64,000 bases of DNA from Bartonella melophagi K-2C (GTDB lineage Bacteria > Pseudomonadota > Alphaproteobacteria > Rhizobiales > Rhizobiaceae): contig NZ_JH725081.1 in assembly GCF_000278255.1 (NCBI RefSeq), positions 162,484 through 226,483 on the forward strand, given 5' to 3'. Below the pieces are notes generated by a model that ran no database searches, was not told the DNA's origin, and saw only the letters and a program-made list of their open reading frames with translations. Below, in pieces: positions 1 to 64,000 of the stretch (positions are counted from its first letter, which is position 1; each line of letters opens with the position of its first letter). The position numbers and the translations under genes were made by a program.

Positions 1-2
1 TT

Positions 3-2519
3 AATCACAGCAAACATGACAAAAAAAGACAAGTAGAAACGCAAAATGAACAAAATTCATCTACTTCTATTGGTCTAGCTCAACAAAAACAATCATCTCC
101 TCTTATCAATGGAAAAGACCTGCGTTATTGGAATGGTTATGGGGGGTTTAATCAACATAATCATTATGTGGTGCATCTTAATGGGCATACCACTACACCA
201 CAGCCATGGATTAATGTAGTTGCTAATCACAATTTTGGCTTTCACGTATCAGCTGAAGGTGCAATCTTCACCTGGGCTAACAATAGTCGTGATTATCACT
301 TAACCCCTTGGACCAACGACCCTGTTTCCAATCGCCCAGGAGAAGCACTGTATCTTGTTGATCGTCTTTCTTTAAAACGTTTTTCTCCAGTTTCTGCTGT
401 CGAATGTGACGACAATGTTGTTTACGAAGCTTGCCATGGTTTTGGATTTTCAACCTTTAAATCCACACATTCCGATATTGCATTAGAACTTACCCATATG
501 CTCGATCGAGAAAGGCCTGTTCGTTTTTCACGCCTTATTATTAAAAATGAAAGCAAAAAACCACGCAGCTTACGTCTTTATAATTACGTTGAGTGGGTTT
601 TGGGTAACGCACGTACAAAATACACTCCCTTTATCATTCCCTCTTACGATTCCAAACGTGGCACACATTTTATTCAAAATCCCTATCATATCGAAAGATC
701 TCAACAGGTCACTTTTTTATCAGCATCCGAAATACCAACCAGTGTTACGACTGATCGCACTGAGTTTATTGGTTCAACAGGAACAGTCAAACACCCTCAT
801 GCCATTTACAAAGCTGAAGAACTTTCAAATACAGTAGAAGCAGGCCGTGATCCTTGTTCAGCATCAGCCTATGATATTTATCTATTACCGGGCCAAACAA
901 AAGAGATCATCTTTTATCTTGGTAGTGCTGAAAATAGACAAGAAGCTGAAAAATTGCTGGATCAAGTGTGCATAGATGATTTTCAAGTTATTCTTGCACA
1001 ACAAAAACAGCAATGGAATGATTTTGTTTCTCCTTTGCAAGTTAAAACGCCTGATCCTTCTTTTGACATTATGGTCAATCATTGGCTTCCTTACCAAATC
1101 TATGCATGCCGTATGATAGCACGTGCAGCTTTTTACCAAGCCAGTGGTGCATTTGGCTTTCGCGATCAGTTACAAGATAGTTTATCTTTGTTACTGCTTA
1201 AACCACAATTAGCACGCGAACAATTATTAAACGCTGCAGCCCGTCAATTTGTTGAAGGTGATGTACAACATTGGTGGTTTCCTGATACTAACGCTGGTGT
1301 TCGCACACTCATTTCTGATGACATAGTTTGGCTTGCTTATGGAACAGCCCTTTATGTCAATACTACTGGTGAATACACATTTCTTGATACTCCTATTCCT
1401 TTTATTGAAGGAGCTCCTCTCAAAACAGGACAACATAATGCTTATTTTCATCCCACACAATCACCAAAAATTGCAACACTTTATGAACATTGTACCCTAG
1501 CTTTAGATCTTACTATCAAACGTTGCGGTCCGCACGGTCTCCCACTTATTTTAGGTGGTGATTGGAATGATGGCATGAATTTGGTGGGTGTGGAAGGAAA
1601 AGGCGAAAGCATTTGGTTGGGCTGGTTTCTTGGTACCACATTACAAGCATTCATTCCCATTGCTAAAAACCGCAGTGACGATAACCACGTTAAAGCATGG
1701 AGCACACACCTTAAACGTTTAACAAAAGCTCTGGAAAAAAATGGTTGGGATGGTGCTTGGTATCGACGTGGTTATTTTGACAATGCAACCCCTCTTGGTG
1801 CTCAAACAAATGTTGAATGTCAAATTGACTCTATTGCTCAATCCTGGGCTGTAATTTCTAAAATGGCATCTTCCAACCGTCAAAAACAAGCAATGATGTC
1901 AATGCTTCATCACTTATGTGATGAAAAAGGTGGACTTATTCGTCTTTTTTGGCCGCCTTTCAACAAAAGCACTCTCGAACCTGGCTATATTAAAGGGTAT
2001 CCACCGGGAATTCGAGAAAATGGTGGCCAATATACCCATGGTGCTATTTGGAGTATTATAGCGCTTGCACAAATAGGTGAAATAGACAAAGCATATAACT
2101 TATTTTCCATGATAAACCCTATCACTCATGGTCAAAATCCTGAAATTTACCGTGTTGAACCTTATGTCATGGCCGCAGATATCTATGCTGTTGAACCACA
2201 CCGAGGACAAGGTGGTTGGACATGGTACACAGGTTCAGCAGGTTGGTTTTATCGTGCAGCGACAGAAACTATTCTTGGAATTCACATCCAAGCCAATCAG
2301 TTATTTTTACGCCCACATTTACCCTCCTGTTGGCCTGAATACGAAGTAAAAATGAAATTTTATGAAGCCGTTTATATTATTAAAGTTAAATGGGCTTCAA
2401 AAGATACTCTCAGTATTAACAGCACGGAATATACCAACATTGATGCAGGTATAGAATTACAAAAAACAGGTGTTCATGAGATCATACGTACTCTTAAATC
2501 CCCAACTCCAAAAAAATGA
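3..2519 (+). CDS. ndvB: Cyclic beta-1,2-glucan synthase, C-terminal part (gene runs off the left edge)
   Basis: The reading frame is open from the window edge, so the GTG codons near 168 are internal and this is the C-terminal ~838 residues of a much larger protein (family members are about 2,800 residues). The visible part opens with the family signature NGYGGF, then WINVVAN and the FGFHVSAEG.IFTW block of the carbohydrate-binding domain. The glycoside-phosphorylase (GH94-like) domain follows; GGDWNDGM at about residue 518 carries the expected catalytic Asp. Known family members are inner-membrane enzymes that use UDP-glucose to build periplasmic cyclic glucans, and the phosphorylase domain trims chain length. 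The N-terminal glycosyltransferase and membrane segments lie outside the window. The first ~20 visible residues are a polar Lys/Gln/Ser-rich linker. The identification is firm; whether the whole gene is intact cannot be seen. Confidence 0.9.
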   Translation, partial: NHSKHDKKRQVETQNEQNSSTSIGLAQQKQSSPLINGKDLRYWNGYGGFNQHNHYVVHLNGHTTTPQPWINVVANHNFGFHVSAEGAIFTWANNSRDYHLTPWTNDPVSNRPGEALYLVDRLSLKRFSPVSAVECDDNVVYEACHGFGFSTFKSTHSDIALELTHMLDRERPVRFSRLIIKNESKKPRSLRLYNYVEWVLGNARTKYTPFIIPSYDSKRGTHFIQNPYHIERSQQVTFLSASEIPTSVTTDRTEFIGSTGTVKHPHAIYKAEELSNTVEAGRDPCSASAYDIYLLPGQTKEIIFYLGSAENRQEAEKLLDQVCIDDFQVILAQQKQQWNDFVSPLQVKTPDPSFDIMVNHWLPYQIYACRMIARAAFYQASGAFGFRDQLQDSLSLLLLKPQLAREQLLNAAARQFVEGDVQHWWFPDTNAGVRTLISDDIVWLAYGTALYVNTTGEYTFLDTPIPFIEGAPLKTGQHNAYFHPTQSPKIATLYEHCTLALDLTIKRCGPHGLPLILGGDWNDGMNLVGVEGKGESIWLGWFLGTTLQAFIPIAKNRSDDNHVKAWSTHLKRLTKALEKNGWDGAWYRRGYFDNATPLGAQTNVECQIDSIAQSWAVISKMASSNRQKQAMMSMLHHLCDEKGGLIRLFWPPFNKSTLEPGYIKGYPPGIRENGGQYTHGAIWSIIALAQIGEIDKAYNLFSMINPITHGQNPEIYRVEPYVMAADIYAVEPHRGQGGWTWYTGSAGWFYRAATETILGIHIQANQLFLRPHLPSCWPEYEVKMKFYEAVYIIKVKWASKDTLSINSTEYTNIDAGIELQKTGVHEIIRTLKSPTPKK

Positions 2520-2633
2520 AAAGCTTTTTTATACTGTTCACAGTTATAAAGTTGTTATAGTTTTTATATTTTTTATGATGATTATATTGATACGCAACAA
2601 TTTTAGATTTCACTCAGCTGAAAGAACAGGGGC

Positions 2634-3938
2634 ATGAATCATACAGATATTGCTAGACGCGTTTATAACCACACATGGAAACTCGATCCCATTATTCGCT
2701 CGCTTCTCGATACGGATTTTTATAAGCTTCTTATGGTGCAAATGATTTGGGGACTTTATCCAAATGTTCATGTCACCTTCTCACTTATAAACCGCAGTAA
2801 AACAATTTGTCTTGCCAATGATATTGATGAAGGTGAGCTACGTGCTCAGCTTGATCATGCCCTCAGTTTACGCTTTACCAAAAAAGAAATAATCTGGCTC
2901 GCTGGTAATACATTTTATGGACGCAAACAAATTTTCAAACCGGATTTTCTTCATTGGCTTGAAAAATTTCAACTACCCGAATACGAATTAACCCACAAAG
3001 ACGGTCAATATATTCTACGTTTCCATGGTCCATGGGCTTATAGCTCTATGTGGGAAATCCCTGCCCTTTCTATTATTAGTGAATTACGTTCACGCGCTGC
3101 GATGAAAAACCTCGGTCGTTTTGCACTCGATGTCCTTTATGCCCGTGCTAAAGCAAAAATGTGGAGTAAAATTGAACGCCTGAAACAATTGCCTGATCTT
3201 AACATCGCTGACTTTGGCACTAGACGTCGCCATTCTTTTTTATGGCAACGTTGGTGTGTTGAAGCTTTAAAAGAAGGAATTGGCAATTCTTTGGTGGGAT
3301 CTTCCAATATCTTTCTAGCAATGGATACAGACTTAGAAGCTCTCGGAACAAACGCGCATGAACTACCTATGGTTATCGCAGCCCTTGCTAATAATGACAA
3401 CGACTTGCACCAAGCGTCTTATCAAGTTCTGCAAAATTGGAACCGCTATTATGGTGGAAATCTTTTGATTGTTTTGCCTGATGCTTTTGGAACAGAAGCA
3501 TTTTTACGCAATGCACCAGACTGGGTAGCAGACTGGACAGGATTTAGAATTGACAGTGCTCTACCCATTGAAGGAGGTGAACGCATTATAAAATGGTGGC
3601 AAGAAAAAGGAAAAAATCCACGAGAAAAATTATTGATTTTTTCCGATGCGCTAGATGTAGATACAATTGAAAAAACCTATCATCACTTTCATGGTAAAGT
3701 ACGCATGAGTTTTGGGTGGGGAACCAATCTCACCAATGATTTTGAAAATTGTGCGCCCCAAAACATCGCAAATCTTGAAGCTGCTTCCCTTGTTTGCAAA
3801 GCTACTCATGCTAATGGCCGACCAACTGTAAAACTTTCAGATAATCTTGAAAAAGCCATTGGAGATCCACAAGAAATACAACGTTATTTGAATTTTTTTA
3901 ATCCTGAACTATCCACTACCAAACCCATCAAGATTTAA
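2634..3938 (+). CDS. pncB: Nicotinate phosphoribosyltransferase
   Basis: 434 residues, normal length for PncB. The enzyme makes nicotinate mononucleotide from nicotinate and PRPP, the entry step of the Preiss-Handler NAD salvage route, in the cytoplasm. Visible signatures are [13 protein letters not shown] near the N terminus and the active-site block DFGTRRRHS at about residues 192-200, whose His is the phosphorylated residue in characterised PncB enzymes. A second conserved block is [11 protein letters not shown] near residue 360. An AGGGGC Shine-Dalgarno-like element precedes the ATG. The gene lies 114 bp after ndvB on the same strand, so cotranscription is possible, but the functions are unrelated. 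Confidence 0.95.
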
Positions 3939-3949
3939 TCATTAACTGA

Positions 3950-4051
3950 TTAGACAAAAAAGAAACCAACTATGAAATAAATCATCGCCCAATAAAGCAT
4001 TCCACGCACAATTTTATTGATGATAAATTGTTCACGAAGCGTATACTTCAT
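3950..4051 (-). CDS. Possible 33-residue single-pass membrane peptide
   Basis: A complete ATG-to-TAA frame of 33 codons ends 11 bp from the convergent pncB stop. The first ~17 residues are basic and polar (Lys, Arg, Glu, Asn). The rest is a hydrophobic segment with the core MLYWAMIYFIVGFFFV, ending at the C terminus. That is the layout of a small positive-inside membrane protein. There is no strong ribosome binding site: an AGGG lies 12 nt before the ATG. I recognise no family. Codon content looks protein-like, but a chance frame cannot be excluded. Confidence 0.4.
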   Translation of the reverse strand: MKYTLREQFIINKIVRGMLYWAMIYFIVGFFFV

Positions 4052-4219
4052 CTAGGGAACATGCCCTGTACTTACTTTAGAAAATCTGACAGCTGATGTA
4101 CATATTGATATATCGATAGATGAAAACTTTATCTTAAATGTTTTTTAGTCAGAAAACTTTCTGCAAATAGTCTCAATAAAACAAGAAAAATGTAAGACAG
4201 GCTTAATTAACAAAATTTT

Positions 4220-4633
4220 TTATTTTGATAATGATGATGAGGTAGATGAGGATGGGCGTGTCACAATATAAATAGCAATCATCAACAAAAGAATTGCAGC
4301 GGAGAAAGCAAACCATAAAGCAGGGTGTACAATTATTAAAAATGATAAAAAACCACCGATCATACTTACCACAGCAAAAATTTTAACAAAAGGTGAGATG
4401 ATTCTCTTTTCTTGCCATTGCCTAATGGGAAGACCAAAAATTCGATGATTATGCAACCAATAATGAAACCGTGGTGATGAACGGGCAAAACACCATGAAG
4501 CAACTAATAAAAAAGGTACGGTTGGCATAATAGGTAAAACCACACCGATCAGACCTAATACAATCATCACCCAACCCAATATAGAATAGAAAACTCGTAA
4601 CGGGCGAGATATCTTAAAATCTTTTTCTATCAT
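4220..4633 (-). CDS. DUF454 (YbaN-like) small inner-membrane protein
   Basis: 137 residues, typical of the DUF454/YbaN family. The N-terminal half has the family pattern with LGWVMIVLGLIGVVLPIMPTVPF-like hydrophobic sequence (about residues 19-42), followed by the conserved ASWCFARSSPRFHYWLHNH stretch. Two more hydrophobic segments lie around residues 84-125, and the C terminus is Ser-rich. The function of the family is not established. It is a stand-alone minus-strand gene between the convergent pncB side and the small RNA gene. Confidence 0.85.
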   Translation of the reverse strand: MIEKDFKISRPLRVFYSILGWVMIVLGLIGVVLPIMPTVPFLLVASWCFARSSPRFHYWLHNHRIFGLPIRQWQEKRIISPFVKIFAVVSMIGGFLSFLIIVHPALWFAFSAAILLLMIAIYIVTRPSSSTSSSLSK

Positions 4634-4843
4634 TTACTGCTGTTTCTTCTCTCATTCAGATATCATGATGTAAAATTTTGCCTTCTATATATTTAGCACA
4701 TAATCTTGCTGAACACTCTCCATCAACAAGCACATTTTCAACAATGACCATTGCCTAAAATGTAGGACAGTTTATGCAATATGATGATCATTTAAAAGTT
4801 CTCAAGAAATGAAAATAAGTTTTTAGGACATTTAAAAATAAAA

Positions 4844-4870
4844 AGGCTGCACGACAAATCAATGCAGCCT
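4844..4870 (-). terminator. Rho-independent terminator of the sRNA
   Basis: Perfect 8-bp arms AGGCTGCA and TGCAGCCT with an 11-nt loop. On the minus strand they are followed by TTTTTATTTTT. It would also end any transcript reading through from the sit operon. Confidence 0.85.
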
Positions 4871-4955
4871 CTTAATTACGAATGCAGTGTTGGGAGGAGA
4901 AAATACTGCATCCATCGGCTAGACATTAGGAGGAAAATAACCTAGCACCCTCCCA
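4844..4955 (-). ncRNA. Candidate trans-acting sRNA, alpha-r14/NfeR1-like, with two anti-Shine-Dalgarno loops
   Basis: Read on the minus strand, three hairpins follow one another. Hairpin 1 has perfect GCTAG/CTAGC arms at 4946-4942 and 4922-4918, with a loop containing TTTTCCTCCTAA. Hairpin 2 has perfect ATGCAGT/ACTGCAT arms at 4911-4905 and 4888-4882, with a loop containing TTTTCTCCTCCC. Hairpin 3 is an intrinsic terminator at 4870-4844 followed by a T-rich tail. The size (about 110 nt) and the CUCCUCCC loops match what I know of the Rhizobiales alpha-r14 family (Smr14C/NfeR1 of Sinorhizobium), which pairs with mRNA ribosome binding sites. A TATTAA/TTAAAT element just upstream (about 4954-4962) could be the -10 region. 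The exact 5' end is inferred. It could instead be part of the sitD 3' UTR, but the two structured loops favour an independent sRNA. Confidence 0.75.
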
Positions 4956-5017
4956 TTTAATAAAAAGAAAAATTTAAAACAACATACAAAAACGCATGGC
5001 TGCTATGCAAAGATCTA

Positions 5018-5929
5018 TTATATTTGTGTTTCCCGAGTTGTAGCCTGTTGAACAAAAATCCATATAAAAACAACAGTAAAAATTAGTGTCAAAATCAATA
5101 CAATCGTAGAAGCAGAATCAGAACCAATAAATAAGCTTAGATAAATTCCTAAAAAACTAGAAAAAACAGCAACTAATACAGCAATCAAAAGCATAGAAAA
5201 AAACCGCTTAGTAATAAGATAAGCAATTGCTCCTGGTGCAATCAACAAAGAAATAACTAAAATAATCCCAACTGCTTTCAAAGCCGCAACAATCGTGAGA
5301 GAAATCATTGTTAACAGAGCATAATGGAGCACTGATATCTGTAATCCTATTGCACGCCCTTGAATCGAATCAAAAATATACAGCATAAAATCACGCCATT
5401 TTGTTCCTAAAATTAAAGTGACGATAATGGAAATTATTGCTGTCTGCGTAATATCAAGCCAATTAACGCCCAAAAGATTACCGAATAAGATGTGATTTAA
5501 ATCCAAATTACTATAAATTGCCGTTGCCAGAACAAGCCCCAAACCAAACATAGACGAAAAAACAACACCCATAACCGTATCTTGTTTTATACGGCTATTG
5601 CTCCCTAAAAAACCTGTTATGATGGCACAAGTCATACCAGCAATGAAAGCACCAAAAACAATTAAAATCATTGTAACATTGGCTGGATGTAAATGATGAA
5701 ACCAAGAAAATGGCAAAGAAGCTAAAAATGTTATCACCCACGATGTTGTCATATAACCAATAACCACACCAGGAAAAACTGCGTGAGAAATCGCATCTCC
5801 TAAAAGCGCCCACCCTTTTAAAATAAGGAAACAAGAAAGCATAGCCATCGGAATGGAAAGAATAACGGTAATAGTCATACCCTTAACCATAAAAGAAAGC
5901 TGAAAAGGGAGCAGTAATTGATCTATCAT
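5018..5929 (-). CDS. sitD: Manganese/iron ABC transporter permease, second subunit
   Basis: 303 residues, ABC-3 family (ZnuB/SitD/YfeD type) with about eight hydrophobic helices. The family signature GWALLGDAISHAVFPG is at about residues 39-54. It starts 7 bp after sitC ends and is the last gene of the four-gene importer operon. With SitC it would form the heterodimeric inner-membrane channel for Mn2+ or Fe2+. It is followed within 65 bp by the sRNA gene on the same strand. Confidence 0.9.
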   Translation of the reverse strand: MIDQLLLPFQLSFMVKGMTITVILSIPMAMLSCFLILKGWALLGDAISHAVFPGVVIGYMTTSWVITFLASLPFSWFHHLHPANVTMILIVFGAFIAGMTCAIITGFLGSNSRIKQDTVMGVVFSSMFGLGLVLATAIYSNLDLNHILFGNLLGVNWLDITQTAIISIIVTLILGTKWRDFMLYIFDSIQGRAIGLQISVLHYALLTMISLTIVAALKAVGIILVISLLIAPGAIAYLITKRFFSMLLIAVLVAVFSSFLGIYLSLFIGSDSASTIVLILTLIFTVVFIWIFVQQATTRETQI

Positions 5930-5936
5930 GTTGTTA

Positions 5937-6791
5937 TCACATTTTTTTTGCCACTCTCACGCGCAAACGGGCAGCGAGAAAACCATATTTTGGAGAAAAA
6001 ATAAAAGCTATAATAAACAGAAACGCCTGGAAAAGCACAACAACACCACCGGTATGCGCATTTAAAAAATAACTTACATAAACACCCAGTGCACTTGTAA
6101 ATGTTCCAATCACTACTGCAATTATCAAAAGATTCACAAAGCGATCACTTAAAAGATAAGCTGTAGCCCCTGGTGTTACCACAAGACAAATAACCAAAAA
6201 AGCTCCCACTGTTTGCATAGCAGCAACAGTACAAGCGGCAAGAAGCGTAAAAAAGAGAATTTTCAATAGCTTTACATTCAATCCAAGAGCACGTGCATGA
6301 CTTTCATCAAATAGAGAAACTAATAAATCTTTCCACTTCGCACATAATATCAACAGAGAGAAAACACTAATACAAACTAACTGCATAATATCTGATGAAC
6401 TAATTGCCAAAACATTTCCAAGAACAATCGTATCAATGTTAACAGCCATTGGTTTTAATGACTTGAGAAACAATCCAAGAGCAAAAAAGGAAGAAAAAGT
6501 TAAACCAATAATTGCATCTTCTTTCAGTTTTGTTCGATGGTTAAGGAATAACATCGCAGCAGCAGCAGCCCCACCAGAAAAAAAAGCCCCAAGCGAAAAA
6601 GGCAACCCTAAAAGATAAGCCCCAGCAACCCCAGGTACAATCGAATGAGAAAGTGCATCACCAATTAACGACCAGCCTTTTAACATTAGAAAAGCTGAAA
6701 GAAATGCACAAACACACCCAACTAACCCCGAGACCCACATTGCATTGACCATATATTGATAGTTGAATGGCTCAAGTAACCAAGATATCAT
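5937..6791 (-). CDS. sitC: Manganese/iron ABC transporter permease, first subunit
   Basis: 284 residues, a paralogue of the next gene. The same signature appears as [16 protein letters not shown] at about residues 39-54, with eight predicted membrane segments. Its start codon overlaps the sitB stop by 4 bp (ATGA), indicating translational coupling. The C-terminal tail is strongly basic (Arg/Lys-rich), as expected for a cytoplasmic end. sitC/yfeC/mntC names are used interchangeably for this family. Confidence 0.9.
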
Positions 6792-7618
6792 GAAACGTGC
6801 TTCCTCTCTTGATCGTAGTCAAAAAATAAAGGCTCTTCACTATCTGCACAAATATTATCTTTTTTTCCACCTTGGAAATCAATATTATAGCGGTGTAACG
6901 CACCACCAAAAGTTCGTTCAAGATTTTTCTGCGTGAAAACCATTTGTGTCAATCCAGAAGCTAAAACAGTTCCTTTTATTAAAACTGTACGATCACAAAA
7001 TTCAAAAACAGAACTTAAATTGTGGGTAGAAACTAATATTATCGCACCTTCTTTACGAAGGTCTTGCAACAAAGCAATAATTTTATCTTCCGTTTTAATA
7101 TCGACCCCCGTAAATGGCTCATCTAATAAAATAGCTTTTGCCTCCTGTGCTAAAGCACGTGCTAGAAAGACACGCTTTTTTTGTCCACCAGAAAGCTCCC
7201 CAATTTGGCGCTTAGCAAACGCCAACATATCAACACGCTCTAAAGCAGAATGAACAGCCTCGCGATCTTGCGCACGCGCATAGCGAAAAAAATTCATATG
7301 GCCGTACCGTCCCATTAATACAACGTCTTCAACAAGAACAGGAAAATCCCAATCAACATCTTCACTCTGAGGCACATAAGCAATGAGATTTTGTTTCAAA
7401 GCCTTCTTAACCGGCAAGCCTAAAATGCGAATTCTCCCCTTTGAAGGCTGCACAAATCCCATAATGGCTTTAAATAACGTTGATTTTCCTGATCCGTTAA
7501 CCCCAATCAATGCGGCAATCGAACCAATTGGATTCTCAAAACTTACCTCGCGCAAAGCCATATGCCCATTGCGATAAATCACCGTTACATCTTGAACAGA
7601 TATTCCAGATTCAATCAT
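6788..7618 (-). CDS. sitB: Manganese/iron ABC transporter ATP-binding protein
   Basis: 276 residues. Walker [10 protein letters not shown] is at about residues 38-46, the Q-loop within [15 protein letters not shown], the ABC signature LSGGQKKR near 142, Walker [13 protein letters not shown] near 162, and the switch His in VSTHN. The VPQ..DVDW.FP block is characteristic of the Mn/Zn/Fe subgroup of ABC-3 ATPases. Both ends overlap the neighbouring genes by 4 bp, so the three genes are translationally coupled. It energises uptake from the cytoplasmic face. Confidence 0.93.
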
Positions 7619-8523
7619 TGACCTTTCACCCCATCAGATAACCCCCGGGCAATACGCGCACTCGTAACACGTAACAAATCAATATAGGTTGGAACCTCCC
7701 CGCTTTTTTCACTGAGTGAGTCAACATAAAGAACACCACCATATCGAGCACCTGTTTCTCTTGCAACTTGTTTGGCAGGTGCATCAGAAATGGTGCTTTC
7801 AGAAAAAATGACTTGAATATGATATTTGCGAACCATATCAATAACATGCTTAACTTGTTGCGGTGTTCCTTGTTGGTCAGCATTTATTGGCCATAAATAA
7901 AGCTCTTTTAGACCAAAATCACGAGCCAAATAGCTAAACGCCCCTTCACTGGTTACAAGCCAACGCTTATCTTCTGGCAACGTTTCTAATTCAGCTTTGA
8001 TTGGATCAAGACTTAAACGAATCTTCTGCTTATAGATTTCAGCATTTTCTTTATAAATGTTAGCATGCTCAGGATCATACTTTACAAAGGCATCACGAAT
8101 ATTATCAATGTAAATCAAAGCCAAAGTCGGTGACATCCACGCATGAGGATTCGGTTTACCGCTAAAAGGCCCCTCGCCAATTGCGATGGGTACAACACCT
8201 TCTGAAACAACAACACTTGGAACATCTTTAATATTTTGAAAAAATTTTTCAAACCACAGCTCTAATTCTAACCCATTCCACAATATAAGATTGGCACCTT
8301 GCGCACGCATAAGATCGCGCGGTGTAGGCTGATATTCGTGAATTTCAGCACCTGGTTTAGTAATGGATTCAACATCAGCAACATCACCTGCTACATTACG
8401 TGCCATATCAGCAATAATAGTGAACGTTGTAACAGCTTTAAACTTGTTAGCACTCAAAGCTAAGTTAGGAGTTAAAAAGATTAAACCTAAAAAAAATGCA
8501 GTAAAAAACGTTTTTACTTTCAT
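7615..8523 (-). CDS. sitA: Periplasmic manganese/iron-binding protein of the Sit/Yfe importer
   Basis: 302 residues with a cleavable-type signal peptide (about residues 1-25, hydrophobic [14 protein letters not shown]). It belongs to the cluster A-I metal-binding lipoprotein/TroA family. The four expected ligands are visible: His in [11 protein letters not shown], His in NPHAWMSP, Glu in FSESTISD and Asp in YVDSLSE. The His-His-Glu-Asp set is the Mn/Fe pattern, and no His-rich loop of zinc binders is present. It is the first gene of sitABCD. A Mur/Fur-type palindrome lies 15 bp before the start. Gene names yfeA, mntA or sitA are all used for this family. Confidence 0.93.
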
Positions 8524-8538
8524 CGATCTACTTTCTAT

Positions 8539-8553
8539 TGCAAATGATTTGCA
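8539..8553 (-). promoter_or_regulatory. Mur/Fur-type operator upstream of sitA
   Basis: The 15-mer TGCAAATGATTTGCA is a perfect palindrome around a central G. It ends 15 bp before the sitA start codon. Its half-site TGCAAAT is the form reported for rhizobial manganese-responsive Mur sites in front of sit genes. The placement, between promoter and start codon, suits repression. Mn-dependent control by Mur is inferred. Confidence 0.75.
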
Positions 8554-8717
8554 TTATCAATTAACAGTTAATTTTTACCTTTGCAACGAGAAATTATCCA
8601 AAATAACAATTTTTTTCTGTTATTTTCAGTTATTTAAAAAATTTTTTTACACCGAAAACTGTTTATAATTTCAATTAATAGTCTACCGATATAAAAATCA
8701 ATTTCGAAAAATTCCCT

Positions 8718-8736
8718 GGCCTTTTAATTTAAGGCC
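8718..8736 (-). terminator. Possible terminator downstream of pheT
   Basis: Perfect 6-bp arms GGCCTT/AAGGCC with a 7-nt AT loop, 102 bp after the pheT stop. On the minus strand AGGGAATTTTT follows, so the T-run is displaced by a few bases. It separates pheT from sitA. Confidence 0.45.
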
Positions 8737-8838
8737 CATATTTACCACTCTAGTACTCAACAAAAAATACCCAAAAGGCACTTATGTATAAAATAATTCA
8801 TACAAAAGAATAGTAACCAACTGTGCAAAACATAAAGC

Positions 8839-11253
8839 TCAGCAACGCAAACATGCACCTGTCGCTTTAGTAACATTTTCCACCACTTTCAAAGCAAGTT
8901 CTCCAAGATCTTCGTCTGTTAAGGTTCGCTCAACAGGTTGAATAGCAACTTCAATCGCTACAGACTTTTTATCCTCACCAAGACTTGGATCTTCAAAAAG
9001 ATCAAAAATCTGTACTGAATGAATAAGTTTTTTATCCGCCCCACGTGCAGCATTAACAATCAGAGAAGATGCTATTGCTTTATCAACCACAAATGCAAAA
9101 TCGCGTCGTACCATTTGAAAAGGTAACAACTTTAAAGGAGAACGGATTTTTGTTGCCTTTTTCTTTGGTTCCGGAATTTGGTCAAGAAAAACTTCAAAAC
9201 CGCATAAAGGACCACTAACATCTAATTTTTCTAATGTATCAGGATGAAAAACACCAAAGAAACCAAGAATAACCTTTGGTCCAAGCTTAATAACACCTGA
9301 ACGACCAGGATGATACCAATCAGGTGTTTCAATTCCAATTTGTACTTTACTAATATCTACACCACACGCCTCCAAAACAGCCAATGCATCCGCTTTGGCA
9401 TCAAAAACATCAACTGCTTTTGCATTTCCGCTCCAAAAACGTCCAGACCCTTCAAATTTTTCTGTACCACGACGAATACCACCAGCAACACACTGTTGTT
9501 CATCAGGTGCATCGCCTTTATAAATACTTGAAACTTCAAACAAAGCAAAATCCGGGAAACCACGATCAACATTTCGCTGTGCAGCAATAAGCAAACCAGG
9601 CAAAAGAGAAGGGCGCATTACCGACATATCAATTGCAATAGGGTTTACCAACTTAAGCTGCGCTTGACCTCCTCCAAAAGTCAGCGCCTGATTTTCAGAA
9701 ATAAATGACCAAGACACAGCTTCCACCATACCTCTACACGCTAAAGCCCGACGAGCAACACGTGAAACAATTTGTGGAAACGTTAGAATTTTATTATTCC
9801 CCTTAGCAAAATTTTCTAACGGTATAGGTTCAATTTTATCCAACCCATAAATTCGTATCACTTCTTCTACTAAATCAGCTTTACCCATAACATCAAAGCG
9901 CCATGTTGGTACTTCAACTGTAACCACATCTCCTTCTCCTTTAATGCCAAATCCAAGCTGTTTTAAAATAGCAATGGCTTTTCCACGTTCTATTTCTAAA
10001 TTAGTCAAACGTTTAATTTCAGAAAATGGAAAACTGATCTGTTTAACTTCTGGCTTCTGATAGCCAACAACTTGCGCTTTTGATACCTCACCATCACAAA
10101 GATTCAACACCAATTGTGTTGCAATCTCAAGCCCCGACTCCATAAAAGCAGGATCAACACCCCGTTCAAACCGATAACGCGCATCACTAATAAGGCCTAA
10201 TGTGCGACCGGTCTGTGCAATACTGCGTGAATCCCAAAGAGCTGATTCAATAATGACACGGCGTGTCATTTCATCACAGCTTGTTCTGACACCACCCATA
10301 ATGCCAGCAATAGCAACAACCCCTTCTTCATCTGCAATGACACAATCCTTGGTACTCAAGTTATAAATTTTACCATTCAGAGCTTGCAGCTGTTCACCTT
10401 CACAACCACAACGCACTCTTAAAACCCCTTTAACTTTATCGGCATCAAAAACATGAAGTGGACGACCAAGATCAAAACTTATATAGTTTGTTATATCAAC
10501 CAACGCATTAATTGGTCTTAAACCGATTGCATTTAAACGTCGTTGCATCCATTGTGGTGACGTATTATTTTGCACATTACGCACTTCGCGCCAAGAAAAA
10601 CCTAAACATAATGATGTACTTTGCAAAAAATCTAAAGTAACTTGAACTGACGTTTCAAAAGAGGAACCAAATTGTGGTATTGATAATTCTTTTAATCGCC
10701 CAATGCCGGTTGCAGCTAAATCACGAGCAATTCCACGAACACCTGTACAATCAGAACGATTAGGCGTCAGCCCAACATCAATCACAGGATCATTCAGACC
10801 TGCATAATCTGCATATGATACTCCAAGAGGAACATCTTCTGGCAATTCAATAATCCCATCATGCTCACCAAACAACTTAAGCTCTGCTGAGGAACACATC
10901 ATACCAAAACTATCAACACCACGGATTTTTTCCACAGATAACGTTATATCAAGCCCTGGCACATAGGTGCCTGGCAATGCAAGAACACTAACAAGCCCAA
11001 CACGTGCATTTGGTGCCCCACACACAACTTGCACAGGCGCACTGGATCCTGTATCTACTGATAAAATTTGTAATTTATCCGCATCAGGATGTTTTACAGC
11101 TGTTAAAACCTTTGCATTCACAAAGCCTGCTAAAGAAGCATAATCTTCAACATGATCAACCTCAAGGCCAATAGCTGTTAATTTATTACAAATTTCATCT
11201 AAAGATGCATCTGTTTCTAAGTGATCCTTCAACCAAGACAATGTAAATTTCAT
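8839..11253 (-). CDS. pheT: Phenylalanyl-tRNA synthetase beta subunit
   Basis: 804 residues, full length. The N-terminal tRNA-binding OB domain is at about 40-150 ([16 protein letters not shown]). B1/B3-B4 regions follow, with LTPNRSDC near 165 and the editing-domain region. B5 and the catalytic-like core follow, and the C-terminal ferredoxin-fold anticodon-binding domain holds [14 protein letters not shown] at about 705-718. It pairs with PheS to form the alpha2-beta2 enzyme that charges tRNA-Phe. It follows pheS by 31 bp and is cotranscribed. Confidence 0.97.
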
Positions 11254-11284
11254 CTTAAAACCTCACATGAAAACCGCGACAAAA

Positions 11285-12370
11285 TTATACATTGCTCAAG
11301 CCAGTAAAAAGGGCAGCCACATCAAAGCAACGAAAACCATAATGATTCAACCAACGTAGATCAGTTTCAAAAAAAGCCCGCAAATCAGGCATGCCATATT
11401 TTAACATAGCCATACGATCAATCCCCATACCCCACGCAAATCCTTGATATTCATCCGGATCAAAACCAGCATTCTTTAACACATGAGGATGCACCATACC
11501 ACATCCTAAAATTTCCAACCAATCATGACCTTCTCCAAACCTCACTTCTGAACCGGAACGATTACATTGAATGTCTACTTCCATAGACGGCTCAGTAAAG
11601 GGAAAAAAAGACGGGCGAAAACGCATCTTTACCAAAGATACTTCGAAAAAAGCCTTACAAAAAGTTTCATGAAGCCACATCATATGTGCAATAGTGGAAG
11701 TTTTATCAACCACCAATCCTTCTACCTGGTGAAACATCGGTGAATGCGTTGCATCAGAATCCATACGATAAGTTTTTCCAGGAATAATGATGCGTATTGG
11801 TGTCTGTTGCTTTTCCATTACACGAATTTGTACTGGTGATGTGTGCGTGCGCAACAATTTCTGATTCCCCGCTTCATCCACATCAAAAAAGAAGGTATCG
11901 TGCATTTCACGCGCTGGATGATCTTCAGGAAAATTCAGTGCAGTAAAATTATAATAATCCGTTTCAATATCTGGCCCCTGCGCAATAGAAAAACCCATAT
12001 TTGCGTAAATAGCTATGATTTCATCAATCACTTGCGAAATAGGATGGATACGACCACGCTCTATAGGCGAAGAACGAACAGGCAAAGTGACATCAATTGT
12101 TTCCTTAGACAGGCGTACAGCTGTTGCATGACGTTTGAGAACATCGCGCTTTTGCGCCCACAATTCTAAAATACGATTTTTTAATCCATTAAGTATCGGT
12201 CCGACTTTATGGCGTTCATCGGGATTCATCTTTCCTAATGCTTTTAATCTTTCAGAAATGCTACCTTTTTTGCCCAATGCCGCAATACGTACCGCTTCAA
12301 GTGCCTGTTCATCATTGGCTGCTTCTAAAGCTGAACAAATTTCTTGTTCTAGACGTTCAATATCGTTCAT
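11285..12370 (-). CDS. pheS: Phenylalanyl-tRNA synthetase alpha subunit
   Basis: 361 residues, normal length. The N-terminal coiled-coil tRNA-binding arm (about 1-85) is followed by the class II catalytic core. Visible class II motifs are [10 protein letters not shown] at about 109-118, [12 protein letters not shown] and [19 protein letters not shown]. Motif 3 is [16 protein letters not shown] near the C terminus. It is the first gene of pheS-pheT, with an intrinsic terminator between it and rplT upstream, which suggests its own promoter or attenuated read-through. Confidence 0.97.
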
Positions 12371-12390
12371 ATTTCTGCCTATTCTACATT

Positions 12391-12423
12391 AAAAAAAAAC
12401 CGCACCAGTAATAACCAGAGCGG
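12391..12423 (-). terminator. Rho-independent terminator after rplT, before pheS
   Basis: On the minus strand, arms CCGCTCTGG and CTGGTGCGG pair over nine positions with one T-T mismatch and two G-T wobbles. They enclose a TTATTA loop and are followed directly by nine T. It sits 42 bp after the rplT stop and 20 bp before the pheS start, so it ends rpmI-rplT transcripts or attenuates entry into pheST. Confidence 0.7.
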
Positions 12424-12464
12424 AATCTCGAATAAATAAATGCTTTAAGAAAACGCAAACTGGC

Positions 12465-12866
12465 TTACTTGACAGCGCCTTCAAAAGCATTAGGCGTTGT
12501 GTCTTTTAAATATTCTAAAGCCTTTTTTGCAGAGACCACTAAAGCAGCAAATGCTGTGGGCTCATAAATAGCTATATCAGACAGAACCTTACGGTCAATC
12601 TCAATACCGGCCTTTGACAGTCCGTCAATAAAACGCCCATAAGTTAAACCTTCTACACGAACAGCTGCATTGATCCGCTGAATCCATAAAGAACGGAAAG
12701 TACGCTTGCGGTTTTTACGATCACGATAAGCATATTGCTTTGAACGATCAACTGCTGCTTTAGCTGCACGAATGGTATTTTTACGCCGACCACGAAAACC
12801 TTCAGCTTCTTTAAGAACTTTTTTGTGTTTAGCGTGAGCTGTAACACCTCTTTTTACACGTGCCAT
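12465..12866 (-). CDS. rplT: 50S ribosomal protein L20
   Basis: 133 residues. The N terminus [20 protein letters not shown] is the invariant L20 start, followed by the basic [14 protein letters not shown] helix. The globular part holds [21 protein letters not shown]. It has a slightly long acidic-to-neutral C-terminal tail ending in [15 protein letters not shown], usual for alphaproteobacteria. It lies 32 bp after rpmI. L20 is an early assembly protein and a translational autoregulator in several bacteria. Confidence 0.98.
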
Positions 12867-12898
12867 ATGACAATCTCCTATGAATCAAAATGCAAGGC

Positions 12899-13102
12899 TT
12901 AAAGGCCATTGGGTAAATAATACTGAGTGATTTTTTTAGCATCTGATTCAGCTAGAATCATTGTTCCACGTGCATCACGAATGAACTTATTAGAACGTTT
13001 AATCATACCGTGACGTTTGCCTGCTGCTGCTGCTTTCACTTGACCTAGTGCAGTAATCTTGAACCGTTTCTTAGCAGATGATTTGGTTTTCATTTTGGGC
13101 AT
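12899..13102 (-). CDS. rpmI: 50S ribosomal protein L35
   Basis: 67 residues, [20 protein letters not shown] at the N terminus and the [16 protein letters not shown] block, diagnostic of L35. A GGAG element lies 9 nt before the ATG. infC, which commonly precedes rpmI-rplT in bacteria, is about 30 kb away here. The ~130 bp leader contains a GC-rich hairpin. Confidence 0.98.
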
Positions 13103-13160
13103 TTTGCTACTCCATATGTTTAAATTTGATCAAATTGATCAAAACTTGAATAAGCCATTT

Positions 13161-13192
13161 GAACAGCCACGGCATGCCCTGCCGGGCGGTTC
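13161..13192 (-). promoter_or_regulatory. GC-rich structured leader upstream of rpmI-rplT
   Basis: In an otherwise AT-rich spacer, this 32-nt element folds on the minus strand as a long hairpin. The outer pairs are GAAC/GTTC, then GCC/GGC across a mismatch, then CGGCA/TGCCG closed by a GGGCA loop. It ends 58 bp before the rpmI start. No U-run follows on either strand, so it is not an ordinary terminator. Position and strength suggest an mRNA leader structure, possibly for ribosomal-protein autoregulation. The same DNA is also readable as a 30-codon frame (13107-13199). Confidence 0.5.
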
Positions 13193-13212
13193 TAACCATG
13201 TTTTCATAAGCC

Positions 13213-13218
13213 AGTATA
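13213..13218 (-). promoter_or_regulatory. Possible -10 element of the rpmI-rplT promoter
   Basis: TATACT on the minus strand, about 110 bp before rpmI. A start near 13206 would place the GC-rich hairpin in the early transcribed leader. No good -35 hexamer is present at the usual distance, so the call is weak. Confidence 0.3.
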
Positions 13219-13239
13219 CATAAAATAGCAAGGCCCGTA

Positions 13240-13980
13240 TTAAAAAACAGGAGCTCCATTCCCTTTAACTTCAACCAAGGGTGCTGGAATGGCATTTGTT
13301 TTAATTGCTGCTTTGCAAAGATCAGCAATGATGCATTGTGTACAAAGTGCTTTACGCGCCTTGCAAATGTAACGCCCATGTAAAATAAGCCAATGATGAG
13401 CATAATGCATATAACAAGCTGGTATAATTTTTACTAACTTCTCTTCAACCACCTCTGGTGTTTTACCTGGTGCTAAACCAAGGCGGTTTCCAAGGCGCAA
13501 AATATGCGTATCTACAGCTAGAGTAGGTTGACCAAAAGCAACATTCAAAACAACATTAGCCGTTTTGCGCCCTACACCAGGTAGTGCCATAAGTGCTTTG
13601 CGACTATTAGGAACTTGGCCATCATATTGATCAATTAAAAGACAACAAAGTGCATAAATATTTCGGGCCTTTGCACGCCAAAGACCAATGGTTCGGATAT
13701 AAGATGCGATCCCCTTTTCTCCTAACGCAACCATTTTTTCCGGTCTATCCGCAAGGGGAAATAACTCTTGTGTAACCTTATTAACACCAACATCTGTAGC
13801 CTGAGCTGAAAGAATAACCGCAATCAAAAGAGTAAAAGCATTCGTATACACAAGATCGCTTTTGGGAGTAGGGCGCTGAATAGAAAAACGGCGAAAGATT
13901 TCTGCAATTTCATCTTTTCTATATAATGTTCCGACGACTTTTTGCGCTTTTCTCAATTGCTTTGTCTTTTCAGTCATCAA
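13240..13980 (-). CDS. nth: Endonuclease III
   Basis: 246 residues. It is a DNA glycosylase/AP lyase that removes oxidised pyrimidines. The helix-hairpin-helix LPGVGRKTANVVLN carries the catalytic Lys, and VDTHILRLGNRLG carries the catalytic Asp. The C-terminal 4Fe-4S ligands are spaced C-x6-C-x2-C-x5-C in CKARKALCTQCIIADLC. There is an N-terminal extension of about 25 residues, and the alternative start is one codon later (Met-Met). Confidence 0.95.
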   Translation of the reverse strand: MMTEKTKQLRKAQKVVGTLYRKDEIAEIFRRFSIQRPTPKSDLVYTNAFTLLIAVILSAQATDVGVNKVTQELFPLADRPEKMVALGEKGIASYIRTIGLWRAKARNIYALCCLLIDQYDGQVPNSRKALMALPGVGRKTANVVLNVAFGQPTLAVDTHILRLGNRLGLAPGKTPEVVEEKLVKIIPACYMHYAHHWLILHGRYICKARKALCTQCIIADLCKAAIKTNAIPAPLVEVKGNGAPVF

Positions 13981-14519
13981 CCTTCTTTCTCATTTTCTTT
14001 GAAGTTATTGCTCACACTTAACCCCATAAAAGAAATATGAAAAATGCTTTTTTAAAATTTGTCAATTAATCACTTTAAAAAGTAACTATTACAATGACAC
14101 ATATTTTATTCTTTTTTTCTAAATTTGAAAAAAGAATAAAACGTCACGATATATTGATATAACTAATAAAGCTTACGCTAATTATAAATAGTGCGTATTT
14201 TCATAAAAATAATGAGGAGAGCTATACATGTAAACTCTAGCTGTTATCGCACTCAAACTTAGGTATGCTTAAGCTTCCTTTAGAAGAGGATTAACTGTCT
14301 ATTCATAATGAACAAACAGTTAAAACTATCAATATTTCTATCATGGTATAACTTTGCATAAGTTCCAACACGATTTTCTTCTCACTAAAAATATGTATAG
14401 CATGAGTACTAAGTTGAAAAATAATCTTTTATCAATTATTCTTTATTTATTAAATGCAATAGATCTAATTCAAGTCAGCAGCGAAAATAACAAAAGTCAA
14501 TGCATAAAGGTCCAATGAA
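13981..14519. other. Gene-free interval with a 14-bp A/T hairpin
   Basis: No gene is supported. Perfect 14-bp arms at 14104-14117 and 14128-14141 (TTTTATTCTTTTTT and its complement) enclose a 10-nt loop. An ATGAGGAGAG stretch at 14210-14219 resembles a ribosome binding site but leads only to ATG-TAA. In many Rhizobiales a small heat-shock protein gene stands before the DUF1150 gene; none remains here. Confidence 0.5.
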
Positions 14520-14771
14520 ATGAGTGAGCATAAACAAATCTTGTCATTACAAGACACAGCATCTTCTAATGAAGGACAAATTGCTTATTTAAAAAAAGTT
14601 TGTACAGATGATCTAGCTAAAAATTTTCCAGATCTTCCGCCAATGACTCCAGGAATTACAGTATGGGCTCTCTTTGGTGAAACGGGCCACCCAATTATTT
14701 TATCCGATGAGCGCTCTATTGCTCTTGCAGGTGCCAATGAACATGAGTTACAAATTGTCACATTACACTAA
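14520..14771 (+). CDS. DUF1150 family protein
   Basis: 83 residues, matching the Rhizobiales DUF1150 family in length and layout. QIAYLKKVCTDDLAKNFP is followed by a short Pro-rich turn, then the C-terminal core ALFGETGHPIILSDERSIAL and a conserved end with ELQIVTLH. The function is unknown. In relatives it is encoded next to an Hsp20 gene (ibpA/hspA); that partner is absent from the upstream gap. Confidence 0.85.
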   Translation: MSEHKQILSLQDTASSNEGQIAYLKKVCTDDLAKNFPDLPPMTPGITVWALFGETGHPIILSDERSIALAGANEHELQIVTLH

Positions 14772-15108
14772 ATTATTTAAAGACAAATTATGAAATCGCC
14801 CAATCTATGAACTTAAGTGTTGTAGCTATTGTACAGTCATAATTCTTACCATAAAGGCTATTGCAGAAAATTAGCTTTTTTAAAAATGAGAAAAATAAAT
14901 TTATTTTGTGATAATTATTGTTAAAGATAATAACTATGCCTTCCCGACTAATATAAGCTTTAAAACTTAAAAAGCTTCAACTAAACAGGATAAATTTGAC
15001 CTACAAAAACAGAAGCAATCAATCATTTGCTTGTATATCATTCACAATAAACATGAATTTTCACAAAATATTTAATGACATTTTGATCCGGCTATTTGCG
15101 CAATCTTT
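14772..15108. other. Gene-free interval
   Basis: AT-rich, between convergent genes. I see no hairpin with a T-run, RNA gene or coding remnant that I can support. Confidence 0.5.
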
Positions 15109-15699
15109 CTAGCGCCAACCACACGTTCTTAATTGCTGATCATAACGCCTTGCCATTTTATCCATACGTTGTGCAGCTTCTGTAATCGCTGGGGTAGAAC
15201 GACCTCTATTGCGAGCATAAGCACCATGCCCCATATAATAATTTAAATAAAGACTATACGCATCATTGGGGTTAACACCATTGCGTCTAACACTTTGGCG
15301 ATGATACCAAGCAACAAAATCGGCAGAATCAGCAAAATTAGTCCGTCGTGCAGAAGATCTTCCTGTAGAGCGGATATAGACTGCCCACGTATTATCAAGC
15401 GCTTGAGCATAACCGTAAGCTGTTGAACGACGCTTCCACGGAACAAAACCAAGAAGTTTTTTACGCTTAGGACGCGCATTATAACGAAAACCCGATTCTG
15501 TATTAATCGTCGCAAGAATAATAGATGCAGGAATTCCATGACGCATTTCTGCATTTCTAGAAGCTTTTTTCCAATTATCAAAAAAACCATTTTTTTGAGC
15601 TAAAATAACACAAGCATTATTTGTATATGTGGGAGGCTTTGTTGCGCAACTGCCTAAAAAAAATACAAATGTCCCCAATAATAAAAGGCGCCGCATCAC
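15109..15699 (-). CDS. Lipoprotein with lysozyme-like (SLT) fold
   Basis: 196 residues. A lipoprotein signal peptide ends in the lipobox LGSCA (modified Cys at about residue 18). The mature part resembles soluble lytic transglycosylase domains: ILATINTESGF (candidate catalytic Glu about residue 68) followed by AYGYAQALDNTW, the GxxQ-type element, and a C-terminal LNYYMGHGAY. It is probably anchored in the inner leaflet of the outer membrane, acting on or binding peptidoglycan. Catalytic activity is inferred. Conserved hypothetical lipoproteins of this type occur in Rhizobiales. It is a single minus-strand gene. Confidence 0.8.
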   Translation of the reverse strand: MMRRLLLLGTFVFFLGSCATKPPTYTNNACVILAQKNGFFDNWKKASRNAEMRHGIPASIILATINTESGFRYNARPKRKKLLGFVPWKRRSTAYGYAQALDNTWAVYIRSTGRSSARRTNFADSADFVAWYHRQSVRRNGVNPNDAYSLYLNYYMGHGAYARNRGRSTPAITEAAQRMDKMARRYDQQLRTCGWR

Positions 15700-15807
15700 C
15701 CTGTATTCCCTTATAAAAAGCTAAAACGTAGTATAAATACTACCAAATTCTTACAAAATTCATAAAAGATAAAATTATCCTCTATTTATTTAAGTAATTC
15801 TATTTTA

Positions 15808-16974
15808 CTACTCATCACTCAAACGCAATGTTTGTGACTGAATGTGCGTTGTTATTGGCTTTGACACAAAATCATTTTCTTTTAATTCAAAAGCCTCAAT
15901 GCGGCTAGCACGTCTCATGATTTTAGAAGACGATGTTAAAATTGCCTCAATATCCTCGCCTGTTTTATAAAAATGTTTTTGTAAAGCACGAACACGCATA
16001 TCCATCCGTCCAAAGTCTTCTATTAATTTTGCTACCTCTGATTGAACCAAATGCGATTGTTCACGTATCTTTGCATCTTTCATAATGGTTTGTACAACTT
16101 GAACAGATAACATTAACAAAGATGGCGAGACAATAATCACATGCGCACGATTGGCTTTTTGTACTAATGATTCAAAATCTTCATAGATTGTTGCAAAAAT
16201 TGATTCTGATGGCACAAAGAGAAAAGCTATATCATGTGTTTCTCCAGGAATTAAATATTTTTGTGCAATATCACGAATATGAACATCCATATCAGTGCGA
16301 AATTGGCGTTCAGCTCTTTTGCGTTCTTCAGAAGATGATGCCTTGCGCATAGCATTCCAAGCCTCTAGAGGAAATTTAGCATCCACAACAAGGGCTGGTG
16401 CTTTATTAGGCATATGAATGAGACAATCTGGTTGTTTTCCATTTGAAAGAACCGCTTGAAAAACATAAGTATTAGCTGGTAAAGCGTCAGAAATAATAGC
16501 TTCCATCCGTCCTTGACCAAAGATGCCGCGTGTTTGCTTGTTGTTTAAAATAGCCTGCAGTTGAATAATCTGCCCAGTAAGCGATTGAATATTATTTTGT
16601 GCTGCATCAATGACTGCTAAACGTTCTTGCAAACGAGTTAAATTTTCATAAGTAGATTTGGTCTGCACTTGGAGAGTTTGACCTAAATTAGTTGTCATCC
16701 CATTGAGTTGTTCGCGAATAGATTGATTTAATTCAGCCTGTCTTTGACCAAAAATTTCTGCCATTGTCTGCATGCGCCCTTGCATTTCGGCTTGGTTTTT
16801 TAACAATGCAGCCATCTGCATTTGCATTTCATGCGCGTGTGTAGTCGCTTCAATAGCCTTTTTCCGGTTACTGCGTATAATTATCATAATCACAAAACCG
16901 GCTAGTAAAAATAAAACTATAAATCCATAAAAACGCTCATTTAAGAGTATCAAAGAAAAAAACGAATCAAACAT
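15808..16974 (-). CDS. rmuC: RmuC family DNA recombination protein
   Basis: 388 residues. An N-terminal membrane anchor (about 12-33, FYGFIVLFLLAGFVIMIII) is followed by a long Gln/Ala/Met-rich coiled coil (about 35-125). The RmuC nuclease-like domain contains GRMEAIISDALP, VVDAKFPLEAW at about 196-206 and FLFVPSESIFATI at about 251-263. RmuC limits inversion at short repeats in E. coli. It is divergent from def across an 89 bp gap. Confidence 0.92.
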   Translation of the reverse strand: MFDSFFSLILLNERFYGFIVLFLLAGFVIMIIIRSNRKKAIEATTHAHEMQMQMAALLKNQAEMQGRMQTMAEIFGQRQAELNQSIREQLNGMTTNLGQTLQVQTKSTYENLTRLQERLAVIDAAQNNIQSLTGQIIQLQAILNNKQTRGIFGQGRMEAIISDALPANTYVFQAVLSNGKQPDCLIHMPNKAPALVVDAKFPLEAWNAMRKASSSEERKRAERQFRTDMDVHIRDIAQKYLIPGETHDIAFLFVPSESIFATIYEDFESLVQKANRAHVIIVSPSLLMLSVQVVQTIMKDAKIREQSHLVQSEVAKLIEDFGRMDMRVRALQKHFYKTGEDIEAILTSSSKIMRRASRIEAFELKENDFVSKPITTHIQSQTLRLSDE

Positions 16975-17063
16975 AACAGTAATATAGCGATTTTATTACG
17001 AAAAAGTGCACGAATCTCTTATTCAATATTGACCAGTAATAAACCATTGATTAATTTATTTCT

Positions 17064-17594
17064 ATGCTAATGAAATCTTTAGTTACTCTACCTGACCCGA
17101 TTCTACGTAAAGTTTCAAAACCTATCGAACATATCGATCTAGCCATTCAAAAGCTAGCGGACGATATGTTGGAAACCATGTATCACGCTCAAGGCATCGG
17201 TCTTGCTGCTATTCAAGTTGGTGTGCCATTACGTATGCTGGTTATAGATATTGCTGAAAACAATACCCCTAAAAATCCGCTTGTTGTGATCAATCCGGAA
17301 ATTTTATGGCTATCAGATGAACGCAATATTTACAAAGAGGGTTGTCTTTCTATTCCTGAATATTATGCACAAGTTGAACGTCCTAAACGTCTTCGTGTTC
17401 GTTATAGCGATCGTGAAGGAAAGCAAACAGAAATTGAAGCAGATGATCTTTTGGCTACTTGTCTGCAACATGAAATCGACCATTTGAATGGCTGTCTTTT
17501 TATTGATCACATTTCAAAAATCAAGCGCGATATGGTAATTCGAAAATTAAAAAAACGCGCAAAAGAAAAAGACACACAGAAAGCAATTGTGTGA
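17064..17594 (+). CDS. def: Peptide deformylase
   Basis: 176 residues. All three active-site motifs are present: [10 protein letters not shown] at about 46-55, EGCLSIP at about 92-98 with the metal-binding Cys, and QHEIDHLNG at about 134-142 with the HExxH metal site. It removes the formyl group from nascent proteins. Translation may start at 17064 or at the Met two codons later. The stop overlaps the fmt start (TGATG). Confidence 0.96.
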
Positions 17595-18523
17595 TGGTAT
17601 TACGATTAGGTTTTATGGGAACACCTGATTTTTCTGTGCCTATTTTACATGCTTTATTAGATGCTGGTCATGATATTGTAGCAGTCTACAGCCAACCTCC
17701 TCGTCCGGCGGGACGGCGTGGTCTTAAATTGGTTCCTTCCCCTGTCCAGAATGCAGCACAAGCAAAATTCATTCCCGTTTTCACACCTCAAAGTCTCAAA
17801 ACATCTGAAGAACAAGATCGGTTTGCAGCATTATCTATTGATGTTGCTGTTGTCGCAGCTTATGGATTACTTTTACCAAAAGCTATTCTCGAAACACCAC
17901 GCTTTGGTTGTTTAAATGTTCATGCCTCATTATTACCGCGCTGGCGTGGTGCAGCCCCTATTCAACGCGCGATTATGGCTGGTGACCAAGAAACTGGAAT
18001 CATGATTATGAAAATGGATGAAGGACTAGATACAGGGCCTATTGCTTTATCCCGTTCAATCACTATCACCGATAATATGACAGCTCATGAACTTTCAAAC
18101 AAGCTTTCACATATAGGAGCAAAGCTCATAGTAAAAGCTCTATCAACTCTTGAAAGAGACCAACTCAAACTTACCCCTCAACCATTGGAAGGGATAACCT
18201 ATGCTGTCAAAATTAAAAAAGAAGAAACCCGAATTGATTGGACGCAATCTGCACAATCCATTCACAAATGTATCTGCGCTCTCTCCCCCTTTCCTGGTTG
18301 CTGGTGCATTATGGATATTGGTGGAAAACAAGAACGGGTAAAAATTCTTGGAAGCCGCGTAGTGGAAGGTGTCTCACTTGAAATTGGTCGGATAGAAGCA
18401 AAAAATCTGATTATCCATTGCGGAAAAGGACAAATAGAAATAACTCACCTCCAACGATCTGGCGGCAAAATTCTTGATAGTCCAACATTTTTGCGGGGAA
18501 CCAACATTTCTGCAGTTTTTTGA
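17594..18523 (+). CDS. fmt: Methionyl-tRNA formyltransferase
   Basis: 309 residues from the ATG at 17594, which shares one base with the def stop; a GTG one codon earlier is possible but the ATG fits coupling better. [21 protein letters not shown] opens the N10-formyl-THF domain. The catalytic [18 protein letters not shown] block has the conserved Asn upstream (NVHAS), and the C-terminal OB domain follows. It supplies formyl-Met-tRNA, the counterpart of Def, so the pair forms one formylation cycle. Confidence 0.96.
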
Positions 18524-18524
18524 T

Positions 18525-19268
18525 ATGGTACGTTTTAAACTTACTCTTGAATATGATGGTTCAAATTATGCTGGTTGGCAACGTCAAGCAGGGCTGCACA
18601 CTATACAAGGTGCTATTGAACAAGCTATTTTTAACTTTAGCGGCGAAAAATTGACCATCATTACAGCTGGTAGAACCGATGCTGGTGTTCATGCTATAGG
18701 GCAAGTTGCGCATGTTGATTTTACAAAAAACTGGCATGCTAATACTGTACATAATGCACTTAATGCCCATTTGCAGCAACAAGGTGAAAATATTGCTGTT
18801 TTAAATGTACAAAATGTCCCAGATAATTTTCATGCACGATTTTGTGCAACCAAACGCTATTATCTCTTTAAAATTCTCAATCGTCGTTCACCACCAGCTT
18901 TAAACATTAAACGTGTATGGTGGCTGCCAAAACATCTTAATGCTGATGCTATGCATGAAGCAGCTCAAAAACTTGTGGGACAGCATGATTTTACTACTTT
19001 CCGCTCAGCCCACTGCCAGGCTAAAAGCCCTATTCGCACCCTTGAACGTTTAGATGTGTACAGAAAAGGAGAAGAAATTTTCCTTTATGCACAGGCTCGC
19101 TCTTTTCTTCACCATCAAATTCGTTCATTTGCAGGAAGTCTTGTGAAAGTTGGTACTGGACAATGGACAGCTCAAGATCTTGAAGCAGCTCTTAATGCCA
19201 AGAATCGTGCACGTTGTGGCATGGTTGCACCCCCTTCAGGTCTTTATTTGATGAAAATTGACTATTAA
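18525..19268 (+). CDS. truA: tRNA pseudouridine(38-40) synthase
   Basis: 247 residues from ATG 18525, one base after the fmt stop. An upstream in-frame start would add 17 residues inside fmt and is not typical. [19 protein letters not shown] is the canonical TruA start, and the catalytic Asp is in GRTDAGVHA at about 51-59. [14 protein letters not shown] lies near the C terminus. It is the third gene of the def-fmt-truA operon. Confidence 0.96.
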
Positions 19269-19295
19269 CTATTTTAAAAATGTCTTCTTAAACTA

Positions 19296-20138
19296 TCAAC
19301 CCAACTTATAAAAAGAACGAATTACTTCAAAAGCTTGTTCTGCTGTATTGACGAACGTGAAAAGATCAATATCAGAAGGAGAAATCATACCTTGAGTGGA
19401 CAAATAATCAAAATTGATAACATTGTTCCAAAATTCCTTCCCAAATATTAAAATAGGAACCTTTTTCATACGACCTGTTTGCATTAAAGTTAATGCCTCA
19501 AACAGCTCATCCAAAGTGCCAAATCCCCCAGGAAAAATAGCCAATGCTTTCGCCCGTATTAAAAAATGCATTTTTCGTATTGTTAAATAATGAAAATTAA
19601 AACACAAATGTGGTGTCACATAAGTATTGGGCCATTGTTCATGAGGCAAAAAAACATTCAAACCAATCGTTGGTGCACCAACATCATCAGCACCACGATT
19701 GCCTGCTTCCATTACCCCAGGTCCTCCCCCCGTTGCAATTACGAATTCGCGATATTTTGTGGTAGCAGAATAGCGCGAGCACAAACGCGCAAACTCTCTT
19801 GCCTCATCATAATAATGAGACATACTTTGCAAATTATTTTTTTGTTGTTGATTTTTCGCTGCCCATGCTTCTTGCCCAGGCTCAGGAATACGTGCCCCAC
19901 CAAATAAAACAACAGTTGATTGAATGCCACATTCTTGAAAAACCATTTCCGGTTTTAAAAACTCAAGACCAAGACGTTGTGAACGTAATTCAGGACGCAT
20001 CATAAATTCCTGATCCATATAAGCTATACGGTAAGTAAGTGAACGCATCTGTGGTGTGTCAGATATTGTATCCATTTGTCGCCCAATCTCCTTTACAGAG
20101 GAAGATAGCGTATTATTTTTTTCTTCTTTTTTTACCAT
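19296..20138 (-). CDS. LOG family protein (nucleotide 5'-monophosphate phosphoribohydrolase type)
   Basis: 280 residues, in the longer group of the lysine-decarboxylase-like/LOG family (TIGR00730). Signature motifs are GGGPGVMEAGNRGA at about 138-151 and PGGFGTLDELFE at about 206-217. The family cleaves cytokinin-type or other nucleoside 5'-monophosphates in some members; the substrate here is unknown. Older annotations as lysine decarboxylase are wrong for this motif set. An N-terminal extension of about 35 residues is polar. It converges with truA. Confidence 0.85.
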   Translation of the reverse strand: MVKKEEKNNTLSSSVKEIGRQMDTISDTPQMRSLTYRIAYMDQEFMMRPELRSQRLGLEFLKPEMVFQECGIQSTVVLFGGARIPEPGQEAWAAKNQQQKNNLQSMSHYYDEAREFARLCSRYSATTKYREFVIATGGGPGVMEAGNRGADDVGAPTIGLNVFLPHEQWPNTYVTPHLCFNFHYLTIRKMHFLIRAKALAIFPGGFGTLDELFEALTLMQTGRMKKVPILIFGKEFWNNVINFDYLSTQGMISPSDIDLFTFVNTAEQAFEVIRSFYKLG

Positions 20139-20267
20139 TCTTTTATAGCCTTTTTTATATACCTGTTACACTCTTTTAAAACCCTTTTATTGACTACATA
20201 CATTTCTTCACGTAGGCCATAAATAATAAATCTTTATGCTTTCAACTTGCTTAATGGAACTTTGGCA

Positions 20268-21116
20268 ATGACCAATCTTACACAACTTGAAACAATTATT
20301 GAAAAAGCATTTAACAATATCGATTCTATTAATACCTCTACAAAAGGTGAAATTCGTGACAGCGTTGAACATGCATTAAATCTTCTAGACAAAGGTGAAG
20401 TCCGCGTAGCAAAACGCCAAGAAGATGGTCAATGGTATATTCATCAATGGTTAAAAAAAGCTATTCTTCTATCGTTTAAACTCAATCCTATGCGCATCAT
20501 TTCTGGTGAAACAAATGGATCGTGTTGGTGGGATAAAATACCTTCAAAATTTTCAGGATGGCAAGAAGCTGATTTTAAACAAGCCAATTTCCGCTCAGTT
20601 CCTGGAGCGATTGTACGCCATTCTGCTTATATTGCACCCAATGTCATCTTAATGCCATCTTTTGTTAACCTTGGCGCCTATATAGATGAAGGAACAATGA
20701 TTGATACGTGGACTACTGTTGGTTCTTGTGCCCAAATTGGCAAGCATGTTCATCTTTCTGGTGGTGTCGGCATTGGAGGTGTTTTAGAGCCACTGCAAGC
20801 AGGTCCAACAATTATTGAAGATCATTGTTTTATCGGTGCACGTTCTGAAATAGTTGAAGGTTGCATTATTCGTGAAGGCGCTGTTTTAGGTATGGGAGTT
20901 TTTATTGGAAAATCTACAAAAATTATTGACCGTACAACAGGCGAAATTTTTATAGGTGAAGTACCAGCCTATTCAGTTGTTGTTCCAGGCTCCCTTCCTG
21001 GAAAACCACTACCCAACGGTGAAACAGGCCCCAACCTTTATTGTGCTGTCATTGCCAAACGAGTAGATCAAAAAACACGGGAAAAAACATCCATTAATGA
21101 TCTTCTACGCGACTAA
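20268..21116 (+). CDS. dapD: Tetrahydrodipicolinate N-succinyltransferase
   Basis: 282 residues from ATG 20268, with GGAA eight bases upstream. A TTG seven codons earlier is less likely. The N-terminal helical domain contains [15 protein letters not shown], and the left-handed beta-helix of hexapeptide repeats runs from about residue 110 to 225 ([17 protein letters not shown].., [10 protein letters not shown]). It catalyses the succinylase-branch step of lysine/meso-diaminopimelate synthesis. dapE, two steps later in the pathway, is also in this window at 40.2 kb. Confidence 0.96.
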
Positions 21117-21196
21117 AAGTACTGTTTAAAGATCTTTCTCGACAAACATTATATCAAACAAAATAATCAAAAAAGGCAAACATTTTTCTTTTTAAA

Positions 21197-23002
21197 TTAT
21201 TTACTCATTTTAAGTGCTTGAATAAAGGCTGACTGTGGAATTTCTACCTTCCCAAATTGACGCATGCGTTTTTTGCCTTCTTTTTGTTTTTCTAACAATT
21301 TGCGTTTACGGGTAATGTCACCACCATAACATTTAGCTGTCACATCTTTGCGTAAAGCACGAATTGTTTCACGTGCAATAATTTTACCACCAATTGCTGC
21401 TTGAATTGGAATCTGAAACATATGTTGAGGAATAAGATCTTTAAGCTTTTCGCACATAGAACGCCCACGCTTTTCCGCTATAGTGCGGTGTACAAGCATC
21501 GACAATGCGTCAATAGGTTCTCCATTGACTAAAATAGACATTTTAACCAAATCACCTTCAGAATAATCAATCATCTGATAATCAAAAGAAGCATATCCTT
21601 TTGAAATTGACTTTAACCGATCATAAAAATCGAAAACTACCTCATTTAGAGGTAAATCATACGTTACTATGGCACGCGTCCCAACATATGACAAACCAAC
21701 TTGTACCCCGCGCCGTTCTTGGCAAAGCTCCAAAATCGCCCCAAGATAATTATCAGGTGTCATAATTGTTGCGCGAATCCATGGCTCTTCAATGGAAACA
21801 ATTTTAACACTATCAGGCATATCAGCTGGATTGTGCAATTCCTCAATAGAACCATTAGTCATATGCATGCGATAAACAACAGAAGGTGCTGTTGCAATTA
21901 AATCTAAATTAAATTCGCGCTCTAATCGTTCTTGAATAATTTCAAGATGAAGCAACCCTAAAAAGCCACAACGAAAACCAAAACCCAAAGCAGCCGATGT
22001 TTCCATTTCAAAAGAAAAACTCGCATCATTTAAACGCAATTTCCCCATAGCTGTACGTAAATCTTCAAAATGAGCTGCATCAATTGGAAAAAGGCCACAA
22101 AAGACAACCGGCTGAGCTGGTTTAAAACCAAGCAACATATCTTCACAAGGGTGACGTTCCTCAGTAATAGTATCCCCAACGCGCGTATCAGCAACTTCTT
22201 TAATAGAAGCAGTTATAAAACCGATCTCTCCTGGCCCTAATTCATCAACCTGTATCATTTTCGGAGTGAACACTCCAACTTGTTCAACGGGATATTTTGC
22301 TCCCGTGCCCATCATACGAATAGTTTGACCTTTTTTTAACACACCATCAATTACCCGCACCAAAACAACAACACCAAGATAAACATCATACCAACTATCA
22401 ACTAGCATTGCCTTTAGTGGTTTTGTAACATCGCCAACGTGGGGAGGAGGTAGTTGCATAACAATTGCTTCTAAAACATCCACAACACCTAAACCTGTTT
22501 TTGCCGATATTTCTAACGCTCCAGATGAATCTATACCGATCACATCTTCAATTTGCTCTTTAATTCGTTCAGGCTCTGCAGCTGGAAGATCCACCTTATT
22601 AAGCACAACAACTAATTCGTGATTATTATCAATGGCCTGATAAACATTTGCTAATGTCTGTGCTTCTACCCCCTGACTTGCATCCACTACCAATAATGAA
22701 CCCTCACAAGCCGCCAATGAACGCGATACTTCATAAGCAAAATCAACATGCCCAGGTGTATCGATAAGATTTAAGATATATGTGTCACCATTCTTTGCTT
22801 TATAGTGCAAACGCACTGTTTGCGCTTTAATAGTAATCCCACGTTCGCGCTCAATATCCATAGAATCGAGCACTTGATCTTTCATCTCTCGTGTCTCAAG
22901 ACCACCTGTCATTTGAATCAAGCGATCAGCCAAAGTTGACTTTCCATGATCAATGTGTGCCACAATGGAAAAATTACGGATATAATTGCGATCTATTGTC
23001 AT
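21197..23002 (-). CDS. lepA: Elongation factor 4 (ribosome back-translocase)
   Basis: 601 residues from ATG 23002; a TTG start 12 codons upstream is possible but the family usually begins [11 protein letters not shown]. The GTPase motifs are AHIDHGKST (G1), the RGITI switch region, DTPGH (G3) and NKVDLP (G4). The LepA-specific C-terminal domain ends in [12 protein letters not shown] Shine-Dalgarno is not obvious. It converges with dapD. Confidence 0.96.
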
Positions 23003-23267
23003 ACAAGGCGATTTAGCAAAGAATAGCACAAAACGCAAAGACCAATTATATACTCTTAAAAACCTTTAAAAGAATAGAGGTGAAGATCGTTCGTAAAACC
23101 CCATTAACTTGAATAAAGATTAAATTTTTATTTGCTTCAATCATAATGACAATCACTCAATATGAAATTCTTTATTTTGGTTTTTATCAACTATAGACTC
23201 TAAGCATTTTCAATAACCTAGCTTTCTCAAGCAAAATCGTCACAAAAAAATTGTTAAGAAGAAAAAG

Positions 23268-24194
23268 TTAATTGATTTTTTTATTCACTACGCCTTTTTT
23301 ACGCCATTGCGCAGGCTGTAACTCAGCTATCACAATCCCAATTAAAATAAGTAAACCACCCAATAAAGCTGAAGCAGATAAACGCTCACCAGCCAAACGT
23401 CCAACAATACCAGCCCAAACAGGCTCACCTGCATAAATGAGTGTTGCGCGGGTAGGTGAAACAGATTTTTGTGCCCAATTCATAGTTAATTGGATCACTG
23501 CACTCATCAAAGCCAAGCTTAAACCTACATTTAGCCAAACCCATGAAAATTTAGGAATATTTTCTCCCATTAAAGGCATACAGAAAAATGAAAAAACGCC
23601 ACCAAAAAATAACTGTATAACCGTTATACGTCGACTATCAACCTTATTTGCAAAAAGCCCAATAAGAATAATTTCCCCAGCAATCGCCAAAGCTCCTAGC
23701 AAAGTAAGAATTTCACCCTTTGAAAAATTAATACCTTTAAATCCTTGTCCCGAAACCAACACAAGCCCAACAAAAGCAAAAATAATACCAACCCAACTGG
23801 CAAAATGGGGTGGCTTTTTAAAAAAAATCCATTGCAATATTGGAACCATCGGCACATAAAGTGCAGTGATAAATGCTGACTGACTACTGATAATAGTTTG
23901 AAGTCCTGCTGTTTGCAAAGTATAACCAAAAAACATTCCCAAACCGATGCTCATACCAGCAAAAATTTCATAAAAGGTTACGCCTTTCATAGAGCGCCAA
24001 AAAATCATTCCAGATATGAGCGCCGCAACAATGAAACGAAACCCCACAAAAAAAAGTGGTCCACTATATTGTACTGCAATATGAATAATTAAAAATGTAA
24101 TACCCCAAAGTATTGTCGCAGCGAATAATGCTAATTCTTGCTTACTGAATAAAAAACGCCTCAATTGTTGCATCTCAGCCATGAAAGGTTCCAT
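23268..24194 (-). CDS. EamA/DMT family transporter
   Basis: 308 residues with ten hydrophobic segments arranged as two EamA repeats (about 15-145 and 160-295). ILWGITFLIIHIA opens repeat 1, and YAGEPVWAGIVGRLAGERLS marks the end of repeat 2, a typical RhaT/EamA signature. It is an inner-membrane metabolite exporter or importer of unknown substrate. It lies 23 bp after argB on the same strand and is probably cotranscribed with it. Confidence 0.85.
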   Translation of the reverse strand: MEPFMAEMQQLRRFLFSKQELALFAATILWGITFLIIHIAVQYSGPLFFVGFRFIVAALISGMIFWRSMKGVTFYEIFAGMSIGLGMFFGYTLQTAGLQTIISSQSAFITALYVPMVPILQWIFFKKPPHFASWVGIIFAFVGLVLVSGQGFKGINFSKGEILTLLGALAIAGEIILIGLFANKVDSRRITVIQLFFGGVFSFFCMPLMGENIPKFSWVWLNVGLSLALMSAVIQLTMNWAQKSVSPTRATLIYAGEPVWAGIVGRLAGERLSASALLGGLLILIGIVIAELQPAQWRKKGVVNKKIN

Positions 24195-24217
24195 CCCTAA
24201 ATTGATTCCGACACATT

Positions 24218-25126
24218 TTATGAAACGATAAGCGTCCCAACTCCATGTTCGGTAAATAATTCAAGCAAAACAGAATGAGGTGTTTTACCATTTAAAATAA
24301 CTACACCTTCCACGCCATTTTGAATAGCTTCAATACAAGTTTCCACTTTTGGAATCATACCATCTGAAATTGTTCCATCTTTGATAAGGTGCTCAGCCTC
24401 AGAAATTGTCAATTCTTTTAAAATTTTACCCTCTTTATCCAACACACCAGGAACATCAGTTAAAAATAAAAGGCGTTTAGCTTTTAAAGAGCCAGCAATT
24501 GCTCCAGCAAAAATATCAGCATTAATATTATAGGTTTTACCGTCGCGGCCCGGAGCAACCGGAGCAAGTACCGGAATCATTTCAGAACGTGCTAACAAAT
24601 CTAGCAATGTCCGGTCAATTTCAACAGGTTCACCAACAAATCCTAAATCTAAAACACGTTCAATGTGTGACTCAGGGTCAATTATAGTCTTATAAGCTTT
24701 TTCAGCAAAAACCATATTGCCATCTTTACCACAAAGACCAATTGCCCATTCTCCTTCAGCATTGATGAGAGCTACAATTGCCTTATTGATGGAGCCTGCT
24801 AACACCATCTCAACTACTTCAACGATTTTTTCATCAGTTACGCGTAAACCATTTTCAAATCGCGATTCGATACCCATTTTCCTTAAAATTTCAGCGATCT
24901 GAGGGCCACCCCCGTGAACTACAACAGGATTAATACCCGATTGTTTCAAAAGAGCAATATCACGTGCAAATGCCTGCCCCAAAGCAGGATCACCCATAGC
25001 ATGTCCGCCATATTTTACAACAACCGTTTTATTTTCATATTTTTGCATGTAAGGCAAAGCAGATGACAAAAACGCTGCCTGTTTTTCGAAAATATCTGCG
25101 GCAGTATTTGTAATATCACTCATCAA
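24218..25126 (-). CDS. argB: Acetylglutamate kinase
   Basis: 302 residues. KYGGHAMGD near 39-47 is the phosphate-binding loop with catalytic Lys, VVHGGGPQI is the substrate Gly loop, and [11 protein letters not shown] with SDGMIPKVE forms the nucleotide site. The ~35-residue N-terminal helix before the core is the feature of arginine-inhibited NAGK enzymes. It acts in ornithine/arginine synthesis. No other arg gene is in the window. The start may be either of two adjacent Met codons. Confidence 0.95.
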
Positions 25127-26319
25127 AAGAGTCTCCTCATCATTTTTTGCCCCCTTTTATAAAATTTAGAGAAAGTAAAAACAGATTTGAAATACATTTT
25201 TTATTCAACTCCTTAAAAATCATCTGATTTTTTCCAAAATTGCGTTTAAAACAAACGAAACTAGATAAATGCACCTTAAGCAATTATTGACACTGGAGTG
25301 TTTAAAAAAGAGGAACAAAAAATATCATCATTTTATAATCTTACTTTATCAAAAGTGCTAGGATAATATAGAAAATCTTTTGGGAAATGCTATATAATTA
25401 CTGATTAAACTACATAACAACGCTTTAATAAAACAGGTTGTAAAAAATCAATGGTTTTATGGAAAAAACATATTTTTCTATAATGCAATTAATTGCCATA
25501 CCTTTAGTAAATAGAACAACTTGGTAAGTGTAATAATCTCTAATACATAAATGTATTATCATAACTACTTAAACATTGTTTAATGAAATCAAAGACTTAG
25601 CAATTTCTGCATAAAAGTTAAACATTCATAAAAGCGATTGTATTTTGACTTTATGCCCATCTTTTAAGGGTTTTACTTTTATCATGATCTGTACCATATT
25701 GGACCAATCCGCTTTATCCTTTTTGAAGAATTAACTGTCAAATTATGATGCACTTTAATAAGTTTCCAATAAAATTAATTATTATCATTGCGCAATATTG
25801 AAACTTATTCGTTATTTTTCTCTCACAATCCATAGCTTTACAAGCTACTGAAATTTAAACACTAATTCATTACTCAACTATCATTACTGTAAAACAAAAA
25901 TTTGCTTTCAAACACAAAAATCAAATGTGATTTAAGTTTTTCCATTATATTTTACAAAATATATAACAAAAAACGTTGAATATATTGAAATTTGTGCAAT
26001 CAATTCACAATCTCTTCATAGTGTAGAAACTACAAAAAACTGAAGAACAGATGCATGAAATCTATAGTTAATGATTACTCTAATTGCGTCCAATGAAAAG
26101 TATTTTATACATAAATCTTAATGAAACTATGCTTATCGTCCTTAATCTCAGGCAGAGAATTGACTATTCTTATATTTTCTAAAACCATCCTCTATAGGTA
26201 TTTTAGAGATTATACTTAAAGAAAAACCTGTTAGGCTACCTGATTTAAGAATATGTATGACAGATTTATTGCAAAAACATTCGTGTGTATTTTTTTGTCG
26301 TTCTTTGCCTGTGTCTATT
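25127..26319. other. 1.2 kb gene desert with AT palindromes
   Basis: No gene is supported on either strand. A perfect 8-bp dyad lies at 25541-25558 (TAATACAT/ATGTATTA) and a shorter one at 25569-25583 (TTAAAC/GTTTAA). A 33-codon minus-strand frame near 25673-25727 (motif KPLKDGHKVKIQ) looks protein-like but has no start or context. The most economical reading is a decayed gene region. Confidence 0.5.
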
Positions 26320-27453
26320 TTATGAATTTTGACCAGCAATGTTCTCAAAAAACTCTTTCATACGCGAAAAAAAACCATGTGATTGCGGTGAATTTTCATG
26401 GTTGGAAAGCTTATCAAATTCTTGCAATAATTCACGTTGTTTTTGCGTCAATTTTTGCGGTGTTTCAATAGTAATATGTATATAAAGATCACCCCTTGTT
26501 TGTTGGCGTAATATAGGCATTCCTTTACCTTTAAGGCGGAATTGATGCCCATTTTGCGTACCTTCTGGAACCTTCACTCGGGCTTTGACACCATCAAGAT
26601 CAGAAACCTCAAACTCTCCTCCTAACACAGCCGTAATCATCGAAATAGGCACACGGCAATGAAGATCTGCCCCATCTCGCTGAAAAAATTCATGCGGTTT
26701 AATGGAAAGAAAAATATAAAGATCACCCGCAGGACCTCCACGAGTTCCAGCATCACCTTCACCAGAAAGACGAATACGAGTACCATCTTCAATACCCGCT
26801 GGAATATTGACCCGCAACGAACGGTTTGCTTCCACCCGTCTTGTACCATGGCATTTTGAACATGGATCTGTAATAATTTCACCACGGCCATAACAAAGTG
26901 GACATGTTCGTTCAATAGAAAAAAAGCCTTGCGCAGTACGCACACGCCCAGCCCCATAACAAGTGCCACAAGTTTGTGGCTTAGAGCCTTTTTTTGCACC
27001 CGATCCCTCGCAAACATCACACACAATGGAACTGGGAATATTAATTTGCGCCGTTTTACCTGCAAATGCTTCTTCTAATGTCACTTCCATATTATAACTT
27101 AGGTCTGCACCACGTTCACGGCCATCACTACGTTTACGATGTCCACCGCCCATGATTTCACCAAAGAAATCTTCAAAAATATCAGCAAATCCACCACCAA
27201 ACGGGCTAGCCCCTTCACGACCACCATTTTCAAAAGCGGCATGACCAAATCGATCATAAGCAGCCCGCTTTTGAGGATCTTTTAGAACTTCATAGGCTTC
27301 ACCAATTTCTTTGAATTTTTGTTCTGCTTCTTTATCCCCTGGATTACGATCAGGATGATATTGCATTGCCAGCTTACGAAAAGCAGATTTCAGCTTTTTA
27401 TCATCACATCCACGCGTTACGCCGAGAATTTCATAATAATCAACTTTCATCAT
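26320..27453 (-). CDS. dnaJ: Chaperone protein DnaJ
   Basis: 377 residues. The J domain carries HPD in [10 protein letters not shown] at about 32-41, followed by a Gly/Phe-rich linker ([20 protein letters not shown]). Four zinc-binding repeats begin at about residue 148: [24 protein letters not shown] and CSKCHGTR, the last lacking its usual final Gly. The C-terminal substrate-binding domains follow. It is the DnaK co-chaperone, located 157 bp downstream of dnaK on the same strand with a terminator-like hairpin between them. Confidence 0.97.
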
Positions 27454-27551
27454 GTATTCCTGATAAATTTTCCGTCATCCATTTCAAGATAATATTTGTT
27501 TTAATCTACATTCTTTAAGCAACAAAGTTATAAACTTGCTCCTAAATAACA

Positions 27552-27583
27552 AAACCCAGCCTTATATTTCACAGGCCGGGTTT
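27552..27583 (-). terminator. Terminator/attenuator between dnaK and dnaJ
   Basis: Arms AAACCCGGCCT and AGGCTGGGTTT (minus strand) pair over eleven positions with one mismatch and a 10-nt loop, and the second arm runs into TTTTG TTATTT. It lies 28 bp after the dnaK stop. It probably lowers dnaJ output relative to dnaK. Confidence 0.7.
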
Positions 27584-27610
27584 ATTAACTTATAAATACA
27601 TTTGCTTCAA

Positions 27611-29506
27611 CTATTTCTTTTGATCATTAACTTCTTCAAAATCAGCATCCACAACATCATCATTTTTTGTATCTGTTTCAGTATCAGCCTTTGCTTCTGT
27701 TTCTGAAGCTTCATACATAGCTTGTCCAAGCTTCATACTAACTTCTGCTAATTTTTGCATCTTCACTGTTATTTCTCCGGTATCAGTACCTTCAAGTGCA
27801 GTCTTTAAATCAGCCATTGCTGTCTTAATCTGACCTTTATCTTCAGGCGACACCTTATCACCATATTGGGCCAAAGATTTTTCAGTTGAATGGACAAGCG
27901 CTTCTGCCTGATTTCTCGTTTCAACACTTTCACGACGCTTTTTATCCTCAGCAGCATGTGCTTCCGCATCTTTAACCATATTTTCAATGTCAGCATCACT
28001 CAGACCACCCGATGCTTGAATACGAATCTGATGTTCCTTGCCAGTACCTTTATCCTTGGCCGAAACATTCACAATACCATTTGCATCAATATCAAAAGTG
28101 ACCTCAATCTGAGGAACACCACGTGGTGCTGGTGGAATACCAACAAGGTCAAATTGAGCTAATAACTTGTTATCATTAGCCATCTCGCGTTCACCTTGGA
28201 AAACACGAATAGTGACAGCATTTTGATTGTCATCAGCTGTGGAAAAAGTTTGCGATTTTTTAGTTGGAATGGTGGTATTGCGTTCAATTAGACGTGTAAA
28301 TACTCCACCTAATGTTTCAATACCCAAAGATAAAGGTGTAACATCTAAAAGCAATACATCTTTTACATCACCCTGCAATACACCCCCTTGAATAGCAGCA
28401 CCCATAGCTACAACTTCATCGGGATTAACGCCTTTATGTGGATCTTTACCGAAAAAGCTTTGTACTACTTCCTGAATTTTAGGCATACGGGTCATACCAC
28501 CCACTAAAACAACTTCATCAATTTCACCAGCGCTTAAGCCCGCATCTTTTAATGCAGCTTTACAAGGCTCAATAGTACGCTGAATCAAATCTTCCACTAA
28601 CGATTCAAACTTCGCCCTGGTTAATTTCATCGTTAAATGTTTAGGACCAGATTGATCAGCTGTGATAAATGGCAAATTAACCTCAGTCTGCTGTGACGAA
28701 GATAATTCAATTTTTGCTTTCTCGGCTGCTTCTTTCAAGCGCTGCAAAGCCAGTTTATCATTTTTCAGATCAATCCCATGTTCTTTCTTGAATTCATCCG
28801 AAAAATAGCTAACTAAACGCATATCGAAGTCTTCACCACCTAAGAATGTATCTCCATTGGTTGACTTAACTTCAAAAACACCGTCTCCAATTTCAAGAAC
28901 AGAAATATCAAATGTACCACCTCCAAGGTCATAAACTGCAATAGTTTTACCGTCCTTCTTATCTAAACCATAAGCTAAAGCAGCAGCTGTAGGTTCATTA
29001 ATGATTCGCAACACTTCAAGCCCAGCAATTTTACCAGCATCTTTAGTCGCTTGACGCTGTGCATCATTAAAATAGGCAGGAACAGTAATAACCGCTTGTT
29101 CAACCTTTTCACCCAAATAAGACTCCGCAGTTTCTTTCATTTTTTGCAAAATCATTGCTGAAATCTGCGATGGAGAATATTTCTTCCCTGCTTCTTCAAC
29201 CCATGCATCACCATTGTCACCCTTAACAATTTTATAAGGTACAAGCGCTTTGTCTTTTTCAACCATAGGGTCATCAAAGCGGCGCCCAATCAGACGTTTA
29301 ACCGCAAAAACCGTTCCTTCAGGGTTGGTAACCGCTTGCCGTTTTGCAGGTTGCCCAACAAGCCGCTCACCACTATCGGTAAAGGCAACAACAGAAGGTG
29401 TAGTGCGCGCTCCTTCTGAATTTTCAATAACCTTTGCATTTTTGCCATCCATGACAGCAACGCAGGAGTTGGTCGTCCCCAAATCAATACCAATTACTTT
29501 TGCCAT
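27611..29506 (-). CDS. dnaK: Chaperone protein DnaK (Hsp70)
   Basis: 631 residues, full length. [19 protein letters not shown] is the canonical start, [12 protein letters not shown]-type (here [16 protein letters not shown]) is the phosphate 2 loop near 195, and [18 protein letters not shown] is the linker/substrate-domain entry. The C-terminal tail is acidic and ends in [16 protein letters not shown], the usual EEV-type DnaK end. Its partners DnaJ and GrpE and the regulator HrcA are all in this window. No CIRCE operator is visible upstream. Confidence 0.98.
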
Positions 29507-30276
29507 ATTTTAATCTCCATTCAGCAAGCTGTCTAAACCTTTATCAAGCATCTTTCCAAGACAGCTCCTTATCACATTAAAGCCTGCTTTTGATTTCAAT
29601 ACTATAAACAATAACTTGAGAATCATAACAAGTCTGTTAGTTCGTATATAAGAACAGCTTTTTACCCCTACAAGAGAATAACGAGAGAAACTCCAAAATA
29701 AAAATTTTATTAAAATAAGCATTCGTACTTTTAATATCTTTGTTAAAATATATTTCTACAACTAAGACAAGTACAATAGCATATCTCTCACAAAGCTGTA
29801 AATTACGCCTATAAAACTTGAAGGAATAAGAATAATTGCTCCATTTCCCTTAGCCTTTATTTTTCACAGTAATTTAAAATATTCAAGGAAAAGTTATAAA
29901 AGCATTCTGCACACACAATAAGTTTACACAAATTTCTAATCATGCTTAAATAGACTTTACATTGGCTGCAGTAAATCAGCCTTAATTAATACACATAAGT
30001 ATTTTTGCATTGCTTATAGAATTAAGCCCATCTTTGAAAAAAGCAAAACTCTTAACTTTTTATATTCTCGAACTTATTTTTTCTCTGATCATCTTGAACT
30101 TTTCTCACCTTCTTAATAAATATGTGCACAACACTCCCCTTTTCTTAATCATTCACACAACATAATTTGCGCAACATTACCTTTTATTGGTATGTGTAAA
30201 AATTGTACTTAAATTAAAATGAACTTATTAAGAAAACCAGCCAACAATGATAACACGCCCCAAAATGGAGAATTTT
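29507..30276. other. Gene-free interval between divergent dnaK and copper chaperone
   Basis: Holds the candidate dnaK promoter. The 70-codon minus frame in front of dnaK (29510-29722) has no family features, and its region fits a leader better. No other structure is supported. Confidence 0.5.
29645..29674 (-). promoter_or_regulatory. Possible RpoH-type heat-shock promoter of dnaK
   Basis: On the minus strand CTTGTA (29674-29669) and CTTATATA (29652-29645) are separated by 16 bases, resembling the alphaproteobacterial sigma-32 pattern CTTG..N..C(C/T)TATAT. The start would be about 130 bp before dnaK. This is a motif match by eye only. Confidence 0.35.
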
Positions 30277-30795
30277 ATGGACACACGTTATACACAATAT
30301 GCATTTAAAAGTATCATTATCTGCATTTTGTATGTTTTTATTTTTGCCTTTATAACTCTACCCGCAATTGCAAATGTTGACCAGTACAAACTTGGCGATT
30401 TAGAAATTATTTACCCTTGGACACGGGCAACGCTTAAAAGTGCAAAAGTTGGTAGCGGTTATCTTCATATCATTAATCACGGTAATACCCCCGATCGCTT
30501 AATTGCTATTTCAATGGATGGAGTACAAGAAACAGAAATTCATTCTATGACAGCAGTTAACAATATCATGCAAATGAAAAAACTGTCCAATGGTATTGAA
30601 ATTCCAGGCAATGGTGAAATCATACTGAAACCTGGTGGTGACCATATCATGTTTTTAGGACTTTCACAGCCATTTCAACAAGGCAATAAAATCAATGCAA
30701 AGTTAACATTTGAGAAAGCTGGAGCAATTAATGTTGACTTTTTTGTAGATGCTATAGGAGTCACATCATCTTCGAAGCCAGGTGCTGTTCAATAA
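30277..30795 (+). CDS. Periplasmic copper chaperone, PCu(A)C family
   Basis: 172 residues from ATG 30277, chosen because GGAG lies six bases upstream and the resulting N terminus is a clean signal peptide (hydrophobic to about residue 32, ending LPAIANV). The cupredoxin-like domain has the copper ligands of the family: His and Met in ETEIHSMTAVNNIMQM and the H-x-M pair in GGDHIMFLGL. PCu(A)C proteins deliver Cu(I) to cytochrome oxidase CuA sites. The tail after about 155 is low-complexity. Confidence 0.88.
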   Translation: MDTRYTQYAFKSIIICILYVFIFAFITLPAIANVDQYKLGDLEIIYPWTRATLKSAKVGSGYLHIINHGNTPDRLIAISMDGVQETEIHSMTAVNNIMQMKKLSNGIEIPGNGEIILKPGGDHIMFLGLSQPFQQGNKINAKLTFEKAGAINVDFFVDAIGVTSSSKPGAVQ

Positions 30796-31654
30796 ATTTT
30801 TGCAGAGTTATACGATACGATAAGAATATGACTTTTACGCTTTTTAATTTTTTTAAGAATACTATCTAATTATCTATAACTTATCATAAAAAATAGGGAG
30901 TCTATTTTATTAGTCTATCATGTCTGATTAATGTCAGAAACGTACAATATTTGTTCGAAGTAATTGATCAAACAATTTTAACATTGACCCTTTGGTCTCA
31001 AAATGAGCGTATTTAGCCCTTTGCATAAAACCTTCTTTAGATTTTAACCTTATACGGTCGCAGATTTGTAATCTTATAATCGGCCCAATCTTAACAGAAG
31101 AAATACCACACGAATTAGTCACAATTAAACTACTTCTTCAAACGTTTGCTTAATCTTTAACTTCTCTGCTCAAAAAATCTTGTAGTCTTCAATCTAAGAT
31201 ATTGATTTGTATCAAGAAAAAATTATGAAGTATAATTTTAAGATTGTTTTCTTTATGTTCATAATTACCTATATTAATTAACTAATTTTAGAAAAATTCA
31301 AAATCCCTTTATAATTTTCTTTCGTACAATAATAGCATACCTTTAATAGTACGCCTTTTTTCCCTATATCACCATACTGTTAGAATAGATTAGGTGCATT
31401 CATAAATTCCAACCATTAAAAATGGTAGATTTTGTAAAAAACACCTCAATGAAAACTTACACTAAGCGAGGGAATCCTAACTAAGCAAAAACGCATTACA
31501 AAACTGCAAAGAAAAAATAGTCTTTACCATTAAGACGAAATGTATTTTACTTTGCCACAATTTGTACCATATTTGTTTTGCAAAAAAAATATGAACTCTC
31601 ATATAAAAGCTATGGGCGATTTTCTGCCACAGCGATAGAAAGGTCTAAGAAGCT
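30796..31654. other. Gene-free interval upstream of batR
   Basis: No supported gene. A 62-codon minus frame at 30934-31122 has no recognisable family. In other Rhizobiales pckA stands divergently upstream of the chvI homologue; no trace of it could be read. The batR promoter must lie in this DNA, but I see no convincing hexamers. Confidence 0.45.
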
Positions 31655-32377
31655 ATGAAGGATACTCCAGCAATCACCCAAACGATTGTACTTGTTGATG
31701 ATGATCGCAATATTTTGACATCCTTATCTTTTGCTCTTGAAACAGAAGGCTATCGGGTTGAAAGCTATACAGATGGAGCATCTGCGCTTAAAGGCTTAAC
31801 GCTACATCCCCCTCATTTAGCTATTTTTGATATAAAAATGCCACGAATGGATGGGATGGAACTTTTGCGTCGACTGCGTCAGAAATCTGATATCCCAGTT
31901 ATTTTTCTTACATCTAAAGATGATGAAATTGATGAACTTTTTGGGCTTAAAATGGGTGCTGACGATTTTATTACCAAACCCTTCTCTCAACGTCTTCTTA
32001 TTGAGAGAGTAAAAGCGATTTTACGCCGTTCAAACGCTCGCAATCAATCGCTTCTAACAGGGACATCACCCGCCTCTTCTCTTAAACGTGGAGATCTCGT
32101 TATGGATCAAGAACGTCACACCTGTACATGGAAAAATAGACCTGTTATATTAACAGTTACAGAATTTTTGATTCTGCAAACTTTAGCACAACGACCAGGA
32201 GTTGTTAAAAGTCGTGATGCTTTAATGGATGCCGCCTATAATGATCAAGTTTACGTAGATGATCGCACCATTGATAGTCATATTAAACGTTTGCGTAAAA
32301 AATTTAAACAAGTGGATGATGATTTTGCAATGATTGAAACGCTTTATGGCGTAGGTTATCGTTTCCATGAAGTTTAA
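31655..32377 (+). CDS. batR: Two-component response regulator BatR (ChvI/BvrR family)
   Basis: 240 residues, OmpR class. The receiver domain has the acidic pair in VLVDDDRN, the phosphoacceptor Asp near 59 in [15 protein letters not shown], the conserved Thr in FLTSKDD and Lys in FITKPFSQR. The C-terminal winged helix is at about 140-238 ([10 protein letters not shown]..., [15 protein letters not shown]). In Bartonella BatR/BatS controls the VirB type IV secretion system and its effectors. batS follows after 39 bp. Confidence 0.95.
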
Positions 32378-32416
32378 AGTTATTGTGTCACGACAGTTTG
32401 AACAACAATCAAATCA

Positions 32417-34201
32417 ATGACAACAAATACCCAATCAAGCACTGTATCAAATAAAACACCCAATAATGTTTCCTCTGCACGATTTCCTATGCTTGCTCAT
32501 TTGCATTTTCGGGGACAGCGTTTATTTAGACAATTGTTCTTTTCTAGTCTTACACGCCGCATTGTCATTTTAAATCTCGCTGCCCTTGGCATTTTGGTTA
32601 CAAGTATTTTATATCCTAAACAATTTCGTGATGGTTTGATTGAAGCAAAAATTGAAAGTTTGCGCACCCAAGGAAAAATCATTGCTGGAGCCATTGCTGC
32701 CTCCGCAACAGTAGATACTAATTCTATTTTAATTGATCCCCAAAAACTTTTGGAATTACAAGCTGGAGAAAGTGTTACACCAACACCTCAATCAACCGAC
32801 ACTTGGGATTTTCCTATTAATCCGGAGCAAATAGCTCCACTTTTACGCCGCCTTATCACACCCAAAACAACAAGAGCACGTATTTATGATCGAGATGCCA
32901 CTTTGCTTCTTGATTCACGTGTTCTTTATTCCAGTGGAATAGTTTCTAGCTATGATCTTCCCGCTATTGAAACAAAACAAAGTCCCTGGAAACGTTTATA
33001 TTCATGGTTTTCACATGCACTCTACGGTGGTGGCCTTGCTCTTGATAGAGAGCAAGCAAAAAATAATGGTGATATCTATCCAGAAGTTTATCAAGCATTA
33101 AATGGTTCTTCCGCTACTGCTCAACGACGTAACAAATATGGTCAATTGATTGTTTCGGTTGCTGTTCCTGTGCAGCGCTATCGTGCAGTAGTTGGTGCTC
33201 TTTTGCTTTCAACCCTTAGTTCAGACATTGATAATATTGTGAAAGCTGAAAGGCTTGTTATTTTTAAAGTTTTTGCAGTTGTTGGTAGTGTACTTTTGGT
33301 ACTTTCTTTGTTTTTAGCCTATACAATTGCCAATCCATTGAGCAAATTATCTGCCTCTGCCAATCGTGTGCGTCATGGTAACAATAAGCGGGTAGAAATT
33401 CCTGACTTTTCAGAACGTGAAGATGAAATTGGCCATCTTTCAACTTCTATACGCGATATGACTAACGCCCTTTATTCACGTATTGAAGCTATTGAACGCT
33501 TCGCTGCCGATGTGAGCCATGAATTAAAAAATCCTCTTACTTCGCTGCGCAGCGCTGTTGAAACGCTACCATTGGCTAAAAATGAAGCAGCACAAAGACA
33601 ACTGTTTGAAATTATCCAACATGATGTCCGTCGTCTTGACCGTTTAATTACCGATATTTCTGATGCTTCACGACTAGACGCAGAACTTGCCCGTGAAACT
33701 GCGCAAATTGTTGATATGAGTCAACTTTTGGAAAGTCTTATTCACGCCGTTCGTGAAGTATATCGTAATAAGCAAACTATTAATATCAGCCTTAATATTA
33801 TACCGCGCCCTTACGGTAAACCTTATCTTGTTTTAGGACATGAATTACGTTTAGGCCAAGTTATTTCCAATCTCATTGAAAATGCGCGTTCCTTCATTCC
33901 CCGTAACAATGGTGAAATCCGTATTACAATGAAAAATAATGCTTCAACTCTTACCTTAACTGTTGAAGATAATGGCCCTGGCATTCGTTCAGAGAGTATT
34001 GATCATATTTTTGAACGTTTTTATACTGACAGACCAAATGAAGATACATTTGGACAAAATTCAGGACTTGGTTTATCTATTAGCCGACAAATTATTGAAG
34101 CTCATAATGGAACACTCACTGCTGAAAATATTATGGACCCCTTACTTGAAAATAGCAAAACTGGTGCACGGTTTATTATTGTTCTTCCCCTTGCCAAATA
34201 G
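32417..34201 (+). CDS. batS: Sensor histidine kinase BatS (ChvG/BvrS family)
   Basis: 594 residues. TM1 is at about 47-67, followed by a periplasmic sensor region of ~220 residues, then TM2 at about 285-308 (VFAVVGSVLLVLSLFLAYTIA) and HAMP. HisKA carries the phosphorylated His near 367 in FAADVSHELKNPLTSLRSAV. The ATPase domain has NLIENARS, DNGPGI and GLGLSISRQII. ChvG homologues sense mild acid and host signals. The hprK-manX-ptsH genes that usually follow chvG in Rhizobiales are not present downstream. Confidence 0.95.
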   Translation: MTTNTQSSTVSNKTPNNVSSARFPMLAHLHFRGQRLFRQLFFSSLTRRIVILNLAALGILVTSILYPKQFRDGLIEAKIESLRTQGKIIAGAIAASATVDTNSILIDPQKLLELQAGESVTPTPQSTDTWDFPINPEQIAPLLRRLITPKTTRARIYDRDATLLLDSRVLYSSGIVSSYDLPAIETKQSPWKRLYSWFSHALYGGGLALDREQAKNNGDIYPEVYQALNGSSATAQRRNKYGQLIVSVAVPVQRYRAVVGALLLSTLSSDIDNIVKAERLVIFKVFAVVGSVLLVLSLFLAYTIANPLSKLSASANRVRHGNNKRVEIPDFSEREDEIGHLSTSIRDMTNALYSRIEAIERFAADVSHELKNPLTSLRSAVETLPLAKNEAAQRQLFEIIQHDVRRLDRLITDISDASRLDAELARETAQIVDMSQLLESLIHAVREVYRNKQTINISLNIIPRPYGKPYLVLGHELRLGQVISNLIENARSFIPRNNGEIRITMKNNASTLTLTVEDNGPGIRSESIDHIFERFYTDRPNEDTFGQNSGLGLSISRQIIEAHNGTLTAENIMDPLLENSKTGARFIIVLPLAK

Positions 34202-35111
34202 AACCTTCTACTCACAATACACCAAGGTGTAAGAAAAAATAAAATATTGCTATACTAATTATCTCCAACTAAAGAATAAAAGCTGAATTATCAATCCTTC
34301 TGAACAAAGAAAATTATTCCTTTCTCTTGCCTTACTTGACTGCATGGGCTAACCACAACATAAAGTAAAACTGATTAGTGATTAGAATGCGATATTGTGC
34401 GCAAAAAATAAAAAATGCCGCAAATAACATTCCAGAAAATTTAAAGAATAGCATTTAAATTTGTAAAGTTGCCTTTTACAATAGAATTTAGAAAACGAAT
34501 TTATCAGTTGCATTATTCTCTTTAATTTTGAATATGAGTATTTTTCCATTAATCAAATTATTGAATTTGTGAATTAATACACCCTTTTTTTAAAATTTTT
34601 TAGCTTTCATAAAATACAACTTATAGCCATTTGTTAAACTATCAAAATATTCTTTTTAAAAACATTACTCTTAACTCTTAGTACACTGTAGTGTTTTGTA
34701 TAGTAATAAAAATTCTCGAAAACAGAAAAACTTACTTTTTAGTTAGACATGTTAGAGCGTAATCTTTTTGCCATTTTTTGAGTCAATAAAGGTTATTAAA
34801 TAATCAGACTTTTTAAGTCCCCCTTATTTTAAGCTGTATTCAGTTGCCACTAAAATGGATAAACACTTTATTGTTTCACAAATTGTATATCAAATTTGCT
34901 GTTCTAATATTCACACAAAAGTTTCTTTATTGTGACAATACCACCCTTTTCAGCACAAATAATCTTATGAATTCAATTAATAATATAGGGCTAGTTATTT
35001 CTGTCTACATCATTATCCATCTTATAATAATTGGCTCTATCTTAGTTTATCCATCATCACATTCAAAACATTTAAGCGTCAAAATTGTCTTCCAACCAAT
35101 AAGGAGGCTCT
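34202..35111. other. 0.9 kb gene-free interval
   Basis: No supported gene. An ACACC/GGTGT mini-dyad lies at 34220-34231. A 97-codon frame (34844-35137) is Ile/Leu/Tyr-rich and overlaps the thpR start; I regard it as chance. It may be the relic of the hprK/PTS segment, but no homologous residues are legible. Confidence 0.45.
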
Positions 35112-35651
35112 ATGCCACGTCTATTTGCTGCTATTAAAATCCCTCAAGAAACAACAAAAGTACTTATATCATTGCAAAATGGCTTGCCAAAAGCCCAGTG
35201 GATTAACCCACAAAATTTCCATGTCACCTTGTCTTTTTTTGGAGAGATCGCAAACTCTGTTGCTGATGAACTTATTGAGGCTTTTGATACAATAAAATGC
35301 CCTCCTTTTATGCTCCAACCTAATGGTTTTGAAATTTTTGGTTCAGAAATTTCTCCTCATTCTCTGGTTGTTCGCATAAAACCCTGTGAACCCCTCACCC
35401 TTTTACATGAGAAAATACTATGCATTCAGAAATATTTAGGATTAGCTTCTGATGAGACGCAATATACTCCCCATATTACCCTTGCACGACTGCTCGATGT
35501 TCAACCTAAGGACCTTTCTTCGTATTTATCTGCTCGGAGTGATTTTTCTTGCCCTCCCTTTGCAGTTGATCACTTCGTTTTACTCCTGTCGAAAGACCCC
35601 TCAAGTGATGCCCTTTATATTGTAAAAGGAAGTTGGCCGCTTCAAGCATAA
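35112..35651 (+). CDS. thpR: RNA 2',3'-cyclic phosphodiesterase (2'-5' RNA ligase family)
   Basis: 179 residues. The two HxT/S catalytic motifs of the 2H phosphoesterase family are present as FHVTLSFFGE at about 36-45 and YTPHITLARL at about 118-127. MPRLFAAIKIP is a typical start, with AAGGAGG six bases upstream (35100-35106), the strongest ribosome binding site seen in the window. The in vivo role of the family is uncertain (tRNA-like ends with 2',3'-cyclic phosphate). Confidence 0.9.
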   Translation: MPRLFAAIKIPQETTKVLISLQNGLPKAQWINPQNFHVTLSFFGEIANSVADELIEAFDTIKCPPFMLQPNGFEIFGSEISPHSLVVRIKPCEPLTLLHEKILCIQKYLGLASDETQYTPHITLARLLDVQPKDLSSYLSARSDFSCPPFAVDHFVLLLSKDPSSDALYIVKGSWPLQA

Positions 35652-35674
35652 GAGCACTTTAACCAAGTACTCTT
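35650..35674. terminator. Possible bidirectional terminator between thpR and grpE
   Basis: Arms AAGAGCACTT and AAGTACTCTT (one C-A mismatch on the plus strand, a G-T wobble on the minus strand) with a 5-nt loop, starting inside the thpR stop codon. A weak TTTAAAGTTGTTCT follows on the plus strand. Confidence 0.4.
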
Positions 35675-35753
35675 TAAAGTTGTTCTAATAATTGCCTTAA
35701 CAATGTAAGGTCGCATATAAAATAATATGCCTTTATAGTTTAAAATATCTTTT

Positions 35754-36428
35754 TTACTGATGTGTTGAGGCTGGGTCAACTTTAATAGAATCTTCTTTAA
35801 GTCCCCCCTTAGCTACACCAACCATGGCCGGACGCAAAACACGCTCACCAATAATATAACCTGCCTGAACGACTTGCTGTACAGTATTATCAGGAACATC
35901 AGCGTTAGGAATTTCAAACATTGCCTGATGAAAATAAGGATCAAATTTTTGCCCTTCTGGGTGAATCTTTTTCACTCCATGACGCTCTAAAGCTGTCATC
36001 ATGGCCCGCTCTGTCATTTCAACGCCTTCTGCTAACATTTTTAAACCAGTATCATTTTCGCGTGCACCTTCTGGAATAGCTTCTAAAGCACGATTAAGAT
36101 TATCAGAAACAGATAACATATCGCGGGCAAAATTAGCGATTGCATAAGCCCTTGCATCAGCTACATCACGTGTTGTACGACGTCGAAGATTTTCCATATC
36201 AGCAGCAAAACGTAAAAGTTGATTTTTTAGTTCCTTATTTTCATTCTGTAAATCAACTAAGGGATCCGTAGACTCACTTTCTTTTTCTTCAACGTTTTCG
36301 CAAACCTCTTCTTTATTCATTTTCAAAAGCTCATCAGCAACTTTTTCAAGTGCTTCGCGATCGTTTGGATTTTTTAGATTACAATTTTCAAATGAAGCAT
36401 CAGCAAATTTGTTTTTTTCGTCAGACAT
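35754..36428 (-). CDS. grpE: Nucleotide exchange factor GrpE
   Basis: 224 residues. The N-terminal ~65 residues are acidic and disordered ([14 protein letters not shown]). The long coiled coil contains [18 protein letters not shown], and the beta domain has [11 protein letters not shown] and [19 protein letters not shown], the GrpE signature. It releases ADP from DnaK. It lies 121 bp downstream of hrcA on the same strand, the usual hrcA-grpE arrangement. Confidence 0.96.
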
Positions 36429-36549
36429 AAAAGTTCCATTCCTTCATAAGATTTGTTATTTCCGATATTGAAATTTTGCAGATAAAAATCAAGAGGTATT
36501 TATTCACCTTAACATAATGAGTGTCTACAATAAAAATGCCCGATACAAG

Positions 36550-37623
36550 CTAACGCAATAACTGTGACATAAGTTGAGCTGTATAATCAACCATAGGTAC
36601 AATTCTTGCATAATTAAGCCGTGTTGGTCCAATAACACCCAAAGCGCCAATTACTCTTTGCTGTGCATCGCAATAAGGTGCTACTACTAAAGAAGAACCT
36701 GAAAGCGAAAACAGCTTATTTTCTGAACCGATAAAGATACGAACCCCCAAACCTGCATCTGCTAAATCAAGCAATTGTGCCATACTTTCACGCGTTTCAA
36801 GATCATCAAATAAATGCCGTAACCGCTCTAAATCTTCTTCTGCTTTTACATCTTCAAGTAAATTGCTTCGCCCACGAACAATAAGATGCATCTTATGATC
36901 TGAATCTTCTCCCCCCCAAAGAGCCAATCCAGTTTCAACAAGATGATGGGATAATTGATCAAGTGCAGCCCGCGTTTCCACACATAAACGTGCAATTTCT
37001 GTTTTAGCTTCATTGAGTGTACGTCCTTGAATATGAGCATTGAGAAAATTTGTTGCTTCCGTCAATTGCGAATGCGTAACGCCTTCTGGCAAATGAATGA
37101 TGCGGTTTTCAACCTCACCTTGTTGTGTCACTAAAACTGCAAGAGCATGTTCGCAATCAAGACGTACAAATTCAATGTGTTTTAATGTACCTTCATGTTT
37201 CATCGCTAAAACCAACCCCGCTCCACGTGAAAGGTCTGAAAGAATTTGGCTAGCTTGGATCAAAAAATGTTCAACTGATTGTGTATGACCTGCTTCTTTG
37301 ACTTGAAATTCAATATTCTCACGTTCCTCAGATGGTAAGTCGCTTACTTCCATAAATGCATCAACAAAAAATCGTAAACCTGATTGCGTTGGCATTCGCC
37401 CTGCAGATACATGAGGTGCATAAATCAAACCAAGGTGTTCAAGATCACTCATTACATTGCGAATTGTCGCAGGTGATAATGTTTGTTGTAAAAGCCGCGA
37501 CAGATTACGTGATCCTACCGGCTCACCATCATTAAGATAAGCTTCAACAATATGGCGAAAAATATCACGCGACCGTTCATCAAGCCCTTTAAGCTCACCG
37601 GTAATAGATGCTTGTTTTATCAC
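36550..37623 (-). CDS. hrcA: Heat-inducible transcription repressor HrcA
   Basis: 357 residues. The N-terminal winged helix has VGSRNLSRLLQQTLSPATIRNVM-type sequence (about 37-60), then LGLIYAPHVSAGRMPTQSGLRFFVD, the HrcA hallmark. The C-terminal GAF-like domain ends VDYTAQLMSQLL. In alphaproteobacteria HrcA acts on CIRCE elements, chiefly at groESL; I found no CIRCE in this window, so its target here is elsewhere. Confidence 0.96.
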   Translation of the reverse strand: MIKQASITGELKGLDERSRDIFRHIVEAYLNDGEPVGSRNLSRLLQQTLSPATIRNVMSDLEHLGLIYAPHVSAGRMPTQSGLRFFVDAFMEVSDLPSEERENIEFQVKEAGHTQSVEHFLIQASQILSDLSRGAGLVLAMKHEGTLKHIEFVRLDCEHALAVLVTQQGEVENRIIHLPEGVTHSQLTEATNFLNAHIQGRTLNEAKTEIARLCVETRAALDQLSHHLVETGLALWGGEDSDHKMHLIVRGRSNLLEDVKAEEDLERLRHLFDDLETRESMAQLLDLADAGLGVRIFIGSENKLFSLSGSSLVVAPYCDAQQRVIGALGVIGPTRLNYARIVPMVDYTAQLMSQLLR

Positions 37624-38226
37624 AATTATTTCACCATTTCAAAAACACTTTTTCTTATATAAGTTTTATTAAGGTTTGGTCAAATAGTCTAAAGCAACGT
37701 AAAAAGCATATTACATATTTATTGCCAAAAGTACTATCGTTTTATCATCAAAGGTACCATCATAAAAAGAGAGGCTATTTTATGTAGCATTCTAATCTTC
37801 ATCCTTCTCAAATACAAATAATCCTCTTTGAATAAGATCTCTAAAAAATTATAGAAGGATCAAATTCCGCAAAATTTGGTAATACTTACATTTTATAATT
37901 ATTTAAGTTAGACACCAATATAAAAAATTTTCTCACGATAAAATCCTTAAAAACCATAAGGGTATTATTTCCTGTCATATCTATAAAATATATTCATGAT
38001 TGACTTTAACTATGATGTAAATTTACAAACTAAACCTGATACTTATTTTCGTTATAATAAGTCGCAAAACTTTTGTGGACGTGAAAAACCACCGCAAATA
38101 AATCTCTCAAGTTGTATTGATCACTTTATTTATTGGAATTAAAACCGGTATTGTTAAATTTATTCTCCTATAAAACAAGTTCTCACCCCAACAAATAATT
38201 CATCCCTCATATCAGGAGAGATACGT
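37624..38226. other. Gene-free interval between divergent hrcA and rdgB
   Basis: In related Rhizobiales the RNase PH gene (rph) stands here. No RNase PH residues can be read in any frame, so it is absent from this position. The sequence is AT-rich, with GGAGAG before rdgB as ribosome binding site. Confidence 0.5.
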
Positions 38227-38871
38227 ATGAAACGTATAGGAAATCAAAAACTTGTTATTGCTACACATAACGCCGGAAAATTACATGAAATCACCGCATT
38301 AATTGCTCCTTTCGGCTTAACAACACTCTCAGCAAAAAAGCTCGGTTTGCCCGAACCAAAAGAAACAGGAACAACATTTGAAAAAAATGCCTATATCAAA
38401 GCCTTTGCAGCAGCAAAAACTACACAGCTTCCTGCTTTATCTGATGATTCTGGTTTGGAAATAGACGCATTAGGTGGTGCACCAGGCGTCTATACAGCCG
38501 ACTGGGCCATTCAGCCTGATGGTACACGTAATTTTTCAAAAGCTATGCAAAAAATAGAAGATGAATTACAAAAAATTGGAGCCCTTGGAAAAAGCCAGCG
38601 TAAATGCCGGTTCATATCAATCATCTGTGTTGCATGGCCCAATGGCTATGCAGATTATTTTCGTGGCAGCGTTGAAGGCACATTCATTTGGCCACCACGT
38701 GGAAATAAAGGTTTTGGTTTTGATCCCATTTTTCTACCAGATGGATATGAAAATACCTTCGGTGAAATGTCAACAGAGCAAAAACATGGCTGGACACTTA
38801 ATGATAAAACACCCCTTTCCCATCGCTCACGCGCTTTTAAGCTCTTCGTGGAAAATTTTTTGGTATCCTAA
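38227..38871 (+). CDS. rdgB: XTP/dITP pyrophosphatase (Ham1/RdgB)
   Basis: 214 residues. [13 protein letters not shown] at about 10-22 is the nucleotide-binding start, [22 protein letters not shown] at about 74-95 carries the metal-binding acidic residues, and [11 protein letters not shown] plus SHRSRAF complete the family set. It removes deaminated purine nucleotides. The stop shares one base with the hemW start. Confidence 0.96.
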
Positions 38872-40070
38872 TGATTGAACCCTTCGGTATTTACATTCAT
38901 TGGCCTTTTTGTGTTGCTAAATGTCCTTATTGTGATTTTAATTCGCATGTGCGCAAAAATGGGGTAGATCAACAGCGTTTTGTAGCCGCCTTTAAACGCG
39001 AAATGGCAACACAATATCGTATGATAGGTCCCCGTCATATTACAAGTATTTTTATAGGCGGTGGTACACCTTCCCTTATGACACCTCAAACTGTTGATGC
39101 TTTACTACAAACCGTCGCCCAAAATTGGACAATCGACGATAAAGCTGAGATCACACTAGAAGCCAACCCTTCCAGTGTAGAAGTAGAGCGCTTTCGCGGC
39201 TACCATGCGGTAGGTATTAATCGCTTATCTTTAGGTGTACAAGCACTCAATGATAAAGCTCTGCGACAACTTGGCCGTCTTCATGATGTTAAACAAGCTC
39301 TTTATGCTATCACTTTAGCACGTGAAATCTTTACACGTTTATCTTTTGATTTAATCTATGCCCGCCCTGAGCAAACGCTTAAACAGTGGAAATATGAACT
39401 TTCCCAAGCTATTGATTTAGCAGCAGACCACCTTTCCCTTTATCAACTAACCATTGAAGAAGGGACTGTCTTTAAAAAGCTTCATGCCGCAGGAAAACTT
39501 ATTCTTCCAGTATCGCAACTGGCAGCAGACCTTTATAATCTTACCCAAGAAATAACGACTATGCACGGCCTTCCCGCTTACGAAATCTCAAACCATGCAA
39601 TGCCTGGTGCTGAATCTCGTCATAATCTTCTTTATTGGCGCTATAATGAATATGCAGGTTTTGGCCCAGGAGCACATGGACGTTTTATACAACGCCCGAT
39701 GGAAAATTTCCCCACTTTTTCAAAAATACCACTATCCAAAACTGAAAAACTTGAACGTTATGTCACAATGAATGAAAAACATCCCGAACGTTGGCTTGAA
39801 TTGGTAGAAACTACAGGCCATGGCTGTATCGAAACAGAACAATTAACAAGAAGACAACAGGCCAACGAAATGTTGCTCATGGGGTTGCGTCTTTCAGAAG
39901 GTCTTGATCTTACACGCTATGAAACTTTAAGCTTAAAAAGTTTATCACCAGTCAAACTTGCCAATTTACAACAACAAGGCTTGGTAGAAATGGTAGACAA
40001 CCAGCGTTTAAAAGCTACAACTAAAGGATATATTGTTCTCGATCACATCATTAATCAATTGGCAAATTAA
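38871..40070 (+). CDS. hemW: Radical SAM heme chaperone HemW
   Basis: 399 residues. The radical SAM cluster ligands are C-x3-C-x2-C in CVAKCPYCDFNSH at about 17-29. IYIHWPFC precedes it, and FIGGGTPSLM, EANPSS and RLSLGVQALND follow in the order of HemW/HemN-like proteins. The HNLLYWRYNEYAGFGPGAHG block is typical of HemW, not of true coproporphyrinogen oxidase HemN. Its ATG overlaps the rdgB stop, so the pair is translationally coupled. Confidence 0.94.
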   Translation: MIEPFGIYIHWPFCVAKCPYCDFNSHVRKNGVDQQRFVAAFKREMATQYRMIGPRHITSIFIGGGTPSLMTPQTVDALLQTVAQNWTIDDKAEITLEANPSSVEVERFRGYHAVGINRLSLGVQALNDKALRQLGRLHDVKQALYAITLAREIFTRLSFDLIYARPEQTLKQWKYELSQAIDLAADHLSLYQLTIEEGTVFKKLHAAGKLILPVSQLAADLYNLTQEITTMHGLPAYEISNHAMPGAESRHNLLYWRYNEYAGFGPGAHGRFIQRPMENFPTFSKIPLSKTEKLERYVTMNEKHPERWLELVETTGHGCIETEQLTRRQQANEMLLMGLRLSEGLDLTRYETLSLKSLSPVKLANLQQQGLVEMVDNQRLKATTKGYIVLDHIINQLAN

Positions 40071-40108
40071 CACTTCTGTTTCAGATAAAAATTACGAATA
40101 GTGACCCT

Positions 40109-40132
40109 AATTATAAAACGCTTCTTATAATT
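40109..40132. terminator. Possible bidirectional terminator between hemW and dapE
   Basis: Perfect 8-bp AT arms AATTATAA/TTATAATT with an 8-nt loop in the convergent gap. The stem is weak because it is all A/T. Confidence 0.3.
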
Positions 40133-40162
40133 TAACCTATTTTACGTTTATAGCAATCATTT

Positions 40163-41335
40163 TTATGCAAAAAAATCAACAATAAAGCGTTCATAAATCG
40201 AAGTAAGACTTTCCAATGCATCAAGAGTAACGCATTCGTCTACCATATGCATGGTTTGCCCTGGTAAACCAAATTCAACAACGGGGCAATAATCCTTAAT
40301 AAACCGTGCATCTGAAGTGCCTCCAGAAGTTGAAAGTTCTGGTCTATTTCCTGTCATACTTTCAATAGCGTTCGATAAAGTTTCAATCAGCTTACCATTT
40401 TGAGTTAAGAAAACGTTACCTAAATTCGGTACCCACTCAAGTTGATAACATGGAAGCTTATTATGATTATCTTCTGATTGTACCAATGCAAGACGATTTT
40501 CAACTTCAGCAATGAGTGTTTCTCTTGTCCAAAGATCATTGTAGCGTATATTGAAACGAATTACTGTGTGCAGAGGAATAATATTGACAGCACAATTACC
40601 CGTATCAATACTTGTTAATTCCAAATTACTTGCTTGAAAATTTTTTGTTCCCTGATCCAGAGGAGTTTGTATCAGTGCTTGAATAAGCTTATTTGCTAAA
40701 GGTAATGGATTAGCTGCTCGTTCAGGAAAAGCAACATGACCTTGCCGACCCCGCACTCTAATAACACCGGAAATTGACCCCCGACGACCAATTTTGATCA
40801 TATCACCAACAACTTTTACACTTGTCGGTTCACCAACAATGGCCGCAGTCCATTTTTCGCCCTTTTCTACTGCCCATTTTAAAAGTTTTACCGTACCGTT
40901 AAGGGCGGGACCTTCTTCATCACCAGTTATCAAAAAACTTATTGTCCCTTTAATTGGCTGTTTCTTAAAAATCCGCGCTAGCGCCGCTATAAAGCACGCT
41001 ATGCCTCCTTTCATATCAACAGCGCCTCTTCCGTAGAGTTTCCCTTGATCTATAACGCCTTTAAAAGGAGGATAAGTCCAATTGCCTAGCTCACCAGGTG
41101 GGACTACATCACTATGACCTGCAAACATAAGATGTGGACCTTTATTTCCAATCTTTGCATAAAGATTTTCAACATCTTCTGTATTTTTATCTATAAAAAC
41201 AGGGCGTTCAACAGTAAATCCCAGTTTTGTCAAAAAGTGTTCCAAAGTCGACAAAGCACCTGCTTCATGAGGTGTAACAGAAGGGCAACGGATAAGCGCC
41301 TGTAATAACTGAATAGGATCTGTAAGAACAGGCAT
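40163..41335 (-). CDS. dapE: Succinyl-diaminopimelate desuccinylase
   Basis: 390 residues, M20 family. The metal and catalytic residues are in [12 protein letters not shown] at about 69-80, [11 protein letters not shown] near 97 and [12 protein letters not shown] at about 132-143, with [20 protein letters not shown] near the C terminus. It hydrolyses N-succinyl-LL-diaminopimelate in the same branch as DapD. It converges with hemW; the upstream gap holds a long hairpin. Confidence 0.95.
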
Positions 41336-41916
41336 AAATATATTCCAATCTATACAAAAAGTGATTTAAAAATGTTAAGTTAAATCACAAGAAAGATAAA
41401 GCAAAAATGTTAAAAGTCCTTACTAAACAAAGCAAAAAAAACAATTTCAATAAAGTGACTTAGTAGTCACTTTATTGAAATATCATCACTAACATGGCTG
41501 GATATTAAGCCCACCTAAGCACAATTTTCTGTATAAAAGGCAGTGGTTAAAACGCACTGTAAATATCAATTAAATAATAATTTCAACGTACAGCTATTTT
41601 TTGATTTATAACTAGTACTCCAAAAATCACAAACCAAACCCACAGAAAAAACAAGAATAATTAAAAATAGTAAAAGAATCTGACCTTTTCATTTAGTATA
41701 TCCAATAATGATAATATATTTTGGTCAATGCTTACAAAATAATATCTGTTACAATAAGCCCATTAATCGATAAGTACACATAAACTATAAAGGGCAATAA
41801 AACTTTGTATAAAAAATACAACGTGGGAGATAATATCGCACACAATGACAAAAAATAGCAGATAATTATCAATAAAAATGTATGAAATTCAAAAAAATAA
41901 CCATAATAATACTGTG
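41336..41916. other. Gene-free interval upstream of dapE
   Basis: No gene is supported; apart from the 38-bp perfect palindromic element described separately, it is AT-rich DNA with no T-run terminators for the convergent side. Confidence 0.5.
41444..41481. repeat. Perfect 17-bp inverted repeat (hairpin)
   Basis: Arms ATTTCAATAAAGTGACT and AGTCACTTTATTGAAAT are exact complements over 17 bp with a 4-nt TAGT loop. It lies 109 bp upstream of the dapE start. No T-run adjoins it, so a simple terminator is unlikely. The core AATAAAGT/ACTTTATT recurs, with wider spacing, upstream of coaBC. Confidence 0.85.
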
Positions 41917-42645
41917 TTAGTGAAAATTGATCGCGTGCAACGTATGACTATTTTTCTTTAACCAAGCATGATAAGTTTTACTACCTGGGCAAAGTTTCTC
42001 ACAAAGATCCCAAAATTGTGACCTATGATTCATTTCGATAAGGTGAGCGACCTCATGTGCAACAACATATTCAACAATTTCTCTTGGTGCCATAACAAGA
42101 CGCCATGAAAAAGATAAACGCCCATCTGTCGAACATGATCCCCAGCGGCTTTTGATATCTTTATAACGGATTGATTTAACTTTACGTTCCACTTTATGTG
42201 CATACTGTTCTACTAGCGGTGTTATAATGATTTTAGCTTGTTTTTTTAAAACATCAGCAATTCGTCTTGGCAAATATTCTAACCGACTATAGATAATAAT
42301 TTGCGGTTTTTGCTCCATATCACCTGTAACGATTTCATCCACCCCACGCCCTTCTTTACGCTTTATAATGTGTGCAACACCTAATAAAGGAATTGTTGCA
42401 CCCTCCTTGAGATAAGAACTTTCACGGGAAGTGAGAACATGAGTAAGATGTGTTTCAATCCAACAACTATGTTTTTCAATGAAAGACTGAACCGCATTAA
42501 AATTTATCGCTGGTGGTATTGTTAAACAAATCCCCTGTCCATCCGCATCAATGCGTAACGTGAAACGGCGTGCATATTTATGCTTTCGTACCCGCAAAGG
42601 CACAACGCGATCAGAGAGAATAAAATCTTGCTCATAAATAACCAT
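41917..42645 (-). CDS. YgjP-like (DUF45) M48-type metallopeptidase
   Basis: 242 residues. The C-terminal catalytic block VVAHEVAHLIEMNHRSQFW at about 200-218 holds the HExxH zinc site, preceded by SRWGSCSTDGRLSFSWRLVMAP, the two hallmark motifs of the UPF0758/DUF45 YgjP group. The N-terminal half is beta-rich and basic. Substrates are unknown; fusions and neighbours in other bacteria suggest a housekeeping role. It follows the alpha/beta hydrolase by 22 bp. Confidence 0.9.
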   Translation of the reverse strand: MVIYEQDFILSDRVVPLRVRKHKYARRFTLRIDADGQGICLTIPPAINFNAVQSFIEKHSCWIETHLTHVLTSRESSYLKEGATIPLLGVAHIIKRKEGRGVDEIVTGDMEQKPQIIIYSRLEYLPRRIADVLKKQAKIIITPLVEQYAHKVERKVKSIRYKDIKSRWGSCSTDGRLSFSWRLVMAPREIVEYVVAHEVAHLIEMNHRSQFWDLCEKLCPGSKTYHAWLKKNSHTLHAINFH

Positions 42646-42667
42646 GCATCATGTCTCTATAATCTAA

Positions 42668-43465
42668 TCAACTAGATCTTGATGGTTCATTGATTCGATC
42701 AATTAATGACATCAACACTTTTTCAAAACAATCCAAATCCTGTGGACGTGAAAACCGGTGGTTTGCATCACGAACAAGTGTTAATGTTACATTATGCAAA
42801 GGCAAATGATCAAGTAAAGCTAATGCATGTTGATAGGAAACTATTTCATCTTCCATTCCTTGCAGAATATGAACTGAGCACCCAATATCAATGCATCCTT
42901 TCATAACACAGTTATTTCGCCCATCTTCAAGTAATACCTTTGTAAAAGGTGTTGGCTCTAAATCATAACTTGAAGAACGCTCAAAATAACCTTTTTCTTC
43001 CAAAGCTTTCCATTCTACCGTGGTCAAAGTTGGTTCAATCAAGGCTTGTGTAAAATCCGGAGCAGGTGCAATCAATACCATCCCGGCAAGTGGTTTATTT
43101 TGCTGCGCGAGCATCATAGCAAGCCTTAAAGCAATCCACCCCCCCATAGAGGAACCAATTAAAATTTGTGGTCCTTCACAATAAGCTTCAAAAATCGCTA
43201 AACTTTCTTTCACCCAACGTGAAATCGTACCTTCAAAAAAATCTCCTTCTGATTCCCCATGACCAGAATAATCAAAACGCAAACAAGACAAATTATTTTT
43301 TTGAGCAAAAGCATCAACCACCATTGCCTTGCTTCCCAGCATATCAGATCGATAACCAGATAACCAAACCAATCCCGGAGAACGACTACCTTTACGATGA
43401 CGTACAGCAAGAGCTGTATCTTCAAACGAAAAAAACTGACAAGGAATATTTTGATCTATCATCAT
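42668..43465 (-). CDS. Alpha/beta hydrolase
   Basis: 265 residues. The nucleophile elbow is ILIGSSMGGWIAL (GxSxG, Ser near 106), the acid is probably Asp in QGMEDEIVSY near 207, and the His is in RDANHRFSRP near 241. LVWLSGYRSDMLGSKA and RFDYSGHGES are oxyanion-region motifs of the prolyl-oligopeptidase/lysophospholipase-like hydrolases. There is no signal peptide, so it is cytoplasmic. It is divergent from infC and probably cotranscribed with the YgjP gene. Confidence 0.88.
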   Translation of the reverse strand: MMIDQNIPCQFFSFEDTALAVRHRKGSRSPGLVWLSGYRSDMLGSKAMVVDAFAQKNNLSCLRFDYSGHGESEGDFFEGTISRWVKESLAIFEAYCEGPQILIGSSMGGWIALRLAMMLAQQNKPLAGMVLIAPAPDFTQALIEPTLTTVEWKALEEKGYFERSSSYDLEPTPFTKVLLEDGRNNCVMKGCIDIGCSVHILQGMEDEIVSYQHALALLDHLPLHNVTLTLVRDANHRFSRPQDLDCFEKVLMSLIDRINEPSRSS

Positions 43466-43582
43466 TCTTCCTTAATAAAATACTTTTTACTATAAAAGAA
43501 AAACTTCTTTTTTCGAAACTAAACTTAAAACAACGAATAAATAAGCCTGTATTAACGATAGTGAAAAAAACATGAATTCTTA

Positions 43583-43610
43583 TTGTTTTTCTGTATAGAT
43601 ATTGTATATT
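43583..43610 (+). promoter_or_regulatory. Possible sigma-70 promoter of infC
   Basis: TTGTTT (43583-43588) and TATATT (43605-43610) with a 16-bp spacer, about 35 bp before the infC Shine-Dalgarno. Confidence 0.35.
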
Positions 43611-43651
43611 AAGGCATTCTATAAATAAATCAAAATTAAGGAGCATAGACC

Positions 43652-44188
43652 ATTCGCCGATCATTTAAAATAACGCCTAGCCAAAAAGATGGGCCACGTT
43701 CAAATCAAGATATTCGTGTTCCTTGCGTTCAACTCATTAATGATGAAGGACAAAATCAGGGAATTATTGCAACGCAAGAAGCGCTTGCTATGGCTGCAGA
43801 CGTTGGGCTTGATCTGGTTGAGATTGTGCCAAATGCAGAACCGCCTGTTTGTAAAATTATTGATCTAGGCAAACTGAAATATCAAAATCAAAAAAAAGCA
43901 GCTGAGACGCGTAAAAAACAAAAGACTATCGAAGTCAAAGAAATTAAGATGCGACCAAATGTTGACGTTCATGATTATGAGGTAAAACTTAAGGCCGTTC
44001 ATCGCTTTATTGATCATGGTAATAAAGTAAAAATTACTTTGCGTTTCCGTGGCCGTGAAATGGCACACCAAGATCTTGGAATGAAGCTTCTTCAGCGAGT
44101 TAAAGAAGATACACGTGAAATTGCTAAAATTGAATCTGAGCCTAAACTTGAAGGTCGCCAGATGATGATGGTCATAGCACCTAAATAA
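43652..44188 (+). CDS. infC: Translation initiation factor IF-3, starting at ATT
   Basis: 178 residues when begun at the ATT at 43652. AAGGAG (43638-43643) stands eight bases upstream, and the first residues (M)[19 protein letters not shown] match alphaproteobacterial IF-3. The first ATG (43790) would remove 46 residues, most of the N-terminal domain including [17 protein letters not shown], so it is not the true start. The C-terminal domain has [17 protein letters not shown] and [15 protein letters not shown]-3 discriminates against non-standard starts, and its own rare start gives autoregulation in known cases. The gene is not linked to rpmI-rplT here. Confidence 0.95.
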
Positions 44189-44314
44189 TTTTAATTAAGA
44201 GAGCGTGTTTTAAAGTGACTTTTTTGGTCGAGTCGTAAATATGATCTTAAAATATTGTAGAGTGCTGATGTAATGTTTTTGAAAACAAAAAATTAGTACA
44301 CTAAATCTCTCTAG

Positions 44315-44362
44315 AGAGTATTCCTTATAGAAGAGGGTTTGCTTTTCTATAAGGAGTACTTT
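44315..44362. repeat. 21-bp hairpin between infC and the ABC exporter
   Basis: Arms 44315-44335 and 44342-44362 pair over 21 positions using only Watson-Crick and a few G-T pairs, with a GGTTTG loop. It overlaps the perfect palindrome CTCTCTAGAGAG at 44307-44318. The right arm contains AAGGAG, 45 bp from the exporter start, too far for a normal ribosome binding site. No T-run follows, so it is not a classical terminator. Confidence 0.8.
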
Positions 44363-44401
44363 AATCTTGCATGAAATAATGAGAGAAAATAAAAGTATTT
44401 C

Positions 44402-46168
44402 ATGGCAAAAATACAAACATCCCTTTCTGGTAAATACCTTATCATCCGTCTTTTACGAGAAAATTTTCGTAAACATGTGTACTGGTATAGTGCAGCCATT
44501 GTTGCAATGATCATCATTGCATTGACCACTGCAATTAGTGCGTGGATGATGCGTGATATTGTCAATCATATTATTGATGGACACAGTTTTAATATGATTG
44601 TTTTCATCTCTAGTATTTTTGCATTTATTTTTATTCTCAAAGGGGTTGCAACTTTCGCTCAAACCTATTGTCTAAGTAAAGCAGGCAATAGTATCATTGC
44701 CGAACAACAACGTAAAATTTACGCACGTCTTATGAAGCAAGGCGTTTCTTTTTATCAAAATAATGCTTCATCTGATCTTCTTGTTCGTGTAACCCATAAT
44801 GCAACAGCAGCTCGTAATATCATCGATATAATTATTACAACCTTTGTGCGTGATTTACTCTCTGTCATTGGCCTTTTGGTTGTTATGTTTATTCAAAATT
44901 TTACGTTAATCACCATTACCTTAACAGTAGGACCTCTTGCATTTTTAGGAGTTCGAATGGCTTTAAAACGTATTCGTGGCCTTATGGAAAAAGAACTTCT
45001 CTCACTAGGCGAAATTATCAAAGTTATGCAAGAAACTGCTGTTGGTATTCACGTAATTAAAGCTTTTTCGCTAGAAGAATTGATGAAAAAACGCATGAAT
45101 AAAGCTATTTGTGACGTTGAAAAACAGGCAAACAGTATTGCAATGCTTGAAGCTGCTACACATCCAATTATGGAAACGCTTGCCGGCATCGCAATTGCAG
45201 TTATTATTTGTTTTTCCGGCTATCTTGCAACCCAACGTACCGGTGTTCAAGGTGAATTAATGTCTTTTCTTGTAGCTTTGCTCCTCATTTATGAACCTGC
45301 TAAAAGATTGGTAAATGTGCGTGTCAAAATTGAGTCTGGCTTGGTCAGCATTCGTACAATGTTCGAAATACTCGATTATCCACTGACTGTTATAGAACAT
45401 AAAGAAGCTAAAGACTTTAATAAAACACATTGCTCTATTCGTTTTGAAAATGTTTCTTTTGCTTATATGGATAATCAAACAGTCTTAAACGACATCAATC
45501 TGGAAATAGAAGCAGGAAAAATGACAGCATTGGTTGGGCCATCCGGTTCAGGTAAATCAACGCTTATCAATCTTATTATGCGCCTTTATGACCCTACACA
45601 AGGATCTATATTCATTAATGATCAAGACATTCGCTTCATCACATTTCATTCCCTTCGAAACCTTATAGCTTATGTAGGGCAGGATACATTTTTGTTTCAA
45701 GGAACTATTAAATATAATATCGGGCTTGGAAAAAAAGGCGCCAGCAACAATGATATTATAAAAGCAGCAAAAGCAGCCAATGCTCATGACTTTATCATGG
45801 ATTTGCCCCAAGGTTATGATACACAAGTGGGCGAGAATGGGAATAATCTTTCAGGAGGTCAAAAACAGCGTATCGCTATTGCTCGTGCAATACTTCATGA
45901 CAGTAAAATCTTGATTTTTGATGAAGCTACAAGTGCATTAGATTCACATACTGAAACCCAAATTAATGAGACACTTCAAAACCTCACCAAAAAGTGTACA
46001 ATTCTCGTGATTGCTCACCGTCTTTCAACAATTGCGCATGCTGATAAAATTATTGTAATACAAAATGGGCAATTAGTTGAACAAGGTACTCAGGTAGAAT
46101 TGTTAGCAAAGAAAAAAGGCCTTTATAAAAAGCTTCATAATACTCACTTTAAAAAGCAAGAATTTTAG
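44402..46168 (+). CDS. MsbA-like ABC exporter (fused membrane and ATPase domains)
   Basis: 588 residues. Six membrane helices occupy about 1-320. The nucleotide-binding domain has Walker A VGPSGSGKST near 379-388, the Q-loop in AYVGQDTFLFQGT, the signature NLSGGQKQR near 481 and Walker B ILIFDEATSALD. The layout is that of homodimeric lipid/drug exporters such as MsbA. Lipid A transport is possible, but the substrate cannot be set from sequence. No strong ribosome binding site precedes the ATG; the upstream hairpin may influence expression. Confidence 0.9.
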   Translation: MAKIQTSLSGKYLIIRLLRENFRKHVYWYSAAIVAMIIIALTTAISAWMMRDIVNHIIDGHSFNMIVFISSIFAFIFILKGVATFAQTYCLSKAGNSIIAEQQRKIYARLMKQGVSFYQNNASSDLLVRVTHNATAARNIIDIIITTFVRDLLSVIGLLVVMFIQNFTLITITLTVGPLAFLGVRMALKRIRGLMEKELLSLGEIIKVMQETAVGIHVIKAFSLEELMKKRMNKAICDVEKQANSIAMLEAATHPIMETLAGIAIAVIICFSGYLATQRTGVQGELMSFLVALLLIYEPAKRLVNVRVKIESGLVSIRTMFEILDYPLTVIEHKEAKDFNKTHCSIRFENVSFAYMDNQTVLNDINLEIEAGKMTALVGPSGSGKSTLINLIMRLYDPTQGSIFINDQDIRFITFHSLRNLIAYVGQDTFLFQGTIKYNIGLGKKGASNNDIIKAAKAANAHDFIMDLPQGYDTQVGENGNNLSGGQKQRIAIARAILHDSKILIFDEATSALDSHTETQINETLQNLTKKCTILVIAHRLSTIAHADKIIVIQNGQLVEQGTQVELLAKKKGLYKKLHNTHFKKQEF

Positions 46169-46194
46169 GCATTAGCTTTTTAAAATTTTTGTAT

Positions 46195-49100
46195 TTAATA
46201 CTCTCTTTCATAAAACAAGCCAAAACTGGAATTGTTCTCATTCCCTATAGCGCCTTTTGCCTTGAAATGGCGTGAAATATCTAAATCAATTGTTCCTTTC
46301 GTTGTGCCATCTAACCCTGCCTCAAAACCCAAATAAATATTATCGCGAACATAACGCCCAACACGTAAACCCGTATTGCCATTTTCATCAACAATAACGT
46401 CAAGATCATCAAGACCAATCTTAGCGCGTAAAGTATTCAACAAAGATGTATTAGAAGCACCAGCAAGCTCAGCTACAGCTGCTGCAAGCTGAGCAATTTG
46501 AAATGGCGATAATTCATTAAGAGAGCGCTTAAAAATCAAGCGTGCTAATACCTCATCTTGTGGTAAAATAGGTTGTGACGCAAATTGAATATCAAGGTTA
46601 TCAATAGTTCCGCTCACTGTTACAGTAACATGAACATCGCCATTATTACTGTTAGTAACAAAATAAACAGTTGGACTGAGATTACCACTAAAACTTACCT
46701 GTCCTTTATCAAAATTGAGACGTTGTGATAAAATATCAAACCGTCCACGAATCATCTGAAGCTCTCCAACTGGATGTACATCATGTAACGGACCTGTTAA
46801 ACTAATACGTCCCCCCAACTCAGCATCTAAACCTCGACCACGAACAAAAATTTGATTGTGTGCATTAATTTGCATATTCAACTGTACAGCAGAAGAAGGT
46901 TCTTTAGAAATATTATGATTGGTTCTATAAGCTTTAGCATCAGCACGTTCAAGCGTTTTTAGAATTAATTTAGTTAAATTATTATGTCTAACATCAAGAA
47001 ATGTTGCATTTCGAAAATGATCAGGAATAAGAATTTCAGCTTTTTCAACTGTAACCTCACCACCAATAACAAGACTGCTCAACAAATGACCAGTCATTGT
47101 TGTTTTGCCTGTTAGTGTCGCAAAAATCATAGATCCATCATTATAATTGATACGGTCGAGGTGAATAGATAAATCTGTTTGCAGATCTGTAGAAATACGA
47201 CCCGAAATAGAAACAGATCCCTCACCAAATGAACGAGCAGAAGCATGTTCTAAAATTATGTGATCGCCATTCAATTTGCCTTCAAGCATTATATTGCTGA
47301 GTTCCAAATTTGTTTGCGAATCAAAAAAACCACCATTTATTATCGAAAAAGATCCTATCAACTGTGGCTGAGACAATGTCCCATTTAAAACAGCATCAAT
47401 TTTTGCTATTCCTGTTATATGCGCACCACGTTTTGCTAAAAATTGATCAACAAAAGCAAGAGGCATTATACCCTTAACACTCAGTTCAGTTGGTGAATTA
47501 TTCAAAGAAAGACGCCCATTTACAAAAAGATCTAAATCTTTAGATCCAGTTGCTGTTATATGCTGAATATGAAGTGTTGATTTTTCATAAAAACCACGAA
47601 CATTTATATTGATTGATGATGCATTTTTATGAAAAATAGAATTGATTGTTAAATTTTGACTAGAAAATTCAAAATGCGCAGATGGATCCTTCAATGTCCC
47701 CCCAATATCGACCTTACCAGTTACCACTCCTCTCAAAACTTGCCCTTCAATAAAACTGTTAAACAAAAGCGCAGATAAATTTTTCAAATCAATATGAAGA
47801 TCAAGTTCGCCTTTATCTAAAGATACAGTTCCTTGTGTTTGCGCTTGTAACTCTTCCCCAACTAAACTTGCACCCAAAGTAAAAGTTTTATCTATCACCT
47901 TACCACTAGCAGAAAACATAAAAGGTTTTATCTTTCTCTCTTGGAAAGCCGCAATTGTCAGCTCATAACCTTTTATATCATAGGTCACATCAGGATTTTC
48001 AAAACGACCATGAATCATAACTTGCCCCGACAAAGTACCAACCGCACCAAGATCCGATTTCCACAGATTAGCTAAAGCTACAGGAATAGCATTCATAGTG
48101 AGATGCAAATTTAAAACATCTTGAAGAGTACCATTAAGTACAATCTTACCTTGATCGACAATAAATCCTAATTCACTTATTGTTACCCCGTTCTCACCAA
48201 AAATGATTGTTGCTGGAGTGAATAATTTTGCATGAAAATTAGAGTATTTTATATCCATAGCTTCGAACTGGATTTTTTGCTCATCGGTCGATAGTCCTGC
48301 CGTAATTATACGACCAGAAAACTGCGTATTTGTATTGTTAGGTAATACCGCCTGAACATTAAAAACCGTTCGCTCATTGTTACCATTAGCGTGAAATTTT
48401 AAATGATCGGCCACCATAAATGATGTTTGAATACGCTCTGCATTGACAAAACCTTTAAATTGTATCGCATTGAAAAGGTTGAATATATCAGCCTGTATTG
48501 CTAATTTCTTGATTTCATTTTTTGCAAATATTAAATGATCACTCTTGATTTTGAGATTAGTTTTTTGCTTACCATTGTGTTCATCAAAAACAAATTCTCC
48601 TCTTACTTTTCCGCTACCTTTCTGCGAAAACAACGTAGCAAACGTTGAGATATCGTCAACGTCAATATGTAAAGTTCCCTTTATAAAACCTTCAAACGTT
48701 TGAAAAAGATCACCTGTTATTTTTGTAGACGCTCCTTCAATATTGATATCCTGAAGCTTCCAAATACGGTTGAAATCTTCAAAAGAAGCAGACAATTGTA
48801 ACGGTTGTTGAGCAAAAATCCCTTTACCTTCTACAAAGCCAGTTACATTAGAAGAAACCGATGTATTATCCACCAATGCATTGACATTTAATATTGTATT
48901 TTGAAGCTTTTTACCCATAAAAAGTGCCTCAGTAATATCAGCGTGCGTACTGACCATTATAAGACTATTATGTCCTCTAACAGCACCCTGTATAGTAATC
49001 GCACCCTCCATCCTTGGGTCTAACATGGTAAGGTTAGATATTTGAGCATAAACATCCATCTCAGCACTCACACTTGAAAGATGTCCATTAGCTGTTACAT

Positions 49101-50844
49101 TGGCATAGTCATTTTTCAACCGCAAATGATGTAAAATTAAACCCTTCGTGTTTCGAGCAACATTACCTGAAAGGGTAAGCCTCCCTTTTAATAAAGAATC
49201 AACAGCCTTAGTACCTATCATCACGTTATCAGCAGCTCCTGACAATTCAAAATCAAAAGCGCTACCAGGTAAACTCATACTACCTTTAGCTTTAACATCT
49301 GCGTTGCCAGACATTGGTCGCCCAATTAACATACCCAGAGGGGTTAATGTTTGTGCTTTTAAACCAAGATCCCCTTTAAAAACAAAATGATTTACTTCTC
49401 CCTTTAACCAAGCAGAAAAACTTTGAGCCACAATGCTAAAATCATGAACTAATATCGGTTTGCCAGAGGCAATATCTGTATCTATATGGAGATGAATCGC
49501 TTGATCTAGACCATCTTCAAATGCATTCTTAGTATTTGCAACTCCCTGAAGAATACCATTAACCTGAATGCCAACATGACGGGAAGCTGGATCATCCAGA
49601 TTTTCGCTTACACCCCCCATATCAAAAACTGCATCACGAATACGAATATTTTCATTGCTCAAATGATGCGCAATAAGCCGACCTTTCCAAACTTGTTGGT
49701 CCTGGCGACCATAATCAATGGTTAAAGTCAAATTATTCACACGTGTTTGACTTTCTAACGGTAATAAACGAGCAGACTCATTTTCTTGATCAAAACCTAT
49801 GTTGCCATCAACAAAAAGACGCCGCAAAAATCCATCGGCTGTTATTTCAGCATTAGCTACAACATTAATTGCTTCACCCTGGACTATCATATGATTAAGG
49901 CGTGTGGTACCCTCTTTTGTTATCACCGCCTCTATTCCCAATATTACATTAGATTCAAAAAGACTGCGATACTGAAAAGGCATTAAAAAACCAATTGTAC
50001 CTGCCAACTGTGCAGAAAGGTTGTGATCATCTAAAACCCTTGCAAGAACAACATTACCATTTAAAATAGGCTTACGATCAACCTCTGCCCGAAGCGCAAC
50101 AACCAAGTCATCAAAAGTACCATCACCTTTAATGACAAGATTTAATGCAGGGCGTTTCTCAATATTAAAGATATTAGCTAACATACCATTTTGTGGTTCG
50201 TTAGCGATAATATCAATTTGAGCTGTACGACTTTTCTTGGATATTTTTGTTAAAATAGAAAAATAACCTGATGCATCTAAACGATGAGCTTTTACATCAG
50301 CATCAATAATATCATTGGCTAAAGTTAAATGTCCTTCTAATGATACATCAGAAGAAAAACCAAAAAGGTCTTTTCCAAAGCTCACATGTTCAGCCTTAAA
50401 CGTATTGACAGAAACAGAGATAGGTAATCGTGGTATGGAAAGTTGATTAGCTTCCAAAAAAGAAACAGATGTAGAACTGTGTGGTTTGCGTAAAAACGTA
50501 ACATGTCCTATCAAAAGCTCGTTAACCTCAATACGCCCTCTTAACAACGCTAAACGATTCCAATTTATTTTCGCATTGGTAACTGTAAGCCAAACACCTT
50601 TATGATCACTTACCGTAATAACATCAATTGATGCTTGGGATGATAATATTCCCTGCATATTATGTAAACGAACTTGACGATTAGGCGTTGAAAGTTTGTG
50701 TTCAATAAAAGAAACAAACCATGAACGCTCACCTCTTATTATGTTTTTAAAAAGTGAATCACTTTTCTGTACAAAAACAAAAAAGCTTATTACAAGAAAA
50801 GAAAATCCAAATAAAAAGGCAAAAAAACGCAATATTTTTTTCAT
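46195..50844 (-). CDS. tamB: Translocation and assembly module inner-membrane component TamB
   Basis: 1,549 residues. There is an N-terminal signal anchor (about 1-26). The body is a very long series of amphipathic beta segments with recurring pattern (LxGxV..hGxL.xP), the periplasm-spanning groove structure of TamB/AsmA-like proteins. The C-terminal DUF490 domain contains GPLHDVHPVGELQMIRGRFD and ends with the C-terminal aromatic motif (FGLFYEREY). It works with TamA to insert outer-membrane proteins or carry phospholipids. Its ATG overlaps the tamA stop (TAATG), so the two are translationally coupled. Confidence 0.93.
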   Translation of the reverse strand: MKKILRFFAFLFGFSFLVISFFVFVQKSDSLFKNIIRGERSWFVSFIEHKLSTPNRQVRLHNMQGILSSQASIDVITVSDHKGVWLTVTNAKINWNRLALLRGRIEVNELLIGHVTFLRKPHSSTSVSFLEANQLSIPRLPISVSVNTFKAEHVSFGKDLFGFSSDVSLEGHLTLANDIIDADVKAHRLDASGYFSILTKISKKSRTAQIDIIANEPQNGMLANIFNIEKRPALNLVIKGDGTFDDLVVALRAEVDRKPILNGNVVLARVLDDHNLSAQLAGTIGFLMPFQYRSLFESNVILGIEAVITKEGTTRLNHMIVQGEAINVVANAEITADGFLRRLFVDGNIGFDQENESARLLPLESQTRVNNLTLTIDYGRQDQQVWKGRLIAHHLSNENIRIRDAVFDMGGVSENLDDPASRHVGIQVNGILQGVANTKNAFEDGLDQAIHLHIDTDIASGKPILVHDFSIVAQSFSAWLKGEVNHFVFKGDLGLKAQTLTPLGMLIGRPMSGNADVKAKGSMSLPGSAFDFELSGAADNVMIGTKAVDSLLKGRLTLSGNVARNTKGLILHHLRLKNDYANVTANGHLSSVSAEMDVYAQISNLTMLDPRMEGAITIQGAVRGHNSLIMVSTHADITEALFMGKKLQNTILNVNALVDNTSVSSNVTGFVEGKGIFAQQPLQLSASFEDFNRIWKLQDINIEGASTKITGDLFQTFEGFIKGTLHIDVDDISTFATLFSQKGSGKVRGEFVFDEHNGKQKTNLKIKSDHLIFAKNEIKKLAIQADIFNLFNAIQFKGFVNAERIQTSFMVADHLKFHANGNNERTVFNVQAVLPNNTNTQFSGRIITAGLSTDEQKIQFEAMDIKYSNFHAKLFTPATIIFGENGVTISELGFIVDQGKIVLNGTLQDVLNLHLTMNAIPVALANLWKSDLGAVGTLSGQVMIHGRFENPDVTYDIKGYELTIAAFQERKIKPFMFSASGKVIDKTFTLGASLVGEELQAQTQGTVSLDKGELDLHIDLKNLSALLFNSFIEGQVLRGVVTGKVDIGGTLKDPSAHFEFSSQNLTINSIFHKNASSININVRGFYEKSTLHIQHITATGSKDLDLFVNGRLSLNNSPTELSVKGIMPLAFVDQFLAKRGAHITGIAKIDAVLNGTLSQPQLIGSFSIINGGFFDSQTNLELSNIMLEGKLNGDHIILEHASARSFGEGSVSISGRISTDLQTDLSIHLDRINYNDGSMIFATLTGKTTMTGHLLSSLVIGGEVTVEKAEILIPDHFRNATFLDVRHNNLTKLILKTLERADAKAYRTNHNISKEPSSAVQLNMQINAHNQIFVRGRGLDAELGGRISLTGPLHDVHPVGELQMIRGRFDILSQRLNFDKGQVSFSGNLSPTVYFVTNSNNGDVHVTVTVSGTIDNLDIQFASQPILPQDEVLARLIFKRSLNELSPFQIAQLAAAVAELAGASNTSLLNTLRAKIGLDDLDVIVDENGNTGLRVGRYVRDNIYLGFEAGLDGTTKGTIDLDISRHFKAKGAIGNENNSSFGLFYEREY

Positions 50845-52808
50845 TAGAATGCTTGCCCTATACCCACATAAAAACCTACACGTGGATCACCTTTCTCCCG
50901 CTTAAGAGGCCAAGCCAAATCAAACCGTAAAGGACCAAGACCTGTCATGTAACGTCCCCCAATGCCTACCCCCCATTTAATATCTTGCGAAAAATCAAAA
51001 TGTGCCTTCGCCTTCACAAGACCACCATCTATAAAACTGACCAATCCTATTGTATTATTGACAGAAAGACGTAATTCAGCTGAACCTTCAACAAGTGCAT
51101 GTCCACCAATAATAGTATTATTTTTCGCCTTTATACCAATATTGTGATAAGCATAACCACGAACAGACCCTCCACCACCAGCAAAAAAAAGCATATCTGA
51201 AGGCAACTTTGTTTTATCATTCCCAATAATTGTACCAAGTTTTGTTCGTGTTGCAAAAACAAAACGATTTTGTTCATCAAGCACCCAATAAGAACGACCT
51301 TCTATTGTTATTTTCGTCACAAAATCATTAGCATGCGCTTCATATAATGGTTCAATTATCGTTTCACTATACAAACCTTTTGTCGCATTGAACTTATTAT
51401 CACGGCTATCATAAATCAAACCACTCTGTAACCCAACCATCGTAAAATTACGGCTTCCAAGATAATCATCATGCGACTGTCCATTAGAAGCTACCACAGC
51501 AAACTGCCCGGATAAATTATCATTAAAAATATGAGTAAGGCCAAACTTTCCTCTGATAGCTTGTGTTGTGTAATTATCTAAGCTATCTCGTTGCATTTTT
51601 AATTCTGTTTCAAAGTCTGTGTCAGGAGTAATTATACCAGGCTTTATTAATGTCGTTCCAAAAAGATAATTAAAATTCTTTGGATTATAAGATTTTGTTT
51701 TATGATCACCAATACCATTTATTTTAGTTTCAATTTTAAGGCGCTCTGCACGGCCAAAAAGATTGTTATGCATCCAATAAGTTTCAAAACCAGCACCATC
51801 TAATGTTGAATAGCTACCACCAACGCCAAAACGTCGTGGCTTACGTTCTTCTAAAACGAACGTCAGGGGTAAACTTCCATCAGGGTTAATTGCATCAGCC
51901 TCTTGTATATTGACAGCACGAAAAACATCAAGCCGCGCAAGCCGTTTATTAGCTTTAGCTAATGCATCAGAATCATATTGCTGACCTGGCTTTAATGCTG
52001 TTATCCATTTAACATAATCTGAATCCATGTGTGGTTGTTCACTCACATTGCGCACACTCAAAGAACCATAATAAGCTTTTTGCCCAGGATCAGTTACAAT
52101 CTGCGCATCAATAAGGTGCGTAGTGTGATCAGCAACCACATCACGGCTCACAATGTTAACTTTAGCATGTCCATGTCGACGCCACCCTTCAATTACCCAT
52201 CGTTCTGCCTTAAAAATAGTCTCAGATTTTGCAACAGCCCCAATCTTATAACCCAACTCTTCGACTGAAGGCATTGAATTTGTTTTTTTTATAAATGGAG
52301 CAGCCCCTGTGATACTTGCGGCACTAAAAACATATTGTGGCCCAGCATCAACTATAATAACAACGGTAGATTGAACTGGCAATTGAGTCATAGGAGACAA
52401 ATCAGCAACTTCCAGACCATTAATCTTAATACTAATAACACCCCCGTAACGTCCGTCAGCATAAAGAGCAGAAAGAATGGCTTGATAATTTGAACGAGCT
52501 TTAGCCAACAAACCAGAAGAACTAGAAACTGCTTTATCTTGATCAGCAACAAGAGAAGACACGTCTTTAACTATTTGAGCCCCTACTTGCGGTGCACCTT
52601 GTGGTACAACAACTTCAACTTGATAAAATTTTTCCGTACCACTCATATCACCTGAAGAAAGATTTGGCTTTTTTTTACCCCACAAATGAATGCCAAAAAG
52701 CTCAAACGCCGCAAGTGATTGCGGAAAAGCAAAAATTAAACATAAGCCCACAAATACGCTGCATATAGTTTTTGATTTCGATGAAACTTTTTTCTGACAT
52801 ATTACCAA
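50844..52808 (-). CDS. tamA: Outer-membrane translocation and assembly component TamA
   Basis: 654 residues. The signal peptide is about 1-34. Three POTRA-like modules lie in the periplasmic part (about 60-320), followed by an Omp85-type 16-strand barrel with GGGGSVRGYAYHNIG, the conserved (V/I)RG(Y/F) lid-loop motif, near residue 545. The terminal phenylalanine (VGIGQAF) fits outer-membrane insertion. Length and the adjacent tamB separate it from BamA. In Bartonella, autotransporter and adhesin assembly would be natural clients (inference). Confidence 0.93.
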   Translation of the reverse strand: MVICQKKVSSKSKTICSVFVGLCLIFAFPQSLAAFELFGIHLWGKKKPNLSSGDMSGTEKFYQVEVVVPQGAPQVGAQIVKDVSSLVADQDKAVSSSSGLLAKARSNYQAILSALYADGRYGGVISIKINGLEVADLSPMTQLPVQSTVVIIVDAGPQYVFSAASITGAAPFIKKTNSMPSVEELGYKIGAVAKSETIFKAERWVIEGWRRHGHAKVNIVSRDVVADHTTHLIDAQIVTDPGQKAYYGSLSVRNVSEQPHMDSDYVKWITALKPGQQYDSDALAKANKRLARLDVFRAVNIQEADAINPDGSLPLTFVLEERKPRRFGVGGSYSTLDGAGFETYWMHNNLFGRAERLKIETKINGIGDHKTKSYNPKNFNYLFGTTLIKPGIITPDTDFETELKMQRDSLDNYTTQAIRGKFGLTHIFNDNLSGQFAVVASNGQSHDDYLGSRNFTMVGLQSGLIYDSRDNKFNATKGLYSETIIEPLYEAHANDFVTKITIEGRSYWVLDEQNRFVFATRTKLGTIIGNDKTKLPSDMLFFAGGGGSVRGYAYHNIGIKAKNNTIIGGHALVEGSAELRLSVNNTIGLVSFIDGGLVKAKAHFDFSQDIKWGVGIGGRYMTGLGPLRFDLAWPLKREKGDPRVGFYVGIGQAF

Positions 52809-53220
52809 ATCAGATACTCTTAAAATAAATATTCTATAGTATGTTTTTTATACATAACATCCAAAAAGAAAATAAATATGTCTATTTTTTAAATTCTTCA
52901 CGCATTTGATTATATCAAACAATATTTTTATGGTGATATCGTATCATTTTCCTGTGTTTATAAGCCTCTGATATTATAAAAACAAATAGTCTACTTTTGC
53001 TTTTTTTAAACATCCTTATTAGCTCATTCTATAATATCTTGAGCCGTAATATTATTATAATTAAATTTATGTAAATCTCCATCTGTAACTATGCCATACA
53101 ACTTGTATATATTTATTTATACAAATAAATTGCTTCATCAAAAGCACTATACACAAATCCTGCTTGATTTTTATAGGCAGATATGATTGTTTTTTCGCAA
53201 TCAAAAAAAGGGGGAAATTT
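52809..53220. other. Gene-free interval between divergent tamA and comM
   Basis: AT-rich. A small TTGTATA/TATACAA dyad lies near 53103-53125; no promoter is convincing. AAGGGGG(A) at about 53208-53214 is the comM ribosome binding site. Confidence 0.45.
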
Positions 53221-54753
53221 ATGGTTGCGCGTGTTACAACAATTGCTTTTCGTGGCTTAGAAGCAATCCCTGTTGATGTACAGGTTATGATTGCTCCTGG
53301 TAGGATAGGAATGGCTATTGTTGGATTGGCAGATAAAGCTATCGCAGAAAGCCGTGAACGTGTGCAAGCAGCCCTGCATGCTTGTGGACTTTCCATGCCT
53401 AACAAACGAGTTACGATTAATCTTGCACCAGCTGATTTACCTAAAGAAGGCTCACATTATGATCTCCCCATTGCAATAGGCTTAATGCTTGCTATGGGAC
53501 TTCTTCCCCCAAAAATAGCACAAAATTATATCATTTTAGGAGAATTATCACTGGATGGATCTATTACTGCTGTCAACGGGGTTTTACCAACCGCAATGAC
53601 AGCTTTATCACTTAATAAAGGGTTAATTTGTCCCCATCAATGCGGACCTGAAGCTGCATGGGCAAATGCAGATATGGATATTCTCGCACCCGATACACTT
53701 CTTGCTATTGTCAACCACTTTAAAGGAACACAAATCCTAAAGCGTCCACAACCACGCCAATATACAATCCAAACTGAGTTACCAGATCTTTGTGAGATTA
53801 AAGGACAAAAAGCTGCCAAACGTGCTTTAGAAGTATGCGCAGCTGGACGGCATAACCTTTTATTTGTAGGTCCTCCTGGCGCAGGAAAATCTATGTTAGC
53901 TCAATGCTTACCTTCTATTTTACCGCCTCTTGATAATCGTGAACTTTTAGATGTTTGTTTGATTGCCTCTATTACCGGAGAAACAGTACACAATACTATT
54001 TCACGCCACCGTCCCTTTCGCTCTCCTCATCATTCTGCTTCCATGGCAGCAATAATTGGTGGTGGGCTCAAAGGAAAACCAGGAGAAGTAACACTTGCGC
54101 ATAATGGTGTTTTATTTCTCGATGAATTGCCTGAATTTTCTCCACAAGTCCTTGATTCTCTTCGTCAACCCTTAGAAAGTGGAGAATGTATTGTTGCCCG
54201 CGCTAACCACCATATTAGTTATCCCGCTCGCATCCAGCTCATTGCTGCAATGAATCCTTGTCGATGTGGCATGGCAGGCGAAGAAGGCCATGTTTGTGCT
54301 AAAGGTCCACGCTGTCAGAACGATTATCAAGCTCGTATTTCTAACCCTTTGCTCGATCGAATTGACTTACGCATTTGTGTGCCTGCTCTAACAGCTATGG
54401 ATCTCATGCAACCAGAACAGTCCGAAAAAAGCTGTGATGTTGCAAAACGCGTTGCACGAACCCGTGTTATTCAAGCCAAACGTTTTGCAAAATTGGGCCT
54501 TGGTCATATTCGCACTAACGGTGATTGCCCTGGCAAAATTATTGAACAAATTGCTATTCCAGATCAAAGTGCGACCACATTGCTACAAGATATTAGTGAA
54601 AAAATGTGCTTTTCTGCACGTGCTTATCACCGTATCCTCAAAGTTGCACGCACTATCGCTGATCTTGATGAAGTAGATCAACTTTCACGTCATCATCTTG
54701 CAGAAGCCATTTCCTATCGATTAAACAATGAAAAATTAACAACTATTAGTTAA
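53221..54753 (+). CDS. comM: YifB/ComM family Mg-chelatase-like AAA+ ATPase
   Basis: 510 residues from ATG 53221, chosen for the G-rich ribosome binding site and the family start MVARV.TIAFRGLE. There is an N-terminal Lon-protease-like fold with PADLPKEGSHYDLPIA. The AAA+ core has Walker A VGPPGAGKSML near 217-227, Walker B GVLFLDELPEF near 300 and the sensor AAMNPCRCG. A C-terminal Mg-chelatase domain carries FSARAYHRILKVARTIADL. ComM acts in branch migration during natural transformation in some bacteria. No other competence gene is present, so the role here is open. Confidence 0.92.
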   Translation: MVARVTTIAFRGLEAIPVDVQVMIAPGRIGMAIVGLADKAIAESRERVQAALHACGLSMPNKRVTINLAPADLPKEGSHYDLPIAIGLMLAMGLLPPKIAQNYIILGELSLDGSITAVNGVLPTAMTALSLNKGLICPHQCGPEAAWANADMDILAPDTLLAIVNHFKGTQILKRPQPRQYTIQTELPDLCEIKGQKAAKRALEVCAAGRHNLLFVGPPGAGKSMLAQCLPSILPPLDNRELLDVCLIASITGETVHNTISRHRPFRSPHHSASMAAIIGGGLKGKPGEVTLAHNGVLFLDELPEFSPQVLDSLRQPLESGECIVARANHHISYPARIQLIAAMNPCRCGMAGEEGHVCAKGPRCQNDYQARISNPLLDRIDLRICVPALTAMDLMQPEQSEKSCDVAKRVARTRVIQAKRFAKLGLGHIRTNGDCPGKIIEQIAIPDQSATTLLQDISEKMCFSARAYHRILKVARTIADLDEVDQLSRHHLAEAISYRLNNEKLTTIS

Positions 54754-57865
<3,112 letters not shown>

Positions 57866-57981
57866 AAATACTTTTTTGTTTTAAGCTTAAGCGCCATAGG
57901 TTTTGCGTATTACTTTTTTGTATGTAAGAATTTTCTCTATTCTTCATTTACATAAAAGAAAAATAAGGAAGGTCGTCACAT

Positions 57982-58764
57982 ATGCCAGCTGAAATGAAAC
58001 GCATAGGGGCTGACGGTGGCATGGAATATTCTTTTGGTTTCACAAAAGTTGATGAAATGCAAAAGCAGTCTATGGTCGATGATGTATTTCATTCTGTTGC
58101 GACAAACTATGACAAAATGAATGACATTATGTCTCTTGGGCTGCACCGTATGTGGAAAAATTCCATGGTTGCATGGCTCTCTCCACCAGCGATTTCGGGC
58201 TGGAAAATTCTTGATGTAGCTGGTGGTACTGGTGATATCGCTTTTCGTATTCTCAATGCTTCACGCAAACAAGTTCACGCTACAGTACTTGATATTAATA
58301 ATTCGATGCTCAACATTGGCAAAGAGCGTGCACATAAAAATGGTCTTGCTCCTTTTATTGATTTTGTTGAAGCCAATGCAGAAGATCTTCCCTTTGAAAA
58401 TCAAAGTTTTGATGCTTATACAATTGCTTTTGGAATTCGCAATGTGCCACATATTGATAAAGCTCTTAAGCAAGCTTTGCGTGTTTTAAAGCCGGGCGGA
58501 CGTTTTTTATGTTTAGAGTTTTCAAATGTCGAAATGCCTTTTCTTGATAAAATTTATGACCTTTGGTCTTTTTATGCCATTCCTCAACTTGGTCAACTCA
58601 TTACTGGTGATGGCGATGCCTATCGTTATTTGGTTGAATCCATTCGTAAATTTCCCAAACAAGACGATTTTGCCCATATGATTAGTCGTGCAGGTTTCTC
58701 GCGAGTATCGTATCGCAACCTAACCGGTGCTATTGCAGCATTACATTCAGGCTGGAAGATCTGA
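57982..58764 (+). CDS. ubiE: Ubiquinone/menaquinone biosynthesis C-methyltransferase
   Basis: 260 residues. SAM-binding motif I is [16 protein letters not shown] near 75-90, with the family motifs [21 protein letters not shown] and [22 protein letters not shown]. It methylates the quinone ring at C-2. AAGGAAGG precedes the ATG. ubiB begins three bases after the stop, giving an operon for ubiquinone synthesis. Confidence 0.96.
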
Positions 58765-58767
58765 AAA

Positions 58768-60354
58768 ATGGTACAAATTTCTGCTTATTTTCAACTTATG
58801 CGTGCAGGATGGATTTTAGCGCGTGAGGGTGTCCTTAGTGCTCTTCCAAGAGAAGGTCTTCATGGCCCTCTGGCGACATGTCATCATATAGCAAGAATTT
58901 TAGCACGGCGTAAAACAAAAAAGAAGCACCGGTCTGAAAATATGTCACACGCCATTAATAAGCTTGGCCCCTCTTATATTAAGCTTGGTCAATTTCTTGC
59001 CACCCGACCTGACATTGTAGGGCGTGATATTGCTAAAGATCTGGCACAGCTACAAGACTGTGTCCAAACATTTCCTTGTACTGCAGCTATTGTTCAAATT
59101 GAAAGTTCGCTAGGTCGCCCTATGGATGATTTATTCATAGACTTCTGTCCGCCTATTGCTGCTGCTTCTGTTGCCCAAGTTCATCCAGCTGAATATTATG
59201 ATGAAACAGGTCATAAAAAAAAATGTGCCGTTAAAGTTATCCGCCCCAATATCAGAAATCGTTTTGCCAAAGATCTTAAAAGTTTCTACCTTATTGCCCG
59301 TTTGCAAGAGCGTTATATTCCCGCTTCTCGACGTTTACGCCCTGTTCGTGTGGTTGAAACTTTGGCACAAACTACCCGTATTGAAATGGATTTACGCTTA
59401 GAAGCAGCTGCTCTATCAGAAATGGCTGAAAATATTCAAAATGATGTAGGTTTTCGGGTGCCTCTTGTTGATTGGGAAAGAACAGGGCGCGATGTTTTAA
59501 CGATGGAATGGATTGATGGCATAAAAATGTCTAATATTCCAGCACTTAAAGAAGCAGGTTTTGATTTAAAAAATTTAGCAACCACGCTTATTCAATCTTT
59601 CCTTCGCCACACACTACGGGATGGTTTTTTTCATGCTGATATGCATCCTGGTAATTTATTTGTAGATCGGCAAGGGTGTATTGTTGCAGTTGATTTAGGA
59701 ATTACAGGGCGGCTTAGTAAAAAAGAAAAATATTTCCTCGCTGAAATTCTTTATGGTTTTATTACTCGTGATTACTATCGAGTGGCACGTGCCCACTTTG
59801 AAGCAGGATATGTACCACCTCATCACAGTATTGAAAGTTTTGCTCAAGCCAACCGAGCTATTGGTGAGCCTATTCACGGACAATCAGCGCAAAGCATTTC
59901 CATGGCCAAATTACTCACACTTTTGTTTGAAGTTACTGAATTATTTGACATGAAAACCCGACCTGAACTTTTGTTGCTGCAAAAAACTATGATTGTTGTA
60001 GAAGGTGTAGCTCGTACATTGGACCCAGCTTTTAATATGTGGAAAGCCTCCGAACCAGTTGTTAAAGAATGGATTGGCAAAAATTTAGGACCTATGGGGC
60101 TTATCCAAGATTTTAATGAGGGAGCACAAGCATTGTTTTCACTAGCACGTCAAACACCAAAATTAGTAAAAAACTTTCAACGTATAGAAGAAAATCTCAG
60201 CCAAATAACAAAAACAGGACTGTATCTTTCCCCTCCCACCTTTAAGCACTTTGTTTTCGAACAAAATCGTAATCACCGTTATAGCCGTTATAATTTATTT
60301 ATCACGACCCTTTGTCTCATTATTCTAGGCTTTTTTCTTTTTCATTTTTTCTAA
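58768..60354 (+). CDS. ubiB: UbiB protein kinase-like ubiquinone biosynthesis factor
   Basis: 528 residues. The family-specific KxGQ motif is LGPSYIKLGQFLATRPDI near 68-85, the Ala-rich loop is AAASVAQVH, and the catalytic region has FFHADMHPGNLFVD and VDLGITG in place of DFG. Two C-terminal membrane segments end the protein (LFITTLCLIILGFFLFHFF). It is the partner of UbiE; UbiB-type ATPases support extraction of ubiquinone intermediates from the membrane. Confidence 0.95.
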   Translation: MVQISAYFQLMRAGWILAREGVLSALPREGLHGPLATCHHIARILARRKTKKKHRSENMSHAINKLGPSYIKLGQFLATRPDIVGRDIAKDLAQLQDCVQTFPCTAAIVQIESSLGRPMDDLFIDFCPPIAAASVAQVHPAEYYDETGHKKKCAVKVIRPNIRNRFAKDLKSFYLIARLQERYIPASRRLRPVRVVETLAQTTRIEMDLRLEAAALSEMAENIQNDVGFRVPLVDWERTGRDVLTMEWIDGIKMSNIPALKEAGFDLKNLATTLIQSFLRHTLRDGFFHADMHPGNLFVDRQGCIVAVDLGITGRLSKKEKYFLAEILYGFITRDYYRVARAHFEAGYVPPHHSIESFAQANRAIGEPIHGQSAQSISMAKLLTLLFEVTELFDMKTRPELLLLQKTMIVVEGVARTLDPAFNMWKASEPVVKEWIGKNLGPMGLIQDFNEGAQALFSLARQTPKLVKNFQRIEENLSQITKTGLYLSPPTFKHFVFEQNRNHRYSRYNLFITTLCLIILGFFLFHFF

Positions 60355-60370
60355 TTTGCTTAATATGCTA

Positions 60371-60415
60371 AAAAGAATAAAGTTTATGAAATCATTGAAA
60401 TCACTTTATTCCTTT
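60371..60415 (+). promoter_or_regulatory. Inverted repeat in front of the RHH-coaBC fusion gene
   Basis: Arms AAAAGAATAAAGT (60371-60383) and ACTTTATTCCTTT (60403-60415) are complementary at 12 of 13 positions. The 19-nt centre contains the direct repeat TGAAATCA twice with one base between. It ends 11 bp before the ATG and overlaps the GGAAG ribosome binding site region. Because the encoded protein starts with a FitA-like operator-binding domain, an autoregulatory operator is a reasonable guess. Confidence 0.5.
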
Positions 60416-60426
60416 GGAAGCATTTT

Positions 60427-61821
60427 ATGGCCAGTATCACTATCCGTAATCTTTCACCTGAAACCAAAGCAATGTTGCGCACAAGGTCTGCACAAAATGG
60501 TGTTTCTATGGAAGAAGAAGCCCGTCGTTTGTTAAGTAATCCCAGCGCATTATCCATACCACCATTACAAGCAAGTACTGTCGAAATGCAATCATTGCAA
60601 TCAAAATCTGTGCTTCTCATTATCGGCGGTGGAATTGCTGCCTATAAAGCACTTGATTTGATTCGTCGTTTACAAGAACGTGGAGCGCATTTGAACATTA
60701 TTATGACAAAAGCGGCTCAAAAATTTGTTACCCTCTTAGCAGCTGAAGCTCTGAATGGTGGTGCTGTATATAGTGATTTATTTTCACGTGAAAAAGATCA
60801 TGATATTAGTCATATTCGGCTAGCACGTAATGCTGATTTAATTATTTTAGCACCAGCTAGTGCTAATCGTATTGCAAAAATGGCCGTCGGTATAGCAGAT
60901 GATCTAGCTGGTTGTGTGCTTTTAGCAGCACGTTGTCCACTTTTGATTGCTCCAGCTATGAATCCGGCTATGTGGGCTCATCCTGCAACTGTACGTAATG
61001 TCGCACAATTGCATGCCGATGGGGTTCATATAGTAGGACCAGAAAGTGGTAAAATGGCTGAACGAGATGAAATAGGTTATGGACGTATGAGTGACCCTTT
61101 AACCATTGTAGCCTCAGTAGAAACTCTTTTGAGAGAGCAAGAAAAACCGCTTTCTGGTCGTCATTTTATTGTTACTTCTGGCCCCACATACGAACCAATT
61201 GACCCGATGCGTTATCTTGCCAATCGCTCCTCAGGCAAACAAGGCCATGCAATTGCAACAGCTTTAGCCAACTTGGGAGCTGTAGTAACACTTATTTGTG
61301 GACCTGTTAATCTTCCTGATCCACAAAATGTAAAAACTATTCACGTGGAAACGGCTTGTCAGATGTTAGAAGCTGTTCAAGCTGCACTACCCGCTGATGG
61401 TGCTATTTTTGTTGCTGCTGTTTGCGATTGGCGTAGCCAAACGCAATCTTTACAAAAAATCAAAAAGGAGAATAACAAAATCCCACCATCTTTGCATATG
61501 GTTGAAAATCCTGATATTTTGGCAACTATCGGTCACGCTTCAAACCGACCCCCACTCGTGATTGGTTTTGCTGCTGAAACATGTGACATTATTGTGAACG
61601 CACAAAAAAAATGTGTTCAAAAAGGAGCAGATTTCATTCTTGCAAACGATGTTTCTCTCCACACTGATGGAACAAGCGTAATGGGTGGAGATACAAACAA
61701 AATTTGTCTGGTCAGTAAAAAAACTGTTGAACAATGGCCATGTATGAGTAAACAACAAGTAGCTAAAAAATTAGCAAAGATTATTGTGTCATTTTTTCAT
61801 TCTCTTTCCACCACTGATTAA
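60427..61821 (+). CDS. coaBC: CoaBC (phosphopantothenoylcysteine synthetase/decarboxylase) with N-terminal FitA-like ribbon-helix-helix domain
   Basis: 464 residues. Residues 1-37 (ASITIRNLSPETKAML.., MEEEARRLL) have the pattern of the FitA/VapB-type RHH antitoxin domain. After a ~22-residue Ser/Gln linker, the CoaC flavodoxin-like domain starts at about 60 (KSVLLIIGGGIAAYKALDLI). It has the catalytic His in ISHIRLARNAD and the APAMNPAMW motif. The substrate clamp SGKMAERDEIGYGRM lacks the Cys of the E. coli enzyme. CoaB (about 245-460) carries TSGPTYEPIDPMRYLANRSSGKQG, AAVCDWR and GFAAET. Together they convert phosphopantothenate to phosphopantetheine in CoA synthesis. No PIN toxin gene is adjacent. 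A GGAAG lies eight bases before the ATG, which supports translation of the fused form. Confidence 0.93.
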   Translation: MASITIRNLSPETKAMLRTRSAQNGVSMEEEARRLLSNPSALSIPPLQASTVEMQSLQSKSVLLIIGGGIAAYKALDLIRRLQERGAHLNIIMTKAAQKFVTLLAAEALNGGAVYSDLFSREKDHDISHIRLARNADLIILAPASANRIAKMAVGIADDLAGCVLLAARCPLLIAPAMNPAMWAHPATVRNVAQLHADGVHIVGPESGKMAERDEIGYGRMSDPLTIVASVETLLREQEKPLSGRHFIVTSGPTYEPIDPMRYLANRSSGKQGHAIATALANLGAVVTLICGPVNLPDPQNVKTIHVETACQMLEAVQAALPADGAIFVAAVCDWRSQTQSLQKIKKENNKIPPSLHMVENPDILATIGHASNRPPLVIGFAAETCDIIVNAQKKCVQKGADFILANDVSLHTDGTSVMGGDTNKICLVSKKTVEQWPCMSKQQVAKKLAKIIVSFFHSLSTTD

Positions 61822-62049
61822 AAGAAGAAAGAGCTTCTTGTTTCAATAAAAATAAAAATTTTTAAAAGTTGATGATGTTTTAAAAACACAACATAAAATA
61901 AGAGATAAATTTTAATTAATACAATTTACGTAAGGACCATATAATTTACCAAACAGAGCTTATATAAAACACCATTAATACAGGCTATGATGATGTTATT
62001 TATTTAATCTATCTCTTGTTTTCTATTCTTCTCTTCTTATCTATCGTTT

Positions 62050-62769
62050 ATGATTTTTACCGCTACTTATTTGGCTCTAAAACGCCTTTCTACCCCGCAA
62101 TATTGCATCATGATGTTAAAAATTTTGGGGCTTACTTGTATTGTTTTCATCATTATATGGCTACTCATACACAAGCTTTTTATGCCTTATCTTTGGCTTT
62201 GGATTACGCATTTTTTTCCCATATTAACAGATTGGATAGGATTATTAAAACTTAGCACATTAATCATTCTTAACTTTGCCCTAGCTTTTTTGGCGCCTTT
62301 TCTGATTGCTCCAACTACCGCTATAATTGGTAGCTTTTTCGTTGATGCCGCCGCTGAAATTATTGAAAAAGAAGATTATCCCAATGAACCTGTTGGGCAA
62401 ACTATGTCGTTTACGTCTTCGCTTATTCTCTCTTTAAAATTTGCTGTCATAAGCTTTTTAGGTAACGCAATTGCCTTTATTTTATTTTTCATACCAGGTG
62501 TTAATTTGATCGCTTTTTACGTTATTAATGGCTATATGTTAGGTCGTGAATATTTTTTGCTCTCTGCTTATCGTTTTCAATCCCAGAAAGAAGCCCATAG
62601 TTTCTTACGCATCCATCATATGACAGTATTTTGGGCTGGTTTAGTGATTGCGTTTTTCGTTTCTATTCCCATTGTTAATTTAGTAACACCACTTTTTGCA
62701 GCTGCCTTCATGACATATTTATATAAAATGCTTCCCCATAATCACTCTACACTTATTACATTAAAATAA
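62050..62769 (+). CDS. EI24/CysZ-like integral membrane protein
   Basis: 239 residues with about five to six membrane segments. The EI24 pattern is visible: AFLAPFLIAPTTAIIGSFFVDAAAEIIE, then FFIPGVNLIAFYVINGYMLGREYFLLSAYR, the conserved GR.YF/L element. Members act as sulfate permeases (CysZ) or are uncharacterised; no sulfur-assimilation genes are nearby, so the substrate is unknown. No Shine-Dalgarno is evident, but the frame is closed 45 bp upstream by TAA and the ATG start fits homologues. Confidence 0.82.
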   Translation: MIFTATYLALKRLSTPQYCIMMLKILGLTCIVFIIIWLLIHKLFMPYLWLWITHFFPILTDWIGLLKLSTLIILNFALAFLAPFLIAPTTAIIGSFFVDAAAEIIEKEDYPNEPVGQTMSFTSSLILSLKFAVISFLGNAIAFILFFIPGVNLIAFYVINGYMLGREYFLLSAYRFQSQKEAHSFLRIHHMTVFWAGLVIAFFVSIPIVNLVTPLFAAAFMTYLYKMLPHNHSTLITLK

Positions 62770-63736
62770 CTCACATCCAAAAAATAATTTATACTCAATC
62801 AAGTCAAATAGTCGACCTACGAAAGAGGCATTTCATTCCGGAATTAATTTTATATTTAATGTAATCTGACGATACTAAAAAATACAAAATTACATATTTT
62901 AAACATGATAATCTATTGAAATAATTAATTTTATTAATAAAATGTGTTTATTTTATTGGTTTTATTTTTCTCATAAAAGTACAGCTTAAGCTGGTAATAC
63001 TTGTAATTGAGATTATCATGCCGCTTTTAAAGCCATATACTTATAAATTAATGATTCAAAGCACTACATCATGTATTCATAAATTGAAGCATATTTTTAA
63101 AAAATTCATTTTTATGAACAGCATTTTCCCATATAAATTTTTGCTCTCATTATTTCATAAGTTATTATAATGCTATAGTATTAAAGTTCTTTTGGCTGAA
63201 AATTTACATTATTCGGTTGATAATTTAATCTTTGTTGACTTATCACAAAAAACAGATGAAAAATTTTCCTGCTAAAATGAATAATGAAATTTTATTTTAT
63301 CTATCAATATCTCAACAGTCAGTAACAAACAGATATCAAAAATTTTGCAAAATAGTTCAAATTTTAGCTATTATGTTTTTGCAGTAAATGTCATTAATCA
63401 AATATTAAAGGAAATATCTTTGATTAACCAGAGTAACTCTACAATTAAAGTGACCAAACAATACATCCTTACCTGCCGCAATAGGATTTAATATTCAAAT
63501 AAACAAGCAAACTATATTGCTAAAATTGTTAACAGATTTATTAAAGGAAATACTCTCAACTCATGCCATTGTTGCTCTATTAATAAACAAGGGAAGCTAA
63601 AATGATATATTGAAAGCTAACACTGGTAAAAAAATAAAACAAATAGTTGATTAATCAGTCAAAAGAATCCGACTATTCAATCCCAATATGCCCTTAAGCC
63701 ATATAAAGTGTATAACATCTAAAGGGAGGTTACCAA
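62770..63736. other. Gene-free interval upstream of accD
   Basis: Very AT-rich. No gene, RNA or strong hairpin is supported. In many Rhizobiales the tryptophan genes (trpF-trpB-trpA) stand just before accD; none is legible here, consistent with loss of tryptophan synthesis in Bartonella. Confidence 0.5.
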
Positions 63737-64000
63737 ATGAATTGGATTACAAATTATGTTCGTCCTAAAATTAATTCTATATTAGGTCGCCGCGAAATTC
63801 CAGACAATCTATGGATCAAAGATCCTATTAATGGTGAAATGGTATTTCATAAAGATTTAGAAGCTAATCAATATGTGAGTCCTTCTTCTGGTCATCACAT
63901 GCGCATTAGTGCTAAAAATCGTCTCATGCATTTTTTTGATGATGGTGTTTATACATTACTTGAAAATCCAAAAGTTGTCACAGACCCATTAAAATTTCGC
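63737..64000 (+). CDS. accD: Acetyl-CoA carboxylase carboxyltransferase beta subunit, N-terminal part (runs off the right edge)
   Basis: The first 88 codons are visible. [20 protein letters not shown] is the typical alphaproteobacterial AccD start, followed by [20 protein letters not shown] and [19 protein letters not shown] lies seven bases before the ATG. The zinc-ribbon region that has four Cys in E. coli AccD (C-x2-C...C-x2-C) contains no Cys here. The enzyme transfers carboxyl to acetyl-CoA in fatty acid synthesis, with AccA. Confidence 0.92.

Follow-up and report, generated by a model that had tools for sequence, protein, structure and literature searches.

Why should an enzyme of CoA biosynthesis begin with the DNA-binding domain of an antitoxin? 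The question is raised by a gene of Bartonella melophagi K-2C lying at positions 60427..61821 (+ strand) of the window, that is, of the whole stretch of 64,000 nucleotides (64 kb) under analysis. An earlier note had described its product as a FitA-like ribbon-helix-helix (RHH) domain joined in frame to a complete CoaBC, and had offered two explanations: a CoA enzyme that also binds DNA and regulates transcription, or an oligomerisation module captured from a toxin-antitoxin pair. As detailed below, the RHH head is accompanied by matching sites at its own gene, and the enzyme therefore probably controls its own expression.

The RHH-CoaBC fusion gene

The open reading frame starts with ATG and encodes 464 amino acids. 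Both halves of the earlier description hold under profile searches, as residues 2-37 (60430..60537, +) belong to the FitA-like RHH family PF22513 (E 4.9e-14; 52.5 bits against a Pfam cut-off of 27) and the protein is assigned to TIGR00521, coaBC_dfp, with 389.2 bits against an NCBIfam cut-off of 219.7. The CoaC flavoprotein domain (phosphopantothenoylcysteine decarboxylase, PF02441) spans residues 60-231 (60604..61119, +), and the CoaB domain (phosphopantothenate-cysteine ligase; DFP, PF04127) spans residues 242-428 (61150..61710, +); many columns of both are invariant in an alignment of 53 fused proteins (alignment A2). The RHH and CoaC domains are joined by a linker, residues 38-59 (60538..60603, +), which is fast-evolving up to residue 52 and then contains conserved codons that coincide with an operator. 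With phmmer, the FitA chains 2bsq and 2h1o are matched only weakly (E 0.17; residues 2-40 on 1-39). The M. smegmatis CoaBC 6tgv is matched by residues 60-410. Like the window protein, this ordinary CoaBC (TIGR00521) has complete CoaC and CoaB domains; since the match starts at window residue 60 and chain residue 6, it differs in having no RHH head. Across the window genome (1.57 Mb in 13 contigs, completeness 100), profile searches found the fused gene as the sole match to PF22513 and zero matches to the PIN family PF01850. The nearest named relative among the best 80 of 170 loci is the Bartonella locus L003, with 94% identity.

Upstream of the fusion lies a gene that, read from its protein, is ubiB-like (58768..60354, +), and relatives were matched with this protein. 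The fused form is preceded by a probable ribosome-binding site, GGAAG (60416..60420, +), whose end is 6 nt from the ATG. Met54 was rejected as a translation start, as its codon is none of ATG, GTG or TTG in 8 of 33 Bartonella loci. TATGCT (60364..60369, +), read by eye, could at a weak guess be a -10 element; a consensus promoter scan returned none on the coaBC strand and did not pick it up.

Distribution of the fusion

Whole genomes were surveyed with a profile built from ten fused proteins, and a locus was taken as a candidate fusion if its match began at residue 1 or 2. All 32 Bartonella loci among the best 80 of 170 close-relative loci are fused. Among the matches listed, at least 31 candidate fusions come from the order survey (388 of 397 genomes matched) and at least 54 from the survey of the family to which the window belongs (245 of 247 genomes matched); in the latter a stop had been noted in four candidates, all of which proved fused once fetched. 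The family of genome G352 contributed 71 candidates out of 118 matches, with stops inside the match in two of its genomes (G694 and G716). At class level (289 genomes, 225 matched), the window genome alone matched from residue 1 among the matches listed, which thus include no candidate fusion outside the order. A genus scan placed PF22513 above the cut-off in 58 of 61 Bartonella genomes, in one of which (G1033) the matching frame is too short to encode CoaBC. In another Bartonella genome, coaBC is split (G1040:C1:41106-42496): one piece covers residues 1-228 and the other 223-464, stops were noted, and the split may be a real break or an assembly error.

A total of 291 loci, which are no random sample, were classed by the arrangement before and within coaBC: 142 are fused, 37 carry an antitoxin-toxin pair before coaBC, 106 are without an RHH, 3 have the toxin only, 2 the antitoxin only, and 1 has a stop between RHH and CoaBC. 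The fusion, whose spread the earlier note had left as a question, is thus widespread in Rhizobiales within the limits of this sample. The first 170 loci came from a close-relative scan, the order survey and regions picked from the order-survey list. Of the fresh 121, the class survey supplied 9 and the two family surveys 52, in each case as best matches; a further 40 were chosen because their match did not begin at residue 1, and 20 because it began at residue 1 or 2. L001 and L002 (the window gene again) and L173-L175 (other places in the window genome) were left out of the classification; among the classed loci, a few are one gene counted twice, as L083 is the window locus itself and the pairs L038/L214 and L075/L185 have identical CoaBC domains. 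A PIN toxin match before coaBC, with no RHH antitoxin detected, was seen in L144, L066 and L248.

A putative upstream operator that accompanies the RHH domain

Repeated TGATTGCA/TGCAATCA units were noticed by eye in the upstream sequences. A motif of exact half-sites (TGATWGCA/TGCWATCA) occurred at least once in 36 of 37 fused loci outside Bartonella, 20 of 34 Bartonella loci, 8 of 21 antitoxin loci and 0 of 78 loci without RHH; it was rejected, having missed the upstream site of the window and 14 of the 34 Bartonella loci. After these first-set sequences had been inspected, it was replaced by the 17-bp pattern TGMNNKCANTGMNNKCA, a match being defined as at most 1 mismatch. This pattern was found in 33/34 Bartonella loci, 37/37 other fused loci, 13/21 antitoxin loci and 0/78 loci without RHH, and near 0 times in shuffles; the remaining 8 of the 21 antitoxin loci have 2-4 mismatches. 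In the window the upstream operator is TGAAATCATTGAAATCA (60387..60403, no strand assigned), which has 0 mismatches to the pattern, lies 23 nt before the ATG and is kept in relatives.

Since TGMNNKCANTGMNNKCA had been drawn from first-set data, the pattern was fixed and then tested on the 121 fresh loci, which are relatives, mostly of the same families, and not independent draws. It was present at no more than 1 mismatch in 68 of 71 fused loci (51 exact), in all 17 antitoxin-toxin loci (every one exact) and in 0 of 30 loci without RHH. The three fused loci without it (L206, L235 and L290) have 2-4 mismatches, and among the single cases it was found in the locus whose RHH and CoaBC are separated by a stop (1/1), being absent from the antitoxin-only (0/1) and the toxin-only (0/1) loci. 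Since it occurs in 0/78 and 0/30 loci without RHH, the operator does not belong to coaBC promoters in general. The window contains two matches against 0.15 expected, both at coaBC. The whole window genome contains five, and because the remaining three all fall within long reading frames, no regulon is claimed. A different candidate, the inverted repeat GAATAAAGT...ACTTTATTC, was discarded as operator after being seen in the window and L003 alone among 33 upstream sequences. It forms a perfect 9-bp inverted repeat (60375-60383 and 60403-60411) flanking the upstream operator.

A second putative operator inside the coding sequence of Bartonella

The other match in the window, TGCAATCATTGCAATCA (60587..60603, no strand assigned, 0 mismatches), is located 200 bp from the first within the coding sequence of the linker, where it makes up the DNA of residues 54-59. 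It is exact in 25 of 33 Bartonella loci and within 1 mismatch in 32 of them, the first of its codons being variable, and it is found at that threshold in only 1 of 106 fused loci outside the genus. Synonymous variation is low at this place: none of the 459 six-codon windows along the Bartonella gene has a lower pS than its 0.074 (median 0.427), and it ranks 2 of 458 with seven codons and 1 of 457 with eight. A cruder codon test gave a weaker result, 11 of 406 windows being as high. By the synonymous measure, the linker DNA itself is under selection. This conservation may partly have another cause, as the site is also intact where its expected partner is missing or poor: L297 and L298 (genomes G1065 and G1026) are Bartonella loci that have lost the RHH head and keep the operator-like linker sequence, and L299/L308 (one genome) combine a weak RHH and no upstream operator with an intact linker site.

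The distance between upstream and linker operators is 189, 190, 199, 200, 202 or 203 bp in 1, 1, 34, 3, 5 and 3 pairs, respectively, among 59 loci examined, which include a few duplicates and, as the remainder, loci without one of the two sites. This range corresponds to 18.0 to 19.3 turns of 10.5 bp, and with so few independent values helical phasing is only suggestive.

Selection on the RHH domain and its decay

In 33 Bartonella genes, pN/pS is 0.16 for the RHH, 0.142 for CoaC and 0.148 for CoaB, compared with 0.635 for linker residues 38-52; by this measure, the rate of change of the RHH is nearly as low as that of the enzyme domains. Thr5 and Arg7, which presumably belong to the strand that contacts DNA bases in RHH proteins, occur in every one of the 142 fused RHH domains, compared with 43 (Thr5) and 40 (Arg7) of 50 free ones. 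Operator decay tracks RHH decay in Bartonella, with exceptions: a low RHH score goes with operator damage across 53 distinct loci (Spearman -0.58 for the upstream and -0.28 for the linker site, kinship ignored). L030, L085, L304-L307 and L309 have a degraded RHH, scoring 25-36 bits against 59-70 in most Bartonella, together with a changed upstream operator and no linker operator. Two Bartonella have lost the RHH altogether.

Origin from toxin-antitoxin pairs

In many relatives, the gap between the ubiB-like gene and coaBC is the seat of an antitoxin-toxin pair, a free RHH antitoxin and a PIN toxin preceding coaBC in Hoeflea, Aureimonas, Aurantimonas, Bauldia and others. Pfam searches of such upstream pairs identified PF22513 and PF01850 in L039 and PF01850 in L064. 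The stop of the toxin gene overlaps the first possible start of coaBC by 4 nt in 22 of the 37 antitoxin-toxin-coaBC loci. In L038, L214 and L223, antitoxin, toxin and a fused RHH-CoaBC follow one another in series. The toxins found before coaBC appear by eye to be of two types (e.g., L039 2501-4400 and L064 2474-4382).

Traces of the transition are preserved in several loci. The fused locus L091 can be aligned with L093 in two blocks: positions 1-223 of both, covering promoter, operator and RHH, at 74%, and 323-411 against 997-1085, covering the junction and the start of coaBC, at 89%. Between these blocks, L093 has another RHH gene and the toxin gene that L091 has lost. The linker of L225 contains an antitoxin tail (E 3e-19 to the free antitoxin of L108), and a FitA-type tail is kept in those of L036, L037 and L215 (E 2e-14 to 2e-11). 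In all, 6 of 142 fused linkers have an antitoxin-tail match at E 0.01, with L091 and L068 matching weakly; the window linker, searched as L083 against 50 tails from free antitoxins, has no match at E 0.01. When the fused label is mapped onto a FastTree tree built from 141 CoaBC domains, it requires 18 changes, at least 8 of them forced by starred branches, and these changes alone leave gain and loss of the fused state indistinguishable; alignments of the L091/L093 type argue for gains. Since antitoxin tails or DNA of the toxin-coaBC junction survive in some fused genes, fusions would have arisen by loss of the toxin gene more than once, several independent fusions being the simplest reading. 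As tails are matched in just 6 of the 142 linkers, the other fusions may be older, may have lost the tail or may have arisen otherwise. The derivation of the head from a toxin-antitoxin system, put forward in the earlier note, is in this way borne out by the operons of relatives and by the tails and junction DNA within fused genes, so far as comparison of sequences can tell.

CoaBC as a probable repressor of its own gene

The reading that we favor, with a probability of about 0.77, is that CoaBC acts as a repressor of its own gene by means of an RHH domain domesticated from an antitoxin, and would thus be an autoregulating ('trigger') enzyme. DNA binding, as anticipated by the earlier note, gains support from the operator that accompanies the RHH, the invariant Thr5 and Arg7, and the decay of the operator where the RHH decays. 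In many Rhizobiales a FitAB/VapBC-type pair (RHH antitoxin, PIN toxin) stands directly before coaBC, and loss of the toxin gene would, more than once, have joined the antitoxin RHH to CoaBC. The fused RHH dimers would then bind the old antitoxin operator before coaBC, which consists of two 8-bp sub-sites 9 bp apart, and would repress transcription of the gene; repression rather than activation is what we infer. The linker operator of Bartonella, 189-203 bp off, suggests that repression there may be cooperative or looped.

RHH domains dimerise, and the head could instead be a mere dimerisation or assembly module for CoaBC, its DNA binding being vestigial. The near-equal conservation of RHH and enzyme would fit this idea, as would the oligomeric state in which CoaBC works (PMC7794376). 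We nevertheless consider it unlikely, for it leaves unexplained an operator that lies beside nearly every fused gene examined and is absent from genes without RHH, the invariance of Thr5 and Arg7, and the joint decay of operator and RHH. A related idea is that the fusion is a neutral relic of toxin loss, tolerated and functionless, next to an operator that persists just as a part of the promoter. In some Bartonella the RHH is indeed lost or degraded and coaBC persists, so that the domain is dispensable there, and the linker operator persists without RHH in L297/L298. We regard this idea as improbable: a relic would hardly show a pN/pS close to that of the enzyme and Thr5 and Arg7 in 142/142 fused domains, and a promoter element should not be missing, at the threshold of 1 mismatch, from all 78 and all 30 loci without RHH. 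There is finally very little probability that the fused head still has antitoxin activity and neutralises, in trans, a toxin of the PIN family. Tails are kept in the fused linkers of L225, L036, L037 and L215, and an antitoxin-toxin pair is found just upstream of the fused gene in L038, L214 and L223, which speaks for such a role; against it stand the window genome, with no PIN match, and the linkers, with tail matches (E 0.01) in only 6 of 142, the window's not among them.

The toxin FitB promotes DNA binding by FitA by stabilising the antitoxin-toxin assembly (PMC3920265, PMC5086665), mycobacterial CoaBC is a dodecamer, and CoaB is inhibited by CoA and CoA thioesters (PMC7794376). The oligomeric CoaBC core would probably replace the toxin in holding RHH dimers together on DNA and, given the dodecamer and the inhibition by CoA thioesters, the enzyme could be both clamp and sensor. 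A metabolite-sensing autorepressor, in which up to six RHH dimers per dodecamer loop the operators and CoA thioesters or substrates shift the grip on DNA, is a possibility that we advance only tentatively and do not expect to hold in all its parts. If true, the CoA state of the cell would govern how strongly coaBC is transcribed, by way of a domain that toxin-antitoxin systems have supplied repeatedly.

Relation to known systems

The same RHH family is found in FitAB/VapBC-type modules (PF22513 plus PF01850), which precede coaBC in relatives, most of them with the same operator. The window differs from these in having no toxin gene and an antitoxin head fused to a biosynthetic enzyme, and a recognisable toxin-binding tail is kept in few fused proteins. 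The closest functional parallel would be PutA, an RHH-containing proline enzyme that is an autorepressor of its own gene (PMC5879082). Both proteins carry an N-terminal RHH on a metabolic enzyme; repression and ligand are putative for RHH-CoaBC, which further differs in enzyme and pathway and in having an RHH from a toxin-antitoxin family. No published report of RHH-CoaBC autoregulation was found in the literature searched, most subscription papers being outside its reach, and the main text of Makarova 2009 (PMC2701414) contains no CoaBC, Dfp or pantothen- word.

Should autoregulation be correct, CoA biosynthesis in many Rhizobiales would have a built-in transcriptional control, derived from a toxin-antitoxin module domesticated into a core enzyme. 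Its apparent intermediates are extant, namely the operon, the operon plus a fusion, the fusion with an antitoxin tail, the fusion without a recognisable tail and the decayed fusion. Why antitoxin-toxin genes adjoin coaBC so often is a question raised by 37 of the 291 loci. The concrete prediction is the defined 17-bp operator. Within 130 nt upstream of fused genes outside Bartonella, two operator matches are present in 71 of 106 loci and three in 7, most often spaced by 9 or 22-23 bp, which suggests a row of three sub-sites or a pair of sites in tandem.
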